A DNA stretch of 64,000 nucleotides from Bacteroidales bacterium (GTDB taxonomy: Bacteria; Bacteroidota; Bacteroidia; Bacteroidales; Tenuifilaceae): NCBI GenBank assembly GCA_013376985.1, contig JACABB010000001.1:3560-67559 (forward strand), given 5' to 3'. Position 1 is the stretch's first letter, and each line of letters opens with the position of its first letter. The notes under the pieces are model-generated. The model saw nothing but the letters and a program-made list of their open reading frames with translations. It ran no database searches and was not told the DNA's origin. The position numbers and the translations under genes are program-made. Positions 1-64,000 of this stretch are shown piece after piece.

Positions 1-340
1 CCCCGAGCACCAGCGCAGCCGGCACCTACACGGTAACGTACACGATAGCCGCAGCCGGGGGCTGCGGGGTAGTGACCGCAACCACATCGGTGACGATCAC
101 CGCCTTGCCCGCAGCTACGATAAGCTACAGCGGAAGCCCATGGTGCACCTCGACAGGCGTGCAGGCCGTAACCCGGACGGGCACGGCGGGGGGGGCGTAC
201 AGCTCCACCGCAGGGCTCACAATCGACGCGGTGACGGGGGCGATCACCCCGAGCACCAGCGCAGCCAGCACCTACACGGTAACGTACACGATAGCCGCAG
301 CAGGGGGCTGCGGGGTAGTGACCGCAACCACATCGGTGAC
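1..340 (+). repeat. GC-rich tandem repeats, 246-bp period, inside the adhesin gene
   Basis: Positions 1-94 and 247-340 are nearly identical at an offset of exactly 246 bp (82 codons), differing at only a few bases. The stretch is about 70% G+C (42 of 60 in the first line), while the same gene just downstream is near 28% (17 of 60 at 361-420). The change is abrupt at about 340 and the reading frame is kept. The array continues beyond the left edge, so the copy number is unknown. Confidence 0.9.
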
Positions 341-3300
341 AATAAATGCTCTTCCAAATAATACATTCACCATAAGCGATCCAACTGTATGTTTTTTTGA
401 AAATGCAATAATTAATGTCTCTTCTTCAGAAATAGGAGTTACTTATGTCCTTCAAGATAACACAAATTTAACGGTTGCCGGACCTGTTAATGGAACAGGA
501 ACTGCTATTAGTTTTACATTAAATGCAAATACTTTAACTGTTGGAACATTTAATTATCACGTTGTGGCAACAACAGCAACAGGTTGTAGTCTTGTTCTTC
601 CTGACTTAGCAATCGTTACAAAAAGAGCGGAGGTAACATTTACATTTACTTCAACAAACGTAACTTGTAATGGATTAAGTGATGGTAAAATAAATGTAAC
701 AGCCGCAAATGGTAATGCTCCATATACTGTTTCAATTGATAATGGTCTTACTTTTCCATATAGCTCAGGTGCTGATATTATTGTAGGAACAGGAAATTAT
801 CAAATAATTGTTAAGGATGCTAATAATTGCTTATCTGCAATGCAGTCTGTAACTATAATTGAACCTTCAGCATTGGCAGCAACAGCAAGTGTTACAAACA
901 TTGTTTGCTATGGAGCAACAGATGGAATAATTGATATTACGGCTACCGGAGGTACTACACCTTATCAATATAGTATTGATGGTGGAGTAACGTTCTTTGC
1001 AATTAATACTTTTAATTCATTAGCGGCAGGTACCTATAATATTGTCGTTAAGGATTTCAATTCCTGTACTTTTGCAACAACAGCAACTATAACTGAACCA
1101 TTGAGTCCTCCTTTAGATAATATTATTGTAACAGATATAAAATGTTATGGAGAGAGTACTGGTGCCATTCAAATGATTCCGAATCTCGTAGATTATACTG
1201 GACCTTTCCAATACTCAATTGATGGAGGTGTTACATATACCACTACCGATAAATTTACTGGATTACCAAAAGGTGTTTACACTGTTTTCTATAAATCTGG
1301 AGCAGGCACATGTATATATTCGGATGTTGCACCTGTTGGTGAACCACCAGAAATTTCTGTCACATCTCTTAATAAAACAGACTTAGTGTGTGGTGGTGCA
1401 GGTGACGGAAGTATTACCGTTACTGCAATTAGTTTTAATGTTGTGAATGACCCACTTACTGTTAAATACTCTATCGATGGAGGTCCGTATGGATTATCTG
1501 GAACTTTTATTGGCTTGAGCGGAGGTGATCACATCGTTTCAATGATTAATGATAGTTTATGTGTAAAAAATATTACTGTTAATCTATCTGAACCAGCTTC
1601 AATTACATTATCAACACCTGTTGTAACAAATATTTCTTGTTTTGCTGCACCTGCCGATGGAAGTATTTCAGTCACTGCTTCAGGTGGCGTACCCCCTTAT
1701 ATATACACGCTAAAGCAAGGAGCTGCAACTATTACATCAAATGGAGTAGGATTATTTACTGGCTTATCGGCGGGTAGTTATACCGTTGAAGTTAATGATG
1801 CTGGTACATGTCCTCCAATTATATCTGGTGTGCTAACCATTGTTGAACCTCCAGCAATATCAATTACTGGTCAAACCTTCGAAGATATTAAATGTTTTGG
1901 AGGTACGGCAACTATAACAGTAAGTGCGGTAGGTGGTACAAATTCTTTGGTGTATAATTTATATGATGGTACACACTCTTTAGTTTCATCAAATGGAACA
2001 GGAAACTTTGCACCATCAATTGCAGGTACATATACCGTAGAGGTAACTGATGCTAATAGTTGTGGACCACAAATAGCCGGACCATTCATAATTACCATGC
2101 CAGCAGAACTTAAAATAGTTAGCCAATCCTTCACACAGATAACTGCTGCAGGAGCAAGTGATGGAACAATCACAATACTTGCAACTGGAGGAACAGGTAC
2201 TTCCTTGATATATACCCTTAACCCGCTTGACCCACTTAACCCAATGGCAGGATTTGCTCTAACACCAGGAGTTGGAATTCCTGCGGTTTTCACGGGTCTT
2301 TCTGCCGATACCTATACAGTTGTGGTTATTGATGATAATAGTTGTACGGTTGTGTCTGCTCCTGTGGTGCTTGGTATGATTAATATAGACCTAACAGCAA
2401 CACAAACAACCTGTAAAAAAACTAACGATGGTCAAATATCATTATCAATTATTGGTGGAAATGCTCCCTATACAATAACATGGGCAGGAAGAACTTTGGG
2501 ATCATTACCAGCGTTCGATAATTTAACCTCTATAACAGGATTAGCCCCTGATTGGTATATAGCAAAAGTTGTAGACTTTGATGGATTATCAATTAAAGAT
2601 TCCATATTAATAACTGATCCAAAAATTCTGACAGTTTCAATAGATACTGCAAGATGCTCTTACCTTAAGGAAACTAGAGATGATGTTGGAAGAATTGAAA
2701 TTTTATCTACAACTCGAGGCATTGGATCCGATTTAACATTTAAATGGAATTATCCACCATCTAATCCAAACACAGGGCTTGTAATAGATAGTATTTCATC
2801 AGGTAATTATAAGGTAACTGTTACTGATGCTGGTTGTGCATACGACTCTTCGTTTTATGTTCCTTATGATCCTAAATACTACATGAATGCTTATGCAGTA
2901 AAGGATACAAATATTTGTTATGGTGTTAGTCTCGACTTGAAGGCAAAAACCAACGGTCCTTTGAATCGAACATATACTTATAGCTGGTACAAAATCCCTG
3001 AAACAGCAGGTGTACCTTTAAGTACAAATACTACATTTAGAATAAGTCCAAAAGACTCATCTAAATACTATCTTGAAATTAGAAATGATGGATTCTGCTT
3101 TAGCTCCGATACCGTTAAGGTTGGTGTTTATCCTAAAATAGGATTACATGTGCCTCTTTATATATCAGCAATACAGGAAGATACTATTATTTCTATTCTC
3201 TCAGGAACGACCTATAATATGGACGTCAATGTTGCTAACACCCAATTTCCTACAACGTTTAGATGGGAACCATCTATAATTTTCATTCCTCCTGATTCTT

Positions 3301-3755
3301 GGAATTCAGAAATTTATATTGATGATGCTTCTTACAGTCAATTGCCAAAAGTAGAAATCTTCGATCCTAAAATCCGCAGAAATAGTACCTATGTCCCAAT
3401 AAAAGCTATTGCAGAAACATCTGTTGGATGTAGTGATACCTTAAATCTCTACGCCAAATTGGTAAATAAGATTTCCTTTGGAAATGTTTTTTCGCCTAAT
3501 GGTGATGGTAACAATGATACATGGAAAGTGCCAAAAGAGTACTTATTCCCAGATCTTGAGATTGAAATATTTAATCGTTGGGGAGCATTAGTATGGTCTG
3601 CTAAGGGAGATAAAGCCGCTAAAGGTTGGGATGGTAGAACAAATGGTGGCAACGAACTACCCATTGGAACATATTACTATGTAATCAAGTATAATATACA
3701 AACATCAAGTGGTAATTGGAAACCAATCACAGGTTCTATAACCATTGTAAGATAG
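1..3755 (+). CDS. Giant SprB-repeat adhesin with T9SS type B sorting domain (5' partial)
   Basis: The frame is open to the left edge, so the start lies outside the window; the GTG at 72 is internal. The protein begins with near-identical GC-rich 82-residue repeats. From about 645 to 2620 it has eight or so SprB-type repeats, each with a pattern like CYGxxDG, then GG.xPY.YSIDGG, then G.Y.I.VKD.N.C. It ends (about 3465-3755) with the CHU_C / gliding-motility C-terminal domain: FSPNGDGNNDTW, then EIFNRWG, then GWDG. That domain is known as the type B signal for export and cell-surface attachment by the type IX secretion system. The PorP/SprF gene directly downstream fits this role. A surface adhesin is inferred; whether it works in gliding or in attachment cannot be told. 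Confidence 0.93.
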   Translation, partial: PSTSAAGTYTVTYTIAAAGGCGVVTATTSVTITALPAATISYSGSPWCTSTGVQAVTRTGTAGGAYSSTAGLTIDAVTGAITPSTSAASTYTVTYTIAAAGGCGVVTATTSVTINALPNNTFTISDPTVCFFENAIINVSSSEIGVTYVLQDNTNLTVAGPVNGTGTAISFTLNANTLTVGTFNYHVVATTATGCSLVLPDLAIVTKRAEVTFTFTSTNVTCNGLSDGKINVTAANGNAPYTVSIDNGLTFPYSSGADIIVGTGNYQIIVKDANNCLSAMQSVTIIEPSALAATASVTNIVCYGATDGIIDITATGGTTPYQYSIDGGVTFFAINTFNSLAAGTYNIVVKDFNSCTFATTATITEPLSPPLDNIIVTDIKCYGESTGAIQMIPNLVDYTGPFQYSIDGGVTYTTTDKFTGLPKGVYTVFYKSGAGTCIYSDVAPVGEPPEISVTSLNKTDLVCGGAGDGSITVTAISFNVVNDPLTVKYSIDGGPYGLSGTFIGLSGGDHIVSMINDSLCVKNITVNLSEPASITLSTPVVTNISCFAAPADGSISVTASGGVPPYIYTLKQGAATITSNGVGLFTGLSAGSYTVEVNDAGTCPPIISGVLTIVEPPAISITGQTFEDIKCFGGTATITVSAVGGTNSLVYNLYDGTHSLVSSNGTGNFAPSIAGTYTVEVTDANSCGPQIAGPFIITMPAELKIVSQSFTQITAAGASDGTITILATGGTGTSLIYTLNPLDPLNPMAGFALTPGVGIPAVFTGLSADTYTVVVIDDNSCTVVSAPVVLGMINIDLTATQTTCKKTNDGQISLSIIGGNAPYTITWAGRTLGSLPAFDNLTSITGLAPDWYIAKVVDFDGLSIKDSILITDPKILTVSIDTARCSYLKETRDDVGRIEILSTTRGIGSDLTFKWNYPPSNPNTGLVIDSISSGNYKVTVTDAGCAYDSSFYVPYDPKYYMNAYAVKDTNICYGVSLDLKAKTNGPLNRTYTYSWYKIPETAGVPLSTNTTFRISPKDSSKYYLEIRNDGFCFSSDTVKVGVYPKIGLHVPLYISAIQEDTIISILSGTTYNMDVNVANTQFPTTFRWEPSIIFIPPDSWNSEIYIDDASYSQLPKVEIFDPKIRRNSTYVPIKAIAETSVGCSDTLNLYAKLVNKISFGNVFSPNGDGNNDTWKVPKEYLFPDLEIEIFNRWGALVWSAKGDKAAKGWDGRTNGGNELPIGTYYYVIKYNIQTSSGNWKPITGSITIVR

Positions 3756-3759
3756 GAGG
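3754..3759 (+). promoter_or_regulatory. Strong Shine-Dalgarno overlapping the adhesin stop codon
   Basis: AGGAGG at 3754-3759 shares bases with the TAG stop at 3753-3755 and sits 8 nt before the ATG at 3768. A full SD is uncommon in this phylum. The overlap suggests that ribosomes ending the adhesin can restart on the PorP/SprF gene, keeping the two products in step. Confidence 0.7.
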
Positions 3760-3767
3760 ATATTACT

Positions 3768-4697
3768 ATGAAAAAAATGATCTTACATATGAAAAGGAAT
3801 CTTAGAATTTTAATGATAGTAATAGGCTATTTCTTTTCGCAATCTGTATTTGCACAGCAAATACCACAATTTACACAGTATATGTTCAACAACTACATAT
3901 CGAATCCTGCAGTTGCTGGAACCTATAATTACTATCAGATAAAATTAAACGAAAGGTATCAATGGGTTGGACTGAATGATGCACCTCAAACTACTAGTAT
4001 TAGCCTATTTGGCCCGCTATCAAAGAAAGATATGGGATGGGGTGGCTACATTTATTCGGATATTACAGGACCAACCAGTAAAATGGGAATAATGGGCTCG
4101 TATTCTTACAACATGCCTATTAACGATGAGTATAGGGTTTCTGGAGGATTATCATTCGGTTTAATGCAATATAAACTTGATGGCTCCAAACTAACAACTG
4201 GTGAGGATGCAGATTACAATGATCGTGCAATTCCAAAATCGGTACAATCTGCATTCACCCCAGATGCTTCTATTGGTTTTTATCTTTACGCAACCTTATA
4301 TCAGGTAGGAATATCGGCACATCAACTTTTTGGGCAAAAACTAAAATTAAACAACAGTGTAATTGGTACGAATAGACTAAAACAGCATGTAATGCTAAGT
4401 GGAAGTATGCGTATAGATTTAGATAGACATTACGTTGTGGAACCCTGTCTTTTACTTAAATACATGTTTAATAGCCCTTTTCAATTTGAATTAAGTGGGA
4501 AAATTACCTATAAATCTCAAATGTGGGGAGGTCTTTCCTGGCGTTATAAGGATGCGGTATCTATATTAATTGGGTACAACTATAAGAAGAGATATATGAT
4601 CGGATATTCGTATGACTATAGCTATACGGGTATTCGTAAATATCAAACGGGAACACATGAAATCATTCTTGGGTATCTATTTGACAAAATAAAATAA
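3768..4697 (+). CDS. PorP/SprF family type IX secretion outer-membrane protein
   Basis: A 309-residue protein with a signal peptide (cleavage likely after A29, in SVFA-QQ). It is followed by the family hallmark IPQFTQYMFNNYISNPAVAG, and then alternating amphipathic strands typical of an outer-membrane barrel. PorP/SprF proteins are known partners of T9SS-exported surface proteins, SprF with SprB being the example, and are usually encoded right after the adhesin. That is the case here, with a 12-bp gap and an SD overlapping the upstream stop. The likely job is exporting or anchoring the neighbouring adhesin. The family is certain; the pairing is inferred from position. Confidence 0.93.
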   Translation: MKKMILHMKRNLRILMIVIGYFFSQSVFAQQIPQFTQYMFNNYISNPAVAGTYNYYQIKLNERYQWVGLNDAPQTTSISLFGPLSKKDMGWGGYIYSDITGPTSKMGIMGSYSYNMPINDEYRVSGGLSFGLMQYKLDGSKLTTGEDADYNDRAIPKSVQSAFTPDASIGFYLYATLYQVGISAHQLFGQKLKLNNSVIGTNRLKQHVMLSGSMRIDLDRHYVVEPCLLLKYMFNSPFQFELSGKITYKSQMWGGLSWRYKDAVSILIGYNYKKRYMIGYSYDYSYTGIRKYQTGTHEIILGYLFDKIK

Positions 4698-4728
4698 TTA
4701 AGGCAAGGAACTCCTTATAATATTTAAG

Positions 4729-4758
4729 ATTCCGGATGTTTATCCGGAATTTTATTTT
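4729..4758 (+). terminator. Intrinsic terminator after adhesin-PorP operon
   Basis: Perfect 9-bp stem ATTCCGGAT / ATCCGGAAT (4729-4737 with 4742-4750) with loop GTTT, followed by a T-rich run TTTATTTT. It closes the adhesin-PorP/SprF transcript. Confidence 0.85.
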
Positions 4759-4799
4759 GATAATTTTACTTTACAAATTACTATAAGAACTAGATGCGT

Positions 4800-4807
4800 T
4801 AATTTTG
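4800..4807 (+). promoter_or_regulatory. Bacteroidota -7 promoter element for the DUF4296 gene
   Basis: TAATTTTG matches the TAnnTTTG consensus of the phylum's primary sigma factor. It lies 20 nt before the ATG at 4828, just after a terminator. No clear -33 element was seen. Confidence 0.55.
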
Positions 4808-4827
4808 CGAATAAAAAAATTTTAAAC

Positions 4828-5634
4828 ATGCTGAAAATTAATAAATGGGCTATTGCTTCTATTGTAATTCTTTTCTCTTCATGTAGAACGAATAATATTA
4901 TTCCAGAAAAGGATATGATATCGATTTTAGTAAATATCTATTTAACAGATGCAACTGTTACGAGTCCTCAATTACGATCGATATATTTTGGAAAAGATAC
5001 AATAGATTATTATGCTAAAGCATTCCAAAAAGCAGGTTATAGTTCAGCACAATTTGATAGTTCGTTGAATTATTATGCCAAAAATCCAAAATTACTTGAT
5101 GCAATCTATGACAAAGTAATTATTGAACTCTCAAAAAAACAAACAGAACTAGTTCAGGCAAATAAGGCTGATTCTGTTGTGATTGATACTTTAAAAAATC
5201 TTTGGACATCAAAAGCAAACTATAAGCTAAAACTTGATAGTTTAGGGGATTTCATCATCTTTGAAATTCCTGTTGTTGGTTTGGGTACCTATACATTCAC
5301 CTACGATTTGCTGATATTTCCTGATGATGAATCACTTAACCCACAATCAAAGATATATTTTTATTACGATAATAAATCAGAAAGTGGTAATATTAGCCAT
5401 TATACCGTTACCCCATACATTAAGGATGGTAAAAAAAGAGAGATAAAAACCACAATGGAATTGAAAAATAGTTTGGTTACTCATCTTAAAGGTGTTTTGC
5501 TAGATTATAACAATACCAATAAAAATTTTAAAAGTCATGCAAATATTACAAACATTAAAGTTACCTATAAGCCCAACTTATCTAAAACCAAAAAATCTTT
5601 AAAAAAGGGGAAGCAAGAAGAACCTATCGATTAG
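4828..5634 (+). CDS. DUF4296 domain lipoprotein
   Basis: A 268-residue protein. The N-terminus has a lipoprotein signal with a lipobox ending at Cys19 (LFSSC), so the protein is probably lipid-anchored. Residues about 25-115 match the DUF4296 pattern: a helical stretch with IPEKDMISILVNIYLTDA, then YYAKAFQKAGYSSAQFDSS and LDAIYDKVI. The C-terminal half has beta-rich sequence and a lysine-rich tail (KTKKSLKKGKQ). DUF4296 has no assigned function. The amidohydrolase gene follows after 15 bp, so the two are probably cotranscribed. The start is supported by the signal peptide and a TAnnTTTG promoter 20 nt upstream. Confidence 0.82.
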   Translation: MLKINKWAIASIVILFSSCRTNNIIPEKDMISILVNIYLTDATVTSPQLRSIYFGKDTIDYYAKAFQKAGYSSAQFDSSLNYYAKNPKLLDAIYDKVIIELSKKQTELVQANKADSVVIDTLKNLWTSKANYKLKLDSLGDFIIFEIPVVGLGTYTFTYDLLIFPDDESLNPQSKIYFYYDNKSESGNISHYTVTPYIKDGKKREIKTTMELKNSLVTHLKGVLLDYNNTNKNFKSHANITNIKVTYKPNLSKTKKSLKKGKQEEPID

Positions 5635-5649
5635 AATAAAAATTATATA

Positions 5650-6831
5650 ATGCAACGCTTTTCATCGAATTATATATTTCCTATTCACGGTGGCCCAATT
5701 AAAAATGGGGTTATTTGCTTGGACAACAATAATACTATTGTAGAAATTATTGATCCTGAAGGTTGTGTTAAAGAACTAGCATCGATGGAGTTTCACAACG
5801 GGGTTATAGTTCCAGGTTTTATTAACACACATTGCCATTTAGAATTATCCCATCTCAAAGGGAAGTTTGAAAAATCAAATGGGATTGCAGACTTTGTTTC
5901 TCAAATTCGCAACAATCGAAAAGCAGATGAGTTGGAAATAGCAAATGGCATAAAAAGTGCCATTTCATCACTTAAATCAAATGGAGTAGTTGCTGTTGGG
6001 GACATCTGCAATACCTCTCATACAATATATCAAAAGCAGGAATCCGATATCCTATTCCATAATTTCATTGAGCTGTTTGGTTTAAATCCTGTTGATTCTC
6101 TGGATCGATTTAATTCATCATTAGCACTATTGAATGAATTTAAATCTGTTGATTGCGGTAAATCAACGCTTACCCCCCACTCTACTTATTCTATTTCGGC
6201 AAAACTTTGGGAGTTCATAAAAAATGAATTAAATAAAAACCGATCAATTGTTAGCATCCACTATGGAGAAAGTTTACAAGAGTATGCTTTTTTAAAGGAT
6301 CATTCCGGTTTGCTCGCTGAAAATTTCAAGAACTTAGGGATATCCATCAATCTCCCTAAATTTAATAGCCCGTGCGAAGTTGTCAAGCAATTTATTCCAA
6401 CAGATTCAAAGGTTCTTTTTGTACATAATACCTTTGCATCAAATGTTGAAATTAAGTATTTAGCATCGCATTATAAGAAATCGATATTTGTTCTTTGCCC
6501 ATCATCAAACCTGTTTATTGAGAGTATTTTACCTGATGCACCGATGATTGCTAGCACAGGAGTTGATATAGCATTAGGAACAGACAGCTATGCTAGTACC
6601 GATACCATTTCTGTATTTGATCAGATGATGATTCTGCTTGAGAAATTTCCAACACTCTCCTTCAATGAGGTTCTTAAATGGGCAACCTTAAACGGGGCTA
6701 AAGCCCTAAGCCTTGAATCAAAGGTTGGATCTCTAGAAGTTGGTAAGAAACCGGGGTTGAATCTCATTACAAACTTTGATTTTTCTCTAATGAGACCCAC
6801 CAAAAAAAGTAAAGTGAAACGCTTAGCTTAA
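5650..6831 (+). CDS. Amidohydrolase family metal-dependent hydrolase
   Basis: A 393-residue cyclic amidohydrolase of the chlorohydrolase/cytosine-deaminase-like group. The metal-binding HxH is at His61/His63 in GFINTHCHLELSHLKG. Later come a conserved His in SIHYGES, the HNTFAS block and ALGTDSYAST, whose Asp is the expected catalytic residue. The chain ends with the usual WATLNGAKAL...GSLEVGKKPGL. It lacks a signal peptide, so it is cytoplasmic. Members of this family deaminate or hydrolyse nucleobase-like or S-adenosyl-derived compounds; the substrate here cannot be told. It lies 15 bp after the DUF4296 gene. Confidence 0.85.
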   Translation: MQRFSSNYIFPIHGGPIKNGVICLDNNNTIVEIIDPEGCVKELASMEFHNGVIVPGFINTHCHLELSHLKGKFEKSNGIADFVSQIRNNRKADELEIANGIKSAISSLKSNGVVAVGDICNTSHTIYQKQESDILFHNFIELFGLNPVDSLDRFNSSLALLNEFKSVDCGKSTLTPHSTYSISAKLWEFIKNELNKNRSIVSIHYGESLQEYAFLKDHSGLLAENFKNLGISINLPKFNSPCEVVKQFIPTDSKVLFVHNTFASNVEIKYLASHYKKSIFVLCPSSNLFIESILPDAPMIASTGVDIALGTDSYASTDTISVFDQMMILLEKFPTLSFNEVLKWATLNGAKALSLESKVGSLEVGKKPGLNLITNFDFSLMRPTKKSKVKRLA

Positions 6832-6836
6832 TTTGA

Positions 6837-7226
6837 CTATTTTTTTTGATTAAGATAATCCACCATATCTCTATTATAGTTTGATGAATGGCTATGAAGC
6901 CACTCTCCTATGAACATATCAAGATCCTTAAGTGTATTATTAACGTTGCTTTCGTAATTATCCATTAACCGCTCAATCCCTTTAATGAATTCAAAATGGC
7001 TAATTTTATGGTTATCAAAATTGGGATAACCCTTACTCTTCAGATAGAGCTCTTCTTTTATTAAGTGATTTTCAAAGAAATAAGATAATGCAAAGAAAAT
7101 ATCAGCCAAATCATTTTTACCTGCGCCTTTCTCTTTAAGATTATTAACATGCTTTTGAATTTCGGATAACTTGTCGTGACTTTCGTCAATTATAGATATA
7201 TTGGTATGTCTGTAATTTTCAGGCAT
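6837..7226 (-). CDS. Bacteriohemerythrin-like protein lacking the usual Asp ligand
   Basis: Hemerythrin-fold protein of about 129 residues. The di-iron ligand series is recognisable: IDESH, FFENHLIKEE (H and E four apart), DNHKISHFEF and WLHSH. The last canonical ligand, an Asp five residues after the final His, is Asn here (HSSNYN). I chose the ATG at 7226 because it places ID.SH about 13 residues in, as in the family, and because a TAnnTTTG promoter on this strand (7272-7279) lies between it and the upstream ATG at 7334. The longer frame would add 36 residues without family resemblance. Hemerythrins bind O2 or sense it; whether this one binds iron normally is open. It is convergent with the amidohydrolase gene. 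Confidence 0.72.
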   Translation of the reverse strand: MPENYRHTNISIIDESHDKLSEIQKHVNNLKEKGAGKNDLADIFFALSYFFENHLIKEELYLKSKGYPNFDNHKISHFEFIKGIERLMDNYESNVNNTLKDLDMFIGEWLHSHSSNYNRDMVDYLNQKK

Positions 7227-7271
7227 AGATTTATAGGTTTGGTTTTCAATGGAAATTCCATTCTCAATTAT

Positions 7272-7279
7272 CAAATATA
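7272..7279 (-). promoter_or_regulatory. -7 promoter element for the hemerythrin-like gene
   Basis: TATATTTG on the minus strand (CAAATATA on plus) fits TAnnTTTG. It gives a leader of about 40 nt to the ATG at 7226 and argues against the longer reading frame starting at 7334. Confidence 0.5.
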
Positions 7280-7361
7280 CACTAAATAAAAATGGAAATC
7301 TATGACATATATCATTTAACAACCTGATATTCAAACAGGAATATCGCTTCTTAAATTTTCA

Positions 7362-7369
7362 TACATTTG
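7362..7369 (+). promoter_or_regulatory. -7 promoter element upstream of the radical SAM gene
   Basis: TACATTTG fits the phylum's TAnnTTTG element. It would give a 5' leader of about 100 nt before the ATG at 7474. No -33 element was recognised. Confidence 0.4.
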
Positions 7370-7473
7370 CCAAGGCATTTTATACCATTCGCTTATTATA
7401 ACGCCTTGAATCCTAGGAGCCGTTATTATTGAAGTGAAGCCTAAAACAAGAACCTTTTAATCAACATCTATTT

Positions 7474-8247
7474 ATGCCAACTTTTCTATTCGATAGTTTT
7501 GTTTTTGGACCTATTCGTAGCCGAAGGCTTGGAGTCTCCCTCGGGATTAATCTTCTCCCCATCAATTCTAAAATTTGTTCTTTCGATTGTATTTACTGCG
7601 AATGCGGTTGGACAGATAAGAAAGAAAAGGGCAGAATGCCCTCAAGAGATGAAGTAAAAAAGTGTCTTGATGAGAAATTGCAAGAAATGCAAAAAAAAGG
7701 AGATCTTCTTGATGTTATAACATTTGCTGGAAATGGCGAACCAACTCTCCACCCAAATTTTTCTGAAATTATTGATGACACTATCGAATTGAGGAATAAA
7801 TATTTTCCTCGTACTCTAATTGCAGTACTCTCTAACTCTACAATGCTTAATAAACCAGAGATAATAGCTGCATTAAAAAAGGTTGACCAGAATATACTAA
7901 AACTTGATTCTGTATTCGATTCAACTATTAAATTACTTAATCAACCTCAAGTAAAATTCTCTGCCGAGGAGTTAGTTAAAAATCTTAAATCTTTTGAAGG
8001 AAACCTTATTGTGCAAACCCTATTCTTGAGAGGTGTTTACGGCGGGAATATTATTGATAATACCACAAAGAATGAGGTTGATTGTTGGGTTGAGCATATT
8101 AAGGAGATAAAACCCAAACAGGTTATGGTTTACACAATTGCCCGCGATACTCCAGCCACAGGGCTTGAGAAAATTACATTAAAAGAGTTGAAGGCTATTG
8201 CTGCAAGGGTGGAGGAATTGGGAATACCCATTCAGGTATCTGCTTAA
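7474..8247 (+). CDS. Radical SAM protein, COG0731-like
   Basis: A 257-residue radical SAM enzyme. The [4Fe-4S] cysteines are C35, C39 and C42 in KICSFDCIYCECG (CX3CX2C). They are preceded by the family signature FGPIRSRRLGVSLGINLLP, and the AdoMet-binding stretch FAGNGEPTLHP follows. This pattern belongs to the group annotated as wyosine [tRNA(Phe)-imidazoG37] synthetase-like radical SAM proteins, which is common in bacteria without a proven substrate. Its stop is directly followed by the ATG of the glycosyltransferase, so the two are translationally adjacent. The class is sure, the substrate unknown. Confidence 0.85.
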   Translation: MPTFLFDSFVFGPIRSRRLGVSLGINLLPINSKICSFDCIYCECGWTDKKEKGRMPSRDEVKKCLDEKLQEMQKKGDLLDVITFAGNGEPTLHPNFSEIIDDTIELRNKYFPRTLIAVLSNSTMLNKPEIIAALKKVDQNILKLDSVFDSTIKLLNQPQVKFSAEELVKNLKSFEGNLIVQTLFLRGVYGGNIIDNTTKNEVDCWVEHIKEIKPKQVMVYTIARDTPATGLEKITLKELKAIAARVEELGIPIQVSA

Positions 8248-9351
8248 ATGGATGATGTAAATAAGAATCGGGTTCTGGTTTGCCCTCTTGCTTGGGGTCT
8301 TGGGCATGCAAGTCGCATGATTCCTATTATCTCCAAATTCCAACAATCCGATTTTGAGGTAATTGCTGCAGGGGATGAATTGCAAATGCATTACATTTCC
8401 ACCAAATTCCCTAACATCAAAATATTACATTTCCCCTCTTTTAAAGTAAAATTAGCTAGGGGTTCTAATCAATTGCTACCAATACTAAGAATTGCATCAA
8501 TACTTCCGTATCATATAATAAAAGAGCATTATACGATAAAAAAGATCGTACGAGATCATCAAATTAATATAATTATTTCCGATAATCGCTATGGATTATG
8601 GTGTAGAGGCATTAAATCGATATTTATTACCCATCAATTAAGAGTGCTATTCCCTAAACCATTTAGATTGCTAGAACCTATTGGTGCTTGGTTCGTTCGG
8701 CTAATCATAAAAAAATTCACCTTTTGCTGGATTCCCGATTATAATGATGATAGAAACCTATCGGGAAATCTCTCTCATCCAAAGAGCCTTCCATCCAATG
8801 TAAGATATATCGGTTTACTTTCTCGATTTCAAGGAATTAATGTTGATGTTGAAACTCATAAATGGGATTTAGTTGGAATTGCCTCGGGGCCATCACCACA
8901 AAGAGAGATTTTTATTGATTTGATGGGCAAATTATCAAAGCGGTATAATCTTAAGGCTATTATCATTAAAGGAAATCCAAAGGAAGGTACTAATATCTTT
9001 GAAGATAAAGGCATCTATTATGCAGGACATTTAAACGATATTGATTTTGCTAATACTGTATTATCAACTAAATATTTGATAACCAGATCCGGATACAGCA
9101 CAATTATGGATTTAGCCTTTCTTGGCATAAGTGGATTAATTATTCCCACTCCTGGTCAAACCGAACAAGAATATCTTGCAGAATATCTATCAAGAAAGGA
9201 ATTATTCGTAACCTGTAAGCAACTTGATATAGAGAAAATCGATATAACAATTGCACAAGTATCGCATAAACCCATCAATAATTCAAATAAACTCTTTCAA
9301 AATGCTTTTTTCGAATTATTCGATCAATATAAATGTGATTTTAAGAATTAA
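8248..9351 (+). CDS. MJ1255-like glycosyltransferase
   Basis: A 367-residue GT-B-type glycosyltransferase. The N-terminal motif LAWGLGHASRMIPI is the glycine-rich nucleotide/acceptor loop found in MJ1255-like and MurG-like enzymes. The C-terminal half has YAGHLNDIDFANTVLSTKYLITRSGYSTIMDLAFLG, which resembles the UDP-sugar-binding part of family 28, and GQTEQEYLAEYL near the end. No signal peptide or clear membrane span is seen, so it probably acts at the cytoplasmic face. It starts immediately after the radical SAM stop codon. Acceptor and sugar are not predictable. Confidence 0.8.
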   Translation: MDDVNKNRVLVCPLAWGLGHASRMIPIISKFQQSDFEVIAAGDELQMHYISTKFPNIKILHFPSFKVKLARGSNQLLPILRIASILPYHIIKEHYTIKKIVRDHQINIIISDNRYGLWCRGIKSIFITHQLRVLFPKPFRLLEPIGAWFVRLIIKKFTFCWIPDYNDDRNLSGNLSHPKSLPSNVRYIGLLSRFQGINVDVETHKWDLVGIASGPSPQREIFIDLMGKLSKRYNLKAIIIKGNPKEGTNIFEDKGIYYAGHLNDIDFANTVLSTKYLITRSGYSTIMDLAFLGISGLIIPTPGQTEQEYLAEYLSRKELFVTCKQLDIEKIDITIAQVSHKPINNSNKLFQNAFFELFDQYKCDFKN

Positions 9352-9354
9352 TCC

Positions 9355-9362
9355 TATATTTG
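9355..9362 (+). promoter_or_regulatory. -7 promoter element of the cysteine operon leader
   Basis: TATATTTG matches TAnnTTTG and begins 4 nt after the glycosyltransferase stop. The predicted transcription start is about 9368, roughly 17 nt before the leader ATG at 9386. No perfect -33 TTG is present. Confidence 0.6.
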
Positions 9363-9385
9363 ACAATATAAAACGATTCTAAATA

Positions 9386-9469
9386 ATGCAATTAAACAAT
9401 TTGAATATTAACTCTTGTTGTTGTTGGATAATTTACCAACAGGAAGGGTTATATTCAGTTTTTGCATGA
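9386..9469 (+). CDS. Leader peptide with three tandem Cys codons (27 aa)
   Basis: A short open frame ATG...TGA that reads NSCCCWII in its middle. The Cys codons are TGT TGT TGT at 9416-9424. It lies between a TATATTTG promoter and an intrinsic terminator, upstream of cysE and cysK/M. Runs of the regulatory amino acid in a leader peptide are the hallmark of ribosome-mediated transcription attenuation (trp, his and leu leaders; poly-Cys leaders are known in mycobacteria). The ribosome is expected to stall here when Cys-tRNA is scarce. The run sits inside a (TTG)n-like tract, so chance origin is possible. The exact fit of the flanking RNA structures argues against it. Confidence 0.72.
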   Translation: MQLNNLNINSCCCWIIYQQEGLYSVFA

Positions 9470-9519
9470 TAATAATTATAAAATAACACAAACCCTTCCA
9501 AGCCACGGAGGGGTTTTTT
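9422..9519 (+). promoter_or_regulatory. Cysteine-responsive transcription attenuator (antiterminator and terminator)
   Basis: Three mutually exclusive structures can be drawn. Hairpin 1:2 is TGTTGG (9422-9427) with CCAACA (9436-9441); its left arm includes the last Cys codon. Antiterminator 2:3 is GGAAGGGTT (9442-9450) with AACCCTTCC (9491-9499), a perfect 9-bp match. Terminator 3:4 is the same AACCCTTCC with GGAGGGGTT (9507-9515). A ribosome stalled on the Cys codons would cover to about 9438. That would disrupt 1:2 but leave 9442-9450 free to form the antiterminator, so cysE is transcribed. A ribosome running to the TGA at 9467 would hinder 2:3 and let the terminator form. The structures are seen in the sequence; the mechanism is inferred. 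Confidence 0.72.
9490..9519 (+). terminator. Intrinsic terminator in the cysE leader
   Basis: Stem AACCCTTCC / GGAGGGGTT (9 pairs, one G-U), loop AAGCCAC, then a run of six T (9514-9519). It lies before cysE rather than after a gene, 40 nt upstream of the ATG, as expected of an attenuator. Confidence 0.85.
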
Positions 9520-9558
9520 GTTTTAAGGCAAATTAAATAGGTTCTAATAACAAAGAAT

Positions 9559-10353
9559 ATGGTAAGAAAATTAATCAGAATTACGGATACTGGAAATTCA
9601 AGTGAATTTCCAGTTAAGGCTGATGTGATATCGTTTACACAAAATTTGGCGATATCGCTTTTCCCAATTATTGAAGGTTCAAGGACAATACCACCGAGCT
9701 ATAGGAAACTAAAGAAAAGGTTTAAACGAATAGTAAAACCAGTATGTAAAGAGCATAATTTAACAAACGAGGAATTGGCTGATTCTTTTTTTAGTAACCT
9801 AAAAGGAATAAAAGAACTTCTTGATATTGATGCCCAATTTTTAGCGGCTAATGATCCCGCAGCAAGCGGTGTTGATGAAGTAATTATGGCTTATCCTGGG
9901 TTTTACGCGATACTCGTGTATAGAATTGCTCATTGTCTTGCAGAAATTGGGATTCCTATAATTCCACGAATCATGTCCGAGCATGCTCATTCACATACAG
10001 GAATTGATATTCACCCCAAAGCAACAATAGATTCTGAGTTCTTTATCGATCATGGGACAGGTATTGTTATTGGCGAAACATCAATAATAGGGAAAAGAGT
10101 GAAAATCTACCAAGGAGTAACCCTAGGAGCACTTAGCGTTAGCAAAGATAAGGCATCAACCAAGCGACATCCAACCATTGAGGATAATGTGATAATTTAT
10201 GCAGGAAGCACAATACTTGGAGGCGAAACGGTTATTGGTCATGATAGCGTAATTGGAGGGAATGTTTGGCTTACCGAAAGTGTTCCTGCATTTTCTATGG
10301 TATATCATGAGAGTAAAGTAGTTATCAAGGAAAGAAAAAATAATAATAAATAA
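9559..10353 (+). CDS. cysE: Serine O-acetyltransferase
   Basis: A 264-residue enzyme that makes O-acetylserine from serine and acetyl-CoA, the first step of cysteine synthesis. The N-terminal part is helical, with DPAASGVDEVIMAYPGFYAILVYRIAH. The C-terminal left-handed beta-helix of hexapeptide repeats has the catalytic region GIDIHPKATI, FFIDHGTGIVIGET and the KRHPTIEDNVIIYAG block. The layout fits the EpsC/CysE form common in Bacteroidota. cysK/M follows after 16 bp. Regulation is probably by the Cys-codon attenuator in the 190-nt leader. Confidence 0.92.
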   Translation: MVRKLIRITDTGNSSEFPVKADVISFTQNLAISLFPIIEGSRTIPPSYRKLKKRFKRIVKPVCKEHNLTNEELADSFFSNLKGIKELLDIDAQFLAANDPAASGVDEVIMAYPGFYAILVYRIAHCLAEIGIPIIPRIMSEHAHSHTGIDIHPKATIDSEFFIDHGTGIVIGETSIIGKRVKIYQGVTLGALSVSKDKASTKRHPTIEDNVIIYAGSTILGGETVIGHDSVIGGNVWLTESVPAFSMVYHESKVVIKERKNNNK

Positions 10354-10369
10354 TTAAAAAAGGACAACT

Positions 10370-11281
10370 ATGAAAGCAAATTCAATTTTAGAATCTATCG
10401 GTAGAACCCCGCATATTAGGTTAGCCAAACTATTTCCAAATCATGAAGTTTGGGTAAAGGATGAACGTCGAAATCCCGGTGGAAGCATCAAGGACCGTAT
10501 TGCTCTTGCTATGGTTGAAGATGCCGAAAAATCGGGATTATTAAAATCAGATGGTATTATTGTTGAGCCAACGTCTGGTAATACTGGAATAGGATTGGCC
10601 ATAGTTGGTGCAATAAAAGGGTATCGAGTGATTTTTACTATGCCGGAATCGATGTCTATAGAACGACGAAAACTGCTTAAGGCTTATGGGGCAGAACTTG
10701 TTTTAACTCCAAGGGAAAAGGGGATGAAAGGTGCTGTAGAGCAAGCAAAAGAAATAGTTTCAAATACTCCTAATTCTTGGATGCCAATGCAATTTGAGAA
10801 TGGATCAAATCCTGCTATCCACTACAGAACTACTGCAAAGGAAATATTTGAAGATTTTCCAAAAGGATTTGATTACTTAGTTTGTGGGGTTGGAACAGGT
10901 GGGCATATAACTGGGGTTGGAAAAGCGCTAAAAGAGCTATTCCCAAAAATTAGAATTATTGCCGTTGAACCAGCCGATTCGCCTGTTTTAAGTGGTGGAC
11001 AGCCAGGTCCACACCCAATTCAGGGAATTGGAGCAGGATTTATCCCAAAGAATTACTCTGCTGAACTTATTGATCAAATAGTGACAATTAGTAAACAAGA
11101 AGCTTTTGAGATGATAAACTTTTCGGCAAAAGTTGAGGGTATGCTCGCTGGTATATCAAGCAATGCGAATCTGGCTGCTTTGAAAAAGATATTAAATCAA
11201 ATACCAAAGAATAGCAAAGTTTTAACCTTCGCTTACGATAGCGGGGAAAGGTATCTTAGCGTTGAGGGAGTTGGGGATTAG
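10370..11281 (+). CDS. cysK: Cysteine synthase (O-acetylserine sulfhydrylase)
   Basis: A 303-residue PLP enzyme of the CysK/CysM group that condenses O-acetylserine with sulfide to give cysteine. The PLP lysine is Lys41 in NPGGSIKDR. The asparagine loop is [11 protein letters not shown], the phosphate-binding glycine loop is [12 protein letters not shown], and the C-terminal block is [12 protein letters not shown]. Together with cysE it forms a complete two-step pathway. Its stop codon TAG overlaps a GTG that opens a 29-codon membrane mini-gene. CysK and CysM cannot be told apart by sequence alone here. Confidence 0.92.
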
Positions 11282-11370
11282 TGGGTTATTTCTATGATGT
11301 TATCAATCTTTTGCTTATAGTTATTATTTTATATCTTAGCAATATCAAACTCAAATTTTATAGGCTATGA
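11281..11370 (+). CDS. 29-aa single-span membrane mini-protein, coupled to both neighbours
   Basis: A GTG-started frame of 29 codons plus stop. Its GTG shares the G of the cysK/M stop (TAGTG), and its TGA overlaps the ATG of the symporter (ATGA). The peptide is one hydrophobic helix, VINLLLIVIILYL, followed by a basic tail, KLKFYRL. Overlaps at both ends are typical of translational coupling. Some solute symporters are known to have tiny accessory membrane proteins encoded directly upstream, but I see no sequence family I can name. It could instead serve only to carry ribosomes to the symporter start. It is too short for automatic gene calls. Confidence 0.45.
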   Translation: MGYFYDVINLLLIVIILYLSNIKLKFYRL

Positions 11371-12806
11371 TAACAGTATTTGTCCTTTACCTTGTACTGG
11401 TTGTTGGTATTGCCATTTGGTCGGCACTGCGTGCTAAAACCCATGAAGATTATGTTATTGGTGGCAAAAAAATAGGTGGTGTTTCCTTAGCCCTTTCGGA
11501 ACGTGCTACAGGAGAATCAGCATGGCTAATTTTAGGCTTAACTGGCTATGCATTTACCAATGGGATAAGCGCAATTTGGGTGGCATTGGGATGTGTAATT
11601 GGTATTCTATTTATTTGGCTGGTAATGGCAAATCCTCTCCGTTTAGCCACGGAAAAAACAGGGGCAATGACTATTCCAAGCCTACTTGCTCGTAAGTTTC
11701 CTGGTACAGAGAAACCAATTGGTATACTATCATCATTAATTGTAGTTTTCTTTTTCCTCTTTTATATTGCTGCTCAGTTCAGCGGAGCTGGAAAGGTATT
11801 TCACGATACCTTTGGGCTAACCCCATTCTGGGGAATGGTGATTGGAGCAGGAATTGTCACCCTCTATACAGTACTTGGTGGATTTATCACTGTTGTTGCA
11901 ACAGATGTATTTCAGGCTGTTTTGATGATATTTACCCTTATTGTAATGCCTATTGTACTACTATTAATTCTTGCATCTAACAATATTAGTTTAGCATCAA
12001 AATTAACAGAGGCTGGTACTCAAATGACCTCTTTAACAGGTGGTGCAACAGGAACTGCTGCTGTACTTCTTGTACTTAACGGTCTTAGCTGGGCGTTGGG
12101 TTATACTGGGCAACCACAACTACTTGCCCGCATGATGGCTCTTCGTAACGCAAAGGATAGCAACACGGCACAATGGGTAGCCACAATATGGACTGTTGTT
12201 GCCTATGCGGGTGCTATTCTAATTGGTATTGCTGGTTATGCACTGATTAAAGGCGGTGTAGCGGGTATTGATACCGCCAAAGTAGCTAATGATTCGGAGC
12301 AGATTATGCCAGCATTGGTTGTTGGCCTAATGCAGCCTATTCTTGCAGGCATAATGCTTTCAGGAGCAGTATCTGCAATGATGTCTACGGCTTCATCTGA
12401 ACTGATTGTTTGCTCCTCATCCATGAGCGAAGATCTTTATTCCAATATAGCCCAAAAACCCATGAAGGGTTCAAAAATGCTACTACTTAACAAACTGCTT
12501 ACCCTTGGTGTTGGTTTGGTAGCAATTATTATGGTAATATTTATGAAGGATACCGTTTACAGCCTCGTATCCTATGCTTGGGCAGGAATTGGTTCATCAT
12601 TTGGACCAGCATTATTACTCCTTCTTTTCTGGAAACGATTCTCACGTGCAGGGCTTTACGCTTCGTTAATTTGTGGTACTCTGGGTGCTATTCTCTGGAA
12701 AACATTACTGATGGAACCCACAGGAATCTCAGAGAGGTTAGGTAGTTTTATTTTTGCTTTTGTAATGGCGGTGGTGGCTAGTTTGATTTGGCCGGAGAAA
12801 ATGTAA
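11367..12806 (+). CDS. Sodium:solute symporter, PutP-like
   Basis: A 479-residue polytopic membrane protein with about 13 hydrophobic helices and no signal peptide. The family pattern is clear: the N-terminal DYVIGGKKIGGVSLALSERATGESAWLILG, then AATGT...LSWALGYTGQPQLLARMMA, and ILSGAVSAMMSTASSELIVCSSS (the SxxSS sodium-site region of the SSS family). These proteins take up proline, pantothenate, sugars or other solutes with Na+. There is no promoter or terminator between cysK/M and this gene. It therefore probably belongs to the cysteine operon, which makes cysteine, cystine, serine or a sulfur compound a plausible substrate. That part is inference. Confidence 0.87.
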   Translation: MITVFVLYLVLVVGIAIWSALRAKTHEDYVIGGKKIGGVSLALSERATGESAWLILGLTGYAFTNGISAIWVALGCVIGILFIWLVMANPLRLATEKTGAMTIPSLLARKFPGTEKPIGILSSLIVVFFFLFYIAAQFSGAGKVFHDTFGLTPFWGMVIGAGIVTLYTVLGGFITVVATDVFQAVLMIFTLIVMPIVLLLILASNNISLASKLTEAGTQMTSLTGGATGTAAVLLVLNGLSWALGYTGQPQLLARMMALRNAKDSNTAQWVATIWTVVAYAGAILIGIAGYALIKGGVAGIDTAKVANDSEQIMPALVVGLMQPILAGIMLSGAVSAMMSTASSELIVCSSSMSEDLYSNIAQKPMKGSKMLLLNKLLTLGVGLVAIIMVIFMKDTVYSLVSYAWAGIGSSFGPALLLLLFWKRFSRAGLYASLICGTLGAILWKTLLMEPTGISERLGSFIFAFVMAVVASLIWPEKM

Positions 12807-13380
12807 TGTTTTTACTACTTTAATTTTTTTCGATAAAAATCCTTGTCCCATTTTTTCTGTATAGTACGTCATTTTATCAAAAATAATATAGTTAAAATCT
12901 ATAATTTATTCGATGTAATTGTAAAAAACTCTCTCTTTTCGAATTCGTAAAGGATTATTCGTAACTGAAATTGATCTTTATGCTAACGATTGCAATCTGA
13001 TTAATGAAGAATTAAATTGCTATAATAGCGCAAAAAACAGGAGACTTAAAGCAATTATTTGTATTAATCATTACGATTTATTCGACATTGAATTCATTTA
13101 TTATGGTTAATTTCCCAGCTTAATAGACAAAAAGGAGGCAAGAATCATTCAAAAAGATTATGTGTACTAGTTTTGTGCAAACGATAAGGTTATTAATAAA
13201 AATTGCCTTTACTGCCATAGTTCAATCATAAAGAAATTCATTCAGTAACTTTTGCTCCCATTCTAATTGAAGGAATAAAAGGTATTAATCGAAAATCGTT
13301 AAGCCTAATAATAAGGTTAGAGAAACAGTTTTCTTTTTGTCTATTATCCCACTTTTCTAAATAATTTTATAAAAAAGGAT
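12807..13380 (+). other. 574-bp gap with possible decayed coding sequence
   Basis: No intact gene or clear terminator is seen. Two stop-bounded frames without good starts, at 12925-13110 and 13221-13364, look partly coding. They are in different frames (see the pseudogene entry). The rest is AT-rich spacer. Confidence 0.5.
12925..13364 (+). pseudogene. Possible remnant of a DegT/DnrJ/EryC1-type aminotransferase
   Basis: The frame ending at 13110 reads LFVTEIDLYANDCNLINEEL and then RLKAIICINHYDLFDIEFI. This resembles the order FVDID....NIDPELLE....KAIIPVHLYG.P.D in DegT-family aminotransferases. A second frame at 13221-13364 reads HSVTFAPILIE, similar to the YFPVLFE block near the end of such enzymes. 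The frames differ, several stops intervene and no start is present, so at best this is a badly decayed copy. Chance resemblance is possible. Confidence 0.2.
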
Positions 13381-15414
13381 ATGATTCGGTTTTTTCGTAA
13401 AATGTCTGTCAGGACAAAACTTCTTTCAAGCTTCTTGTTATTAGCTTCCTTTGTGTTAATACTCGGGTTAACTGCAATATTCATTCAACAAAAAATTAAA
13501 GTTAGTCAGCAGAATACCCTCTCTAGCATAAACCTTTCGGATGCATTCTTTGAGGGAAAGTATTTTTTAAGATCTGATATGCACATTTTTACCGTTTTAA
13601 TGAAAACCAAAACCGAGGAACGATTAAATTATTGGTGGGGTGAACATAACTTTCAGGTTCAATTCTTTAATGATCAGATCGTTAAAATTGAGAAGGAGTT
13701 TGAAAATAAAACAGGATTTGAAAGTGATACTTTAAAAAATTCGCTCTTTGCTATTATTAATACAGTAAGGGATGATTATACGAAAAAGATGTTGCCAATA
13801 TTCATTCAGTTTAAAGAATTAAAAATTAATGAATTAACGATTGATGCTCAAATCGGTCAGCTAATTAATAGGGATTCCGAAGCTGCTAAAAAACTAATAA
13901 AACAGCAGGATGACATTAAGGATAGATACAACGATCTAAATCAAATAGTTACACAAACAGGTTTGCAAATTATCTTAAAACTTGACGAAGGTAAAGATAA
14001 AGTTAGACTTGTAATAAAAGGCATTGAAGCTCATGGGGAAGCATTAATGGTTAAATCATTTATTACATTTCTTGTTTTTACTATACTTGGAGTGTTTTTT
14101 TCGTTGGTTGTGGCTTGGTATATTTCTATACTCATTACTTATCCGGTACAAAAAATTCTTCAACATGTATATAAATTAGGTAGAGGAGAACACCCTGAAA
14201 AATTGCACATTAAATTGGATGATGAATTTGGAAGCATTCAAAAATCCCTGAATGATCTTACAGAATCATTAATGCTCACTTCGGAATTTTCCAAAAAAAT
14301 TGGAGATGGCAACTTTGATTCTCAATATAAAACGATGAGCGAGAATGATATTTTGGGAAATTCACTTCTCCAAATGCGCGATAACTTGAAAAAAGCACGC
14401 GATGAACAAAATCAAAGAAAAGAGGAAGATGATAGGAGATCTTGGGCATCAAACGGTTTTGCAAAGTTTTCCGATATTCTTCGTCAGAATAATGACGATT
14501 TCAGAGTACTTTGCGATAGTGTGATAAAAAATCTCGTGAAATATATAGATGCCAACCAAGGAGGAGTTTTTCTTTTGAACGAGGAAGATAAACATGATCA
14601 ATTCTTTGAGTTAATATCAACATTTGCTTGGGATAGAAAGAAATACATTAACAAACGGATTGAAAAAGGAGAAGGGATTGTTGGTGCTTGTGCTATGGAA
14701 AAAGAAACTATCATTATAACCGATGTTCCCGAAGATTATGTTGCAATAACATCTGGAGTTGGGAAAGCAAATCCAACATGTGTGATTCTTATACCCTTAA
14801 AACACGAGGAGATTATTCTCGGGGTTATTGAAATGGCTTCATTTAAGGTAGTAGAAAAACATCAAATTGATTTTCTTGAGAAAATAGCAGAGAGCATTGC
14901 TTCAACTATTTGTGCTGTTAAAATTAACTCTCGTACCAAGTTCCTACTTGAACAATCGCAGCAACAATCCGAGGAGATGTCCGCACAGGAAGAGGAAATG
15001 CGACAAAATATGGAGGAACTCCAAGCAACACAAGAGGAGGCTGCTCGTAAATCCGAAGAAATGGAAGGATTACTCAACTCTCTAAACACGGCCTCTTACA
15101 TGGTTGAGTACGATTTAAATGGAAGTATAACCAATATTAACGATGAGTTCTTACATCGTTTAGGAGTAACACACCAACAGATAATAGGGACTCATCATTC
15201 TGAAAATATTGAAATGACCCAGAAACAAAAGAAGGAGTATGGAAGATTCTGGGATGACCTACGAACAGGAAAAAGTAAAAAAGTGAAATCGAAAATCAGC
15301 TGGAACGGTAAAATAGTTGACCTCATAGAAACATACTTCCCTGTTACTGATGGTGAAGGTAACGTTATTAAAGTAATGAAAATGTCACACGAATTGGACG
15401 ATTTTAAAGACTAG
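13381..15414 (+). CDS. Membrane sensor with HAMP, GAF and PAS domains, no output domain
   Basis: A 677-residue protein. TM1 spans about residues 14-36, and a helical periplasmic sensor region of about 185 residues follows. TM2 is about 224-250, then HAMP (about 251-305), GAF (about 375-520, ending FLEKIAESIASTICAVKI), a glutamine/glutamate-rich coiled coil (about 521-565, with EEEMRQNMEELQATQEE) and a C-terminal PAS domain (about 565-677). There is no histidine kinase, cyclase or methyl-accepting domain after it. The protein ends naturally and no kinase gene is next to it. It may signal through partner binding; such output-less HAMP/GAF/PAS proteins occur in Bacteroidota. Confidence 0.82.
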   Translation: MIRFFRKMSVRTKLLSSFLLLASFVLILGLTAIFIQQKIKVSQQNTLSSINLSDAFFEGKYFLRSDMHIFTVLMKTKTEERLNYWWGEHNFQVQFFNDQIVKIEKEFENKTGFESDTLKNSLFAIINTVRDDYTKKMLPIFIQFKELKINELTIDAQIGQLINRDSEAAKKLIKQQDDIKDRYNDLNQIVTQTGLQIILKLDEGKDKVRLVIKGIEAHGEALMVKSFITFLVFTILGVFFSLVVAWYISILITYPVQKILQHVYKLGRGEHPEKLHIKLDDEFGSIQKSLNDLTESLMLTSEFSKKIGDGNFDSQYKTMSENDILGNSLLQMRDNLKKARDEQNQRKEEDDRRSWASNGFAKFSDILRQNNDDFRVLCDSVIKNLVKYIDANQGGVFLLNEEDKHDQFFELISTFAWDRKKYINKRIEKGEGIVGACAMEKETIIITDVPEDYVAITSGVGKANPTCVILIPLKHEEIILGVIEMASFKVVEKHQIDFLEKIAESIASTICAVKINSRTKFLLEQSQQQSEEMSAQEEEMRQNMEELQATQEEAARKSEEMEGLLNSLNTASYMVEYDLNGSITNINDEFLHRLGVTHQQIIGTHHSENIEMTQKQKKEYGRFWDDLRTGKSKKVKSKISWNGKIVDLIETYFPVTDGEGNVIKVMKMSHELDDFKD

Positions 15415-15418
15415 TTAA

Positions 15419-16660
15419 TTATAAATTTCCCCTATTATCATCGTTTAGAATTCTTTTGGTAATAATCCTAACCGGGAAACGAGCAGCCAGGTATCCAATG
15501 GCAATTACAATTATCAGAATAATTGAAATATCTAGGGGGTGAATATCTACAGGATAAGAATCAATTATGAAATTACCATTACCCTGCAGTTTTACTAGCC
15601 CAAATGCTATTTGTAACCAACAGATTAGAAGTCCAAAAAGAGTACCAACAATTGTCCCACCCATTGATATTAGCATCCCCTCTGCTAAGAAAATCTTCTG
15701 TATTAGTTCATTATCGGCTCCCATGCTTCGAAGGGTATCAACATCGTTGCGTTTATCTATGATGAGCATGGATAGCGAACCAATAATGTTAAATGAGGCA
15801 ATTACTAGGATTAATGAGAGTATTAGACCAATCGCTAGTTTCTCAGATTTCATTGTTCTGAATAATGTTTCGTTCTGCTGATACCTATTCAAAACCCGAT
15901 ATTTGTTTCCTAGAGTTTCCTCAACTATTTTTTGAAATCTCTCAATTTCAACACCTTTCTCTGCTTTCAACTCAATAGATGTCACCTCATCCTTATACTC
16001 AAGGAGTGTGCGAGCAAATTCTATTGGTAAAATAACATATTGAGAGTCAAACTCCTGCTCAATTGCAAAAACGCCAGATGGCATTATACCCATCTTCACA
16101 AAGGCATTTTCAGGTGAAAGCGATGTTATCTTCCCTCGTTTTGGAACATAAATGGTTAGCGGATCAAATTGAGCCAGGTTTGCATTAAGGTAGTAAGATA
16201 CCCCCTGCCCCATTATAGCTAGTGGTTGACTTCCTCTCCATAGCTGAAATTTTCCATCAATAATCATTGAATCAACACCAGTAAGATCCGTATAATTCCT
16301 GCTCACACCCTTAATCATTCCAATGTGCTGCCTTTCGCGATAGCGGAATAGCGCATTTTCTTCAAGTACTTCAACATAAACGGCAACACCTTTAAGTTTT
16401 TTTAACTTTTCAATTTCAGGGGAATGTGGGCTAAACGTTTTACCCTCAACCAACTTAACTTTTATTTCAGCATCAAAGGATGAGTACATCTTTTTGATTA
16501 GGCTATCGAATCCATTGAATACGGATAGAACGATGACTAGCGCCGATACACCCGTGGCCACACCTATTAGCGAGATTATGGAGATGATATTGATTACATT
16601 ATGCGATTTTTTTGCAAATAGATAACGCTTTGCTATGTAGAGTGGAACGTTCATTAACAA
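15419..16660 (-). CDS. LolC/LolE-like ABC transporter permease (FtsX fold)
   Basis: A 413-residue inner-membrane protein. The first helix, about residues 21-50, contains INIISIISLIGVATGVSALVIVLSVFNGF, the usual start of lipoprotein-releasing permeases. A periplasmic MacB-like domain follows, then three C-terminal helices (about 275-300, 325-352, 378-400). In Gram-negative bacteria this family pulls mature lipoproteins from the inner membrane for delivery to the outer membrane. No LolD ATPase gene is adjacent. It is the last gene of the minus-strand run rbfA, methyltransferase, permease, with a 25-bp gap. Its end is convergent with the sensor gene, 4 bp away. Confidence 0.85.
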   Translation of the reverse strand: MLMNVPLYIAKRYLFAKKSHNVINIISIISLIGVATGVSALVIVLSVFNGFDSLIKKMYSSFDAEIKVKLVEGKTFSPHSPEIEKLKKLKGVAVYVEVLEENALFRYRERQHIGMIKGVSRNYTDLTGVDSMIIDGKFQLWRGSQPLAIMGQGVSYYLNANLAQFDPLTIYVPKRGKITSLSPENAFVKMGIMPSGVFAIEQEFDSQYVILPIEFARTLLEYKDEVTSIELKAEKGVEIERFQKIVEETLGNKYRVLNRYQQNETLFRTMKSEKLAIGLILSLILVIASFNIIGSLSMLIIDKRNDVDTLRSMGADNELIQKIFLAEGMLISMGGTIVGTLFGLLICWLQIAFGLVKLQGNGNFIIDSYPVDIHPLDISIILIIVIAIGYLAARFPVRIITKRILNDDNRGNL

Positions 16661-16685
16661 TGATTATGCCTCTGATAGGGTTGAT

Positions 16686-17459
16686 TTAATTATTCTTTCT
16701 ACAAATATATAGAATCTCGTTCTTTGGCAGAGCATATCTCTGAACTAATTCTGTTGGAAGAGAGCTAACGTAATCATCTTCCGTAACGTCAAATCCAACC
16801 TCACGAAGCCTTTTCGCATAGTCCTTACCATATAATCTTAAGTGATCGCGCTGCTTGTAGTGCTTCTCCCTTAGTTCGGGTGTATTTATGCTTTTATCCT
16901 CAAGTGTAACGTCGATAGAATAATCAAGAGGAACTTGGAAGATACCAAAACCACCCGGTTTCATTACCCGCAGCAACTCCCCCATTGCTTTTCTATCGTC
17001 ATCAACGTGCTCAAGGACATGGTTGCAAATTACAACATCAAAACTCGAATCGTGGAATGGGATATTTTGCACATCCATTTTGATATCTGCCCAAGGGGAG
17101 ATCAAATCGGCAGTTAAATAGTTAATATTTACGAGTTTTTTGAAGGGTTTGATAAAACAGAACTCTGGAGCGACATGTAGAACCCGTTTGGGGTTTGTAA
17201 AAAAATCTGTTCGGGTTTTTAGGTATAACCATATCAAACGATGCCTCTCCAGTGAAAGAGAATGTGGAGCAAGTGCATTTGCCCGTGATTGAAGTCTTCC
17301 GTAAGGTAACAATTTACGATACCTTCTACCCGAAATAGGATCTTCGAATGCATTTCCTCTATAAAAAATCGCAAGGCTTCTTAGTATAAACGCTGCAACA
17401 ATTTGTTGGTAGTGTCTAGGAATAAATCTGGAGGCAAGAGAGATAATCCGTTTAACCAT
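16686..17459 (-). CDS. Class I SAM-dependent methyltransferase
   Basis: A 257-residue protein with a basic N-terminus and a Methyltransf_11-type fold. Motif I is degenerate (RVLHVAPEFCF). The next acidic segment is YLTADLISPWADIKMDVQ. The post-core block is FDVVICNHVLEHVDDDRKAMGELLRVMKPGG, which is highly typical. The substrate is unknown; the HVAPE variant of motif I is seen in a Bacteroidota subgroup near lipid and cell-envelope genes. It starts 3 bp after the rbfA stop and precedes the permease gene, so the three are probably one transcript. Confidence 0.82.
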   Translation of the reverse strand: MVKRIISLASRFIPRHYQQIVAAFILRSLAIFYRGNAFEDPISGRRYRKLLPYGRLQSRANALAPHSLSLERHRLIWLYLKTRTDFFTNPKRVLHVAPEFCFIKPFKKLVNINYLTADLISPWADIKMDVQNIPFHDSSFDVVICNHVLEHVDDDRKAMGELLRVMKPGGFGIFQVPLDYSIDVTLEDKSINTPELREKHYKQRDHLRLYGKDYAKRLREVGFDVTEDDYVSSLPTELVQRYALPKNEILYICRKNN

Positions 17460-17462
17460 TGG

Positions 17463-17801
17463 CTAGCTCTTTAGCAATTTATCAATGCTCTCGATATAAT
17501 CGAGTGAATCATCAAGAAAGAATGCTAGTTCTGGAATAATTCTAAGCTGATGTCGAACTCTTTGAGCCAACTCATGCCTAATTGATTTGGTGTGCTCCTT
17601 AACAACCTTAAGAACATCCTCCTTTTTATCGGTTGGGAATATACTGATGTAAACCTTTGCTAGCCCAAGATCGGGGCTAACTCTTACAGATGTAACTGTA
17701 ATCATCTTTCCCCTAAAAAGGGTAACCCCTTCTTTTTGAAAAATATCGCCTAAATCTTTCTGTAACAACCTTGAAACTTTGCTTAACCTTGTCCCTTCCA
17801 T
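17463..17801 (-). CDS. rbfA: Ribosome-binding factor A
   Basis: A 112-residue protein with the family start RLSKVSRLLQKDLGDIFQ, the central VTSVRVSPDLGLAKVYISIFP and the C-terminal LRIIPELAFFLDDSLDYIESIDKLL. RbfA is a KH-domain-like factor that helps mature the 16S rRNA 5' end in the 30S subunit. It heads a minus-strand run with a methyltransferase and an ABC permease. A TAnnTTTG promoter (17817-17824) sits just upstream and leaves only about a 10-nt leader. Confidence 0.93.
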   Translation of the reverse strand: MEGTRLSKVSRLLQKDLGDIFQKEGVTLFRGKMITVTSVRVSPDLGLAKVYISIFPTDKKEDVLKVVKEHTKSIRHELAQRVRHQLRIIPELAFFLDDSLDYIESIDKLLKS

Positions 17802-17816
17802 ATCTCAGATTTTATG

Positions 17817-17824
17817 CAAATATA
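17817..17824 (-). promoter_or_regulatory. -7 promoter element for the rbfA operon
   Basis: TATATTTG on the minus strand (CAAATATA on plus), 16 nt before the rbfA ATG, fits the TAnnTTTG consensus. Confidence 0.55.
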
Positions 17825-18202
17825 GTTGATTTGGAGGAAAATAGTGGACAGAATGCAGGATGTTTGTCCCGAATTTAGTTTGGAAAAATCCTATTACCTA
17901 GTCTTATTAATACTTACCTTTGGTAGTAATTGTAATAATTTCTATTCCCTTATAATTTGTCGAGTATTTATACACGAGGTTAAAAAATCTATCATTTAAA
18001 ACAATAATAAGTATTAATTTATTAAATAGATTCTTAATTTTTTATAAATTATACGCTAATTCCTATGAGGCCATATATTAGAATGATATTATTATTCTAA
18101 TCTGAACACTTTTTCTATAATTTATTTGAATAAAACTGAAGAGAAATTTGTGGATTTTCTGTTTCATTTTAAAAGAGTTACTCAACTAATAACTTTCTTT
18201 TA
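17825..18202. other. Intergenic region between rbfA and trpS
   Basis: About 380 bp of very AT-rich spacer between divergent genes. A 48-codon frame at 17853-17999 has no Trp codons or recognisable features, and I do not call it. No terminator or leader structure was found. Confidence 0.5.
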
Positions 18203-18210
18203 TATTTTTG
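18203..18210 (+). promoter_or_regulatory. -7 promoter element for trpS
   Basis: TATTTTTG fits TAnnTTTG and lies 20 nt before the trpS ATG, which makes a very short leader and rules out a leader-peptide attenuator for this gene from that start. Confidence 0.5.
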
Positions 18211-18230
18211 CGGTTTAAATATTAAAAAAG

Positions 18231-19220
18231 ATGGATATAGTTTTAAGCGGAATTCGTCCAACTGGTAAATTGCATCTTGGGAATTATTTTGGTGCGATGA
18301 AGAACTTTATTAAGATGCAGGAAGAAAATACGTGTTTTTTCTTTATTGCAGATTACCACTCGTTAACAACACACCCCACCCCAGAGGATTTACACGGATC
18401 TGTTAAACATGTTTTGGCAGAATATCTAGCATGTGGTCTCGATCCTGAGAAATCAACTATTTATATACAAAGTGATGTTCCTGAAATCCCCGAGCTATAT
18501 TTATTGCTTAATATGAATGCCTATATGGGTGAACTTGAGCGTTGTACCTCCTTTAAGGATATGATTAGAAAGCAACCCGATAATGTGAATGCGGGCTTAC
18601 TCACTTATCCAACCCTTATGGCTGCTGATATACTTATTCACAGATCTCATAAAGTGCCTGTAGGTAAAGATCAAGAGCAGCACTTGGAGATGACACGCAC
18701 TTTTGCAAATCGTTTCAACAGAATATATAATGTTAACTATTTCCCAGAACCAGTTGCTTATAATTTCGGGGAAGAACTTGTTAAAATACCGGGACTTGAT
18801 GGTACGGGAAAAATGGGTAAGTCGGAAGATAATGGCGTTTTTCTTGCTGATGATGTGGATACTATTCGAAAAAAGGTAATGAGGGCAGTTACCGATAGCG
18901 GACCAACTGAGCCAAATCAACCAAAGCCTGATGCTATACAAAACTTATTTACACTGATGAAAGCGGTCTCCACCCCCGATACATATTCCTTCTTCGATGA
19001 GAAGTACAACACCTGTCAGATTCGTTATGGAGACTTAAAGAAACAACTTGCAGAAGATATCATTAAAATTACTTCCCCCATTAGAGAAAACATTGAAGGT
19101 ATTCTTGAAGATAATGAATATCTCCGAAAGGTAGCAAAAATGGGTGCTGAAAAAGCTCGCGAAAGTGCTACAATGACTATACGTGATGTCCGAAGGATTA
19201 TTGGTTTTAGGCAGTTCTAA
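18231..19220 (+). CDS. trpS: Tryptophan--tRNA ligase
   Basis: A 329-residue class I synthetase that charges tRNA-Trp. The start SGIRPTGKLHLGNYFGAM holds the HIGH-like motif (HLGN, His15). The KMSKS-like loop is KMGKSEDN at about residue 196. The tryptophan-pocket region GELERCTSFKDM and the GKDQEQHLEMTR segment are as in the family. Length is normal. It stands alone with its own promoter. Confidence 0.95.
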   Translation: MDIVLSGIRPTGKLHLGNYFGAMKNFIKMQEENTCFFFIADYHSLTTHPTPEDLHGSVKHVLAEYLACGLDPEKSTIYIQSDVPEIPELYLLLNMNAYMGELERCTSFKDMIRKQPDNVNAGLLTYPTLMAADILIHRSHKVPVGKDQEQHLEMTRTFANRFNRIYNVNYFPEPVAYNFGEELVKIPGLDGTGKMGKSEDNGVFLADDVDTIRKKVMRAVTDSGPTEPNQPKPDAIQNLFTLMKAVSTPDTYSFFDEKYNTCQIRYGDLKKQLAEDIIKITSPIRENIEGILEDNEYLRKVAKMGAEKARESATMTIRDVRRIIGFRQF

Positions 19221-19279
19221 GGATCGTTATATAAAAATTAGGGCGTTCAGATTTGAGAAATCACCTTTAATTCAATCTT

Positions 19280-20287
19280 TTATCTAACATCAATCCTTAG
19301 AAATAATCCAGACCTATTCCCTTCGTGAATTTTTACCTTTTTACCAGCATCAATTTGATGGTAATCTTCATTGGAAATTAGGTAAAGTTTCTTTCCTACC
19401 AATATATAATGGTAATCGCCACGAATACTGGTTTTAATATTTCTCCCCAACAACTTCACATTACTATGAATCTTATCGCTAATAATACAAGTTGTAACCT
19501 TTTTAAGGTTTGATAGAAAATCGGATAGAAGTTTTTGAATCATCAAAACATATAGCCCCACCCCAATAATTGCAATCAAATAGTATCGCCCATAAACCAA
19601 AAGGTGACGACCTATTTCACCTAAATTTTCGAAATATTCAGCAATTAAAATTGCAGTAAAGATAAATGCAATAAAATAGATTACTGCAAGCATAACAAGT
19701 ACAATAATCGATCTCTTTACCAATGTTTTCTTAATAATTGCACGCTCGCCATCCTCCATTGTTTCATTATAGTCCGATAGGTAATCGTTTTCAATAGAGA
19801 TCTCTTTAGGTTCTTGAATTGTGATAGGGATTATACCTAAAAGGATATTGCCATTCTCTGTAAGTTCAATACGAATAATATCTCCAGTGTTATATTTTCT
19901 GTAATTAGAATAGTTTACCCTAACCTCTCTGTTTGTAAAAATAAGATAGTAATCGGTGTCCATATCCTGTTTCCCATCGTTCTCTCTTATAGTTGTATCT
20001 TCTTTTTTTTCAATAACTTCGCCCTCAATCACCCATTTCTTTGCATCTGGTCGAGTATAAAACGATACCCTGCGATGAATGTAAACACCAATAAAAAATA
20101 TTATTAGAGAGAAAGCCCCAACGAAGTAAAAGATGTACCAATCGCCGTCGTATACACAAAAAGTTATGGCTAAACCCCAAAGCACAATAAAAATAATCGC
20201 AATCACACCAATTACCTGTTTTACTTGTTTTTTTAAATAGGTTCTGTCTAAATCGGTTATTGGTACAAGATTTTCAGAGTAATTCAT
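19280..20287 (-). CDS. Unknown membrane protein with four predicted spans
   Basis: A 335-residue protein I do not recognise. Hydrophobic helices are predicted at about residues 22-43, 50-70, 193-222 and 230-252. A soluble domain sits between spans 2 and 3 (about 75-165). It is beta-like, with WVIEGEVIEKKEDT and YLIFTNREVRVNYSNYRKYNTGDIIRIEL, as in small barrel-type domains. A second short soluble region lies at the C-terminus. A second unknown membrane protein and cysS are encoded upstream on the same strand, with an 84-bp gap to the former. Both small proteins have a pairing of membrane anchor and beta-rich soluble part. Confidence 0.6.
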   Translation of the reverse strand: MNYSENLVPITDLDRTYLKKQVKQVIGVIAIIFIVLWGLAITFCVYDGDWYIFYFVGAFSLIIFFIGVYIHRRVSFYTRPDAKKWVIEGEVIEKKEDTTIRENDGKQDMDTDYYLIFTNREVRVNYSNYRKYNTGDIIRIELTENGNILLGIIPITIQEPKEISIENDYLSDYNETMEDGERAIIKKTLVKRSIIVLVMLAVIYFIAFIFTAILIAEYFENLGEIGRHLLVYGRYYLIAIIGVGLYVLMIQKLLSDFLSNLKKVTTCIISDKIHSNVKLLGRNIKTSIRGDYHYILVGKKLYLISNEDYHQIDAGKKVKIHEGNRSGLFLRIDVR

Positions 20288-20371
20288 GGATGTTGTTTGC
20301 TTTGTTTAGCCCCCGAAGACGTTCTTGTGCGGGGTAGGTTCTGCTAATTCAGTCGCTGTTGATACCTTTCT

Positions 20372-20893
20372 CTATTTTTTTATTTCTATTTTGAAAATGT
20401 AATTAACTTCATTACTAGTAATATATGATATTCTAACTTTTTGTCCATTTCTAGTTATTGGTCCTGTATTTATTTTTATACCATGATAAACATCGTTTGG
20501 TATCGTAAAATCTGTAAATATGAATGGTATTCCGTTTACAGTATATCTTACATTATCCTGCTTTACCAACGACATAGGACAATAATCCTTTGTTTCGCCC
20601 TCAACAACACTATAGTTTTTGGATTCAACTATTTTATAGAAATCTCTTCTAACAACAATAATCCGGGGGATTTTGGATAGGTTAACTATTATAAAAATGG
20701 CAAAAAACCCACATATCAAATATCCAGTAAAAATATATACCTGTCGTTGAAGAGAGTATTTTACGTTGCTTTTCTTGGTATAATAAGCCAACCCATAGCC
20801 TAAGATGGATAGAACTAAAAGAAATAATAAGCGACCAAATCCAAATCCAACTGGTTGATATTCATACAATGTTTGATAGTCCACTTGTGTCAA
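20372..20893 (-). CDS. Unknown membrane protein with two predicted spans
   Basis: A 173-residue protein of no family I recognise. Two hydrophobic spans, at about residues 19-40 and 52-74, are followed by a soluble part. That part has VEGETKDYCPMSLVKQDNVRYTVNGIPFIFTDF and KVRISYITSNEVNYIFKIEI, a beta-rich pattern resembling the soluble part of the 335-residue neighbour. It starts 19 bp after the cysS stop on the same strand and may be cotranscribed. Confidence 0.55.
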   Translation of the reverse strand: MTQVDYQTLYEYQPVGFGFGRLLFLLVLSILGYGLAYYTKKSNVKYSLQRQVYIFTGYLICGFFAIFIIVNLSKIPRIIVVRRDFYKIVESKNYSVVEGETKDYCPMSLVKQDNVRYTVNGIPFIFTDFTIPNDVYHGIKINTGPITRNGQKVRISYITSNEVNYIFKIEIKK

Positions 20894-20912
20894 TCAAAGA
20901 ATGAAATCTGTT

Positions 20913-22382
20913 CTATGCTATCTCCCAATCAAATCCATCTTTGCGATCGCGAACAGTAACTCCCATTTGAGTGATTTCATTCCTGATTTTATCCGATGTT
21001 GCAAAATCCTTATTTGCTTTGGCCTCAAGACGCATATTTAGTAACATGTCAATAAGTTTACCCGTTAGTTCGCCTTGCTTAGAGCCTTCGTTTTGCTCAT
21101 CTTTTAATCCTAGGATATCAAAGGTTATTGTTCTAAAGGTGTTTCGCAATGTACTAAGATCTGCTTCGGATATAGTTTCCTTATTTTCTGCAAGTAAGTT
21201 GATACTGCGAACCCAATCGAATAGAACCGCAATGGCAATTGAACTGTTGAAATCATCGTTAAGTGCATCAAATGCCTTGTTGAGATCTTTAATATCAACA
21301 CTAGATTTGTCTGAAGGTTTAATCTTATCGAGGAATCGATTTGCAGCCATCAATCTCTGTAGCCCTTTTTCGGATGCCTGAAGAGCCTCGTTTGAAAAAT
21401 CCAAAGTGCTTCGATAATGGCATTGCAACATAAAAAACCTAACGGCCATTGGGGAATAACCCTTCTCTAGTAAGGGATGATTACCAGTAAATAACTCGTT
21501 GGGTAAAAATCCATTTCCGGCAGTTTTCGACATTCTTACCCCATTTACAGTAAGCATGTTGGTGTGCATCCAATAGTTTACAGGTGCTGTATGATTACAT
21601 GCCTGCGATTGTGCTATTTCATTGGTGTGATGCGTGGCCTGTAAATCCATACCACCCCCGTGTATATCAAAATTGTCTCCTAAATATTTTCTACCCATTG
21701 CTGAGCATTCAATATGCCAACCAGGAAAACCCCAACCCCATGGAGAAGGCCATTTCATCAATGTTTCTGGTTTTGCAGCAATCCATAAAGCAAAATCAAG
21801 GCGACCATGCTTTTCGTCTTGCCCTCCAAGCTCGCGAGTTCCTTCTAGCAGTTCTTCGAGTTTTCGGTTGGTTAACTGACCGTAAGAGTATTCTTTGCTG
21901 TATTTTTCTACATCAAAATAAACAGTCCCGTTAATTTCATAAGCATAGCCATTCTCAATGATTTGTTTAATCATCTCTATTTGCTCACAAATATGACCAG
22001 TTGCGGTTGGTTCAATGGTTGGTGGCAACGTATTAAATGTTCTCATTACATCATGAAAACCAAGCGTATATTTATGCACAATTTCCATTGGTTCAAGCTG
22101 TTCCAGCTTTGCTTTTTTAGCAAATTTATCATCCCCTTCATCCCTGTCGCCCTCCAGATGTCCTGCATCTGTAATGTTACGAACATACCTTACCTTATAA
22201 CCTAAATAAAGTAAATATCTATATATTAAATCAAATGAAATGAAAGTCCGACAATTCCCCAGATGTACATTGCTATATACGGTGGGCCCACAAACATAAA
22301 GTCCAACATGGTTTGGGCTAATTGGCTTAAACTCTTCTTTCTTACGAGTTAGTGTGTTGTAGATATACAAAGGATTTTCCAT
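20913..22382 (-). CDS. cysS: Cysteine--tRNA ligase
   Basis: A 489-residue class I synthetase. The N-terminus has YVCGPTVYSNVHLGNCRTFISFD, with the zinc Cys and the HIGH-like HLGN. WHIECSAMGRKYLG and DLQATHHTNEIAQS supply further zinc ligands. The KMSKS-like loop is VRMSKTAGNGF. The C-terminal DALR-type helical region and TSDKIRNEI...GVTVRDRKDG tail are as usual. It charges tRNA-Cys, the molecule that the attenuator at 9.4 kb is predicted to sense. It has its own TACTTTTG promoter. Confidence 0.95.
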   Translation of the reverse strand: MENPLYIYNTLTRKKEEFKPISPNHVGLYVCGPTVYSNVHLGNCRTFISFDLIYRYLLYLGYKVRYVRNITDAGHLEGDRDEGDDKFAKKAKLEQLEPMEIVHKYTLGFHDVMRTFNTLPPTIEPTATGHICEQIEMIKQIIENGYAYEINGTVYFDVEKYSKEYSYGQLTNRKLEELLEGTRELGGQDEKHGRLDFALWIAAKPETLMKWPSPWGWGFPGWHIECSAMGRKYLGDNFDIHGGGMDLQATHHTNEIAQSQACNHTAPVNYWMHTNMLTVNGVRMSKTAGNGFLPNELFTGNHPLLEKGYSPMAVRFFMLQCHYRSTLDFSNEALQASEKGLQRLMAANRFLDKIKPSDKSSVDIKDLNKAFDALNDDFNSSIAIAVLFDWVRSINLLAENKETISEADLSTLRNTFRTITFDILGLKDEQNEGSKQGELTGKLIDMLLNMRLEAKANKDFATSDKIRNEITQMGVTVRDRKDGFDWEIA

Positions 22383-22413
22383 AGTAATATTGAATAACAG
22401 ATTCGGTCATATG

Positions 22414-22421
22414 CAAAAGTA
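22414..22421 (-). promoter_or_regulatory. -7 promoter element for cysS
   Basis: TACTTTTG on the minus strand (CAAAAGTA on plus), 32 nt before the ATG. The leader is too short for an attenuator. Confidence 0.5.
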
Positions 22422-22464
22422 AAAAAAAGCGTCAAAGAAAGTGTCAATTGAGAGAAAAGTTAAA

Positions 22465-22494
22465 AACAAAAAAAGGAGAATGACACCATTCTCC
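22465..22494 (-). terminator. Intrinsic terminator of the NYN-domain gene
   Basis: On the minus strand, a perfect 8-bp stem GGAGAATG / CATTCTCC (22475-22482 with 22487-22494) is followed by a T-rich run complementary to the A-tract at 22464-22474. Confidence 0.75.
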
Positions 22495-22521
22495 CTTATT
22501 AGTATTATTTCTGACAACAGT

Positions 22522-23454
22522 TTACCAAGCATTAGGGTCGTCTTGAATTTCAGGTACAACCTTTTTTACATTTTTGGCAACATCCTGACCTTTTTCATTT
22601 TTTTCAACGGTGAACTCTACAATATCACCATCATGGATCTCGTTAAAATCGCCCTCAACAACATCAAGATAATGGAAAAAAAGATTATTTGGCGGGAATT
22701 GAACAAAGCCATACCCGTTATTCATATTCATAGCGGCACCTTGTTTTATGGTGTCATCCTCCAACTCAATTGTTTGTAATTTATTGGGTTGACTATAATC
22801 TTGCTGCGCAAATAGGTTAACAATAAGCTTGTCATTGATTTTTAGACCATGATTAATAACCTCATGCATAGCAACAGGGAATGTAACTTCGCGGATTAAA
22901 TCCTGTGATGTGCGAGTAACAACTTCGCGGCCCATATCATCAGTATAGTCAAAATCCCAACTTAAAACCATTACTTTTGATCCAATTGAATTCAGCTTAC
23001 GGATAAGAGGAACATAATCTCCATCGGAAGTAATTAGCACAAGCACATTAAAGCGCTTGTAGAAGGCTTGTTCGAAAGCTTCGAGCGCCAACCAAACATC
23101 AATTCCTTTGTCGTCCTTTTTACCACCGCGAGTACGAATTGGGAGGTAATGTGTTACCACTCCTTCAGACATCAATATATCATCGAATACACGATCGTTA
23201 TATAGCTGATTTCCTCGTTGACTTGCTTCTTGCGCACTAATTCTTCCTCGAAAATAGTGTGCTTCTATGACCTGACAAAACCTAGAATCAACATCCTCTT
23301 CCCGAGCAATCATATTCCTGATAAACTCATGCAATCCTGCGATATTAAGCCTTTTACGTCTTGTATGAAAGTAGTTGTAGTAGTTGCTAACATGAAGAAA
23401 ATAGTTGCCATCATAAAAGACACCAATGCGTATTAATTCTTGTCCAGATGTCAT
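22522..23454 (-). CDS. NYN-domain putative ribonuclease with C-terminal cold-shock domain
   Basis: A 310-residue protein. Residues about 8-190 form a NYN (PIN-like) domain: IGVFYDGNYFLH holds the first catalytic Asp, KGIDVWLALEA and LITSDGDYVPLIRKL the others. These domains are metal-dependent RNA nucleases. After a linker the C-terminus (about 235-305) is a cold-shock/OB fold with NGYGFVQF and NLFFHYLDV, close to the RNP1 and RNP2 motifs, and EIHDGDIVEFTVEKNEKG. The combination suggests an RNase with a built-in RNA-binding module. It has a good promoter and its own terminator, so it is a single-gene unit. Confidence 0.85.
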   Translation of the reverse strand: MTSGQELIRIGVFYDGNYFLHVSNYYNYFHTRRKRLNIAGLHEFIRNMIAREEDVDSRFCQVIEAHYFRGRISAQEASQRGNQLYNDRVFDDILMSEGVVTHYLPIRTRGGKKDDKGIDVWLALEAFEQAFYKRFNVLVLITSDGDYVPLIRKLNSIGSKVMVLSWDFDYTDDMGREVVTRTSQDLIREVTFPVAMHEVINHGLKINDKLIVNLFAQQDYSQPNKLQTIELEDDTIKQGAAMNMNNGYGFVQFPPNNLFFHYLDVVEGDFNEIHDGDIVEFTVEKNEKGQDVAKNVKKVVPEIQDDPNAW

Positions 23455-23536
23455 AACTAGAGGTGTTTGTGTTAAATAAAATTTTGAATAGACTAATTTC
23501 CTAATTAAAAAAGGGAAATAATTTTTTATTCATGGG

Positions 23537-23566
23537 CAAATATATACAATCTTCGTTAGGCTGCAA
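23537..23566 (-). promoter_or_regulatory. Promoter of the NYN-domain gene (-33 TTG, -7 TATATTTG)
   Basis: On the minus strand, TTG (23566-23564) is followed after 19 nt by TATATTTG (23544-23537), matching the Bacteroidota consensus TTG-N17-23-TAnnTTTG. The leader is about 75 nt. The rest of the 23455-23811 gap is AT-rich spacer without a gene. Confidence 0.6.
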
Positions 23567-23811
23567 TTACTCTCCACCTATCAAAGTCGGTATTATTCAT
23601 AAATGTTATAATAGAATGCAACCCAACCAACGCTGCAACCCTTGAAAACACTAGGATATAAGGCTTCTATACTATTTATCTATTAAAAAGGTGATTTATA
23701 TCAATAGTGTAAAATAATAGATAAGAAAATAATATTATTTTAAAATATGATAGAATCTAACCTCTTTTACAATGAAAAAAGGTGGGAAAAAATCATACTT
23801 TAAATGGTTAG

Positions 23812-25413
23812 TTATTCCAAAGAAATCTGATTTTCCTTAGGATATTCTACAGAATAAGAAAATTGTAACTTTTTAGTTTCTTGAGATTTAATAATTAGAA
23901 TCCACTTAAGCAGACCATTAGCAGAATTATAGTTTGCTCCACCTTGATCTAAGAGTTTTACCTTAACTTTTTCGTTAGCCGAAACAGGAACTTGATCTTC
24001 GATTTCGATTTCAACATCTTGCTTTTTACCATTTGTAATGGTAATCTCCCAACTACGGGTTTCGGTAACCTTGGAGCCTATAAGGTTTTTTTCTTTAAAT
24101 GCTTTTACTTTGGTTCGTTTTACAGCAACGCTTTCATCTTTTCCCAACGATAGTTTTAATGTATCGCCAAAGGCTTTGGTATTAAGAGTTGTAGAGCCCA
24201 CAAAGTTGTTTTCAAAATATAGGTTTGCATCACCGTAAAGTAGGTTTAATCCTTGCCATTCGGTCATATTAGCAATTAAATAGGCATACTCTGATAATTT
24301 GGGTGTTGTTGTATACTGATAGGTTGCTTTAACTGTTGGGGTTTGAAGAATTGCTGTAACTGGTTGCTGTTTCGATGGGATATCGTAGGGGATATCAATA
24401 TTAAATGTGAAATTGGTTTGACTTTCGGATACTGAAACGGGCATTGACTTATCAACCATTGCGTCATCTTTAGAGGACATCGAAACTTCAGCTTCTTCGA
24501 ATACTTTTTCTTTTTTAGCTACTGCTGCATTTCCACGAACAGAATAATTGAGATAGGGTTGAATAATGTCAATATACCAAGGAAAAATTGTAGGTGCAGT
24601 AGAACCAGATGTTGGATTTCCAGAGGAAACTGAGAGTTTTATCTTACTCCAATCTTCCCCCGTTGTTTGATAAACATTTGCCTTATTGGTAATACTCAAA
24701 GGTGCATTAATGCTATTCACCCTTATATCATAAGTTGGATACCAACCTGCTTCTATGGCAAAGTATTTTATTTTAGCGCTTGTTGATATGGGTTGGTCGG
24801 CCATGAAGGCAACCATTATTTCACTAGTATTCATAACCTTTTGAGCCGATAGATTCTGTATTTGCTCATTCAATTTTCGAAGATCCTCCTCAAGGTTAGC
24901 AATCAAGTCTAACTTTTCAATGCGACTTCGTTCCAACTCATCAAATCTTGCGCGGAAATATATTAGCGAGTTTTTTAGATCCTCAAGTTTTACACCTTGA
25001 TCGCCTATCAACTTTTTATTCGAAGCGAGTACATCTTTTTCCAAATCAATTGTTTGCAACAAAGCTTTTTCAAGTGTAATTTTCTTTTCCAACTCTTTTT
25101 TTCTGGCTTGTAGTTTGATAAATTCAGGGTTTTGTGAAAGTGAATCAAGCATGTTTTTCTGACATGAAACAGAAACTATGGTTGCTTCGACACAGCTAAT
25201 CTGGATTGATGATTCATCAAGATTTGGAGGAAGGTTAGTGAAAATCACTCTATTCTCTCCTTTATCGAGATTTATCTTGGCAACCCTTGTAATTTGAGCA
25301 CCCTGTGTGTAAACGGTTGCACTCACTACTTTAGATTTTATGTGCTTCTGCTGAGCGAATGTAGTTCCTATTACAAAAGGGAATAGGAGTGTAAAAATAG
25401 CTGCTCTTCTCAT
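23812..25413 (-). CDS. MuiA-like protein with DUF4140 and DUF4139 domains
   Basis: A 533-residue secreted or periplasmic protein with a signal peptide (cleavage near TTFAQQ). The DUF4140 domain is at about residues 28-125, starting SKVVSATVYTQGAQITRV. A coiled-coil region of about 90 residues comes next. The DUF4139 domain runs from about 210 to the end, with WYPTYDIRV, VYQTTGEDWSKIKLSVSSGNP and GLLKWILIIKSQETKKLQFSYSVEYPK. The family is named mucoidy inhibitor A-like; its biochemical role is unknown. It stands alone behind a TATATTTG promoter. Confidence 0.85.
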   Translation of the reverse strand: MRRAAIFTLLFPFVIGTTFAQQKHIKSKVVSATVYTQGAQITRVAKINLDKGENRVIFTNLPPNLDESSIQISCVEATIVSVSCQKNMLDSLSQNPEFIKLQARKKELEKKITLEKALLQTIDLEKDVLASNKKLIGDQGVKLEDLKNSLIYFRARFDELERSRIEKLDLIANLEEDLRKLNEQIQNLSAQKVMNTSEIMVAFMADQPISTSAKIKYFAIEAGWYPTYDIRVNSINAPLSITNKANVYQTTGEDWSKIKLSVSSGNPTSGSTAPTIFPWYIDIIQPYLNYSVRGNAAVAKKEKVFEEAEVSMSSKDDAMVDKSMPVSVSESQTNFTFNIDIPYDIPSKQQPVTAILQTPTVKATYQYTTTPKLSEYAYLIANMTEWQGLNLLYGDANLYFENNFVGSTTLNTKAFGDTLKLSLGKDESVAVKRTKVKAFKEKNLIGSKVTETRSWEITITNGKKQDVEIEIEDQVPVSANEKVKVKLLDQGGANYNSANGLLKWILIIKSQETKKLQFSYSVEYPKENQISLE

Positions 25414-25460
25414 AGGTTAGGTGCTTTGGAAAGTACTTATTATGAAGTCTTATATTGAAC

Positions 25461-25468
25461 CAAATATA
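25461..25468 (-). promoter_or_regulatory. -7 promoter element for the MuiA-like gene
   Basis: TATATTTG on the minus strand (CAAATATA on plus), about 48 nt before the ATG at 25413, fits TAnnTTTG. Confidence 0.45.
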
Positions 25469-25962
25469 GCTAATACTTATAAATAAAATGTTTTCATCTT
25501 TTAGATTATAAGAAATTAAGGTGTTAAATTCAGAGATATAAATCCAGATTGCTATTTAGCAATAGTATTGAACACACTAAGGTGTATGGCCAATTATCGT
25601 TGTTTTAACCTCTAAATATTCTGTAATAATTGACTTACATGTGCTGTGCGAGTTTTAACTTGTGCTTTAAACGCCTTGTTCTTTCCTTCTTGCTTTCTCC
25701 TGTTTGCTTTAAACCAATCCTTTCAATTAAAAGAAATCAAAATAATTCTTGATAAAAATTCCAAAAAATATTAAATTCAACTATTTAGAAAATTGATATA
25801 AAAACAGCGTTGTTTTATTAAACAATTTCCAATTTATTATACAATTAAATATTTTTATTCTAAAAAAATTACCAAACCGTAAAGAAAAATTTTTTTTATT
25901 ATTAAATAATCATAATCATAATTGTTTTAAATTAACATCACAAACCTTTAAATATATAACCG
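25469..25962. other. AT-rich intergenic region without recognisable gene
   Basis: Nearly 500 bp between divergent genes. It has long A/T runs and no convincing ORF, hairpin or promoter of the TAnnTTTG type toward the DUF3103 gene. Confidence 0.5.
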
Positions 25963-27117
25963 ATGAAAAAATTTAAACTACTCTATTTAACCTTGGGACT
26001 TATATCCTTAGGATTAGTTGGCTGCCAAAAGCAGGAACTACAAGTAGCAACCCCAGAAAAAGAGGTTGTTACGGCCAAAGATAAAGCCGTTCTCGCAGTG
26101 GTTGATTTGTTGAACCAGCAAATCAATAATGAATCAATTATTGGGGAACTTACCAGCAACCCACTAGGTCAAAAACTGGACTACTTAGTTAGCAATTTAA
26201 AGCAGACTTCGGGTAGCGAACAAGCCATCCAGACACTTCGGGACTATGTTGCTAGTACTAATGAGGTAAACAAACTATCAGAAAAAACAGGATACCTTGA
26301 AATTCCTGAGTTATGGCTCTACCAACCTAAAGTAAAAACAGGGTCGAGCGAGATATTGGTTACTTATGTGCCCGATGGTAATGAAAAGAGCTGGAAAAAC
26401 ATTAAGGCCTACAACCTAAAGAAAGAAGTAGTGTATTTGGATGTAAAAAACGAACCAAATGTTAGAGTTATTGTACTTGAAACAAACGGTTCTGCAGCCA
26501 TGAAGGTTAAGGTTGACTACATGAACAAAGCCTTACAAAAAGCTGGTTTGCAGTCACCAGATTTACCAAGAAAAAGAATTAGCGCAAAAGCTGCTGGTAT
26601 TGAAACTACTAAACTTACAAAGATTAGGTTAAACAACGATCAAGAGCCTTGGATAAAGGGTGCTGCCGAAATTTATGCTATAACTTCAGGTCTTCGCGAT
26701 GTTAGCGGCACCAAGACTGCTCAAATTACCATTGTTGATATGCCTTACCTTGACTATGATGGCACAGACTATTATCCTAATCAACTTATGCTATTCTGGC
26801 CAGATTACAGCTATCAAGCTGCTAACATTCAACTCTATGAGCAAGATTCTAATTACAACTATCAACAACTTATTGTGATTATTATTAACGGGGTTACAAC
26901 TGTTGCTGGAACTATTTCCGCACAGCCTTGGATTAATGCTCTTGGTACATTAGCATCAGCTATTGTTAACGCAATGCCTGCCGATTGGTTAACCGATAGC
27001 GATGACTATGTAGACTCCTACTACACCATCATGAAGAATACAACCTATACTGATTATATGGGTGCAGGAGCAAACGCTAAGGTAACTTTAGTACCCTTCT
27101 TTGTACCAGCTAACTAA
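25963..27117 (+). CDS. DUF3103-like lipoprotein
   Basis: A 384-residue protein. A signal peptide with lipobox ends at Cys21 (GLVGC), so it is probably lipid-anchored. The middle holds EIPELWLYQPK, ILVTYVPDGNEKSW and YLDVKNEPNVRVIVLETNG. The C-terminal part has EIYAITSGLRD and ITIVDMPYLDYDGTDYYPNQL, the signature I associate with DUF3103 proteins, first noted in Vibrio. Their function is unknown. The gene stands alone with a strong terminator downstream. Confidence 0.72.
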   Translation: MKKFKLLYLTLGLISLGLVGCQKQELQVATPEKEVVTAKDKAVLAVVDLLNQQINNESIIGELTSNPLGQKLDYLVSNLKQTSGSEQAIQTLRDYVASTNEVNKLSEKTGYLEIPELWLYQPKVKTGSSEILVTYVPDGNEKSWKNIKAYNLKKEVVYLDVKNEPNVRVIVLETNGSAAMKVKVDYMNKALQKAGLQSPDLPRKRISAKAAGIETTKLTKIRLNNDQEPWIKGAAEIYAITSGLRDVSGTKTAQITIVDMPYLDYDGTDYYPNQLMLFWPDYSYQAANIQLYEQDSNYNYQQLIVIIINGVTTVAGTISAQPWINALGTLASAIVNAMPADWLTDSDDYVDSYYTIMKNTTYTDYMGAGANAKVTLVPFFVPAN

Positions 27118-27145
27118 ACAATAATCGCAATTTGCGATACCCCAA

Positions 27146-27179
27146 GAGGCTGTCTAAATAAAATTAGGCAGCCTCTTTT
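27146..27179 (+). terminator. Intrinsic terminator after the DUF3103 gene
   Basis: A 12-bp stem, GAGGCTGTCTAA with TTAGGCAGCCTC (27146-27157 with 27164-27175, one G-U), loop ATAAAA, then TTTT. Confidence 0.85.
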
Positions 27180-27275
27180 AATTCCTGCCAGATAGATAAA
27201 AGCCGTTTATTCCACATTATAGTATTCTTTAGAAAGTTTATTGAAATCACCTAAATCGTTTTAGTAAATCTTTTT

Positions 27276-27283
27276 TACATTTG
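27276..27283 (+). promoter_or_regulatory. -7 promoter element for the glycan-locus operon
   Basis: TACATTTG fits TAnnTTTG and lies 16 nt before the ATG of the LacI-type regulator. It is the only clear promoter found ahead of the six-gene run, so the regulator is probably cotranscribed with its targets. Confidence 0.55.
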
Positions 27284-27299
27284 TTCTTTTAAGATTGGG

Positions 27300-28328
27300 A
27301 TGAAGAATAAACGCATTTCGTTGGATGATATCGCCACAAGCCTTGGCGTTTCGCGGTCGTTGGTTTCGCTTGTGTTGAACAATAAGGATGCAAGGCATGG
27401 AATATCGGCTAAAACGAAGCAGAAAGTATTGGCTAAAGCCAAGGAGTTAAACTACAACCCAAATCACTTTGCCCGTGGATTAAGGCTCGGAAAGTCTTTT
27501 ACTCTAGGACTTATTGTTTCTGATATTGCAAATGGATTTTACTCAAAGATTGCTAGGAATCTGGAAGATCTTGCCGAGGAAAACGGTTACAACCTAATTA
27601 CCTGTAGTACCGATGAAGATATAGAGCGGGAGTTGCGTTTGATTAAACTACTCCGAGAGAAGCAGATTGATGGGCTAATTATATCATCATCTCAGAATAA
27701 TCCAATTGAATTCAACCGATTAAGAGCAGAAGGGTTTCCTGTTGTTCTGATCGACAGATATTTTGATGGCTTAGAAGTACCTGCGGTTGTGGTTCAAAAT
27801 TGCGAAGGGGCAAAACTTGCTGCATCGCATTTATTGAAACAGGGGTATAAAAGACCGTTGATCCTAGCAATTGACCCAGTACATGTTTACACTATTCGCG
27901 AAAGGCGTGAAGGTTTTATTGATGAGATGAAAAATCGATCTATTAATCCTATGGTTGTAAATATTCCTTTTGAGAACCCTTTTGATACTATTGAAAGGGT
28001 GATTGAGGAATTGGTGGACAACTCTCTTTTACCAGATTGCATTTTTGCCATAAATAATAACCTCGCATCGGCCTGTTTGCAGGCTTTACGAAAGCACAAT
28101 ATAAACGTGCCAAACGATATTGGTTTGATCAGTTTCGATGATGTACCCTATTTTAACTTCATGAATCCATCGATAACAGCCATTGCACAACCCGTTGATG
28201 AAATAAGCTATGTGTCTTTTGAAATGCTGATGAGTAGTATAAAGGGGGAGCAAAGTTTATTAACGGAGAGCCTAACGCATCTCCCAATAGAGTTAATAAT
28301 TCGCGAGTCAACAATTAAAAACAGATAA
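27300..28328 (+). CDS. LacI-family transcriptional regulator
   Basis: A 342-residue regulator. The N-terminal helix-turn-helix is SLDDIATSLGVSRSLVSLVLNN, followed by a hinge region with KAKELNYNPNHFARGLR. The rest is a periplasmic-binding-protein-like sugar domain (GLIVSDIANGFYSKI, IISSSQNN, VVLIDRYFDG, ASHLLKQGYKRP, IGLISFDDVPYF). It heads the operon of MFS transporter, ROK kinase and three glycosidases. It therefore probably senses a sugar or sugar phosphate from mannose/GlcNAc-containing glycan. The operator was not located. Confidence 0.93.
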   Translation: MKNKRISLDDIATSLGVSRSLVSLVLNNKDARHGISAKTKQKVLAKAKELNYNPNHFARGLRLGKSFTLGLIVSDIANGFYSKIARNLEDLAEENGYNLITCSTDEDIERELRLIKLLREKQIDGLIISSSQNNPIEFNRLRAEGFPVVLIDRYFDGLEVPAVVVQNCEGAKLAASHLLKQGYKRPLILAIDPVHVYTIRERREGFIDEMKNRSINPMVVNIPFENPFDTIERVIEELVDNSLLPDCIFAINNNLASACLQALRKHNINVPNDIGLISFDDVPYFNFMNPSITAIAQPVDEISYVSFEMLMSSIKGEQSLLTESLTHLPIELIIRESTIKNR

Positions 28329-28349
28329 ATCATCCTAAAATAAAAGATC

Positions 28350-29507
28350 ATGAATAGTAAAACGCTTCCAATCTTTCTTGCCTTTATCACAATGGGTATT
28401 GCCGATGCAATGGGTCCAATGTCCGATGCGGTTAAAAATCAATACCAGCTTAACGATGTTATGGCAACACTCCTCCCCTTCTTTGTTTTTATTGCATTTG
28501 CTGTATTCAGCATACCCGCAGGCTTACTTGCTGCCCGAATCGGAAAGAAAAAATTACTCCTTCTCGGTTTAGGGTTAAACGCCATTGCGCTTTTGATTCC
28601 AACACTGATTAATCCCAGCTACGTAATGCTTTGCTCCTGTATTTTGATGTTGGGTATTGGCACAACCCTACTTCAGGTTTCGGGAAATCCAATTATGCGC
28701 GATGTAAGCCCCCAAGGAGCATATGCTAAAAACCTTGCCTTTGCCCAGGGTATAAAAGGAATTGGAAGTACAGCATCTGCTTACCTTGCAACAGCCGTTG
28801 CAACATTCGTAATATTTAAGGATTTGGGTTGGCGAGCAGCTTTTCCAGTTTTCTTTGTTTTAATAGCATTAACATTTATATCTGTTCTTTTCCTAAAAGT
28901 TGAAGAAACAAAGGCGGATACGCCTCCAAGCATCGTTTCGAGTCTGAGTTTACTTAAAACCCCTTTCTTCTTAATGGCTGTTGTTGGTATCTTTCTTTAC
29001 GTTGGTGCAGAAGTATGTATTACAAGATTTTTGCTCCCTTTAAATAAATCCATTGGAATGTCGCCAGAAATGGCTAGTAAATTTGGTGCTCCGCTATTCT
29101 TTCTCGTGCTAACCTTTGGTCGTATTATTGGTAGCGCAGTACTTACAATACTAAGCCCTAAAAACTTTTTCCGCATATCAACCCTTTTAGGACTAGTCGC
29201 AATACTTCTACTTATCATCGGATCGCCCGTTCTATCAATAATTGGGGTTATACTTTGCGGTTTGGGATTTGCAAATATATGGCCACTCCTTTTCTCGATA
29301 ACGGTTGAAGAAAAACCCGAAGCAGCCAACGAATTGAGCGGTTTGATGTGCATGGCTATCGCTGGCGGAGCCATAATTCCTCTTATAATGGGAAAGATGG
29401 TTGATATGAATCTGCAAACAGTAGCATTTATTGTACCTGCAATTTGCTTTGTATATCTAGTAGTCCTTTCGCTTAAAGGTGGTAAAAAATCGGAGGTGAT
29501 TGCATAA
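28350..29507 (+). CDS. MFS sugar transporter
   Basis: A 385-residue protein with about 12 membrane helices and the MFS loop LAARIGKKKLLLLG between helices 2 and 3. FITMGIADAMGPMSDAVKNQYQ in helix 1 and PIMRDVSPQGAYAKNLAFAQGIKGIG in the middle resemble the FucP-like sugar:H+ symporter branch common in Bacteroidota glycan loci. It starts 21 bp after the regulator. With the neighbouring enzymes it may import N-acetylglucosamine, mannose or a short mannosyl-GlcNAc sugar; this is inference. Confidence 0.87.
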   Translation: MNSKTLPIFLAFITMGIADAMGPMSDAVKNQYQLNDVMATLLPFFVFIAFAVFSIPAGLLAARIGKKKLLLLGLGLNAIALLIPTLINPSYVMLCSCILMLGIGTTLLQVSGNPIMRDVSPQGAYAKNLAFAQGIKGIGSTASAYLATAVATFVIFKDLGWRAAFPVFFVLIALTFISVLFLKVEETKADTPPSIVSSLSLLKTPFFLMAVVGIFLYVGAEVCITRFLLPLNKSIGMSPEMASKFGAPLFFLVLTFGRIIGSAVLTILSPKNFFRISTLLGLVAILLLIIGSPVLSIIGVILCGLGFANIWPLLFSITVEEKPEAANELSGLMCMAIAGGAIIPLIMGKMVDMNLQTVAFIVPAICFVYLVVLSLKGGKKSEVIA

Positions 29508-29530
29508 TATCTATTTATAACAAATTAAAA

Positions 29531-30622
29531 ATGAATTATAGTAACGATAAACGGATTGTAATGACCCTTGATGCCGGGGGTACAAACTTTGTTTTCTCGG
29601 CAATTCAAGGGTTAAAGAGTATAGTAAACCCAATAACACTCCCAAGCAACGCAGATAATCTTGATAAATGCCTAAACTCAATTATTGCGGGATTTAAAGA
29701 GGTTGAAAAAAATCTGAAAGAGAAACCGGTTGCCATAAGTTTTGCTTTTCCTGGACCAGCCGACTATCCGAATGGAATTATTGGCGATTTGGGTAATCTT
29801 CCAGCATTTCGCGGTGGTGTTGCTTTGGGACCAATGCTTTCTGAAATTTTTGGTTTGCCTATATTTATAAATAATGATGGCGATCTCTTTGCATTCGGAG
29901 AGGCTATTGCAGGACTACTTCCGCAAGTAAACGCAATGCTTACACAGGCTGGTAGTCCAAAACAGTATCGAAATCTTTTAGGAGTAACATTGGGTACTGG
30001 GTTTGGCGCTGGTTTAGTTTATAACAATCAGCTATATATTGGGGATAATTCCGCTGCTGCCGAAATATGGCTAATGCGAAATTACATAAATAACAATGTC
30101 TTTGCAGAGGAAGGTGTGAGTATCCGAGCGGTTAAGCAGATGTATAAGCACCACTCAAAAGATATTACAGATTTATCTCCAAAGGATATCTTTGATATTG
30201 CTGACGGTAAACTAGAAGGCAATAAAATAGCAGCTATAAAAGCCTTTGAGGAACTTGGAACTGTTGTTGGCGATGCTCTAGCAAACGCTGTTACCCTCAC
30301 CGATTCCATAATAGTAATTGGTGGTGGTTTGGCAAATGCATGGAAATACTTTTCCCCCTCAATGTTTAATGTGCTAAACGGGAAAATTTGTACCTTAAAC
30401 GGCGACAAAGTGGATCGACTGGAAATGAAGGCATTCAACCTTGAGGATGAAGAGGGTAAAAAAGCAATGACAATGGGTGGTTTAACCAAAATTAAAGTAC
30501 CATTCAGCGACAAAATAATCGATTATGATCCTATGAAACGAATAGGCATTGGTATTTCACGGCTTGGAACAAGCCAAGCTGTTTCTGTTGGTGCTTACGC
30601 TTTTGCTTTAAGCAAATTATAG
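29531..30622 (+). CDS. ROK-family sugar kinase
   Basis: A 363-residue protein. The phosphate-1 motif is TLDAGGTNFVFSA. The sugar-binding/catalytic region is FINNDGDLFAFGEA, GVTLGTGFGAGLVYNNQLY follows, and VIGGGLANAWKY is near the adenosine motif. The classical ROK zinc-binding CXCGXXGC motif is absent, and there is no helix-turn-helix, so it is a kinase rather than a repressor. It probably phosphorylates the hexose or N-acetylhexosamine released by the downstream glycosidases. It lies 23 bp after the transporter gene. Confidence 0.87.
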   Translation: MNYSNDKRIVMTLDAGGTNFVFSAIQGLKSIVNPITLPSNADNLDKCLNSIIAGFKEVEKNLKEKPVAISFAFPGPADYPNGIIGDLGNLPAFRGGVALGPMLSEIFGLPIFINNDGDLFAFGEAIAGLLPQVNAMLTQAGSPKQYRNLLGVTLGTGFGAGLVYNNQLYIGDNSAAAEIWLMRNYINNNVFAEEGVSIRAVKQMYKHHSKDITDLSPKDIFDIADGKLEGNKIAAIKAFEELGTVVGDALANAVTLTDSIIVIGGGLANAWKYFSPSMFNVLNGKICTLNGDKVDRLEMKAFNLEDEEGKKAMTMGGLTKIKVPFSDKIIDYDPMKRIGIGISRLGTSQAVSVGAYAFALSKL

Positions 30623-30660
30623 ATTTTAGAAGAGATGGTAAAATAAAGAAATATCAAAAA

Positions 30661-32691
30661 ATGGGCAAAAAATATTTTTATCTATTAATTGCAATCATCT
30701 TGCTTAAAGGAGGTTATGCACAGACCCTAAACCTCATGCCTTGGCCTACTGAGATAAAAATTGGTGAAGGACAATTTGTAGTCGATAAAACCCTAAAGAT
30801 AGGAGTTGAAGGAAACCCGGATAAACGATTTCACCCAAATTTGGTAAGATTTATCCAGCAACTTAGCAAGCGAACAACTATACCTTTTGACCGTGACTCT
30901 GTGCTAATATCACCAGTAGATGCAAGCATGGTAATTAAAATTAGTCGTCCTGGTATTGTAAAATTAGGAGAGGATGAATCGTACACGTTGAAAATTGATA
31001 GCAATAAGATACTTATAACATCCCAAACAGAACTCGGAGCGATGCATTGTCTGCAAACATTGCTTCAGCTGCTCGAAAGAGATAAAGATTCATTTTACTT
31101 TCAAAGATTAGAGATTAATGACAAACCCCGCTTCGCTTGGCGTGGGCTGATGATTGATGGTTGTCGGCATTTTATCCCTGTTGAAGTGATTAAGCGCAAT
31201 ATTGATGCAATGGCAATGGTTAAGCTAAATGTTTTGCATTGGCATCTGAGCGAAGATCAGGGTTTTAGAGTTGAAAGCAAAGCATACCCAAAGTTATACC
31301 TAATGGGTTCTAATGGAGAATATTATACTCAGGAGCAGATTAAGGATGTGATAACCTATGCAAACGAAAGGGGTATTCGAGTAATGCCCGAATTTGATAT
31401 CCCCGGACATGCTACCGCATGGATGGTTGGGTATCCTGAGTTAGCATCAGCAAGCGGTTCTTATAAAGTAGAAAAGTTTTTTGGCGTTTTTGATCCAACC
31501 ATAGATCCAACGAAAAAGGAGACCTATCGATTTTTTGAAAAACTCTTTAAAGAGATGTCACACCTCTTTCCCGATGAGTATATGCACATAGGAGGTGATG
31601 AAAACAATGGTGTTCAATGGAACAAAAATCCGAATATTCAGGAGTTCATGAAGAAGAATGGGATTAAAAGCAACCATGAATTACAAGCCTATTTCAATCT
31701 TAAAATCTTAGAAATCCTTAAAAAGAATGGTAAGAAGATGATTGGCTGGGACGAAATTTTTCAGCCAACACTCCCCAATAGCATTGTAATCCATTCATGG
31801 AGAGGGCGTGAGGCCATGGAGGATGCTGCAAAAAAGGGATATCAAAGTATTTTATCTAATGGTTACTATATCGATTTATTCAAGCATGCATCGGAGCATT
31901 ACCTGAACGACCCATTACCTAAGGATAGCAAATTATCGCCGGTTGAACAGAGTAGAATACTTGGCGGCGAAGCAACCATGTGGGCGGAATTGGTGAATGC
32001 CGAAAATATCGACTCAAGAATTTGGCCTAGAACAGCCGCTATTGCAGAAAGATTTTGGTCTCCTGGAGATATTAACGATGTTGATGATATGTACCGAAGA
32101 TTAGATGTTGTGAATATAAGGCTTGAAGAGGCAGGCATTGAACATATCAAGTGTAGAGAGGCAATGATGAGGCGTCTTTGTAATGGGTCAAACATCGAAC
32201 CCTTAAAAATTCTTCTTGACGCATCAGAACCCTTAAAAGGGTACAAACGGCATGGTAGCAAACCTTATACAACGGAGTATCCACTATCAAGACCTGTTGA
32301 TGCTGCCTTGTCCGATGCTCCCGAGGTTGTGCGTTTCAGGTTGTTATTTAATGATTATAAAAAGACAAAAAATAAAGAATCCTATTCCCAAATGCTGGAT
32401 TTGCTCGAAAAGTGGGTTAATAATCAAGCATCATTTAATTCATTAGCAGCCAATAATACTGCTTTAAAAGAGGTTGTAACGTTATCCGATAATCTAATGG
32501 AGTTGGCCTCTATTACCCGCAAGCTTCTTATTCAAATCAATTCAGGTATTAGAATTGATGACATTGAAGGCGATATGCTTAAAATTCAAATTAATAGATT
32601 AAAAACTCCCGTTGCAGAGATGGAACTTCCACTATCTACCTTAACTTTAGACATGATAAACCTGCTAAAGGATGGAAATAAAATGGAATAA
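30661..32691 (+). CDS. Beta-N-acetylhexosaminidase, GH20
   Basis: A 676-residue exported enzyme with a signal peptide (cleavage near GGYAQ). An N-terminal GH20b-like domain is followed by the catalytic barrel: WRGLMIDGCRHFIP, LNVLHWHLSEDQGFR, PEFDIPGHATAW and the catalytic Asp-Glu pair in HIGGDEN. WDEIFQPTLP and GGEATMWAE follow. GH20 enzymes remove terminal GlcNAc or GalNAc by substrate-assisted catalysis. About 150 extra residues at the C-terminus are helical. The 3' end overlaps the beta-mannosidase start by 20 bp, so the two are coupled. Confidence 0.94.
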   Translation: MGKKYFYLLIAIILLKGGYAQTLNLMPWPTEIKIGEGQFVVDKTLKIGVEGNPDKRFHPNLVRFIQQLSKRTTIPFDRDSVLISPVDASMVIKISRPGIVKLGEDESYTLKIDSNKILITSQTELGAMHCLQTLLQLLERDKDSFYFQRLEINDKPRFAWRGLMIDGCRHFIPVEVIKRNIDAMAMVKLNVLHWHLSEDQGFRVESKAYPKLYLMGSNGEYYTQEQIKDVITYANERGIRVMPEFDIPGHATAWMVGYPELASASGSYKVEKFFGVFDPTIDPTKKETYRFFEKLFKEMSHLFPDEYMHIGGDENNGVQWNKNPNIQEFMKKNGIKSNHELQAYFNLKILEILKKNGKKMIGWDEIFQPTLPNSIVIHSWRGREAMEDAAKKGYQSILSNGYYIDLFKHASEHYLNDPLPKDSKLSPVEQSRILGGEATMWAELVNAENIDSRIWPRTAAIAERFWSPGDINDVDDMYRRLDVVNIRLEEAGIEHIKCREAMMRRLCNGSNIEPLKILLDASEPLKGYKRHGSKPYTTEYPLSRPVDAALSDAPEVVRFRLLFNDYKKTKNKESYSQMLDLLEKWVNNQASFNSLAANNTALKEVVTLSDNLMELASITRKLLIQINSGIRIDDIEGDMLKIQINRLKTPVAEMELPLSTLTLDMINLLKDGNKME

Positions 32692-35188
32692 AACCCTAGT
32701 AATTATTATAGTTTTATTACTTCTGAATGTAAGGGAATCCATTGCTCAGGAGGGGGTTATGCTTTTAACTTCAGGGTGGAAGTTTAGAAAAGCGAATACT
32801 ATCGAAAAGTGGTTGCCAGCAACAGTCCCTGGGAATATTTATTCCGATTTATTAGCCAATAAGCTGATACCAGATCCTTATGTGGGCTGCAATAACACGA
32901 AGTTAAAATGGGTGGATGAGTGCGATTGGGAGTATCAAACCCAATTCACTATCAACAGCGATATGTTTCTAAGAAGTGAAACGGAACTTGAATTTAAAGG
33001 TCTCGACACCTATGCTAAGGTTTACCTTAACGACTCCCTTATCCTTACCGCTGATAACATGTTTAGATCGTGGAAGGTGAATTGCAGTAACTATCTAAAA
33101 AACGGAGGAAATTATTTAAAGATAATATTCAAATCGGCACAAAAACAGGTGGAAGAACAAGCGGCAAAACTTCCCTACAGGCTACCTAGCGGTGATTGGG
33201 CTTACATCCGTAAACCTGCATACAACTTTGGTTGGGACTGGGCACCAACACTTAAAACGTGTGGGATATGGAAAAAGATTTATCTCCGAACTAAACCAGA
33301 TTTTTATATTGAAAACTTTTACTTCAAAATAGCAGAACTTGATGAATCTAAAGCGGAGGTGGAAGCAAATTTTGAGGTTAACTCTCCAAAAAAACAGCAA
33401 GTTTCAATCGAAATTCTTGAGAATAATTCTCGCACAAGCATAATAGAACAGAAAGCAGATGTTCAGAAGGGTAAAACTCAAATCCAAACAAAATTCAAAA
33501 TCAGTAACCCAAAACTTTGGTGGCCAAATGGAATGGGCTCTCAGTACCAATATTCGCTTAGTTGCCGGGTGATGAATCGTGATGGAAAACTTATAGTTAT
33601 AGATAAATCGCTGGGATTAAGAAAAATAGAAATTGTTACTAAGCCCGATAGTATTGGTTCATCATTTTACCTAAAAGTAAATAACAAGCCCATGTTTTCT
33701 AAGGGAGCGAATATTGTTCCGCCGAATTCTTTAATATCTGCGGTAAGGGATAATGAGTGGATTGCTCTTGCTGAAAACGCACAACGTTGTAACATGAATA
33801 TGCTCAGGGTTTGGGGAGGTGGCATTTACCCACCCGATGCCTTTTATGAAGCGTGCAGTAAAAAAGGAATTCTTGTGTGGCAAGACTTTATGTTTGCCTG
33901 CTCGATGTATCCTTGGGATAGTTTATTTTTAAAGAATGTTAGGCTAGAAGCTACCGAACAGGTACAGCGTTTGCGTGGGTTTCCTTGCTTAGCTTTATGG
34001 TGTGGAAATAACGAAATTGACGAAGGATGGCACAACTGGGGCTGGATTAAACAAGTTGATACCATCCCAAATGCTACCCGATCAATTTGGAGTGGATATA
34101 ATAGACTATTTAACGAATTGCTACCATCCATTTTAAAGAACTACGATCCCGAAAAATTCTATTGGCCATCTTCTCCGCAATTTGGTTGGGGTCGAAAGGA
34201 AAGCATGAAAAGCGGAGATTCCCATTACTGGGGTGTTTGGTGGGGCTTAGAACCCTTTAGCGTATTTAAAACAAAGATTCCTCGGTTTATGTCTGAGTAT
34301 GGATTTCAAGGCTTCCCAGATGCTCGCACAGTACTTTCATTTTCTAAGGATGGAAAGGCTTTCCCAGACTCATTGGAACTATTAAGCCATCAGAAGCATC
34401 CTGTGGGGTATCAAACAATTGCAAAGTACATGCAATACACGGGGTTTTATCCCAAGACTTTAGAAGATACCATTTATTTTAGTCAGGTGGTTCAGGCCAT
34501 TGGGTATCGCACGGCGATTGAATCCCACAGAATTTCTATGCCTCACTGTATGGGCACACTCTACTGGCAAATGAACGATTGTTGGCCTGTTGTTTCATGG
34601 TCAGGAATTGATTTTTATGGAAGATGGAAAGCCGTACAATACACGATTAGAGATGCTTATAGGCCGATTCTCATATCACTAAATATTAACAATGAGGAAA
34701 TAGCCGTTAACACCGTTTCCGACAATCAAACGCCAACCGATGGAGAGTTAAAAGTCCTTGTATATAATACTAACGGTGATATCCTAAAAAGATGGATAAA
34801 TCCTGCTATTATTAAGCCCAATGTATCGGAGCAAATTCTAAAGGTTGTTAATGAATTCAATATAGCCGACTCTAGCAATACTTTTGCTTATGCGGAGTTT
34901 GAATCAAAAGATGGCGAACAATTCAACACCTACTCTTTTTATTGTAAACAGGGAAATCTTCGGTTGATAGACCCTGAGATAAAAGTTAAAGTGGATAATG
35001 AGAATAATCTCATAATAACATGCAACCATCCTGCTTTTTACGTTCAGCTATCATCCACATTACCCTCATTTAATGTTGATAATAACTATTTCAACATGCT
35101 TCCCGGAAAAGAATATCGAGTGAAAATGTTTGGTGGAGATATTAAAGATCTAGTAATAAAATCAATGTGGAATTATTCAAAGAAATAA
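32672..35188 (+). CDS. Beta-mannosidase, GH2
   Basis: An 838-residue exported enzyme; the signal peptide ends near SIAQE. The jelly-roll domain has GLDTYAKVYLNDSLI and YNFGWDWAPTLKTCG, which is characteristic of beta-mannosidases. The acid/base Glu is in LWCGNNEIDEG and the nucleophile Glu in FMSEYGFQGFP. GTLYWQMNDCWPVVSW follows. It would cleave the Man-beta-1,4-GlcNAc bond at the N-glycan core. It overlaps the GH20 gene by 20 bp and the GH92 frame comes right after. Confidence 0.94.
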   Translation: MEIKWNKTLVIIIVLLLLNVRESIAQEGVMLLTSGWKFRKANTIEKWLPATVPGNIYSDLLANKLIPDPYVGCNNTKLKWVDECDWEYQTQFTINSDMFLRSETELEFKGLDTYAKVYLNDSLILTADNMFRSWKVNCSNYLKNGGNYLKIIFKSAQKQVEEQAAKLPYRLPSGDWAYIRKPAYNFGWDWAPTLKTCGIWKKIYLRTKPDFYIENFYFKIAELDESKAEVEANFEVNSPKKQQVSIEILENNSRTSIIEQKADVQKGKTQIQTKFKISNPKLWWPNGMGSQYQYSLSCRVMNRDGKLIVIDKSLGLRKIEIVTKPDSIGSSFYLKVNNKPMFSKGANIVPPNSLISAVRDNEWIALAENAQRCNMNMLRVWGGGIYPPDAFYEACSKKGILVWQDFMFACSMYPWDSLFLKNVRLEATEQVQRLRGFPCLALWCGNNEIDEGWHNWGWIKQVDTIPNATRSIWSGYNRLFNELLPSILKNYDPEKFYWPSSPQFGWGRKESMKSGDSHYWGVWWGLEPFSVFKTKIPRFMSEYGFQGFPDARTVLSFSKDGKAFPDSLELLSHQKHPVGYQTIAKYMQYTGFYPKTLEDTIYFSQVVQAIGYRTAIESHRISMPHCMGTLYWQMNDCWPVVSWSGIDFYGRWKAVQYTIRDAYRPILISLNINNEEIAVNTVSDNQTPTDGELKVLVYNTNGDILKRWINPAIIKPNVSEQILKVVNEFNIADSSNTFAYAEFESKDGEQFNTYSFYCKQGNLRLIDPEIKVKVDNENNLIITCNHPAFYVQLSSTLPSFNVDNNYFNMLPGKEYRVKMFGGDIKDLVIKSMWNYSKK

Positions 35189-35199
35189 TTGATTTAAAC

Positions 35200-38136
35200 A
35201 TGAATAAAATAAAACTTATTGTTACAATACTGTTTTTCAATGTATTGTTGGCAAACGCACAAACATCCGATCCTGCTAAATTTGTAAATCCATTTATTGG
35301 AACCGATTTCCATGGACATACCTACCCCGGAGCAACAGTTCCTTTTGGTATGGTTCAGCTAAGCCCTGATACAAGGTTAACAGGTTGGGATGGCTGCTCT
35401 GGTTATCACTTTAGCGATTCTCTAATCTACGGGTTTTCACATACTCACCTAAGCGGAACTGGTTGTAGTGATTTAGGCGATATTCTTATAATACCCACTG
35501 TAGGCAAACCAGATTTAGATAATAAACGATACTCATCCCCTTTTAAAAAAGCAACAGAGAAAGCAAAACCCGGATACTATTCCGTTTTTTTAGAAAAACC
35601 TAAAGTTTTAGCAGAACTCACGGCCACCGCCAGAGTAGGTTTTCATAGGTATACGTTTACAAAAACCGATGAGGCAAATATAATCCTTGATTTGCAACAC
35701 CGTGATGAGGTTTTAGATTCATGGATTCAAATAGTAGGAGACAATGAAGTAAGGGGTTACCGTCGCTCGAAATCATGGGCAGAAGATCAAAGGGTCTATT
35801 TTGTTATTCGGTTTTCAAGCCCAATCGACCTCGTAGAAGTTCATACAGCCGATGGCGGGCCTATGAATACTAATATCGAAGGGAATAATCTGGGGGTAAC
35901 AGAGGGAAAAAACCTTAAGGCTTGGTTTAAATTCAGTAAGATAAAAAAGGGTGTACTGCTTGTTAAAGTTGGTATATCTGCTACCGGTTATGAAGGTGCT
36001 ATAAAAAATTTGGAGGCAGAGATTCCCGACTGGGATTTTGATAAAACAGCAAAGGATGCCTATACTTTATGGAATAAGGAGTTAGGAAAGATTGAGGTGG
36101 ACGGCGGAACTAATGATCAATTAACAACATTCTACTCTGCGCTTTACCACACAATGGTGATTCCAAATATCTTTTCAGATGTGGATGGGATGTACCTTGG
36201 AATGGATAAACAGGTATATAAAGCAGAAGGATTCACCCCCTACACAGTATTTTCTCTTTGGGACACATACCGTGCTTGGCACCCTTTGATGACTATAATA
36301 GACAGAAAACGTACAGCGGATTACGTAAATACCTTTCTATCCCATTATAAGCATGGTGGATTACTTCCTGTTTGGGAACTAGATGCAAATGAAACATTTT
36401 GCATGATAGGCTATCACTCCGCTCCAGTTATAGTTGATGCTTGGATGAAAGGCATTCGAGGGTTTGATGCCAATTATGCTCTCGAAGCAATGAAACATAG
36501 CTCAAACCTTGATCACCTTGGCCTTGAGGCTTACCGTAAATATGGATATATCCCCGGAGATAAAGAATCCGAATCAGTTTCTAAAACTCTTGAGTATGCC
36601 TATGACGACTGGTGTATTGCCCAAATGGCAAAATCATTGGAGAAACAGGAGGATTATAAGGAATACACAAAACGGGCTCAGTTCTATAAAAACATCTTTA
36701 ACCCCGAAACTGGTTTTATGCGACCAAAGTACAACGGTGGTTGGAAGGCCCCTTTCGATCCCACTGAGGTTGATAATAACTTTACCGAAGCAAATAGCTG
36801 GCAGTATAGTTTTCTCGTTCCGCAGGATTTAAGCGGGCTAATGAAACTTCATGGAGGCGTGAAAAACTTTGAGGTAAAACTCGACGAACTATTTAGTTCC
36901 TCCACAACCGTTTCTGGTAGGGAGCAGGTTGATATCACAGGATTGATTGGGCAGTACGCTCATGGCAATGAACCCAGCCATCACATGGCATATCTCTACA
37001 ATTTTGTTGGTAGCCCTTGGAAAACTCAACGTACAGTGCGAAAGATTATGGACGAAATGTACACCCCAAAACCCGATGGTTTATGTGGTAATGAGGATTG
37101 TGGACAGATGAGCGCATGGTATGTTCTTAGTGCCATGGGAATATATTCAGTATGTCCCGGGAATACACAATATGCTATTGGTTCTCCCCTTTTCAAGAAA
37201 GCAGCTATAAAACTTGAGAATGGAAAAATATTTACAATTATTGCCAAAAATAATTCTAAGGAAAATATATACATTAATGAGGCTTACCTTAATGGAAAAC
37301 CAATGGCGCACAGCTGGATTGATTATTCAGAGATACTCAAGGGCGGTGAACTTAAATTTGAAATGGCAAACACACCTAATAAGGCGTGGGCTTCAAATGC
37401 AAAAGGAACACCTGTAAATAGCATCGATAGTTCAAGTTTTGCTATTGTTCCTTATTTCACCAATGCTCCAAAAGTTTTTGTTGATAGTCTTAAAATCGAT
37501 ATTGCCACAGTCGATAAAGAGCAAGAGGTTTACTTTTGCGTTTCGCCAATAAACTCTAATGATAATAAAGATTGGAAGAAGGGAAATCAAACTACAATCA
37601 AGGAATCATCGAAAGTTCAAGCCTATTCCGTTGATAAAAAAGGGAGCAAAAGTTACATAATTGAGGGTAAGTTTTTCAGATATAAACCCGATAAAACCAT
37701 TTCCACAAAAAGCACTTATAGTAAGCAGTACACTGCAGGCGGGCCAAATGGATTAATCGATGGGATTCGGGGCGAAAACAACTTTAGGCTTGGAGGATGG
37801 CAGGGATATCAAGGGCAGGATTTTGAAGCTACAATCGATCTTGGAAAAATAAAACCCATAAAACGAATAGCAGCAGGATTTTTACAGGATGTAGATCCGT
37901 GGATATGGATGCCTAAATATGTTGAGTTTTGGACTTCTGAGGATGGTCAGAATTTCACATTAACAGCAACGGTAAAACATAACATCCCCGAAAATCAGAT
38001 GGAAGTTATTGTAAAAGACTTAGAAACACAGGTCGATATTAAGACTCGTTATGTAAAAGTTTTTGCCAAGAATTTTGGGACAATACCTAACTGGCATAAA
38101 GGAGCAGGATATCAAGCCTATATTTTTATAGATTAG
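35200..38136 (+). CDS. Alpha-mannosidase, GH92, with C-terminal F5/8-type domain
   Basis: A 978-residue exported enzyme. The ATG at 35200 is chosen over 35167 because it begins a proper signal peptide (MNKIKLIVTILFFNVLLANA) and does not overlap the previous gene. The family marks are GTDFHGHTYPGATVPFGMVQLSPDT, SGTGCSDLGDI, FSLWDTYRAWHP, HHMAYLYNFVGSPWKTQ and GNEDCGQMSAWYVLSAMG. GH92 enzymes are Ca2+-dependent exo-alpha-mannosidases. The last 130 or so residues form an F5/8 type C (discoidin-like) module, with LIDGIRG and VEFWTSEDGQNF, likely for carbohydrate binding. It is the last gene of the locus. Confidence 0.94.
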   Translation: MNKIKLIVTILFFNVLLANAQTSDPAKFVNPFIGTDFHGHTYPGATVPFGMVQLSPDTRLTGWDGCSGYHFSDSLIYGFSHTHLSGTGCSDLGDILIIPTVGKPDLDNKRYSSPFKKATEKAKPGYYSVFLEKPKVLAELTATARVGFHRYTFTKTDEANIILDLQHRDEVLDSWIQIVGDNEVRGYRRSKSWAEDQRVYFVIRFSSPIDLVEVHTADGGPMNTNIEGNNLGVTEGKNLKAWFKFSKIKKGVLLVKVGISATGYEGAIKNLEAEIPDWDFDKTAKDAYTLWNKELGKIEVDGGTNDQLTTFYSALYHTMVIPNIFSDVDGMYLGMDKQVYKAEGFTPYTVFSLWDTYRAWHPLMTIIDRKRTADYVNTFLSHYKHGGLLPVWELDANETFCMIGYHSAPVIVDAWMKGIRGFDANYALEAMKHSSNLDHLGLEAYRKYGYIPGDKESESVSKTLEYAYDDWCIAQMAKSLEKQEDYKEYTKRAQFYKNIFNPETGFMRPKYNGGWKAPFDPTEVDNNFTEANSWQYSFLVPQDLSGLMKLHGGVKNFEVKLDELFSSSTTVSGREQVDITGLIGQYAHGNEPSHHMAYLYNFVGSPWKTQRTVRKIMDEMYTPKPDGLCGNEDCGQMSAWYVLSAMGIYSVCPGNTQYAIGSPLFKKAAIKLENGKIFTIIAKNNSKENIYINEAYLNGKPMAHSWIDYSEILKGGELKFEMANTPNKAWASNAKGTPVNSIDSSSFAIVPYFTNAPKVFVDSLKIDIATVDKEQEVYFCVSPINSNDNKDWKKGNQTTIKESSKVQAYSVDKKGSKSYIIEGKFFRYKPDKTISTKSTYSKQYTAGGPNGLIDGIRGENNFRLGGWQGYQGQDFEATIDLGKIKPIKRIAAGFLQDVDPWIWMPKYVEFWTSEDGQNFTLTATVKHNIPENQMEVIVKDLETQVDIKTRYVKVFAKNFGTIPNWHKGAGYQAYIFID

Positions 38137-38163
38137 ATTATTGTTGAGTAGTGTTTGCTAAGA

Positions 38164-38314
38164 TAACGTCAACTCGACGTAAGGTGTCATCCTGAGCGAA
38201 GCGAAGGATCTAATCACCTAAAGACTAGATGCTTCAATTCGTTCAGCATGACAAAGTAACAATCTAACGCTATACTTAGGATCAATATGTTAAGTTTACA
38301 TCGAACTCACGTTA
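38164..38314 (+). mobile_element. 151-bp palindromic MITE-like element, copy 1
   Basis: The terminal inverted repeat TAACGTCAACTCGACGTAA pairs with TTACATCGAACTCACGTTA. Inside lies a long imperfect hairpin: GTCATCCTGAGCGAAGCGAA with CTTCAATTCGTTCAGCATGA, carrying C-C and G-G mismatches. A 3-bp direct repeat AGA flanks it (38161-38163 and 38315-38317), which looks like a target-site duplication. It has no ORF. Two more copies of identical length occur at 39482 and 42813. Confidence 0.8.
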
Positions 38315-38416
38315 AGATATTTAACTCATCAATATTTATTAATACTATCGAAAAGTATGAGATTTATCATTATCGTAAAACATCTTTAATTGCAACAACT
38401 ATTCAACCAAAAGATA

Positions 38417-38424
38417 TACTTTTG
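38417..38424 (+). promoter_or_regulatory. -7 promoter element for the threonine-dehydrogenase-like gene
   Basis: TACTTTTG fits TAnnTTTG, with a leader of about 57 nt before the ATG at 38488. Confidence 0.5.
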
Positions 38425-38487
38425 TGAAATAACTAACAAATCAAAAGCAAACTAAAGAAATTTCTTATAAATTATTACCATTCAACT

Positions 38488-39450
38488 ATGAAGAACATAC
38501 TTATTGTAGGTGCAGGTGGACAAATCGGTTCCGAATTAGTTCCTTTCTTGCAAAATATTTATGGGAAGAATAATGTTGTTGCTACCGACATTAACTGTAG
38601 TGCTTGTAGTAAACTTGCAGAAAATGGTCCATTCGTTGAACTTGATGCTTTAGATGCAAAAAAATATGCGGAAATAGTAAAAGAGTATAAAATTGATGCC
38701 ATTTTTAACCTTGTAGCATTACTCTCCGCAACAGGTGAGAAAAATCCACAACTTGCTTGGAAAATCAATATGGGCGCATTATTAAACTCCCTTGAAATTG
38801 CTCGCGAAAATAAATGTGCTGTATTTACCCCAAGTTCCATTGGTGCTTTTGGTACATCCTCTCCTCTTGACAATACACCCCAGGATACAGTTATGCGTCC
38901 TTCTACAATATACGGTGTATGTAAAGTAACTGGCGAGATGCTTAGCGATTACTACTACACCCGTTTTGGCGTTGATACTCGTAGCGTACGATTCCCTGGA
39001 ATCATATCAAACGTTACCCTTCCTGGTGGTGGAACAACCGATTACGCCGTTGAGATTTACTATGCAGCAATTAAGGAGAAGAAGTTTACTTGCCCATTAC
39101 CAGCAGGTACTTTCCTTGATATGATGTACATGCCCGATGCACTTGAAGCTTGTGTTAAACTTATGGAAGCCGATCCTTCAAAATTAAAGCATCGTAATAG
39201 CTTCAACATCACAGCAATGAGTTTTGATCCTTCAAAAATTTTCGAAGCCATAAAAAAACGTATACCTGAATTCACAATGACTTACAACGTTGAGCCAGTT
39301 AAAAAAGCTATTGCCGATAGTTGGCCTAACTCCATGGATGATTCTTGTGCTCGAGAAGAATGGGGCTGGAATCCAAAATGGAACTTAGAAACCATGACTG
39401 ATGATATGCTAAAGGTTATCGGCGAGAAGTTTAAGAAGGGGCTTATCTAA
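38488..39450 (+). CDS. NAD-dependent epimerase/dehydratase, L-threonine 3-dehydrogenase-like
   Basis: A 320-residue short-chain dehydrogenase. The NAD loop is GAGGQIGSEL, the acidic NAD-ribose residue is in VVATDI, and the active site has YGVCKVTGE (Tyr-x-x-x-Lys). TPQDTVMRPSTIYGVCK, RFPGIISNVTLPGGGTTDYAVEIYY and the C-terminal DDSCAREEWGWNPKW match SDR-type L-threonine 3-dehydrogenases of Bacteroidota, which oxidise threonine to 2-amino-3-oxobutyrate. No glycine C-acetyltransferase gene is adjacent. It is flanked by two inverted copies of a 151-bp palindromic element. Confidence 0.85.
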   Translation: MKNILIVGAGGQIGSELVPFLQNIYGKNNVVATDINCSACSKLAENGPFVELDALDAKKYAEIVKEYKIDAIFNLVALLSATGEKNPQLAWKINMGALLNSLEIARENKCAVFTPSSIGAFGTSSPLDNTPQDTVMRPSTIYGVCKVTGEMLSDYYYTRFGVDTRSVRFPGIISNVTLPGGGTTDYAVEIYYAAIKEKKFTCPLPAGTFLDMMYMPDALEACVKLMEADPSKLKHRNSFNITAMSFDPSKIFEAIKKRIPEFTMTYNVEPVKKAIADSWPNSMDDSCAREEWGWNPKWNLETMTDDMLKVIGEKFKKGLI

Positions 39451-39481
39451 CACGGTTTTGATATAAGAAACAATACTCCGA

Positions 39482-39632
39482 TAACGCGAGTTCGATGTAA
39501 GTATAACATACTGATCCTAAGCATGGTGTTAGATTGTTACTTTGTCATGCTGAACGAAGTGAAGCATCTAGTCTTTAGGCGATTAGATCCTTCACTTCGC
39601 TCAGGATGACACCTTACATCGAACTCACGTTA
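39482..39632 (-). mobile_element. 151-bp palindromic MITE-like element, copy 2 (inverted)
   Basis: Reverse complement of the element at 38164, closely similar along its whole length. It has the same terminal repeats and the same hairpin (CATGCTGAACGAAGTGAAGC with GATCCTTCACTTCGCTCAGG). The flanking triplets (CGA and ATT) do not match, unlike copies 1 and 3. With copy 1 it brackets the threonine-dehydrogenase-like gene. Confidence 0.8.
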
Positions 39633-39971
39633 ATTAGTAAATCACCCCTAAGAAGTTACCTAAAAGCCCTCTGTGGAACTCTGTGCTAATCTCTGTGGAA
39701 CTCGTATGTTTGCAAAGGTAAAATAAATGAGGGACCAAAATTACACCTAATGTTGTATTTTAGGTGTTAAAATTGGAGAGAGATAGGAGAGCATTTGTGG
39801 ACAAATACGTCAAGAACGATATTCTCACAAAGAAATAGCCCCTATCTTTTCTACCTCTTATAAGTCCGAACAAGAACTTAGCGCTGCCTGATACGCAAGC
39901 CCGAATAATAAAGACGAGAAAGGACTGTGAAGAGATTCCAATTCTATCGCTAACCTAAATTAAGTATTGAG
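39633..39971 (+). ncRNA. Non-coding left end of the IS110 element, candidate bridge RNA region
   Basis: About 340 bp without a gene ahead of the transposase. From 39665 it has two direct copies of CTCTGTGGAACT (39669 and 39691). At 39705-39720 two -7 elements stand back to back: TATGTTTG on plus and TACCTTTG on minus. From about 39733 there is a hairpin ACACCTAA / TTAGGTGT (39743-39750 with 39760-39767) and spacer running to the ATG. IS110-type transposases are known to use a bridge RNA made from the non-coding end, usually upstream in the IS110 group, so 39735-39971 is the candidate. The exact IS boundary was not resolved. Confidence 0.4.
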
Positions 39972-40991
39972 ATGGAGCAGACCATTAGGACGAACGTAGG
40001 CCTTGATATTTCAAAGGATACCTATTGGGCAACAATCACTGTATTAAGCACTAGCCAAGGGATTAAGAACCTGAAAAGTGAAGAGTTTAAGAACAGCAAG
40101 GCCGGTTTTAGGATGATGGAGAGATGGGTAAAAGAAGCAGCGATCAGCACATCAGCGCTACACTTTACTATGGAAGCAACTGGGGTGTACCATGAGCGCA
40201 TTGCTCATTATTTGCACGACAGGCAGTACCCGGTTCACATCGTCCTACCCAATAGAGCCAAGAAATTTGCAGAAAGCCTTGATGCCAGATCCAAGACTGA
40301 CAAGCTGGACTCAAAAGCGTTGGGCCGATTTGGGGCTGAGCGGAATCTCACCACCTGGTATCCTTCCAATCCGATTTTTAAAGAGCTAAAATCCTTAACC
40401 AGGGAGCGGGCGACGTTTATCCACCATCGTACGCAGCTAAAGAATAATCTACACGCTTTAAAGCATAGCCATAATCCCAATAAAGCGACGCTAAAGCTCA
40501 TGGAATCTACGGTTAAGGAGTTCGATAAGAACGTGAAAAGCATTGAAAGCGAAATCATCGCTACAATAAAAGGGAATGACGAGCTAAGAAGAAAGATTGC
40601 CTTTATGGTATCCATCCCCGGTGTAGGGGTGATAACCGCAGCAGTTGTTGCAGCTGAAACGGATGGCTTTTCCATGATCGGAAATGTACGGCAGCTGTGT
40701 AGCTACGCCGGTTTGGATATAGTAATCAAGGAGTCTGGGAAATGGAAGGGAAAAAGTAAAATCAGCAAGAAGGGGAATAGCCATATTAGAGCAGCATTAT
40801 ACCTGCCATCCCTATCAACTATTAGATACAGCCAGCAGCACAAAGCATTTTATGAAAGAATCGTAGATGGTAAAAAGAAGCCAAAGATTGGCATTACCGC
40901 TGTAAGCAGAAAACTTCTTGTTTTGATGTACACATTATGGAAGAATGAAGAGAAATATGAAGATAAACATCTACTAAAAGAAGTGGCTTAA
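39972..40991 (+). CDS. IS110-family transposase
   Basis: A 339-residue protein. The N-terminal RuvC-like DEDD domain starts VGLDISKDTYWATI and continues with FTMEATGVYHERIAHYL and SKTDKLDSKALGRFGAE. The C-terminal Transposase_20 domain has MVSIPGVGVITAAVVAAETDGF, LCSYAGLDIVIKESGKWKG and ISKKGNSHIRAALYLPSL, including the serine-bearing segment. The gene looks intact. IS110 elements insert with a bridge RNA and usually have no clear inverted repeats. The base composition is richer in G+C than the neighbouring genes. Confidence 0.95.
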   Translation: MEQTIRTNVGLDISKDTYWATITVLSTSQGIKNLKSEEFKNSKAGFRMMERWVKEAAISTSALHFTMEATGVYHERIAHYLHDRQYPVHIVLPNRAKKFAESLDARSKTDKLDSKALGRFGAERNLTTWYPSNPIFKELKSLTRERATFIHHRTQLKNNLHALKHSHNPNKATLKLMESTVKEFDKNVKSIESEIIATIKGNDELRRKIAFMVSIPGVGVITAAVVAAETDGFSMIGNVRQLCSYAGLDIVIKESGKWKGKSKISKKGNSHIRAALYLPSLSTIRYSQQHKAFYERIVDGKKKPKIGITAVSRKLLVLMYTLWKNEEKYEDKHLLKEVA

Positions 40992-41041
40992 CCATAGACA
41001 TCGGGGATTGCATGAGCCAAAGTTCTTCTTTTGGTCTTTCT

Positions 41042-41068
41042 TTCCCATCGGCTCGATGCCGATGGGAA
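41042..41068 (+). repeat. Perfect 11-bp hairpin downstream of the IS110 transposase
   Basis: TTCCCATCGGC / GCCGATGGGAA with loop TCGAT. There is no T-run after it, so it is not a simple terminator. It may lie near the right end of the IS. Confidence 0.5.
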
Positions 41069-41080
41069 GGAATAAAAAAA

Positions 41081-41103
41081 GCAGTAGGAACTAGTCCTAC
41101 TGC
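41081..41103 (-). terminator. Minus-facing hairpin terminator near the IS110 right end
   Basis: GCAGTAGGA / TCCTACTGC (9-bp perfect stem, loop ACTAG). On the minus strand it is followed by TTTTTTT (A-run at 41074-41080). It would stop transcription entering the IS from the right. Confidence 0.6.
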
Positions 41104-41680
41104 ACGAGATAGACTTCGGTTCATTGAATCACCATAAGCCTTCTTTTGGTCTGATGTAAAATTATAAAAAAATGGAAATAACGTAAAAAAAGATTTGGAT
41201 TTTAACACAGAACCTTTGTGTAATTTTTAATATGTTGTTGCACAGAGGTACACAAAGAAGTCACAAACGTACACAGAGAGAAAGGAGAATTGTTCTCAAG
41301 AGGTTGGGGTTCAAAATCACTCACAAAAAACACAACACATCTCTATCGCACTTTGCAACACAGCAACACCGCCTCACATCAACACATCAACACCCCCCAA
41401 CAGCCCAACAGCCTAACAGTCCAATCTCCTCACCACAACACCCATTATCGCATTTTGCGATACTCCTAACCACAACCCTTACAGTCTACAGCATCACAAA
41501 TTACCTTCAGCCAACTCGTAAAATCGGTTAATGAACTCAGAACGGTGTATCTTGGTGCTTCTGCTAACAGAAAAGCTCTATAAATTTGCGATACAACGAG
41601 TCAATAATACTGTAAACCAGTAAAAATGCATATTTTGAACAAATTTGATTTAAATCGCATTATAGTTTAAATAAGTTTTG
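41104..41680. other. Low-complexity intergenic spacer
   Basis: No gene is supported here; the open frame at 41232-41531 is low-complexity. The stretch holds CACAGAG-type repeats at 41241-41283 (CACAGAGGTACACAAAG, CACAGAGAG), the inverted sense of the CTCTGTGG copies at 39665-39705. It also has a T-poor, CA-rich run at 41330-41450 with repeated CAACA/CCAACAG words, and the small palindrome ATCGCATTTTGCGAT at 41447-41461. Confidence 0.5.
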
Positions 41681-41688
41681 TAGCTTTG
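41681..41688 (+). promoter_or_regulatory. -7 promoter element for the pRiA4b-like gene
   Basis: TAGCTTTG fits TAnnTTTG and lies 23 nt before the ATG at 41712. Confidence 0.5.
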
Positions 41689-41711
41689 ATCTAATGGTTT
41701 TCATGTAATCT

Positions 41712-42227
41712 ATGGCAAAAATATTTGAAATCAAAGCAACGCTAGTTGGCTTGAAACCTGATATATACAGAGTTTTTCAGGTTGATAGTTCAATAAAACT
41801 CCAAGTTCTTCACGAGGTTTTTCAAGCATTGTTTGCGTGGGAAAACTTTCACTTACACTTTTACCAAGATTCACATGGAAATGAAATTAAAAAAGAAGAT
41901 CAGGTAGAACTCGTTCAATTCCTCTATCAAGACAAGAATCTCACTTATATATACGACTACGGAGACTCATGGACACTTAATATCTCTCTTATTGACAGCT
42001 TCGAAGATTTAACGCAAGGGAAATATCCCATTTGTATTGGAGGTTCACGCAAAGCACCACCAGAAGATTCGGGAGGAGTAACTGGTTATGAAATGGCATT
42101 AGAGCTGATAATGGGCAATGGAAAGAAGAATTTTTCGCTAATATCAGAATGGTATGGGGATAACTATGATCCCGAATACTTCAACCTTGATGAGATAAAT
42201 AAAGCTCTTTCACAACTTAGGAGTTAA
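41712..42227 (+). CDS. Plasmid pRiA4b ORF-3-like family protein
   Basis: A 171-residue protein of the pRiA4b ORF-3-like family (named after an Agrobacterium plasmid ORF, function unknown). The hallmarks are IKATLVGLKPDIYRVFQVD, LHEVFQALFAWENFHLHFY, YIYDYGDSWTLNISL and CIGGSRKAPPEDSGGVTGYE. It is cytoplasmic. The prolyl-tRNA-editing gene starts 11 bp after its stop, so the two form a small operon with a promoter ahead and a terminator behind. Confidence 0.88.
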   Translation: MAKIFEIKATLVGLKPDIYRVFQVDSSIKLQVLHEVFQALFAWENFHLHFYQDSHGNEIKKEDQVELVQFLYQDKNLTYIYDYGDSWTLNISLIDSFEDLTQGKYPICIGGSRKAPPEDSGGVTGYEMALELIMGNGKKNFSLISEWYGDNYDPEYFNLDEINKALSQLRS

Positions 42228-42238
42228 CCTACTTTCAT

Positions 42239-42757
42239 ATGAGTTTGAATATTGAAAAAAGAGGAGATCCTCTTCTTTATACTATATTACACGATCTTAA
42301 TATTCAATTTGATTATCACGAACACCCTCCTGCTGCTACTGTAGAGGAAGCATCAAAGTATTGGGCTGGGATTGATTCTACACATTGCAAAAATATTTTT
42401 CTTCGAAACCACAAAGGCGATAAGCATTATCTGGTTATCCTTGAATATAGGAATAATGTAAATATCCATGAACTTGAGCAATTGCTAAAACAAGGAAAAT
42501 TATCGTTTGCTTCACCACAAAGAATGATGAAATATCTTGGTCTTGAGCCAGGTTCAGTTTCTCCTTTCGGGCTGATTCATGATACCTCTAAACACGTTCA
42601 TCTATTCCTGGATGACAACCTCCGAAAAGCCGAAAGGTTAAGTTTTCACCCTAATCTTAACACAGCATCAATTATTATCAAATACAACGATTTTATACGT
42701 TACCTAGAGTGGAAAGGGAATAGTTATGAGTTTATAAGATTGTATGCGGGAAATTAA
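42239..42757 (+). CDS. YbaK/ProX-type aminoacyl-tRNA deacylase
   Basis: A 172-residue single-domain protein of the YbaK/ProX editing family, which hydrolyses mischarged tRNA-Pro. FDYHEHPPAATVEEASKYW and THCKNIFLRNHKGDKHYLVIL (with the conserved Lys) mark it, followed by ASPQRMMKYLGLEPGSVSPFGLIHD and VHLFLDDNL. This pattern is closest to the free-standing ProXp-ala type that clears Ala-tRNA-Pro. It follows the pRiA4b-like gene and ends at a terminator. Confidence 0.88.
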   Translation: MSLNIEKRGDPLLYTILHDLNIQFDYHEHPPAATVEEASKYWAGIDSTHCKNIFLRNHKGDKHYLVILEYRNNVNIHELEQLLKQGKLSFASPQRMMKYLGLEPGSVSPFGLIHDTSKHVHLFLDDNLRKAERLSFHPNLNTASIIIKYNDFIRYLEWKGNSYEFIRLYAGN

Positions 42758-42789
42758 AAAAACCTTCCCATTTAAATAAGAAGGTTTTT
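42758..42789 (+). terminator. Intrinsic terminator after the ProX-type gene
   Basis: Perfect 10-bp stem AAAAACCTTC / GAAGGTTTTT (42758-42767 with 42780-42789), loop of 12, starting right after the stop codon. Confidence 0.75.
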
Positions 42790-42812
42790 GAAGATATATC
42801 AAATTAATAGTT

Positions 42813-42963
42813 TAACGCCAGTTCGATGTAAGATGTCATCCTGAGCAAAGCGAAGGATCTGATTATCTATAAAATAGATGCTTCACTCCGTTCAGCATGA
42901 CAAAGCAACAATCTATTGCTGTGCTGAAAATCAAAATGTTGTACTTAGATCGAACTCACGTTA
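42813..42963 (+). mobile_element. 151-bp palindromic MITE-like element, copy 3
   Basis: Same length, ends and hairpin as the copies at 38164 and 39482, more diverged (roughly 80% similar). It is flanked by the 3-bp direct repeat GTT (42810-42812 and 42964-42966). The right repeat overlaps the stop codon of the ribonucleotide reductase gene, so the element went in exactly at the gene's end. Confidence 0.8.
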
Positions 42964-42965
42964 GT

Positions 42966-45539
42966 TTACCCGCATTTAGAGTGTCCGCAGTTTTTGCAAA
43001 TTAAGCATCCCTCCTGATATACAAGAGAATTCGATCCGCAAGACATACACTTTTTACCCTCTTTTGCCTTTGTTCCATCAGGAATATACTTACGCAATGC
43101 CCTTTCTACGCCCGCCTTCCAAGTGTTAATGGTTTCGCTATCGAGGCGGAGTGATGATACAAGGTTAACAACATCTGGAATTGGCATTCCATTCCTAAGC
43201 ACTCCAGAGATTAATTTTGCATAGTTCCAAAACTCCTTATTGAACATATGCGACAAACCCCCAAGCGTATTGGTATAACCATACTTGTCTACATACTGAA
43301 AATCGTAACGACTTCCTTTCTCATCTTTTATCTTTATAATTTTACCTTTGGTAACAAGTTTAGGGATAGGCAATACATCATCTTCGGAAATACCTGTAAA
43401 TATTTCGTATGGTAGGTTATTATATAACCCAACAAAGGCTATCCAACTCTCATGATTATTTTTAAATCGGATAATATCGCATTCAAGGACATCTGGACGT
43501 TTTGATGGGAATAACGACTCCTCTCCTTCTTTAACTTTCCCCTTTTTATTTGAAACAAGAACCCCGTCACGAGAACCATCACGGTAAACAGTGCAACCCT
43601 TACAGCCGCTTTCCCATGCTGTTTGATAAACTCTAGCAACCATCTCTTCGGTTGCATCGGAAGGAAGATTTACGGTTACACTAATAGAATGATCTACCCA
43701 TTTTTGAATCATCCCTTGCATTTTAACCTTGCTAACCCAGTCAACATCATTTGATGTAGCTTTATAGTAAGGTGATTTTGCAACAAGTTCATCAATTTGC
43801 TCATCGTTAAAGGTTTTTACCTCTTCCGTACTGTATCCATTTATATTGAGCCAAGTAAGAAATACGTGGTGAAAAACGTTAAATTCTTCCCACTTATCAC
43901 CAACCTCATCCGTAAAGGTAATATTAACATTCTGATCACCTGGGTTAACTTTTCTCCGACGTTTATACACTGGAAGAAATACTGGCTCAATTCCCGAAGT
44001 GGTTTGGGTCATTAAACTTGTTGTTCCTGTTGGTGCAATGGTAAGTAAAGCAATATTTCTACGACCATACTTAACCATATCGTTATAAAGTGTTTCGTCC
44101 TCATCCTTTAATCTATTAATAAAAGGATTTTGCTTTTCACGCTGAGGATCAAAAATTGGGAAGGGGCCACGTTCTTTAGCAAGAAAAACTGAAGAGCGGT
44201 AAGCCTCAATGGCTAAAGTCTTCTGCACTTCTACGGCAAAATCAATAGCATTATCGGAACCATAACGTAGATTTAACGCAGCAAGCATATCTCCTTCTGC
44301 AGTAATACCAATACCTGTGCGACGACCTTCAATTGCTTTCTGCCGAATCTTGCGCCATAGGTTACGCTCCACTTGTTTAACCTCTTCCTCCTCTGGATCG
44401 GTATCAATCTTAACTTGAATGGCATCAATTTTTTCTAATTCAAGATCGATGATATCATCCATAATTCTTTGCGCAGCAATAACATGTTTCTTAAATAAGC
44501 TGAAATTGAAGTGCGCTTCTGGAGTAAAAGGATTATCAACGTAATTATATAGGTTTAATGCAATAAGTCTACAACTATCGTAAGGACAAAGTGGAATTTC
44601 ACCGCATGGATTTGTTGAAACAGTTTTATATCCAAGGTCAGCATAACAATCAGGAACAGATTCCCTGATTATCGTATCCCAAAACAGAACTCCGGGTTCA
44701 GCCGATTTCCAAGCATTATGAATGATTTTATTCCAAAGACTAAGTGCATCAATTTCCTGACGATATTTTGGTTTATGAGAACTGATTGGGTATTGCTGCA
44801 CATACATACTTTGAGAAAGAACCGATTTCATAAACTCGTCGTCAATCTTTACCGAAACATTTGCACCGGTAATCTTACCATGCTCCATTTTAGCATCAAT
44901 AAACCCTTCTGAATCCGGATGCTTAATTGAGATGCTGAGCATCAAAGCGCCACGACGACCATCCTGAGCAACCTCTCGTGTTGAGTTTGAATATCTCTCC
45001 ATAAATGGAACTACACCCGTTGATGTAAGTGCGCTGTTTAAAACAGGACTTCCCTTTGGGCGAATATGTGATAGATCGTGACCAACGCCTCCACGACGTT
45101 TCATCAGCTGAACCTGCTCCTCATCAACTTTCATTATGCCGCCATAGGAATCGGCTTCATTTTTTGTACCAATAACAAAGCAATTTGAAAGAGAGGCAAT
45201 TTGGTGGTGGTTTCCAATACCCGTCATCGGGCCACCCTGCGGAACAATATATTTGAAATCCTTTAATAGTTCATAGATATCCTCCTTACTCAGAGGGTTT
45301 GCATATTTTTTTTCTATTCTTGCAATTTCAAAAGCAAGCCGCCGATGCATATCATCAGGGGTTAACTCGAAAATGTTTCCAAATGAATCTTTGAGAGCAT
45401 ATTTGCTAACCCAAACCTTAGCGGCCATCTCATCTCCCCTGAAATAATTAATGCTTGCCTCAACAGCTTCGTCGTGTGAGTAAGTCTTGATCTTATCGCT
45501 AAGTTTGCTCATTGTCGTATTCTTATCCTCCTTATTCAT
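42966..45539 (-). CDS. nrdJ: Adenosylcobalamin-dependent (class II) ribonucleotide reductase
   Basis: An 857-residue enzyme that makes deoxyribonucleotides with coenzyme B12 and works with or without oxygen. The conserved blocks are QGGPMTGIGNHHQIASLSNCFVIG, RRGGVGHDLSHIRPKGSPV, the active-site STNPCGEIPLCPYDSCRL, IGITAEGDMLAALNLRYG and LTIAPTGTTSLMTQTTSGIEP. The C-terminus has the cysteine-rich tail CMSCG...CLICKNCGHSKCG. No cobalamin riboswitch was recognised upstream. No nrdA/nrdB or nrdD lies in the window. Its stop codon is bordered by the 151-bp element. Confidence 0.94.
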   Translation of the reverse strand: MNKEDKNTTMSKLSDKIKTYSHDEAVEASINYFRGDEMAAKVWVSKYALKDSFGNIFELTPDDMHRRLAFEIARIEKKYANPLSKEDIYELLKDFKYIVPQGGPMTGIGNHHQIASLSNCFVIGTKNEADSYGGIMKVDEEQVQLMKRRGGVGHDLSHIRPKGSPVLNSALTSTGVVPFMERYSNSTREVAQDGRRGALMLSISIKHPDSEGFIDAKMEHGKITGANVSVKIDDEFMKSVLSQSMYVQQYPISSHKPKYRQEIDALSLWNKIIHNAWKSAEPGVLFWDTIIRESVPDCYADLGYKTVSTNPCGEIPLCPYDSCRLIALNLYNYVDNPFTPEAHFNFSLFKKHVIAAQRIMDDIIDLELEKIDAIQVKIDTDPEEEEVKQVERNLWRKIRQKAIEGRRTGIGITAEGDMLAALNLRYGSDNAIDFAVEVQKTLAIEAYRSSVFLAKERGPFPIFDPQREKQNPFINRLKDEDETLYNDMVKYGRRNIALLTIAPTGTTSLMTQTTSGIEPVFLPVYKRRRKVNPGDQNVNITFTDEVGDKWEEFNVFHHVFLTWLNINGYSTEEVKTFNDEQIDELVAKSPYYKATSNDVDWVSKVKMQGMIQKWVDHSISVTVNLPSDATEEMVARVYQTAWESGCKGCTVYRDGSRDGVLVSNKKGKVKEGEESLFPSKRPDVLECDIIRFKNNHESWIAFVGLYNNLPYEIFTGISEDDVLPIPKLVTKGKIIKIKDEKGSRYDFQYVDKYGYTNTLGGLSHMFNKEFWNYAKLISGVLRNGMPIPDVVNLVSSLRLDSETINTWKAGVERALRKYIPDGTKAKEGKKCMSCGSNSLVYQEGCLICKNCGHSKCG

Positions 45540-45986
45540 AATCGCTTACAGACTTGCTATGGTTGGTTTGATTTTATTTTCTTATATGCCAAATGAGAGA
45601 GAAAAGTAAATAGATTTTTCACCAAGAAAATATTTACGAATTTATTAAACCAACAGCGTTTTAACGCCATAAGTATAGGTTGAAAATATTAACATTAATT
45701 TATAGTTATTAACATGATAATAAATTATATATCAAATTGATACAGAAACAGCCTAGTGTTCAACAAGTAACAAAAACAATGCTGTATTGATTCTGAAAAT
45801 GAATTCTTTAACAGCAAAAAAAACATATATTAACACATGCATATATATGATAATAATCACAATGACAATTAATTATTAATTTTACTTGTATTAATAAATG
45901 GCTAAAGGAGATTAATAAACAGGTTGACAAGTGGGTAGTAAAAGTCAAGTCTATTTTATTATTTGTTATTAACAGGTGAAAAAACA
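45540..45986. other. AT-rich upstream region of the ribonucleotide reductase gene
   Basis: About 450 bp with no supported ORF, B12-box-like element or clear TAnnTTTG promoter on the minus strand. It is only AT-rich spacer as far as I can see. Confidence 0.45.
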
Positions 45987-46018
45987 AAAAACCTGTCAGG
46001 TTTTACCTAACAGGTTTT
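45987..46018 (-). terminator. Intrinsic terminator after the TonB receptor/lipoprotein pair
   Basis: AAAACCTGT / ACAGGTTTT stem with a nested AGGT-TTT-ACCT hairpin. On the minus strand it is followed by a T-rich run (A-tract to its left at 45978-45990). Confidence 0.75.
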
Positions 46019-46049
46019 AAAAAAAGAAAAAATATTAATCAATATAGAA

Positions 46050-48017
46050 TTAATTTAATGTAGGCCCACTTACAAATGTAAAGGTTGGAGCAGTATCAGC
46101 AGTCCCATTAGCAGTACATTGGAAGTCATATGTATAGTTAGCCGTTTTAGGGAATATTGTAGTTGCAACAGAATTATATATGTAAGTAGTTACGATGTAG
46201 TGTACATTAATACCACTTACTTGAGCAACTGCCAGAGGATATTTTTTCTGAAGCATAATAACAATAGCATCTTTAACTCTCTGACTCATAATTACACTTG
46301 ACTGCTCATCTGTAAGTCCCGTAAATGTTGCTGATTCATGAGCTAAATGTGTTGCAAGCCTAATATCAAACTCATAATAGCTATAAGCTGAAGCCCCAAA
46401 GTAGTACTCAACATCATGATGGGTTTGATCGTTTATATAAGTCCCTAATGTAGCAGAAGCCCATACATAATCCGTAATAATCTTATAATCAGCCTGTGCC
46501 ATTGTAAACTTAACTGTAGGATCAAATACCCAACCATCGACAGTGAATATAAATTGCTCCGTTTTGTTAATCTTAAAAGTATTTGAAGTCCATACACCAT
46601 TGGTCATAGTATACTGTGTAGCACCGGAATATGTAATTGTGCTACTAGACTTGTAAACAAGTGTTTTCACATCACCCTCAAGAGCATAAGGGAATTTTTG
46701 TTTTAGGTATTGAGGTAGATATAATGGGGCATTTGTAGATGAAATGTAACTTAAACCCATTGCTGTGTAGTCAGCAGGTTGTAAAGCAATAAAAACTCCA
46801 TCTGCCGCTAACGGAGTAATCCATGTGGTTCCATTATATTTATAGACAACATACTGTTTTTCTGAACTTGGAACGGATAGAGCATTCCTCATTTCAGAAA
46901 CCTTTACATTATCAATTTGATAAGTTGTAGTAATCTTAGGAGTGGTAGCAGTTCTACTATCCCCACTATACTTGAAAGCAATGTAAATCTTTTTACCAAC
47001 ATATGATGATAAATCAGATATACCAGCACTTGCAAGAACTCCGTATCCACTTGTTGGAATTTGAGGGAAGGTAAAATTAGATGTTAAATCTACCCATGTA
47101 GCATTCTTAATATGATCTTTATTGCCGTCAAAGTTTTCAGATACCAAAACTGTTAAACAATCAGCATTCCAGTAACCAACGTTAACATTAAAGGTAAACT
47201 GAGGTGCAATTGCATAGGTCAAGTCAATTTGTTTGGTAAGTAAAAAACTATTATTTAATTCTGTAGTTGCATTTGATGTTACTTGAGCATACTTATTTGA
47301 ACTAAATGTTCTGCAATACCATATTCCCTTAGTCCCTGAAGTATCCTTTTGCTGCCATCCATTTTCTCCTATAGGAGTATATGGTGATGCCGTTGCACAA
47401 GTATGGGTTTCGAAGTCATCATAGAAATATTTATAATCAACAACACCAGAAGCAGCTTCGGTTGAAGAGTAGTTATACTCTACAAATTTATAAGTTCCAG
47501 AAGTAGCTGAAGGGAACTTTGAGGCTAGTAATCCGGGGATTTTAGCAGCAGGTGATTTCGCAGGAGTAAAAGCGCTAACATATAAAATTGGATCTCCCCA
47601 CACTGACTTATAATCAGCATCAGATATAATGTTTAAAGTTGTAAGATCTGTCATGAATGATGGTCGATCTTGACCATATACAGAAGTAATATTTGCCGAT
47701 GATCCTACATCACCATAAGGGTATTTAGTCTTCAATAAAAAAGGGACATATATTGTTCCTGGTACTGATGTTGAAAAGTACTTGTTTGTGGCAATGCTTT
47801 TTGCGAGTGCGGAATCAGCAGCATTAGTTGCCGCTGCCAGTGCAGCTTTACTAATTGTTGAATAATCAGCATCAACAAGTTGGTAGGTGTATTTTACCAA
47901 ATTTTTTGGCTTGGCTTTGTCGTCAAGCCCCGTGAATTGATCGTTGAAATCCTTACAACCTCCGAGTAAAACTGCGAATGCAAATCCAGAGATCAACGGG
48001 AAAAATATCTTTTTCAT
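46050..48017 (-). CDS. Surface lipoprotein with choice-of-anchor J-like domain, TonB-receptor partner
   Basis: A 655-residue lipoprotein; the lipobox ends at Cys21 (LLGGC). The central part (about residues 200-370) has FDDFETHT, GWQQKDTSG, YAQVTS, FLLTKQIDLTYAIAPQFTFNVNVGYWN and YQIDNVKV, the sequence of a choice-of-anchor J / jelly-roll domain. Several repeats with ADYKSVW/PADYTAMG...YLPQYLKQKFPYALEGD occur around it, and an aromatic tail follows. It begins 15 bp after the TonB receptor stop, the usual order for a receptor and its surface partner. It resembles SusD in position only; no SusD fold is seen. The ligand is unknown. Confidence 0.77.
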   Translation of the reverse strand: MKKIFFPLISGFAFAVLLGGCKDFNDQFTGLDDKAKPKNLVKYTYQLVDADYSTISKAALAAATNAADSALAKSIATNKYFSTSVPGTIYVPFLLKTKYPYGDVGSSANITSVYGQDRPSFMTDLTTLNIISDADYKSVWGDPILYVSAFTPAKSPAAKIPGLLASKFPSATSGTYKFVEYNYSSTEAASGVVDYKYFYDDFETHTCATASPYTPIGENGWQQKDTSGTKGIWYCRTFSSNKYAQVTSNATTELNNSFLLTKQIDLTYAIAPQFTFNVNVGYWNADCLTVLVSENFDGNKDHIKNATWVDLTSNFTFPQIPTSGYGVLASAGISDLSSYVGKKIYIAFKYSGDSRTATTPKITTTYQIDNVKVSEMRNALSVPSSEKQYVVYKYNGTTWITPLAADGVFIALQPADYTAMGLSYISSTNAPLYLPQYLKQKFPYALEGDVKTLVYKSSSTITYSGATQYTMTNGVWTSNTFKINKTEQFIFTVDGWVFDPTVKFTMAQADYKIITDYVWASATLGTYINDQTHHDVEYYFGASAYSYYEFDIRLATHLAHESATFTGLTDEQSSVIMSQRVKDAIVIMLQKKYPLAVAQVSGINVHYIVTTYIYNSVATTIFPKTANYTYDFQCTANGTADTAPTFTFVSGPTLN

Positions 48018-48032
48018 AATTTTAGCGTTTTT

Positions 48033-50717
48033 TTAGAATTTAATTTTCAAGGTTGTAGAGAATGTTCTACCAAAACCATAGAATACCTTAGCTGTTTGCC
48101 AAGTGTGATCGGTACCATCGGTTGCATCAGCAATATACACTGCATCAAAAACGTTATTGATATTTCCAATCAAGGAGGCATCAAAAGTTCCTATTTTGAA
48201 ATGATAACTGGTACTCAGGTCAAAGATCGTTGCATCAGGAATCTTCCATGGTTGAGCAAAATTAAGATCTGAATAACCCGTTGAAGCAGGACTAATGTTG
48301 AAATAAGAGTAGTTACGCCCATAGTAGTTTGCATCCAAACCAATATTGAAACCCTTTAGTATTTCATACCTAGCGCCTATTGCAGCTGTTGTTTGAGCAG
48401 AGTTTCCAACATGAATACCTTTTAAATTTACATTCATTTTAACGTGTTGAGGAGAGCCAAAAACAACCTGATTTCCATTTGCATCAGAAGGTTGTCCGTT
48501 ATCAGTATAAAGGTAACCTGTTGCATTACTTAACCAATTCCAATCACCGATAGATACCATGGCGGTTATCTCTAAATTTCTAATTGGTTTGGAGATAAGA
48601 TCAAGTTCAATTCCTTGGTGAAGCGCATCAACCCCTTCCATATTAATACTTAAAATTTTTGCAGGAACGAGAGGATCTGGTTGAAGGATAGAACTACGAA
48701 CAATCGTCTTATTCATCCACTTTGTCCTGTAGAGGTTTAAGTTAGCCGATAGATACTTTGATTTATAACCGTAACCAACCTCATAAGAGAATGCTTTTTC
48801 ATTAATTGCATTGGGGTTTACAGCATTACTTATTGTTGATTGAAGAAAAGCGCCCCCAGAGAAGAAAGGAGCACGAGAAATAACACCAACATTTGCAAAA
48901 ACATTGTGATTATCATTCAAGTTATAGTTTGCGCCACCCTTTACACAGTAACCCCAAAAACTAACTGTTTTAGATTTTGCTTGGGCCTTCTCGTAATAGA
49001 AACGGTCGTAACGCCAGTCGCTAGTCCTTGATAACGATGTTGAAATAAATGTGCTTAGATTTTTTATTTGGTTATACTCCGCCTGAGCAAAAACGCCTTC
49101 ACTCATAACATAACCATCATAATCGCGATAAACTACATCACCAACTCCTAGTTTATTTGTTCTCCAACTTTGATCTGGGTATTGAGAAATTGGTCGTGAC
49201 GAAGTAGCATCAATATAGAAATTTCCACCATACAAATCAGTAATCACATTGGTGTGCGTTCCCTTGTAATAACGTAAATCTATACCACCATAAAAATCAA
49301 TGATATTGGCAATTTTTGTGCTGTAAGTAGAAAGTAATCCATACCATTTATGCTGATTCACACTTTTTGACATTATCATTTTTGATCCGGTATCACTCGC
49401 CTTGTTTAAAGCGTATATAGCACCATAATCAAAAGTTCCATCTGCCGTTCTGAAAATTGTGTTTGGAACACCGTTGGTTGATCCATACCAATTGCTCCTA
49501 TCTCCTGATGTATAACCCTGTCCGCTAGTGCCATAACCATTACCAATAGAAGCATATAATGCAGTTGAAAGGCTTGATTTTTGGTTAATCGTCCAGAAAT
49601 GATTTAAGGAAAATTGAGGTTTATTATACACATTTAATGCAGATACTTTACGTTGTCCATTCATATCAAATCCATAAGAAGCATTATATCTGTATTTTAA
49701 TGGTTGTTTCTGCCATTCGGAGATCAGCAATCCATCAGCACTATTACGTTGATTATGCCATTGTGGTGCTCCCAAACCGGTGAAAGAGATTTGATGGTGA
49801 TCGTTTATCCTTTTTGAAATATTTACAAAATAGGAATACGACTCAAATTCAGTTCCTTGAACGTACCCATTTCCAGATGTTTTTGTACCCAATAGCGTAA
49901 TAGCCCAGTTTTTTTCTGTTAAACCAGTTGATACGGCAAATCCAACTTTAGTATAACCATCGCTAGCAATACCATAAGATACGTTACCACCTTTAACGGC
50001 ATCGGTAGAACGTGTAACGATATTTATGGAACCTCCCAACGAAGGTGCAGCAACCTTAGAAGCACCCAATCCTCGTTGTACCTGCATTGAACGGGTAACA
50101 TCGTTCAAACCAGCCCAGTTTGACCAGTAAATACCACCCCATTCCATATCATTTACAGGAACTCCATTAATCATAACAGCAGTATTAGCAGCATCAAATC
50201 CACGTAAGTTTATACGTGAGTCACCAAATCCGCCCCCCTGTTTGGTTGCATAAACACCAGGGGTTGCTTTTAAGATTTCAGGAAATTCTTGAGTACCCAA
50301 TTTTTCTTCAATCTGAAGGGGTTCTATTTTTGAAAGAGCCACAGGGGTTTTACGAGAAACAGCAACGGATGCAAATACAGTAACCTCATCCAAACCAATT
50401 TGGTCCGTTGCAAGCAATATATTCCCTAAATCTGTTGTTTCCCCATCTTTTGCGTCAACTTCAAATTCTTTTGCTGTAAAACCAACAAATTGAATTACAA
50501 GTGTCTTTTTTCCTGCAACTAAAGCAAGTCTGAATCCACCATTTACATCTGTGGTGACTCCGGAGCTAGTTCCTTTAACAAACACTGATGCTCCTATCAA
50601 TTTTTCATTATTACTAGCATCAAAAACCACCCCTTTCACAATAGCTTGCGAAAAAGATAGACTGGTAATCCCTGTTAAAGTTAGGATTAGCAGAAGTTTT
50701 CTTAGAGTTCGAATCAT
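48033..50717 (-). CDS. TonB-dependent outer-membrane receptor
   Basis: An 894-residue receptor when started at the ATG at 50717, which gives a proper signal peptide (MIRTLRKLLLILTLTGITSLSFSQ); an in-frame ATG at 50771 adds 18 unlikely residues. A carboxypeptidase-like regulatory domain (GVVFDASNNEKLIGASVFVKGTSSG) is followed by the plug (LGTQEFPEILKATPGVYATKQGGG) and a 22-strand barrel ending in TTLKIKF with terminal Phe. It forms an operon with the downstream lipoprotein. The substrate is unknown. Confidence 0.88.
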   Translation of the reverse strand: MIRTLRKLLLILTLTGITSLSFSQAIVKGVVFDASNNEKLIGASVFVKGTSSGVTTDVNGGFRLALVAGKKTLVIQFVGFTAKEFEVDAKDGETTDLGNILLATDQIGLDEVTVFASVAVSRKTPVALSKIEPLQIEEKLGTQEFPEILKATPGVYATKQGGGFGDSRINLRGFDAANTAVMINGVPVNDMEWGGIYWSNWAGLNDVTRSMQVQRGLGASKVAAPSLGGSINIVTRSTDAVKGGNVSYGIASDGYTKVGFAVSTGLTEKNWAITLLGTKTSGNGYVQGTEFESYSYFVNISKRINDHHQISFTGLGAPQWHNQRNSADGLLISEWQKQPLKYRYNASYGFDMNGQRKVSALNVYNKPQFSLNHFWTINQKSSLSTALYASIGNGYGTSGQGYTSGDRSNWYGSTNGVPNTIFRTADGTFDYGAIYALNKASDTGSKMIMSKSVNQHKWYGLLSTYSTKIANIIDFYGGIDLRYYKGTHTNVITDLYGGNFYIDATSSRPISQYPDQSWRTNKLGVGDVVYRDYDGYVMSEGVFAQAEYNQIKNLSTFISTSLSRTSDWRYDRFYYEKAQAKSKTVSFWGYCVKGGANYNLNDNHNVFANVGVISRAPFFSGGAFLQSTISNAVNPNAINEKAFSYEVGYGYKSKYLSANLNLYRTKWMNKTIVRSSILQPDPLVPAKILSINMEGVDALHQGIELDLISKPIRNLEITAMVSIGDWNWLSNATGYLYTDNGQPSDANGNQVVFGSPQHVKMNVNLKGIHVGNSAQTTAAIGARYEILKGFNIGLDANYYGRNYSYFNISPASTGYSDLNFAQPWKIPDATIFDLSTSYHFKIGTFDASLIGNINNVFDAVYIADATDGTDHTWQTAKVFYGFGRTFSTTLKIKF

Positions 50718-51050
50718 AGTAAGAATTGGTTTAGGTTGTTTGAAGATATTATTTAGAAAAATAAGTTCCATTGATAATATGCATTATTCATTCGAATAAT
50801 ACGATTTCCATCAAAATAAATAATAACTTATTGTTTTATTAAACGCAGTAAATATAATTATCCATAGCATACATTTTAATGTTTAGGGGAAATTTAAATT
50901 TCAAATCAACAAATTTAGAATAAAACCCTATTTTTCTTCAGATTAGTCATAAAATGCTACGCATGAAGTAATTGTTAACTGTATTTTTAAAATTATAGCG
51001 ATGAAATCATCGCTCTTAAGACCTAATGAAGAGGATTTAATAAAAAAATA
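50718..51050. other. AT-rich region upstream of the TonB receptor operon
   Basis: It contains a minus-strand TAAATTTG at 50910-50917 that fits the -7 consensus, with a leader of about 190 nt. A small palindrome ATTATTC/GAATAAT lies at about 50783. No gene is seen. Confidence 0.4.
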
Positions 51051-51084
51051 AAGAGGGTGTCTTGGAATTTTAAGACACCCTCTT
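51051..51084 (-). terminator. Strong terminator after the Oar-like receptor gene
   Basis: Perfect 13-bp stem AAGAGGGTGTCTT / AAGACACCCTCTT with loop GGAATTTT. On the minus strand it runs into TATTTTTTTATT. It could work in both directions. Confidence 0.88.
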
Positions 51085-51106
51085 CATTTAAAATAATAAC
51101 TTAGAA

Positions 51107-54100
51107 TTATTCAAAGAAATATCTAATTCCTAATTGTATCTGCCAACGAGAGGCTAAACTTGTATTGTTGCTATAAGTGGTTGATAATGGAACTTGGTTT
51201 GTAGCATCAAAATATGGGAAACTAAAACGAGGAGCACCACCAGCACCATTATAATCTCTGAATTGCAAGAAACTATATTTATTCACCTGTTTTCTTACAC
51301 CCCAATCAGAGTTTAATAAGTTACCAATGTTGAGAACATCAAAGGTAAACTGTAATGTGTTTTTCTTACCAATTGCATCAAGGTTAATATCTTGAGTGAA
51401 TCGGAGATCGAATTGATTAACCCATGGAAACAATGAATGGTTTCTATCAACTATTTGACCACGATGTGATTTTAAATATTTATCCTGAGAAATATAAGCA
51501 TCTAGTTGATCCCAAGTTTGTTGTGTTGTCCTTAGATCTGCAGCATTAGCAGGGATAAGAATAATATCATTAATATCTTTAGGTACATAAATGAGATCGT
51601 TTCCTGAAATACCATCTCTATTTAAATCGCCTGCATAAGTATAAGAGTAACGTCCGGTTTGAGCACCTAAGTAGATAACTGAAATTGATGATGAGAAATG
51701 CTTTAAATAATTGATCTTGTAACTAATACTTCCAACAACCTTGTGTGGTTGATCATAGTCTGAGAAAGCTAAGTCTGGTCTATTTGGATTGCTTTTAACA
51801 TAGTTATAGTTAAATGCTGATGATGCCACAGAGCCAGGGTTGCTAGTTACGTCTTTAGTCTGACCATAAGTATAAGAAGCCATTAAGTTCAAACCAAAAT
51901 CAAAAGTTTTTTCAAGTTGAGCCGTTATGAAATATGAGTAACCTTTGCTTGTATTAGCAAGAACATAAGCTCCTGTAATATTTTGGTTAACTCTATTTCC
52001 ATAAACAGTGCTTGCTCCTGAACCTGTATTTGCTGGGAATAAAGCTCTTCCATCAGGCAAGGTTAAGGTTGGGTTAGGAAGGTTATCGTTTCTATGATAC
52101 ACAGCGTTGATATCACGAGTATAAATTCCCTCTAATGTTCCAACAATGCCATAAGGAAGTTTTTGATCAATTGCAATGTTTGATCGGAATACTTGTGGAA
52201 ATTTAAAATTATCGGATGTTACATCAATTTCAAATGATGATGGAAGAGTTGGATTTGCTGGAATATAAGTAGTTACATCTGGACTGAAGGGGTATAGTCT
52301 TGTTCCAGAAGCCTCAATTCTTCCCCACAATAACCCATTATTACTAGCTTGATTGGATATCCAAACAAAAGGTATTCTTCCTGTAAAAATTCCAAAACCA
52401 CCACGGATTTGAGTCAAACGATCTCCAAATGGATCAAAATTAAAACCTAAACGAGGAGACCAAAGCGGTGTAGTCTTTGGAAGTTTACTTACAACGAGAT
52501 TCTCATCTTTACCATTGCTACCATTTACATAAGTTAAATTATCAGATACTGTATTCACCGGCAAGTTGTTTGGGTAAAAAGGCATATCAACACGAACCCC
52601 GAAGGTTAATTTAAGGCTGTTTGAGATTTTCCACTCATCTTGAACATAGAAACCTAATTGAGATGCATTAAGTTTTGCTAAAGGAGCAGGATCTCCTGCA
52701 ATTGCAGAGTACTGAAATTGGAAATTTGCCAAAGAACTTGGTGCTGTAAGTCCTCCATTATTAACATCCGTATAAAAATCAGCAAGTGAATTGTATCTGT
52801 AATAACCATAAAGTTGGCGCATGTAACCGTTTTCGAATTTAAACGATTCTAATGATCCTCCGGCTGTAATGGTATGTGAACCTTTGTATAATGTAAAATT
52901 ATCAGATATTTGGAAAATATCGGTATTCAACTTATTGTTGATTGAAAACTGTTCGTATCCAAATGAAGTATAAGTTGATCCTCCACTTAAAATATCTACC
53001 ATTGGGAATGGAGTACTTGGGGTTTCTCTATAATCTCTAAAACCAGTCCATCCGATGGTAAGGTTATTGGAAGCGTAGTTACCAAAAACGCTATTTAATT
53101 CCCCAATTATTGAGTTTATATTATTATATATTTTATAATCTTCACCCGAGAAGGTTAAACAGTTAAGACCATTTGAACGACCACCCTGAGCGTTTGAAGT
53201 ACTAGGAGGATTATCCTTATAAGATTTTAAGTAATTATAACGCAAACTGAATTTGTGATTCTTGCTAATGTTATAATCTAAACGAACAAGGAATTTATCG
53301 TTATAGGTGTTCAACTTATAGCCCTCATAAGATCCGGGGTTATAGTTAAATTTATTGATTAGGAAATCTTTTAACCCATCTAGATCTGTTGCCTGTACGT
53401 TTGAAATATTAGCACCGCTAAGACCTGCACGACCTGCAAGGAATGTATGAGCAGGATCATCACGACGCTCAATTTCTGCGTTCATGAAGAAGAATAACTT
53501 GTTATTGAGAATAGGTCCACCAACGCGGAAACCCATTTGTTTTTGCTTAAAATTATTGTTGGTTACTGTTAAATCGCCAACTTTTGTGCTGATGAAATCT
53601 TGATTTCTCCAGAAAGTGTAAACAGAACCTTCAACTTTATTTGAACCACTGCGAGTAATTGCATTAATACCAGCACCGGTGAAACCACTTTGACGAACAT
53701 CGTAAGGAGCTAATGAAACCTGAATCTCTTCAATTGCATCCAAACTGATAGGTTGAGCATTGGTTTGACCACCAGGAGTGGATGCTAAACCAAAAGAGTT
53801 GTTAAATACAGAGCCGTCAATAGACAAGTTGTTGTATAAACTATTTCTACCAGCAAAACTAAAGCCTGAACTCTGTGGGGTTAAGCGAGTCATATCCGAT
53901 ATACTTCTACTAATCGTAGGGAGCTTTGAGATTTGATCGGTAGTTACGTTATTGGCAGCACCTGTTCTTCCTGAGTTAAAAGTTTTATCTGCAACACCAA
54001 CAACAACAACTTCGCTAAGTGTAACAGACTCCTCTTGTAACGTAACTCTAAAATCACGATTTTCACCAAGAGCAAGTTTAATGTTTTCTTCTACATGCTC

Positions 54101-54370
54101 TTTGTACCCCACGAAACTTACAGTAAGTTTATATGGGCCACCTATTCTAAGTGCAGGTAAATCAAAATTTCCATCTGCTCTGGTTGTAGTACCATAAACG
54201 GTTCCGCTAGGAACATGAAGTGCAACAACTGTTGCCCCCGGGAGAGATTCTCCTTTAGCATCAACAACTCTGCCGTTTATGGCAGCGGTCGTAATACCCT
54301 GTGCATTAACCATAACCGATATTAATATCAGTCCGGTCAGCAAGTAAATAAAACGAATTAGTTTAGACAT
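51107..54370 (-). CDS. Oar-like TonB-dependent receptor
   Basis: A 1087-residue outer-membrane protein with a signal peptide (cleavage near VNAQG). It has a carboxypeptidase regulatory-like domain ([22 protein letters not shown]), then a plug with [20 protein letters not shown] and [14 protein letters not shown]. The long barrel that follows resembles the Oar/OmpA-related group ([47 protein letters not shown]), ending RYFFE. Members take up unknown substrates, and Oar in Myxococcus is linked to development and adventurous motility. It is a single gene with its own terminator. Confidence 0.88.
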   Translation of the reverse strand: [1087 protein letters not shown]

Positions 54371-54599
54371 AAATTTGGTTTTAGGGTTTATTAAAAATTA
54401 CGGTATTTAATCTTGCTATTATATAAAAGATTGTTAAAATTTAAGGTGTAAATTTAGCTGTAAACTACATTATCAATATTAATTAGATGCTAATTAGATA
54501 TTAATTATACTAACCACCACTAAAAATATTATAAAAACATCAAATAAAATCAAATACTAGCGTTTTTTACCAAAATACAAAAGCAACTAACTAAATATC

Positions 54600-55829
54600 T
54601 CATAAAATTATTTTCTCCAGAATTATTTTTGTTGCCCCCGCTTTCATCATAAAGTAATCCTTTGATGTATTCTTAACCTTTTGAAATTCTTCTGCCGAAG
54701 TAAAAAAATGATTTAATGCATCAGAAAAACTGTTCAGATCATCAATTGAACGAGCGGATCCAATTTCAATTAACTCAACCGCCTCTTGAAATTTTTGATA
54801 ATTCGGGCCAAAAATAACAGGTAGGCCAAATACCGCTGCCTCCAGAGTATTGTGAATCCCTACACCAAAACCGCCTCCAATGTAAGAAATTGTTCCATAT
54901 TTATATACCGAAGAAAGTATTCCAATCGTATCAATTATTAGTACTTGAGTGCCTTTCAGGTCTGTCTCATCGGGATTTGTATAAAGCATAGATTTAACTC
55001 CAATTTTGCTCCTGAATTTTTCGATACTCTGTGGATTAATTTCATGTGGGGCTATAATCAACTTAAGATTATAAGGGTTTTCTTTAAAATATTCTATTAT
55101 CACCTCTTCATCTTTTTGCCAAGTACTTCCTGCAACCAGCACTTTAGAGTCTAATGCAAACTGTTGGAGTAAAGGTATTGTTTTAGAAGCTTGAGCATTT
55201 GCCATTACCCTATCAAAACGAGTATCGCCCGCTACTGTTACATTATAAATACCAATGCGGGCAAGCAATTCTTGAGATTTCTTATTCTGAACAAATAGGT
55301 GTTCAAAGTTTGTAAGAAATTTACGATACCACTTCCCGTAAGGTTTGAAAAAAACATGATCTTCTCTGAAAATAGCAGATATAATATAGGTTGGTATATG
55401 TCGCCTCTTAAGTTGATTAAGGTAGTGATACCAAAATTCGTACTTAACAAAAATTGTGGCTATTGGATTAACGATTTTAATAAACTTAGTGGCATTTCCC
55501 TTCGTATCCAATGGTAAATAGAATATATAATCGGCTTTGGAATAATTTTTTCTGATCTCATACCCCGATGGTGAAAAAAAAGTAAGAAGAATTTTAATGT
55601 CAGAGTATTTTTCACGGAAAGCCTCAATCACAGGTCGACCCTGTTCAAACTCCCCAAGCGATGCGCAATGAAACCACACAATTCGATCATCTTTTTTTAT
55701 CGTTTCCCTCAGACGACCCTCCCACCCACTGCGCCCTTTTTTCCAAAGTTTTGCTTTGTTATTAAAAGGAGAAACAACTGTAACAATAAGTTGATATATT
55801 AGAATTCCTAGATTGTAAAGAAATACCAT
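54600..55829 (-). CDS. waaA: 3-deoxy-D-manno-octulosonate (Kdo) transferase
   Basis: A 409-residue glycosyltransferase that adds Kdo to lipid A at the cytoplasmic face of the inner membrane. The N-terminal hydrophobic helix is followed by WFHCASLGEFEQGRPVIEAF, which is diagnostic, and KILLTFFSPSGYEIRKNYSKADYIFYLPLDT. The C-terminal half has AGSTWQKDEEVIIEYF, LIIAPHEINPQSI, YIGGGFGVGIHNTLEAAVFGLPVIFGPNYQKF. Length is normal. It stands between the receptor gene and a divergent barrel protein gene. Confidence 0.93.
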   Translation of the reverse strand: MVFLYNLGILIYQLIVTVVSPFNNKAKLWKKGRSGWEGRLRETIKKDDRIVWFHCASLGEFEQGRPVIEAFREKYSDIKILLTFFSPSGYEIRKNYSKADYIFYLPLDTKGNATKFIKIVNPIATIFVKYEFWYHYLNQLKRRHIPTYIISAIFREDHVFFKPYGKWYRKFLTNFEHLFVQNKKSQELLARIGIYNVTVAGDTRFDRVMANAQASKTIPLLQQFALDSKVLVAGSTWQKDEEVIIEYFKENPYNLKLIIAPHEINPQSIEKFRSKIGVKSMLYTNPDETDLKGTQVLIIDTIGILSSVYKYGTISYIGGGFGVGIHNTLEAAVFGLPVIFGPNYQKFQEAVELIEIGSARSIDDLNSFSDALNHFFTSAEEFQKVKNTSKDYFMMKAGATKIILEKIIL

Positions 55830-56034
55830 TTGCTAAATATTAGGGTGTAAATTTAATTCCTGTACTTTACATTAACAATAAAACTTTTTAACAAACCGTT
55901 AGTATTTATAAAATACTGGTAATTAAATAGGTATGAATTATCTCCCAAACTCATTTATGACTATGCTGTTAGGATTTATTTTCTATAAAAAATGGGTGTA
56001 TTTTCGTATGCTATTTAATAAAAAATAATATCGC

Positions 56035-59000
56035 TTGATCCGAATAATCCAAATAGCATTTCTGTTTTTAATAAGCATCGGCTTATTTGCTCAACCTTAT
56101 ACAAATAAGCGAATTACCAAAATTATTGCTATTTCTGATACAATAAAACTCGACACCCTCAGTATTATTCCTAACTCATGTTTTATGGTTAACGAAAATG
56201 GAAGAATTATAGATTCAACTTATTACAAGTTAATCTATTCTGAGGCGATGCTTATTCCTTCTGCAAAACTAAAAGAACTGTCAGGTGGATTTAGCATCGT
56301 TTATAGAGTATTTCCTGTATCTTTTTCGAAAGAATATTTCAATAAAAACAAGAGTGAACTTTTCTCTCCTGACAGTTTATTAGGAAAGCAAGCCATTAAA
56401 TATGTTGTAAATAGTTCATATCAAAAGCCTTTGGGAGATAATATAGAATCATCTGGGAGCATATCGAGGGGGATAAGTTTTGGAAACAACCAGGATCCTG
56501 TTGTAAACTCAGGCCTTAATTTACAGATCAGCGGTAAATTAGATAATAATGTTAGCATTGAGGGGGCAATTTCGGATAAAACGATTCCTTTTCAACCCCA
56601 AGGAAACACCCAAAGATTGGAGGAGTTTGATCGTATTTACCTTAGAGCGTACACTTCAAAGTTTGAAATTCAGGCTGGGGACATCGAGATAAAATCAAGA
56701 AATAATGGATTTCTAAACTTTAAAAGAAAAGTTCAAGGACTTTCTTTAACAACTAACCAAAATTATATTTCAGCAGACGATACTACAAGTATAAAAGCAT
56801 CTATAGCTGTTGCTAAAGGAATATTTTTCAGAAATTCATTTAACGGGATCGAGGGAAACCAAGGGCCATACAAGTTAAAAGGATCTGAAGGGGAAACCTA
56901 TATTATTGTAATTGCAGGAAGTGAAAGGGTATATGTTGACGGGAAAGCATTAACAAGAGGAGAGGCAAATCAGTATACTATTGATTACAATACGGCAGAG
57001 GTTACATTTACACCAATGATGCGAATTACTGGGAATAGCAGAATTAGTGTTGAGTTTGAATATACGGATAGAAGTTATGCCCGATTTGTAATTGCATCGG
57101 AGGTTGAGCAAAAGATTAAAAAAACGACCGTTCGAGTTAGTACTTTTTCAGAAAAGGATAGTAAAAATCAGCCCATTGAGCAGGATATTTCCAATGAACA
57201 AATTGATTTACTTCAAAATATCGGTGACAATATTAGCCAAGCATATATCCCTCAAATTGATTCGATTGGATTTAATCCCGATAAAATACTATATGAAAAG
57301 CGAGACACCATTGTAAATAGCATAACCTATATAATATATAAGCACTCAACAAACCCTCTGTCATCGCATTTTCAACTGAACTTCTCGTACATGGGAGAAC
57401 GCAAAGGTAATTACGTTCCCCTGTATAGCAGCGCTAATGGTAAGGTATACACTTGGGTTGCTCCTTTAAATGGTAAATCGATGGGTACTTATGAACCTGT
57501 TAAAGTTTTGGTCACTCCAAAACAAAAACAGATGGCAACTATTTTTATTGAAAGGAAAATATCTAGCGATGAATTTATTAATTCTGAAGTTGCTGTAAGT
57601 CGTAATGATATCAATACTTTTTCTTCAAAAGATAAAGGAAACGACATTGGGGAGGCGCTTAGGGTTGGATTTAAGAAAAATCTTTTCAAAAGAGATACAA
57701 TTCGAAGCATCTGGATATCTGGTAATGGAGCAATAACATCGTACAATTTTTCAAACATTGATAGATCTCGAGATGTTGAGTTTGAGCGCGATTGGAACAT
57801 TAGCCAACCTACAACTGGTGGTGATGAAAAAGAGCTCTCCATAGGGGTTGGGCTTAAGAGCAAAAAATGGTTTTTATCTAATACATCGCAAGGACTTGCC
57901 CTTAAAGATGATTATAGCGGATTAAGAAATACTATTAAAGGGCTATATAGAACATCTAGGTCAAGAAATGAGTTTGAGGTCAGCAACCTTTCATCTAAAG
58001 ACTCTATGAAAACATCTGATTTTAATAGATTAAGAATCATATCTAACATCAATATTAAAAAAATAATTGTTGGTTTAAATGTTGAGGGAGAAGATAATAG
58101 CCAAAAGAATAAGAATACTAATAAATTACTACAAACAAGTTACAGATGGTTTCAGTCAGAATTCAACATTGGGTTGCCCGATTCGTTACCAAGAGTAATT
58201 GGTTTAAGCTATAAATATCGGAAGGATTGGAAAACACCTGAAAATCAATTAAAAACTTATTCTTACTCTCAAGATATCGGTCTAAAGGCACGATTAAGCA
58301 AAAGGCAAAATAGCAGGCTAAATTTTTATGCAGGCTATCGGCTATTCAATCCGATTGATACAACAATAGCAAAATCGTTAAAAAAGGAGAACTCTCTTTT
58401 AAGTAGAATCGACTATTCGTTTACAGTTGCCAAGGATTTGATGTCAACGAATATTGGATACGAATTAGGAAATGGCCTTGAACCTAAATACCAATACTAC
58501 TATGTAGAAGTTCTTGCTGGTCAAGGTGTTTTCACTTGGATTGATTATAATGGCAATGGAATTAAGGAACTCGATGAGTTTGAAATTGCCGCCTTTAAAG
58601 ATGAGGCAAAGTATATACGTATTAACCTACCATCGAATCAGTACGTCTCTGTGAATAATAACGCTCTTAGCATTCAAAGTGATATTCGTCCAGAAAATAT
58701 GATTAGAGATACTTCTTGGTTAGGCTTATTTACTAAAAAACTATCAAATCAATTTGCATTTAGCACAAGGCAGAAGAATGATTATTCTGGATTATCATCA
58801 ACCATGAATCCTTTCAGAAATAATGTTTACGACTCTAACTTGGTGAGCATAAATAAGAATTATAGAAATTCGATAGCATACAACCGATTTAGTCGAGCAT
58901 TTGGTGTGGAATGGGTGAATAGTAGAGCCGTAGCAAAGCAGATTCTTGCAAATGGGTATGAAGTTTCCAAATTGAAAAACAATCAGTTTATAGCCTGGAT

Positions 59001-59490
59001 AGGGTTTTCATCAGAATTTAGCGTTAGGTTAAATTATAATTCAGAAAACAGAATTCAACTTTCAGAATTTTTTAATCAGCGGAAATTTAATTTAAAAAAG
59101 GATATTCCAGCGATCAAATTCAGGTATGTCGGGATGCTGGGATTAAATATTGAGGTTGGCTATGAATATGAGTATGCAAGAAATAAAACTGGATTGGAGG
59201 TGAAGAGAGGATATACAATATTATCGGAAATGAGCTACAGCATACGAAACAAATCATGGATCAACGTATCATCAAATATTTCAAAAATAAACTACGCAGG
59301 TGATTTAGGAACTCCAATAGAATATGAACTTCTGAAAGGTTTTAAGCCTGGAAATAACGCAACATGGGAATTAAAATTACGAAGAAAAATATCCAATTAC
59401 TTCGAAATGGATATCAGCTATAATGGTCGATATATTTCAACAGGGGAAACTGTTCATACGGGCAGTATGCAAATTAGAGCTATATTCTAA
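56035..59490 (+). CDS. Large outer-membrane barrel protein (function unknown), TTG start
   Basis: An 1151-residue protein. The TTG at 56035 is chosen because an in-frame stop is 9 bp upstream (56026) and the frame at once gives a signal peptide (IRIIQIAFLFLISIGLFAQ). The region about 140-230 has SSGSISRGISFGNNQDPVVNSGLNLQISG and AISDKTIPFQPQGNTQRLEEFDRIYL, a motif set found in a Bacteroidota family of large surface barrels that includes SprA-like sequences. Long beta-strand repeats with alternating aromatic residues follow to the end. I cannot assign a role. It is divergent from waaA. Confidence 0.75.
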   Translation: MIRIIQIAFLFLISIGLFAQPYTNKRITKIIAISDTIKLDTLSIIPNSCFMVNENGRIIDSTYYKLIYSEAMLIPSAKLKELSGGFSIVYRVFPVSFSKEYFNKNKSELFSPDSLLGKQAIKYVVNSSYQKPLGDNIESSGSISRGISFGNNQDPVVNSGLNLQISGKLDNNVSIEGAISDKTIPFQPQGNTQRLEEFDRIYLRAYTSKFEIQAGDIEIKSRNNGFLNFKRKVQGLSLTTNQNYISADDTTSIKASIAVAKGIFFRNSFNGIEGNQGPYKLKGSEGETYIIVIAGSERVYVDGKALTRGEANQYTIDYNTAEVTFTPMMRITGNSRISVEFEYTDRSYARFVIASEVEQKIKKTTVRVSTFSEKDSKNQPIEQDISNEQIDLLQNIGDNISQAYIPQIDSIGFNPDKILYEKRDTIVNSITYIIYKHSTNPLSSHFQLNFSYMGERKGNYVPLYSSANGKVYTWVAPLNGKSMGTYEPVKVLVTPKQKQMATIFIERKISSDEFINSEVAVSRNDINTFSSKDKGNDIGEALRVGFKKNLFKRDTIRSIWISGNGAITSYNFSNIDRSRDVEFERDWNISQPTTGGDEKELSIGVGLKSKKWFLSNTSQGLALKDDYSGLRNTIKGLYRTSRSRNEFEVSNLSSKDSMKTSDFNRLRIISNINIKKIIVGLNVEGEDNSQKNKNTNKLLQTSYRWFQSEFNIGLPDSLPRVIGLSYKYRKDWKTPENQLKTYSYSQDIGLKARLSKRQNSRLNFYAGYRLFNPIDTTIAKSLKKENSLLSRIDYSFTVAKDLMSTNIGYELGNGLEPKYQYYYVEVLAGQGVFTWIDYNGNGIKELDEFEIAAFKDEAKYIRINLPSNQYVSVNNNALSIQSDIRPENMIRDTSWLGLFTKKLSNQFAFSTRQKNDYSGLSSTMNPFRNNVYDSNLVSINKNYRNSIAYNRFSRAFGVEWVNSRAVAKQILANGYEVSKLKNNQFIAWIGFSSEFSVRLNYNSENRIQLSEFFNQRKFNLKKDIPAIKFRYVGMLGLNIEVGYEYEYARNKTGLEVKRGYTILSEMSYSIRNKSWINVSSNISKINYAGDLGTPIEYELLKGFKPGNNATWELKLRRKISNYFEMDISYNGRYISTGETVHTGSMQIRAIF

Positions 59491-59491
59491 A

Positions 59492-59908
59492 TTATACCAA
59501 TAGAAAGCTAAAAAAGGATTCCCGTTTCGATATGTATTTACTTAAAAAGTAATCGAGTCCTATAAAAAACAATCCTCCAAAAGCAATCATTAGAACATAT
59601 TTACTTAATACTGAAAATGATACCACGTTGGATATGTTAGGAATAAAATCTAATCTAAATTGATAAGTTATACTAGCAAGATTAAGCGCATAAAGCATCA
59701 ACCAAACTAGTAATATAAAAGGAACTATCGCTAAGATCCAAAATATTGATGAATTGCTTAATAGGTTTGGTTTTTTCTCAATCCTTTCTATTACGTTTTT
59801 TGTAAAGTCTAATGGGGGTTCAATCCGAGTTAATTTAAGGTTGCCACTAAGCCAATCATCATGCAATTCATCACCTATTTTATCGAAATTATTGAGATTC
59901 TGATTCAT
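59492..59908 (-). CDS. Small membrane protein next to ECF sigma factor, possible anti-sigma factor
   Basis: A 138-residue protein. The first 50 residues are soluble and acidic, with LHDDWLSGNLKL. Two hydrophobic helices follow at about 54-80 (ILAIVPFILLVWLMLYAL) and 99-122 (YVLMIAFGGLFFIGLDYFL). It starts 12 bp after the sigma factor stop. This layout (soluble N-terminus with membrane anchor beside an ECF sigma gene) is usual for an anti-sigma factor. No zinc motif or clear anti-sigma domain is seen, so the role is inferred from position. Its stop is next to the end of the barrel gene on the other strand. Confidence 0.6.
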   Translation of the reverse strand: MNQNLNNFDKIGDELHDDWLSGNLKLTRIEPPLDFTKNVIERIEKKPNLLSNSSIFWILAIVPFILLVWLMLYALNLASITYQFRLDFIPNISNVVSFSVLSKYVLMIAFGGLFFIGLDYFLSKYISKRESFFSFLLV

Positions 59909-59920
59909 AGTAATTTGGTG

Positions 59921-60502
59921 TTAAAATAACATTGTAACCTCTTCTTTAAGTAAAACCTCAAGTTGAGTATAAAGCTTTTTCCTTCCGCGATGGAGTTTAA
60001 CCTTGATGTTTGATTCCGTTAAATTCATTATTGCAGCAATTTCATTGATGTTGTTGTTATCAACATAGTAAAGCGTAAGCAAAACAGATTCTTCTGGTTC
60101 GAGCATTTCCATCGCCTTCCCAAGATATTTACTTCGGTCATTTGTCGATAAATTTTCCAGAGCGCTGGTCGTTTCACTTGGAATATCAAATTTAGTTTCA
60201 ACCTCAACCTGCATTGGCTTGTAAACTCTCGATCTTGAAATGGCATTATTGTAGCAAATACGATATAACCATGTTGAAAACTTACAATCAAACCGAAATG
60301 AATCGAGCGCGTTGAAGGCTTTTACAAAAGTGTCCTGAGCCGCCTCCTCCGCATCGAGTTGATTTTTAAGAATTCGATAGGATAGGGTAAAAACCATTCC
60401 CTTATACCTATCAACAAGTGATGCTGTGGCACGAGAATGGTTTTTAACCACCAAACCAATGAGCTCTTCGTCGGAGAGTTTATTAAACTCCGTCCTGAAC
60501 AT
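59921..60502 (-). CDS. ECF-type RNA polymerase sigma factor
   Basis: A 193-residue sigma-70-like protein when started at the ATG at 60502; the frame extends 24 residues further but that part lies in the neighbouring gene. Region 2 is KGMVFTLSYRILKNQLDAEEAAQDTFVKAFNALDSFRFDCKFSTWLYRICYN. Region 4 is EESVLLTLYYVDNNNINEIAAIMNLTESNIKVKLHRGRKKL. It overlaps the DUF6249 gene end by 20 bp and precedes the presumed anti-sigma gene. Confidence 0.9.
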   Translation of the reverse strand: MFRTEFNKLSDEELIGLVVKNHSRATASLVDRYKGMVFTLSYRILKNQLDAEEAAQDTFVKAFNALDSFRFDCKFSTWLYRICYNNAISRSRVYKPMQVEVETKFDIPSETTSALENLSTNDRSKYLGKAMEMLEPEESVLLTLYYVDNNNINEIAAIMNLTESNIKVKLHRGRKKLYTQLEVLLKEEVTMLF

Positions 60503-60836
60503 TATTCTTAACAATAAAGTAATAAACCAACAAACCCAAACCTCCAAACAGAAGAACCATTGCGAATTGAGCACCCTCTTCTAGATCTGTGTTATGATCT
60601 ATTAGCGAAGCAAAGAATAGGCCTATTGCAACACCGATCAAAAGCAAACTCCATTTTAATGAGGCAAGTTTATTTGCTGTGGGTTTGGGGAAAAAAGCCT
60701 TTGGATCAACCCCTTTTTCCAGCATTGCAAGTCGCTGTTTGTTACGAGTGTGTAGATAGTAAAAAACTATACCAAATGTTGTACCAAATGTGAATACTAT
60801 CGCAATTATTGGTATCCATACTTCTTTTGCATCCAT
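60483..60836 (-). CDS. DUF6249-like small membrane protein
   Basis: A 117-residue protein with three hydrophobic segments: about 6-28, 62-80 and 90-110. A cytoplasmic loop has TRNKQRLAMLEKGVDPKAFF, the pattern I associate with DUF6249 proteins. Its end overlaps the sigma factor start by 20 bp, so it is probably the first gene of the sigma operon. Its function is unknown; it may belong to the same stress or envelope circuit. Confidence 0.75.
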   Translation of the reverse strand: MDAKEVWIPIIAIVFTFGTTFGIVFYYLHTRNKQRLAMLEKGVDPKAFFPKPTANKLASLKWSLLLIGVAIGLFFASLIDHNTDLEEGAQFAMVLLFGGLGLLVYYFIVKNNVQDGV

Positions 60837-60947
60837 ATAATATTTTTTAAGTTCACAGGATATGACGCAAGTAATTCGAAGGTGGTTACAACTTTTTAAA
60901 TGAATTAACGAAAAGTTCTGATTAATGCTTGAACTTATTTAAAATAA

Positions 60948-60997
60948 AAATGATGGAATATTGAAATTTACCCATTTCTTCCAATACTCCATCATTT
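60948..60997 (-). terminator. Intrinsic terminator of the 281-residue secreted protein gene
   Basis: AAATGATGGAATATTG with CAATACTCCATCATTT (60948-60963 with 60982-60997), 15 of 16 pairs. On the minus strand a T-rich run follows. Confidence 0.8.
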
Positions 60998-61037
60998 CAA
61001 TTATATATAGATACAAATAATGTTAGAATCTACCTAA

Positions 61038-61883
61038 TTAAGGGTTTGCCTTAACCACCTCACCTGCAAAAGCATCTATAGTCTTAGAATCAGTAGCACC
61101 ATAAAAATCATAATAGTACTCAATAAGATACTTCTTAATCGCCTCATCATTCATCTTCTGTCGTTTAAGGATAGGAAGAATGGTCTTGAATTCATTCTTA
61201 AGCGTTTCCTTATCAACGAAAACAAGTGTAAGTTTGGTTATCTCTTCGCTTGAACGTGAAGATTTTTCATATAAATAAACAGTTAAATCGGACACTTCAT
61301 TACCATTAATTGGACCAGCTTTAGTTGAGAGGATTTTATCCTTTTCAATTTTAATAGTTTGCTGCTCATAACCAAGCATCTTAGATACAGGGCTATTATT
61401 TACCTTGTAATGAAATACAATAAATTTATTATCACTTAGCGGATATTTTGCCGAATTAAGAGCAATATCAACGTTATCGCCAATAATAGAGAACTTATCT
61501 GTCCCAAAATAATTTTTTAGATCGGTTACCTCCTTTTCATTGGGATTAAAACGAACAGACATTAGACTTCGCCGTTTAGTAACAAGCGCAATGTCTTTAA
61601 CCATCGCAGTCAATACTTGATTTTGCTTTGCGCCATTTGTTTGCGGAGTGGGCAGTTTAAGCATAAATCGAGCCATCTTCTGGTTGATGGTGATAATATA
61701 CGCCTCAAAATTTTCGAATTTAACCTGATCGCTAGGGTTAAGCACATCTCCTGGTTTTACCAGTTTTCCTGACTTTACAAAGGAGACATTCCCGTTTACC
61801 TTTGTAACATTGTATGTGTCCTGAGCATGAACTCCAAGAACAAGCATCAGAAGTAAAGCAATAATTGAAGTTGTTGATTTCAT
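61038..61883 (-). CDS. Secreted protein of unknown function
   Basis: A 281-residue protein with a signal peptide (cleavage near GVHAQ), found alone between its terminator and an upstream gap. The N-terminal region resembles a FecR-like lead-in: YNVTKVNGNVSFVKSGKLVKPGDVLNPSDQVKFENFEAYIITINQKMARF. The rest has no resemblance that I recognise; it is mixed, with VDIALNSAKYPLSDNKFIVFHYKVNN and a helical C-terminus. It probably sits in the periplasm. Confidence 0.6.
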   Translation of the reverse strand: MKSTTSIIALLLMLVLGVHAQDTYNVTKVNGNVSFVKSGKLVKPGDVLNPSDQVKFENFEAYIITINQKMARFMLKLPTPQTNGAKQNQVLTAMVKDIALVTKRRSLMSVRFNPNEKEVTDLKNYFGTDKFSIIGDNVDIALNSAKYPLSDNKFIVFHYKVNNSPVSKMLGYEQQTIKIEKDKILSTKAGPINGNEVSDLTVYLYEKSSRSSEEITKLTLVFVDKETLKNEFKTILPILKRQKMNDEAIKKYLIEYYYDFYGATDSKTIDAFAGEVVKANP

Positions 61884-61973
61884 AGTATGAGGAATTAATA
61901 TTTGCCAAATAATGGTTTTAATATTATTGAATAATACATAACAAGTAGCATACCAAAAATAGTTAAAAAATGG

Positions 61974-62327
61974 TTAGCCCAGCAAAACCTCATTTCTTTT
62001 TGCCTTTGGTAAGGATGCTAATACTAATTGGTAGGATAAATCTATTAGCTCTTTAATGAGGTTTTCGGGTAAAGATCTATCCATATAAACGGTATTCCAG
62101 TGAAGTTTGCTCATATGGTAACCAGGAATTATTGCTGAATATTGCTCCCTGAGTTCAATCGCCTTCTCAGGATCGCATTTAAGATTAACGCTTGGTTCGC
62201 CATCAAGATTGGTTAGGGCAAACATTTTGCCTCCAACCTTAAAAACCAAAGTTACCTCATCGAAAGGAAATCCCTCTGTTACCCCTTTTTTTGAGATGCA
62301 ATATTCCCTTAATTCCTCAATATTCAT
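61974..62327 (-). CDS. MmcQ/YjbR family protein
   Basis: A 117-residue protein of the MmcQ/YjbR family, a CyaY-like fold with a possible DNA-binding role. The marks are EEL.EYC.SKKGVTEGFPFDEVTLVFKVGGKMFAL, NLKCDPEKAIELREQYSAIIPGYHMSKLHWNTV and ELIDLSYQLVLASLPK. The function in the cell is unknown. It is encoded on its own. Confidence 0.88.
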   Translation of the reverse strand: MNIEELREYCISKKGVTEGFPFDEVTLVFKVGGKMFALTNLDGEPSVNLKCDPEKAIELREQYSAIIPGYHMSKLHWNTVYMDRSLPENLIKELIDLSYQLVLASLPKAKRNEVLLG

Positions 62328-62702
62328 TTGATTTATATTGATGTTTTTAATGATACCTTTTTTGTTGGCAAATTAATAATTTTATTTAAGAGTTTTATTT
62401 TATCAGGGACATTCACTAATAATCAATATTCCCGTCTGGGCTATCGTTTGAAGTTTTGCCTTTCTGGGAAAACTATATGTCAAAAACTAATAAACTACAA
62501 ATTATATGTGTGTTGATATAATTCTTATTTCAATCAATAAGGACTTGAGTATTTCTTTTACTATCCTGATTTCTTTAGCCGAAATTTTAAGTAAAAGATA
62601 GAACTAAGACTCCCTGTAATAAAAGAGAAATAAATAAATTCATCCTAATTTTTGTTTAAAAAAATCTATTACCTTTATCATAAGAAACATAATTCTAATA
62701 GT
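62328..62702. other. Intergenic region ahead of the cadherin/LamG lipoprotein
   Basis: About 375 bp, AT-rich, with no supported gene or clear promoter. The in-frame TTG at 62652 belongs to an unlikely N-terminal extension of the next gene. Confidence 0.45.
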
Positions 62703-63734
62703 ATGAAACATAATGCACTTGTCTTTGGTTTAATTTTTTTTATAGGTTTCAGCACATTCTATTCTTGCAAAAAAGAAGATTCTTTTGTAAATACTCCACC
62801 AACTATTGAAAATCAACAATTTTCATTAAATGAAAATACTCCTAATGGAGTTATGGTTGATACAGTGAAGGCTACGGATATTGATAAAAACCAGAAACTT
62901 AAGTATTCAATTATCTCAGGTAACTTTGATGCAGCATTCAGAATTGACTCTCTTACGGGTATGATTTATGTTAACAATTCTTTAGCATTAGACTATGAAA
63001 AAGTTACAATATTTGAGCTTGGCGTTAGGGTTAAGGATGATTATAAAAATCCTTTAACTGCAAGTGCTAAGATCACTATAACTATAAATAATATTATCGA
63101 AATCCCAATCCCTCAAAATGGATTAGTTGCATACTATCCATTCAATGGTAATGCAAACGATGAAAGTGGAAACTCACACAATGGAATAGTATATGGAGCC
63201 TCGTTAACTACTGATAGACATCATAAAGCCAATAGTGCCTATGAGTTTAATGGAGTTAATAATTTCATCAATACCTTTTCAACGTTTGACTATGAATATA
63301 GAACAATATCGTTATGGGTATTTGCATACAATATGCAAGGTCTAAGTCCAAATAATCATGCTATTATCGCTCAGGATGACCCTTCGCTTTCGTATGGGAT
63401 TTTAGCAGCATCTTATGATAATGGAGTCCTCAAGGTTAATGCGGGTGGAAGTAGTGCCTCAGATATTTTCCAAACTAATCAAATTGCTGAGAATCGATGG
63501 TATCATTTAGTTATTGTTCGTGATGGAGTCATTACAAAGTACTATATTAATGGTGATTTAAAATATTCTGGGACTTCTGGCACATTAACAAGTTCTTCAG
63601 GCTCAAATCAACTTTTAATAGGTGTTGGTAGATCAAAAACCTTACAATTCTTTTCAGGGAAAATTGACGATCTTGCAATTTATAATAGAGTACTAAGTCC
63701 AAGTGAAATTAACACCATGTATGCTGTGAAATAA
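62703..63734 (+). CDS. Cadherin-repeat and LamG-domain surface lipoprotein
   Basis: A 343-residue lipoprotein starting at the ATG at 62703 (MKHNALVFGLIFF); the upstream in-frame TTG adds 17 residues that break up the signal. The lipobox ends in FYSC. The first domain (about 35-130) is cadherin-like: SLNENTPNGVMVDTVKATDIDKNQKLKYSI, FRIDSLTGMIYV, LDYEKV. The second is a LamG/concanavalin-type jelly roll: LVAYYPFNGNANDESGNSHNG, AYEFNGVNN, RWYHLVIVRDG, GKIDDLAIYNRVLS. It is expected on the outer surface, for carbohydrate or protein binding. Confidence 0.88.
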   Translation: MKHNALVFGLIFFIGFSTFYSCKKEDSFVNTPPTIENQQFSLNENTPNGVMVDTVKATDIDKNQKLKYSIISGNFDAAFRIDSLTGMIYVNNSLALDYEKVTIFELGVRVKDDYKNPLTASAKITITINNIIEIPIPQNGLVAYYPFNGNANDESGNSHNGIVYGASLTTDRHHKANSAYEFNGVNNFINTFSTFDYEYRTISLWVFAYNMQGLSPNNHAIIAQDDPSLSYGILAASYDNGVLKVNAGGSSASDIFQTNQIAENRWYHLVIVRDGVITKYYINGDLKYSGTSGTLTSSSGSNQLLIGVGRSKTLQFFSGKIDDLAIYNRVLSPSEINTMYAVK

Positions 63735-63746
63735 CCAGTTATTTCT

Positions 63747-63795
63747 AATTAAAAAAGAAGAACAATAGAAATTCTATTGTTCTTCTTTTTTAATT
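63747..63795 (+). terminator. Strong bidirectional-looking terminator
   Basis: Perfect 22-bp stem (63747-63768 with 63774-63795), core AAGAAGAACAATAG / CTATTGTTCTTCTT, with a five-base loop AAATT and A6/T6 tracts at its ends. It closes the cadherin/LamG gene. Confidence 0.88.
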
Positions 63796-63911
63796 GAATA
63801 TCGTTTCATTTAAGAGAATTTAATATTCCCTTATTATGAGAACTATTTAGATTTTCCCAATAATCGATACTATTTAGTAATATTGCATAACTCATAATCC
63901 AATACAATTAA

Positions 63912-64000
63912 TGCAGAAACAATTTAAAAATCTTTTAAAGGGAATTCTGATTTATGGTTTTGGCAACGTTTCGGTAAAACTTGTTGGTTTAGTATTACTG
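63912..64000 (+). CDS. Start of an oligosaccharide flippase-like protein (3' partial)
   Basis: From the ATG at 63912 the frame is open to the right edge: 29 full codons, reading LKGILIYGFGNVSVKLVGLVLL. The short basic N-terminus followed by a GLGN-like first membrane helix is typical of the Wzx/polysaccharide biosynthesis (MATE-like) flippase family. It suggests a polysaccharide gene cluster beyond the window. Only the first helix is visible. Confidence 0.6.

Follow-up and report, generated by a model that had tools for sequence, protein, structure and literature searches.

Amino acid-responsive attenuators of the trp and his type consist of a short ORF with codons for the amino acid of the pathway, a hairpin (1:2), an antiterminator (2:3) and a terminator (3:4), placed ahead of a biosynthetic operon. 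Cysteine-responsive attenuators with leaderless leader ORFs are reportedly the subject of a 2020 mycobacterial study by Canestrari, going by its title. The leader found in the window (the whole 64,000-nucleotide stretch of Bacteroidales DNA analysed here) resembles trp- and his-type attenuators in its ORF with tandem codons, its 1:2, 2:3 and 3:4 pairings and the biosynthetic operon downstream, and differs from them in its amino acid, cysteine, and its phylum, Bacteroidota.

Cys leaders have been described for the cys operons of Mycobacterium and P. acnes and for cbs of B. longum (PMC1262725, available part), bearing out the statement in the initial annotation that poly-Cys leader ORFs are known in mycobacteria. 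According to the same part of that source, the mycobacterial leaders have no conserved terminator hairpins and Rho is suggested. The window leader shares with these actinobacterial examples a Cys-run leader peptide before cysteine genes; compared by description, it is unlike them in that an intrinsic terminator and an antiterminator are conserved in its type. The uORFC-8-2 motif of Rhodobacterales, reported exclusively before cysS, has two tandem Cys codons in its first stem, followed by an intrinsic terminator (PMC8632094, available part). Our leaders are like this motif in having a leader ORF with tandem Cys codons, an intrinsic terminator and the same proposed logic, and unlike it, again by description, in belonging to Bacteroidota, in lying before cysE, cysK and sulfur-assimilation genes and in having mostly at least three Cys codons; the window leader itself is upstream of cysE-cysK, not of the cysS by which the motif is defined.

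In the same phylum, the authors of a Flavobacterium psychrophilum study report strong indications that leader peptides act in attenuation ahead of amino acid biosynthesis operons (PMC9723704); the available part of that paper names no cysteine leader, and "cysteine" occurs once in its main text, for a protease. Small ORFs reminiscent of leader peptides are mentioned for Bacteroidota in the available part of PMC7366714. A 2010 paper describes leader-peptide systems as demonstrated until then in Proteobacteria and Actinobacteria only, and itself adds Firmicutes (PMC2965389, available part). We found no Cys attenuator described in Bacteroidota in the literature searched, which excluded Lopatovskaya 2010 and all supplements (including Table S7 of PMC9723704), in agreement, within that scope, with the initial annotation, which knew of none. 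We consider it highly likely, on sequence analysis, that the window leader is a ribosome-mediated transcription attenuator sensing charged tRNA-Cys and controlling cysE-cysK.

Anatomy of the cysE-cysK leader

The leader occupies positions 9355-9519 of the window, after a glycosyltransferase-like ORF (8248-9351, PF04101) that runs in the same direction. On re-reading the sequence, the coordinates given by the initial annotation for every element agreed base for base. The leader begins with TATATTTG (9355-9362, + strand), directly after the preceding stop codon as had been claimed; it resembles a -7 box of the Bacteroidota type, TAnnTTTG, and the promoter that it was said to be is putative, by consensus match only. 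The box ends 23 nt before the ATG of the leader ORF, MQLNNLNINSCCCWIIYQQEGLYSVFA, which has 27 codons from ATG to TGA (9386-9469 with the TGA, + strand; stop codon at 9467). Both this ORF and its tandem Cys codons TGT TGT TGT (TGTTGTTGT; 9416-9424, + strand), the proposed sensor, can be read in the sequence as initially reported, the former also having counterparts in the Cys-run leader ORFs of relatives and the latter being indicated by the start and stop codons of the Cys frame.

Hairpin 1:2 is predicted to fold across the Cys codons (9409-9451, + strand), pairing 9409-9416 with 9444-9451, 9418-9423 with 9437-9442 and 9425-9428 with 9432-9435. The hairpin at the last Cys codon described in the initial annotation is therefore present, and is longer than the 6 bp given there. 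Segment 2, GGAAGGGTT (9442-9450, + strand), would form the 5' strand of the antiterminator; as had been noticed, it is the exact reverse complement of AACCCTTCC at 9491-9499, the 3' strand of the antiterminator, which lies within segment 3, the terminator left arm (9490-9499, + strand). By its sequence, the antiterminator uses the left arm of the terminator and would be mutually exclusive with it. The predicted intrinsic terminator 3:4 (9490-9519, + strand), with a stem of 10 pairs at 9490-9516 and T6 at 9514-9519, stands between the leader ORF and cysE, where a terminator with U6 had been annotated. Segment 2 starts 20 nt past the first base of the last Cys codon and ends 16 nt before the leader stop.

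Segment 2, in the window as in relatives, is also Shine-Dalgarno-like (GGAGG/GGAAGG) within the leader ORF. Bacteroidota ribosomes do not recognise Shine-Dalgarno sequences (PMC9976891, available part), and such a segment inside a leader ORF is perhaps tolerable where ribosomes ignore them.

The first downstream gene, cysE (9559-10353, + strand), encodes an EpsC-type serine O-acetyltransferase of 264 aa that matches NF041874 at 150.7 bits (cut-off 150) and TIGR01172 with an E-value of 2e-45 and 154.5 bits, under the cut-off of 210.65 for the latter. It is separated by 16 nt from cysK (10370-11281, + strand), which encodes a cysteine synthase A of 303 aa (TIGR01139, 395.3 bits, cut-off 350.95). 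The operon downstream of the Cys leader is thus cysE-cysK, which by these profile matches makes cysteine; a terminator scan of 10300-11450 gave no terminator on the + strand.

Conservation and association with cysE

The initial annotation had proposed looking upstream of cysE in related Bacteroidales for conserved tandem Cys codons and for compensatory changes in the 2:3 and 3:4 stems. A CysE protein search placed the gene in 16 of 27 family genomes, its own included, and reading of the upstream DNA revealed a tandem-Cys leader ORF followed by a terminator at 14 of these 16 loci, counting the window. The two loci without a leader (L010 and L012) are from the same genus, and their CysE is 57% identical, approximately as close as in leader-bearing genera. 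One family leader has TGG TGT TGT as its Cys run (L008). The tandem Cys codons are retained, but the other residues of the peptide change from genus to genus (e.g., MSIMLQNTTCCCCWLPNQTEGVCLHQLK, MKRNHNIVCCTCCCQGNTWPQGALLCLG and MINTRNIALTCCWYCTVPHGGLAMC), so the Cys codons and the pairing are what is conserved.

At the order level, CysE was matched in 167 of 295 genomes, and the arrangement recurs at six of 27 newly sampled loci (L025, L026, L028, L031, L036 and L049). From a scan of named genome contigs the best 80 of 421 relatives were retained; Chitinophagaceae bacterium DXS (L062, MRGKFCCCCGVR) is one carrier among these, and Flavobacterium gelidilacus DSM 15343 (L119, MNLIICNTCCKMWKFPQRTSIA) is another. 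A further Cys run, at L042, was not counted as a leader; it sits in the preceding coding gene. Two loci titled Thermoflexus (L095) and Chloroflexi MAG (L098) carry a CysE that shares about 50% identity with that of the window, and their Cys leader comes with a terminator of opposite polarity (left arm GAGGGGC); these represent either mis-binning or a more distant occurrence.

Our scanner, which looks for three or more Cys within five codons of an ORF that has a start codon and no more than 65 codons and is followed by a terminator, was positive at 32 of 123 CysE loci in total. The 31-leader set used below comprises these positives minus two duplicates (L079 repeats L011, and L080 repeats L031) plus L008. 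Among non-redundant genes, a Cys leader with terminator precedes 30 of 116 cysE genes and none of the 441 other genes in these loci that encode 150 aa or more. The scanner is negative for 86 of the 116 CysE upstream regions, about three quarters, and misses at least one true case, L008. The position of the terminator in the gap after 8248-9351, in the direction of that ORF, would suit a terminator that merely ends transcription of the upstream glycosyltransferase gene, with the Cys ORF and the complement present by coincidence. We consider this extremely unlikely, given that the DNA upstream of the leader differs in relatives, that Cys leaders are confined to cysE in the comparison above, that segment 2 tracks its own terminator and that a gene-blind pattern falls on sulfur genes (see below).

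When other residues were substituted for Cys in the scanner, Leu gave 23 and Val six positives out of 116, with no other residue above three; we ascribe the Leu and Val counts to TGY repeats read in other frames. Of the 31 leaders, 30 have an ATG in the Cys frame and one (L002) has a GTG, partly by construction as the scanner required a Cys-frame start; an ATG is present in the Leu frame of four leaders and in the Val frame of four. Where no start codon was required, at the loci found by pattern, 12 of 13 have a Cys-frame ATG. Reading TGTTGTTGT in the Leu or Val frame is ruled out by the start codons.

Further Cys residues in some peptides (e.g., L149 and L239) would be in keeping with a small Cys-rich protein with its own function, such as metal or redox binding. 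This is almost inconceivable for peptides that share little between genera besides the Cys run, that are only 12-14 aa long in three cases (L062, L109 and L129) and whose stop codon lies 23-44 nt before the terminator in all 31 leaders. S-boxes and T-boxes control Cys and Met genes in Gram-positives, and an S-box does follow a Cys/Met leader at one locus (L197, below), as might be expected if another cysteine-responsive element (a T-box, an S-box or an unknown metabolite riboswitch) were at work and the ORF incidental. We regard that as highly unlikely; no Rfam family matched at gathering score anywhere in the window, and across families it is a Cys run in an open frame, together with base pairing, that is kept as other residues vary.

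The box upstream of the leader also recurs. Of the 31 leaders, 17 have an exact TAnnTTTG no more than 80 nt from the leader start, a number reached by none of 500 shuffles (mean 2.75). In seven leaders (L005-L009, L011 and L013) the box ends 4-5 nt before the ATG, and from the box-to-TSS distance their ORFs are candidates for leaderless translation. The spacing in the window argues against a leaderless ORF there.

Base pairing and the proposed switch

Folding was compared with dinucleotide shuffles, counted if they folded at least as well. The whole window leader has a z-score of -5.3 (0 of 200 shuffles as good), hairpin 1:2 of -3.4 (1 of 200), the 2:3 pairing of -3.2 (0 of 200) and the terminator of -3.9 (0 of 200); with the segment-2 region of the window shuffled against the terminator arm, 0 of 300 were as good. 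Taken individually, 24 of the 31 leaders have a 2:3 pairing that beats 95% of 300 shuffles and seven do not.

In an alignment of the 14 family leaders, window included, the terminator helix is 95.7% paired. Cells changed on both sides number 29 versus 10.4 in shuffles (0 of 500), and the covariation score is 0.353 versus 0.04-0.12 for slid partners. Two of the five measures in this test are not exceptional: both-side changes are found in seven of 20 predicted pairs (4.5 in shuffles, 25 of 500 reaching seven), and further pair types number 19 versus 18.7 (287 of 500). Compensatory changes are present in the 1:2 and 3:4 stems of this alignment. For the 2:3 stem, the answer comes from swap tests, according to which antiterminator complementarity tracks the terminator of each locus.

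In these tests the segment-2 region of each leader was paired with its own or with other loci's terminator arms. Over 24 representatives the pairing was -15.4 kcal/mol for own and -11.3 for swapped arms, and over the 12 divergent representatives alone -14.8 versus -9.4, with 0 of 20,000 permutations as good in either case. For the window region, its own arm comes only 11th of 24, CCCTTCC being common to many terminators; for the window arm, its own region comes second. Segment 2 and left arm change together, from GGAAGGGTT/AACCCTTCC in the window to CGAAGGG/CCCTTCG in L112, CAGAGG/CCTCTG in L119 and AGAGAGAA/TTCTCTCT in L062. The test was repeated on leaders found later, giving 9 of 20,000 permutations for seven from a DNA pattern without a segment-2 requirement and 0 of 20,000 for 12 from an RNA model; individually, 15 of 22 later leaders beat 95% of shuffles for the 2:3 pairing and seven do not. 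One pattern match with no sulfur gene in view (L246) fails the 2:3 test, 111 of 300 shuffles being as good, and was kept in the permutation. The permutation omitted near-duplicates (L242, L249 and L251), and the 2:3 test omitted three loci in which the terminator finder called no hairpin (L245, L247 and L248).

From the anatomy, conservation, covariation and gene association observed here we infer the translation, stalling, termination and cysteine response of the following model. Transcription would start just upstream of the leader and the leader ORF would be translated. When cysteinyl-tRNA is plentiful, the ribosome would clear the Cys codons and reach the stop at 9467; without translation, segment 2 would be held by hairpin 1:2. 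In either case the terminator at 9490-9519 would form and transcription would end before cysE. When cysteinyl-tRNA is scarce, the ribosome would stall at 9416-9424 and open hairpin 1:2, and the freed segment 2, clear of the ribosome, would pair with segment 3 (9491-9499) ahead of the synthesis of segment 4, preventing the terminator and allowing cysE-cysK to be transcribed.

In 26 of 31 leaders, the window among them, 12 nt or more separate the first base of the last Cys codon from the start of segment 2, which, given the footprint of a stalled ribosome, would stay free. A ribosome at the stop codon would mask segment 2 only marginally in the window. In equilibrium folding, antiterminator pairing is greater with a stalled ribosome than without one in 26 of 31 leaders (mean 0.73 vs. 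0.56), the window values of 0.69 and 0.64 being nearly equal. Also at equilibrium, the terminator forms in the full-length RNA whether or not a stalled ribosome is present (medians about 1.0 across the 31 leaders), and the switch would therefore have to be kinetic rather than an equilibrium one, as is usually argued for trp attenuation.

Equilibrium folding is thus not decisive here, which leaves some room, along with the mycobacterial precedent (PMC1262725, available part), for attenuation in which Rho or translation coupling, as has been suggested for the poly-Cys leaders of mycobacteria, takes the place of a 2:3 antiterminator. We think this very unlikely for leaders in which a strong intrinsic terminator with a U-tract is conserved and segment 2 matches the terminator left arm beyond chance. 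The attenuation logic for cysteine put forward in the initial annotation is supported by the conservation of the Cys codons, the compensatory changes, the terminator-tracking segment 2 and the association with sulfur genes, and the window leader, a real and conserved element, is very probably a cysteine attenuator.

Sulfur genes and further leaders in Bacteroidota

A gene-blind DNA pattern, TGTTGYTGYN{45,75}CCYTTCN{3,14}GARRGGNNTTTT, matched eight of 393 order genomes and 14 of 395 class genomes, with no match to the reversed control pattern in either set. By tblastn with the window CysE and CysK, seven of the order matches (window included) lie before cysE and one before cysK. Besides the window, the class matches comprise 13 loci, of which 11 precede genes for sulfite/nitrite reductase, peroxiredoxin, APS kinase or cysE. 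Sulfite/nitrite reductase-like genes follow seven of the 13, with Pfam NIR_SIR downstream at L239, L241, L245 and L250 and downstream genes 58-94% identical to that of L250 at L242, L249 and L251; peroxiredoxin follows L247 and L248, APS kinase L244 and cysE L240. The protein downstream of L243 had no Pfam or NCBIfam match at the thresholds used, and L246 is the unconvincing case. Having been modelled on terminators found in known cysE leaders, the pattern favours that type and misses others. It is narrow and matches only a small share of the class genomes, and each lineage has a leader before only some of its sulfur genes.

An RNA model built on the 14 family leaders (R1) adds leaders before cysE (L144, L145, L147, L159 and L218), cysK (L156, L165 and L169), an OsmC gene (L149) and, with Cys/Met leaders, metY (L183 and L197), as well as a leader whose terminator lies some 200 nt ahead of a carbonic anhydrase-like gene (L180). 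A MAFFT alignment of 22 diverse leaders (A3) was set aside with several terminators off by one base. R1 is not specific at the thresholds used. Its 14 matches in the window's own genome at E ≤ 10 include three before cysE, pheA-like and asnA genes, and no convincing leader was seen at five others (L133, L134, L135, L137 and L138), a count that excludes L136, L139 and four more matches. In the order it matched 87 of 393 genomes at E ≤ 0.01, with no recognisable leader at nine of 22 loci examined (L150, L151, L157, L161-L164, L166 and L168) or at most of 40 further places. In the phylum it matched 40 of 395 genomes at E ≤ 0.001, and roughly half of the 29 loci examined have a recognisable leader.

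Several metY loci carry more than one element. The gene encodes O-acetylhomoserine sulfhydrylase, identified by TIGR01326 at L183 and L197 and by eye at L219. Two tandem leader ORFs rich in Met and Cys, each with a terminator-like hairpin, precede it at L183 (1501-1900), and two tandem Met-rich leader ORFs, also each with a terminator-like hairpin, at L219 (minus strand). At L197 (1501-1930) a Cys/Met leader and terminator are followed by a SAM riboswitch (RF00162, 1676-1795, 75.6 bits), a second terminator-like hairpin and then metY, apparently an attenuator and a riboswitch in series.

We think it probable that the Cys-leader attenuators of Bacteroidota form a distributed sulfur regulon. In some lineages, each of the genes for cysE, cysK, sulfite/nitrite reductase, APS kinase, metY, OsmC protein and peroxiredoxin would have a Cys leader of its own, at times one with Met codons as well. 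Some metY genes would carry two leader attenuators in a row, or a Cys/Met attenuator and then a SAM riboswitch, with several sulfur signals read in series from one promoter.

Leaders for other amino acids were also noticed. In the window's own genome, outside the window, a poly-Asn leader (MMYQINNNLSNNNTTNNNWKHWEGIV) and terminator precede asnA (TIGR00669; G000:C23:49653-49785, L132), and Asn leaders precede asnA-like genes, named by eye, in four relatives (L153, L160, L198 and L230). We recognised no description of an Asn attenuator on asnA in a literature search for it. The same genome has a leader containing FFASYFYFYFYESRGLAIV with a terminator before a prephenate-dehydratase-like gene (G000:C2:4573-4754, L131), which was named by eye and had no NCBIfam match at a strict E-value. 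Val/Ile, His, Trp and Leu/Ile leader peptides with terminators lie in relatives before ilvD, ilvE, ilvA, hisG, trpE and leuA-like genes, again named by eye (L152, L154, L158, L167, L171, L173-L178, L184, L194, L196, L201, L203, L204, L206 and L235). Judging from these sequences, leader-peptide attenuation looks general in the phylum.

Bacteroidota are important in the gut, in soil and in the sea. If the reading is true, it adds cysteine, with an intrinsic terminator and before cysE and cysK, many short leader ORFs could be annotated, and there would be a directly testable model for how Bacteroidota control their cysteine synthesis and sulfur assimilation. The more surprising part is the breadth over Bacteroidota sulfur genes and the stacked Cys, Met and SAM arrangements. 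Our findings suggest that regulation by leader peptides is a general strategy in this phylum too, although its ribosomes ignore Shine-Dalgarno sequences.
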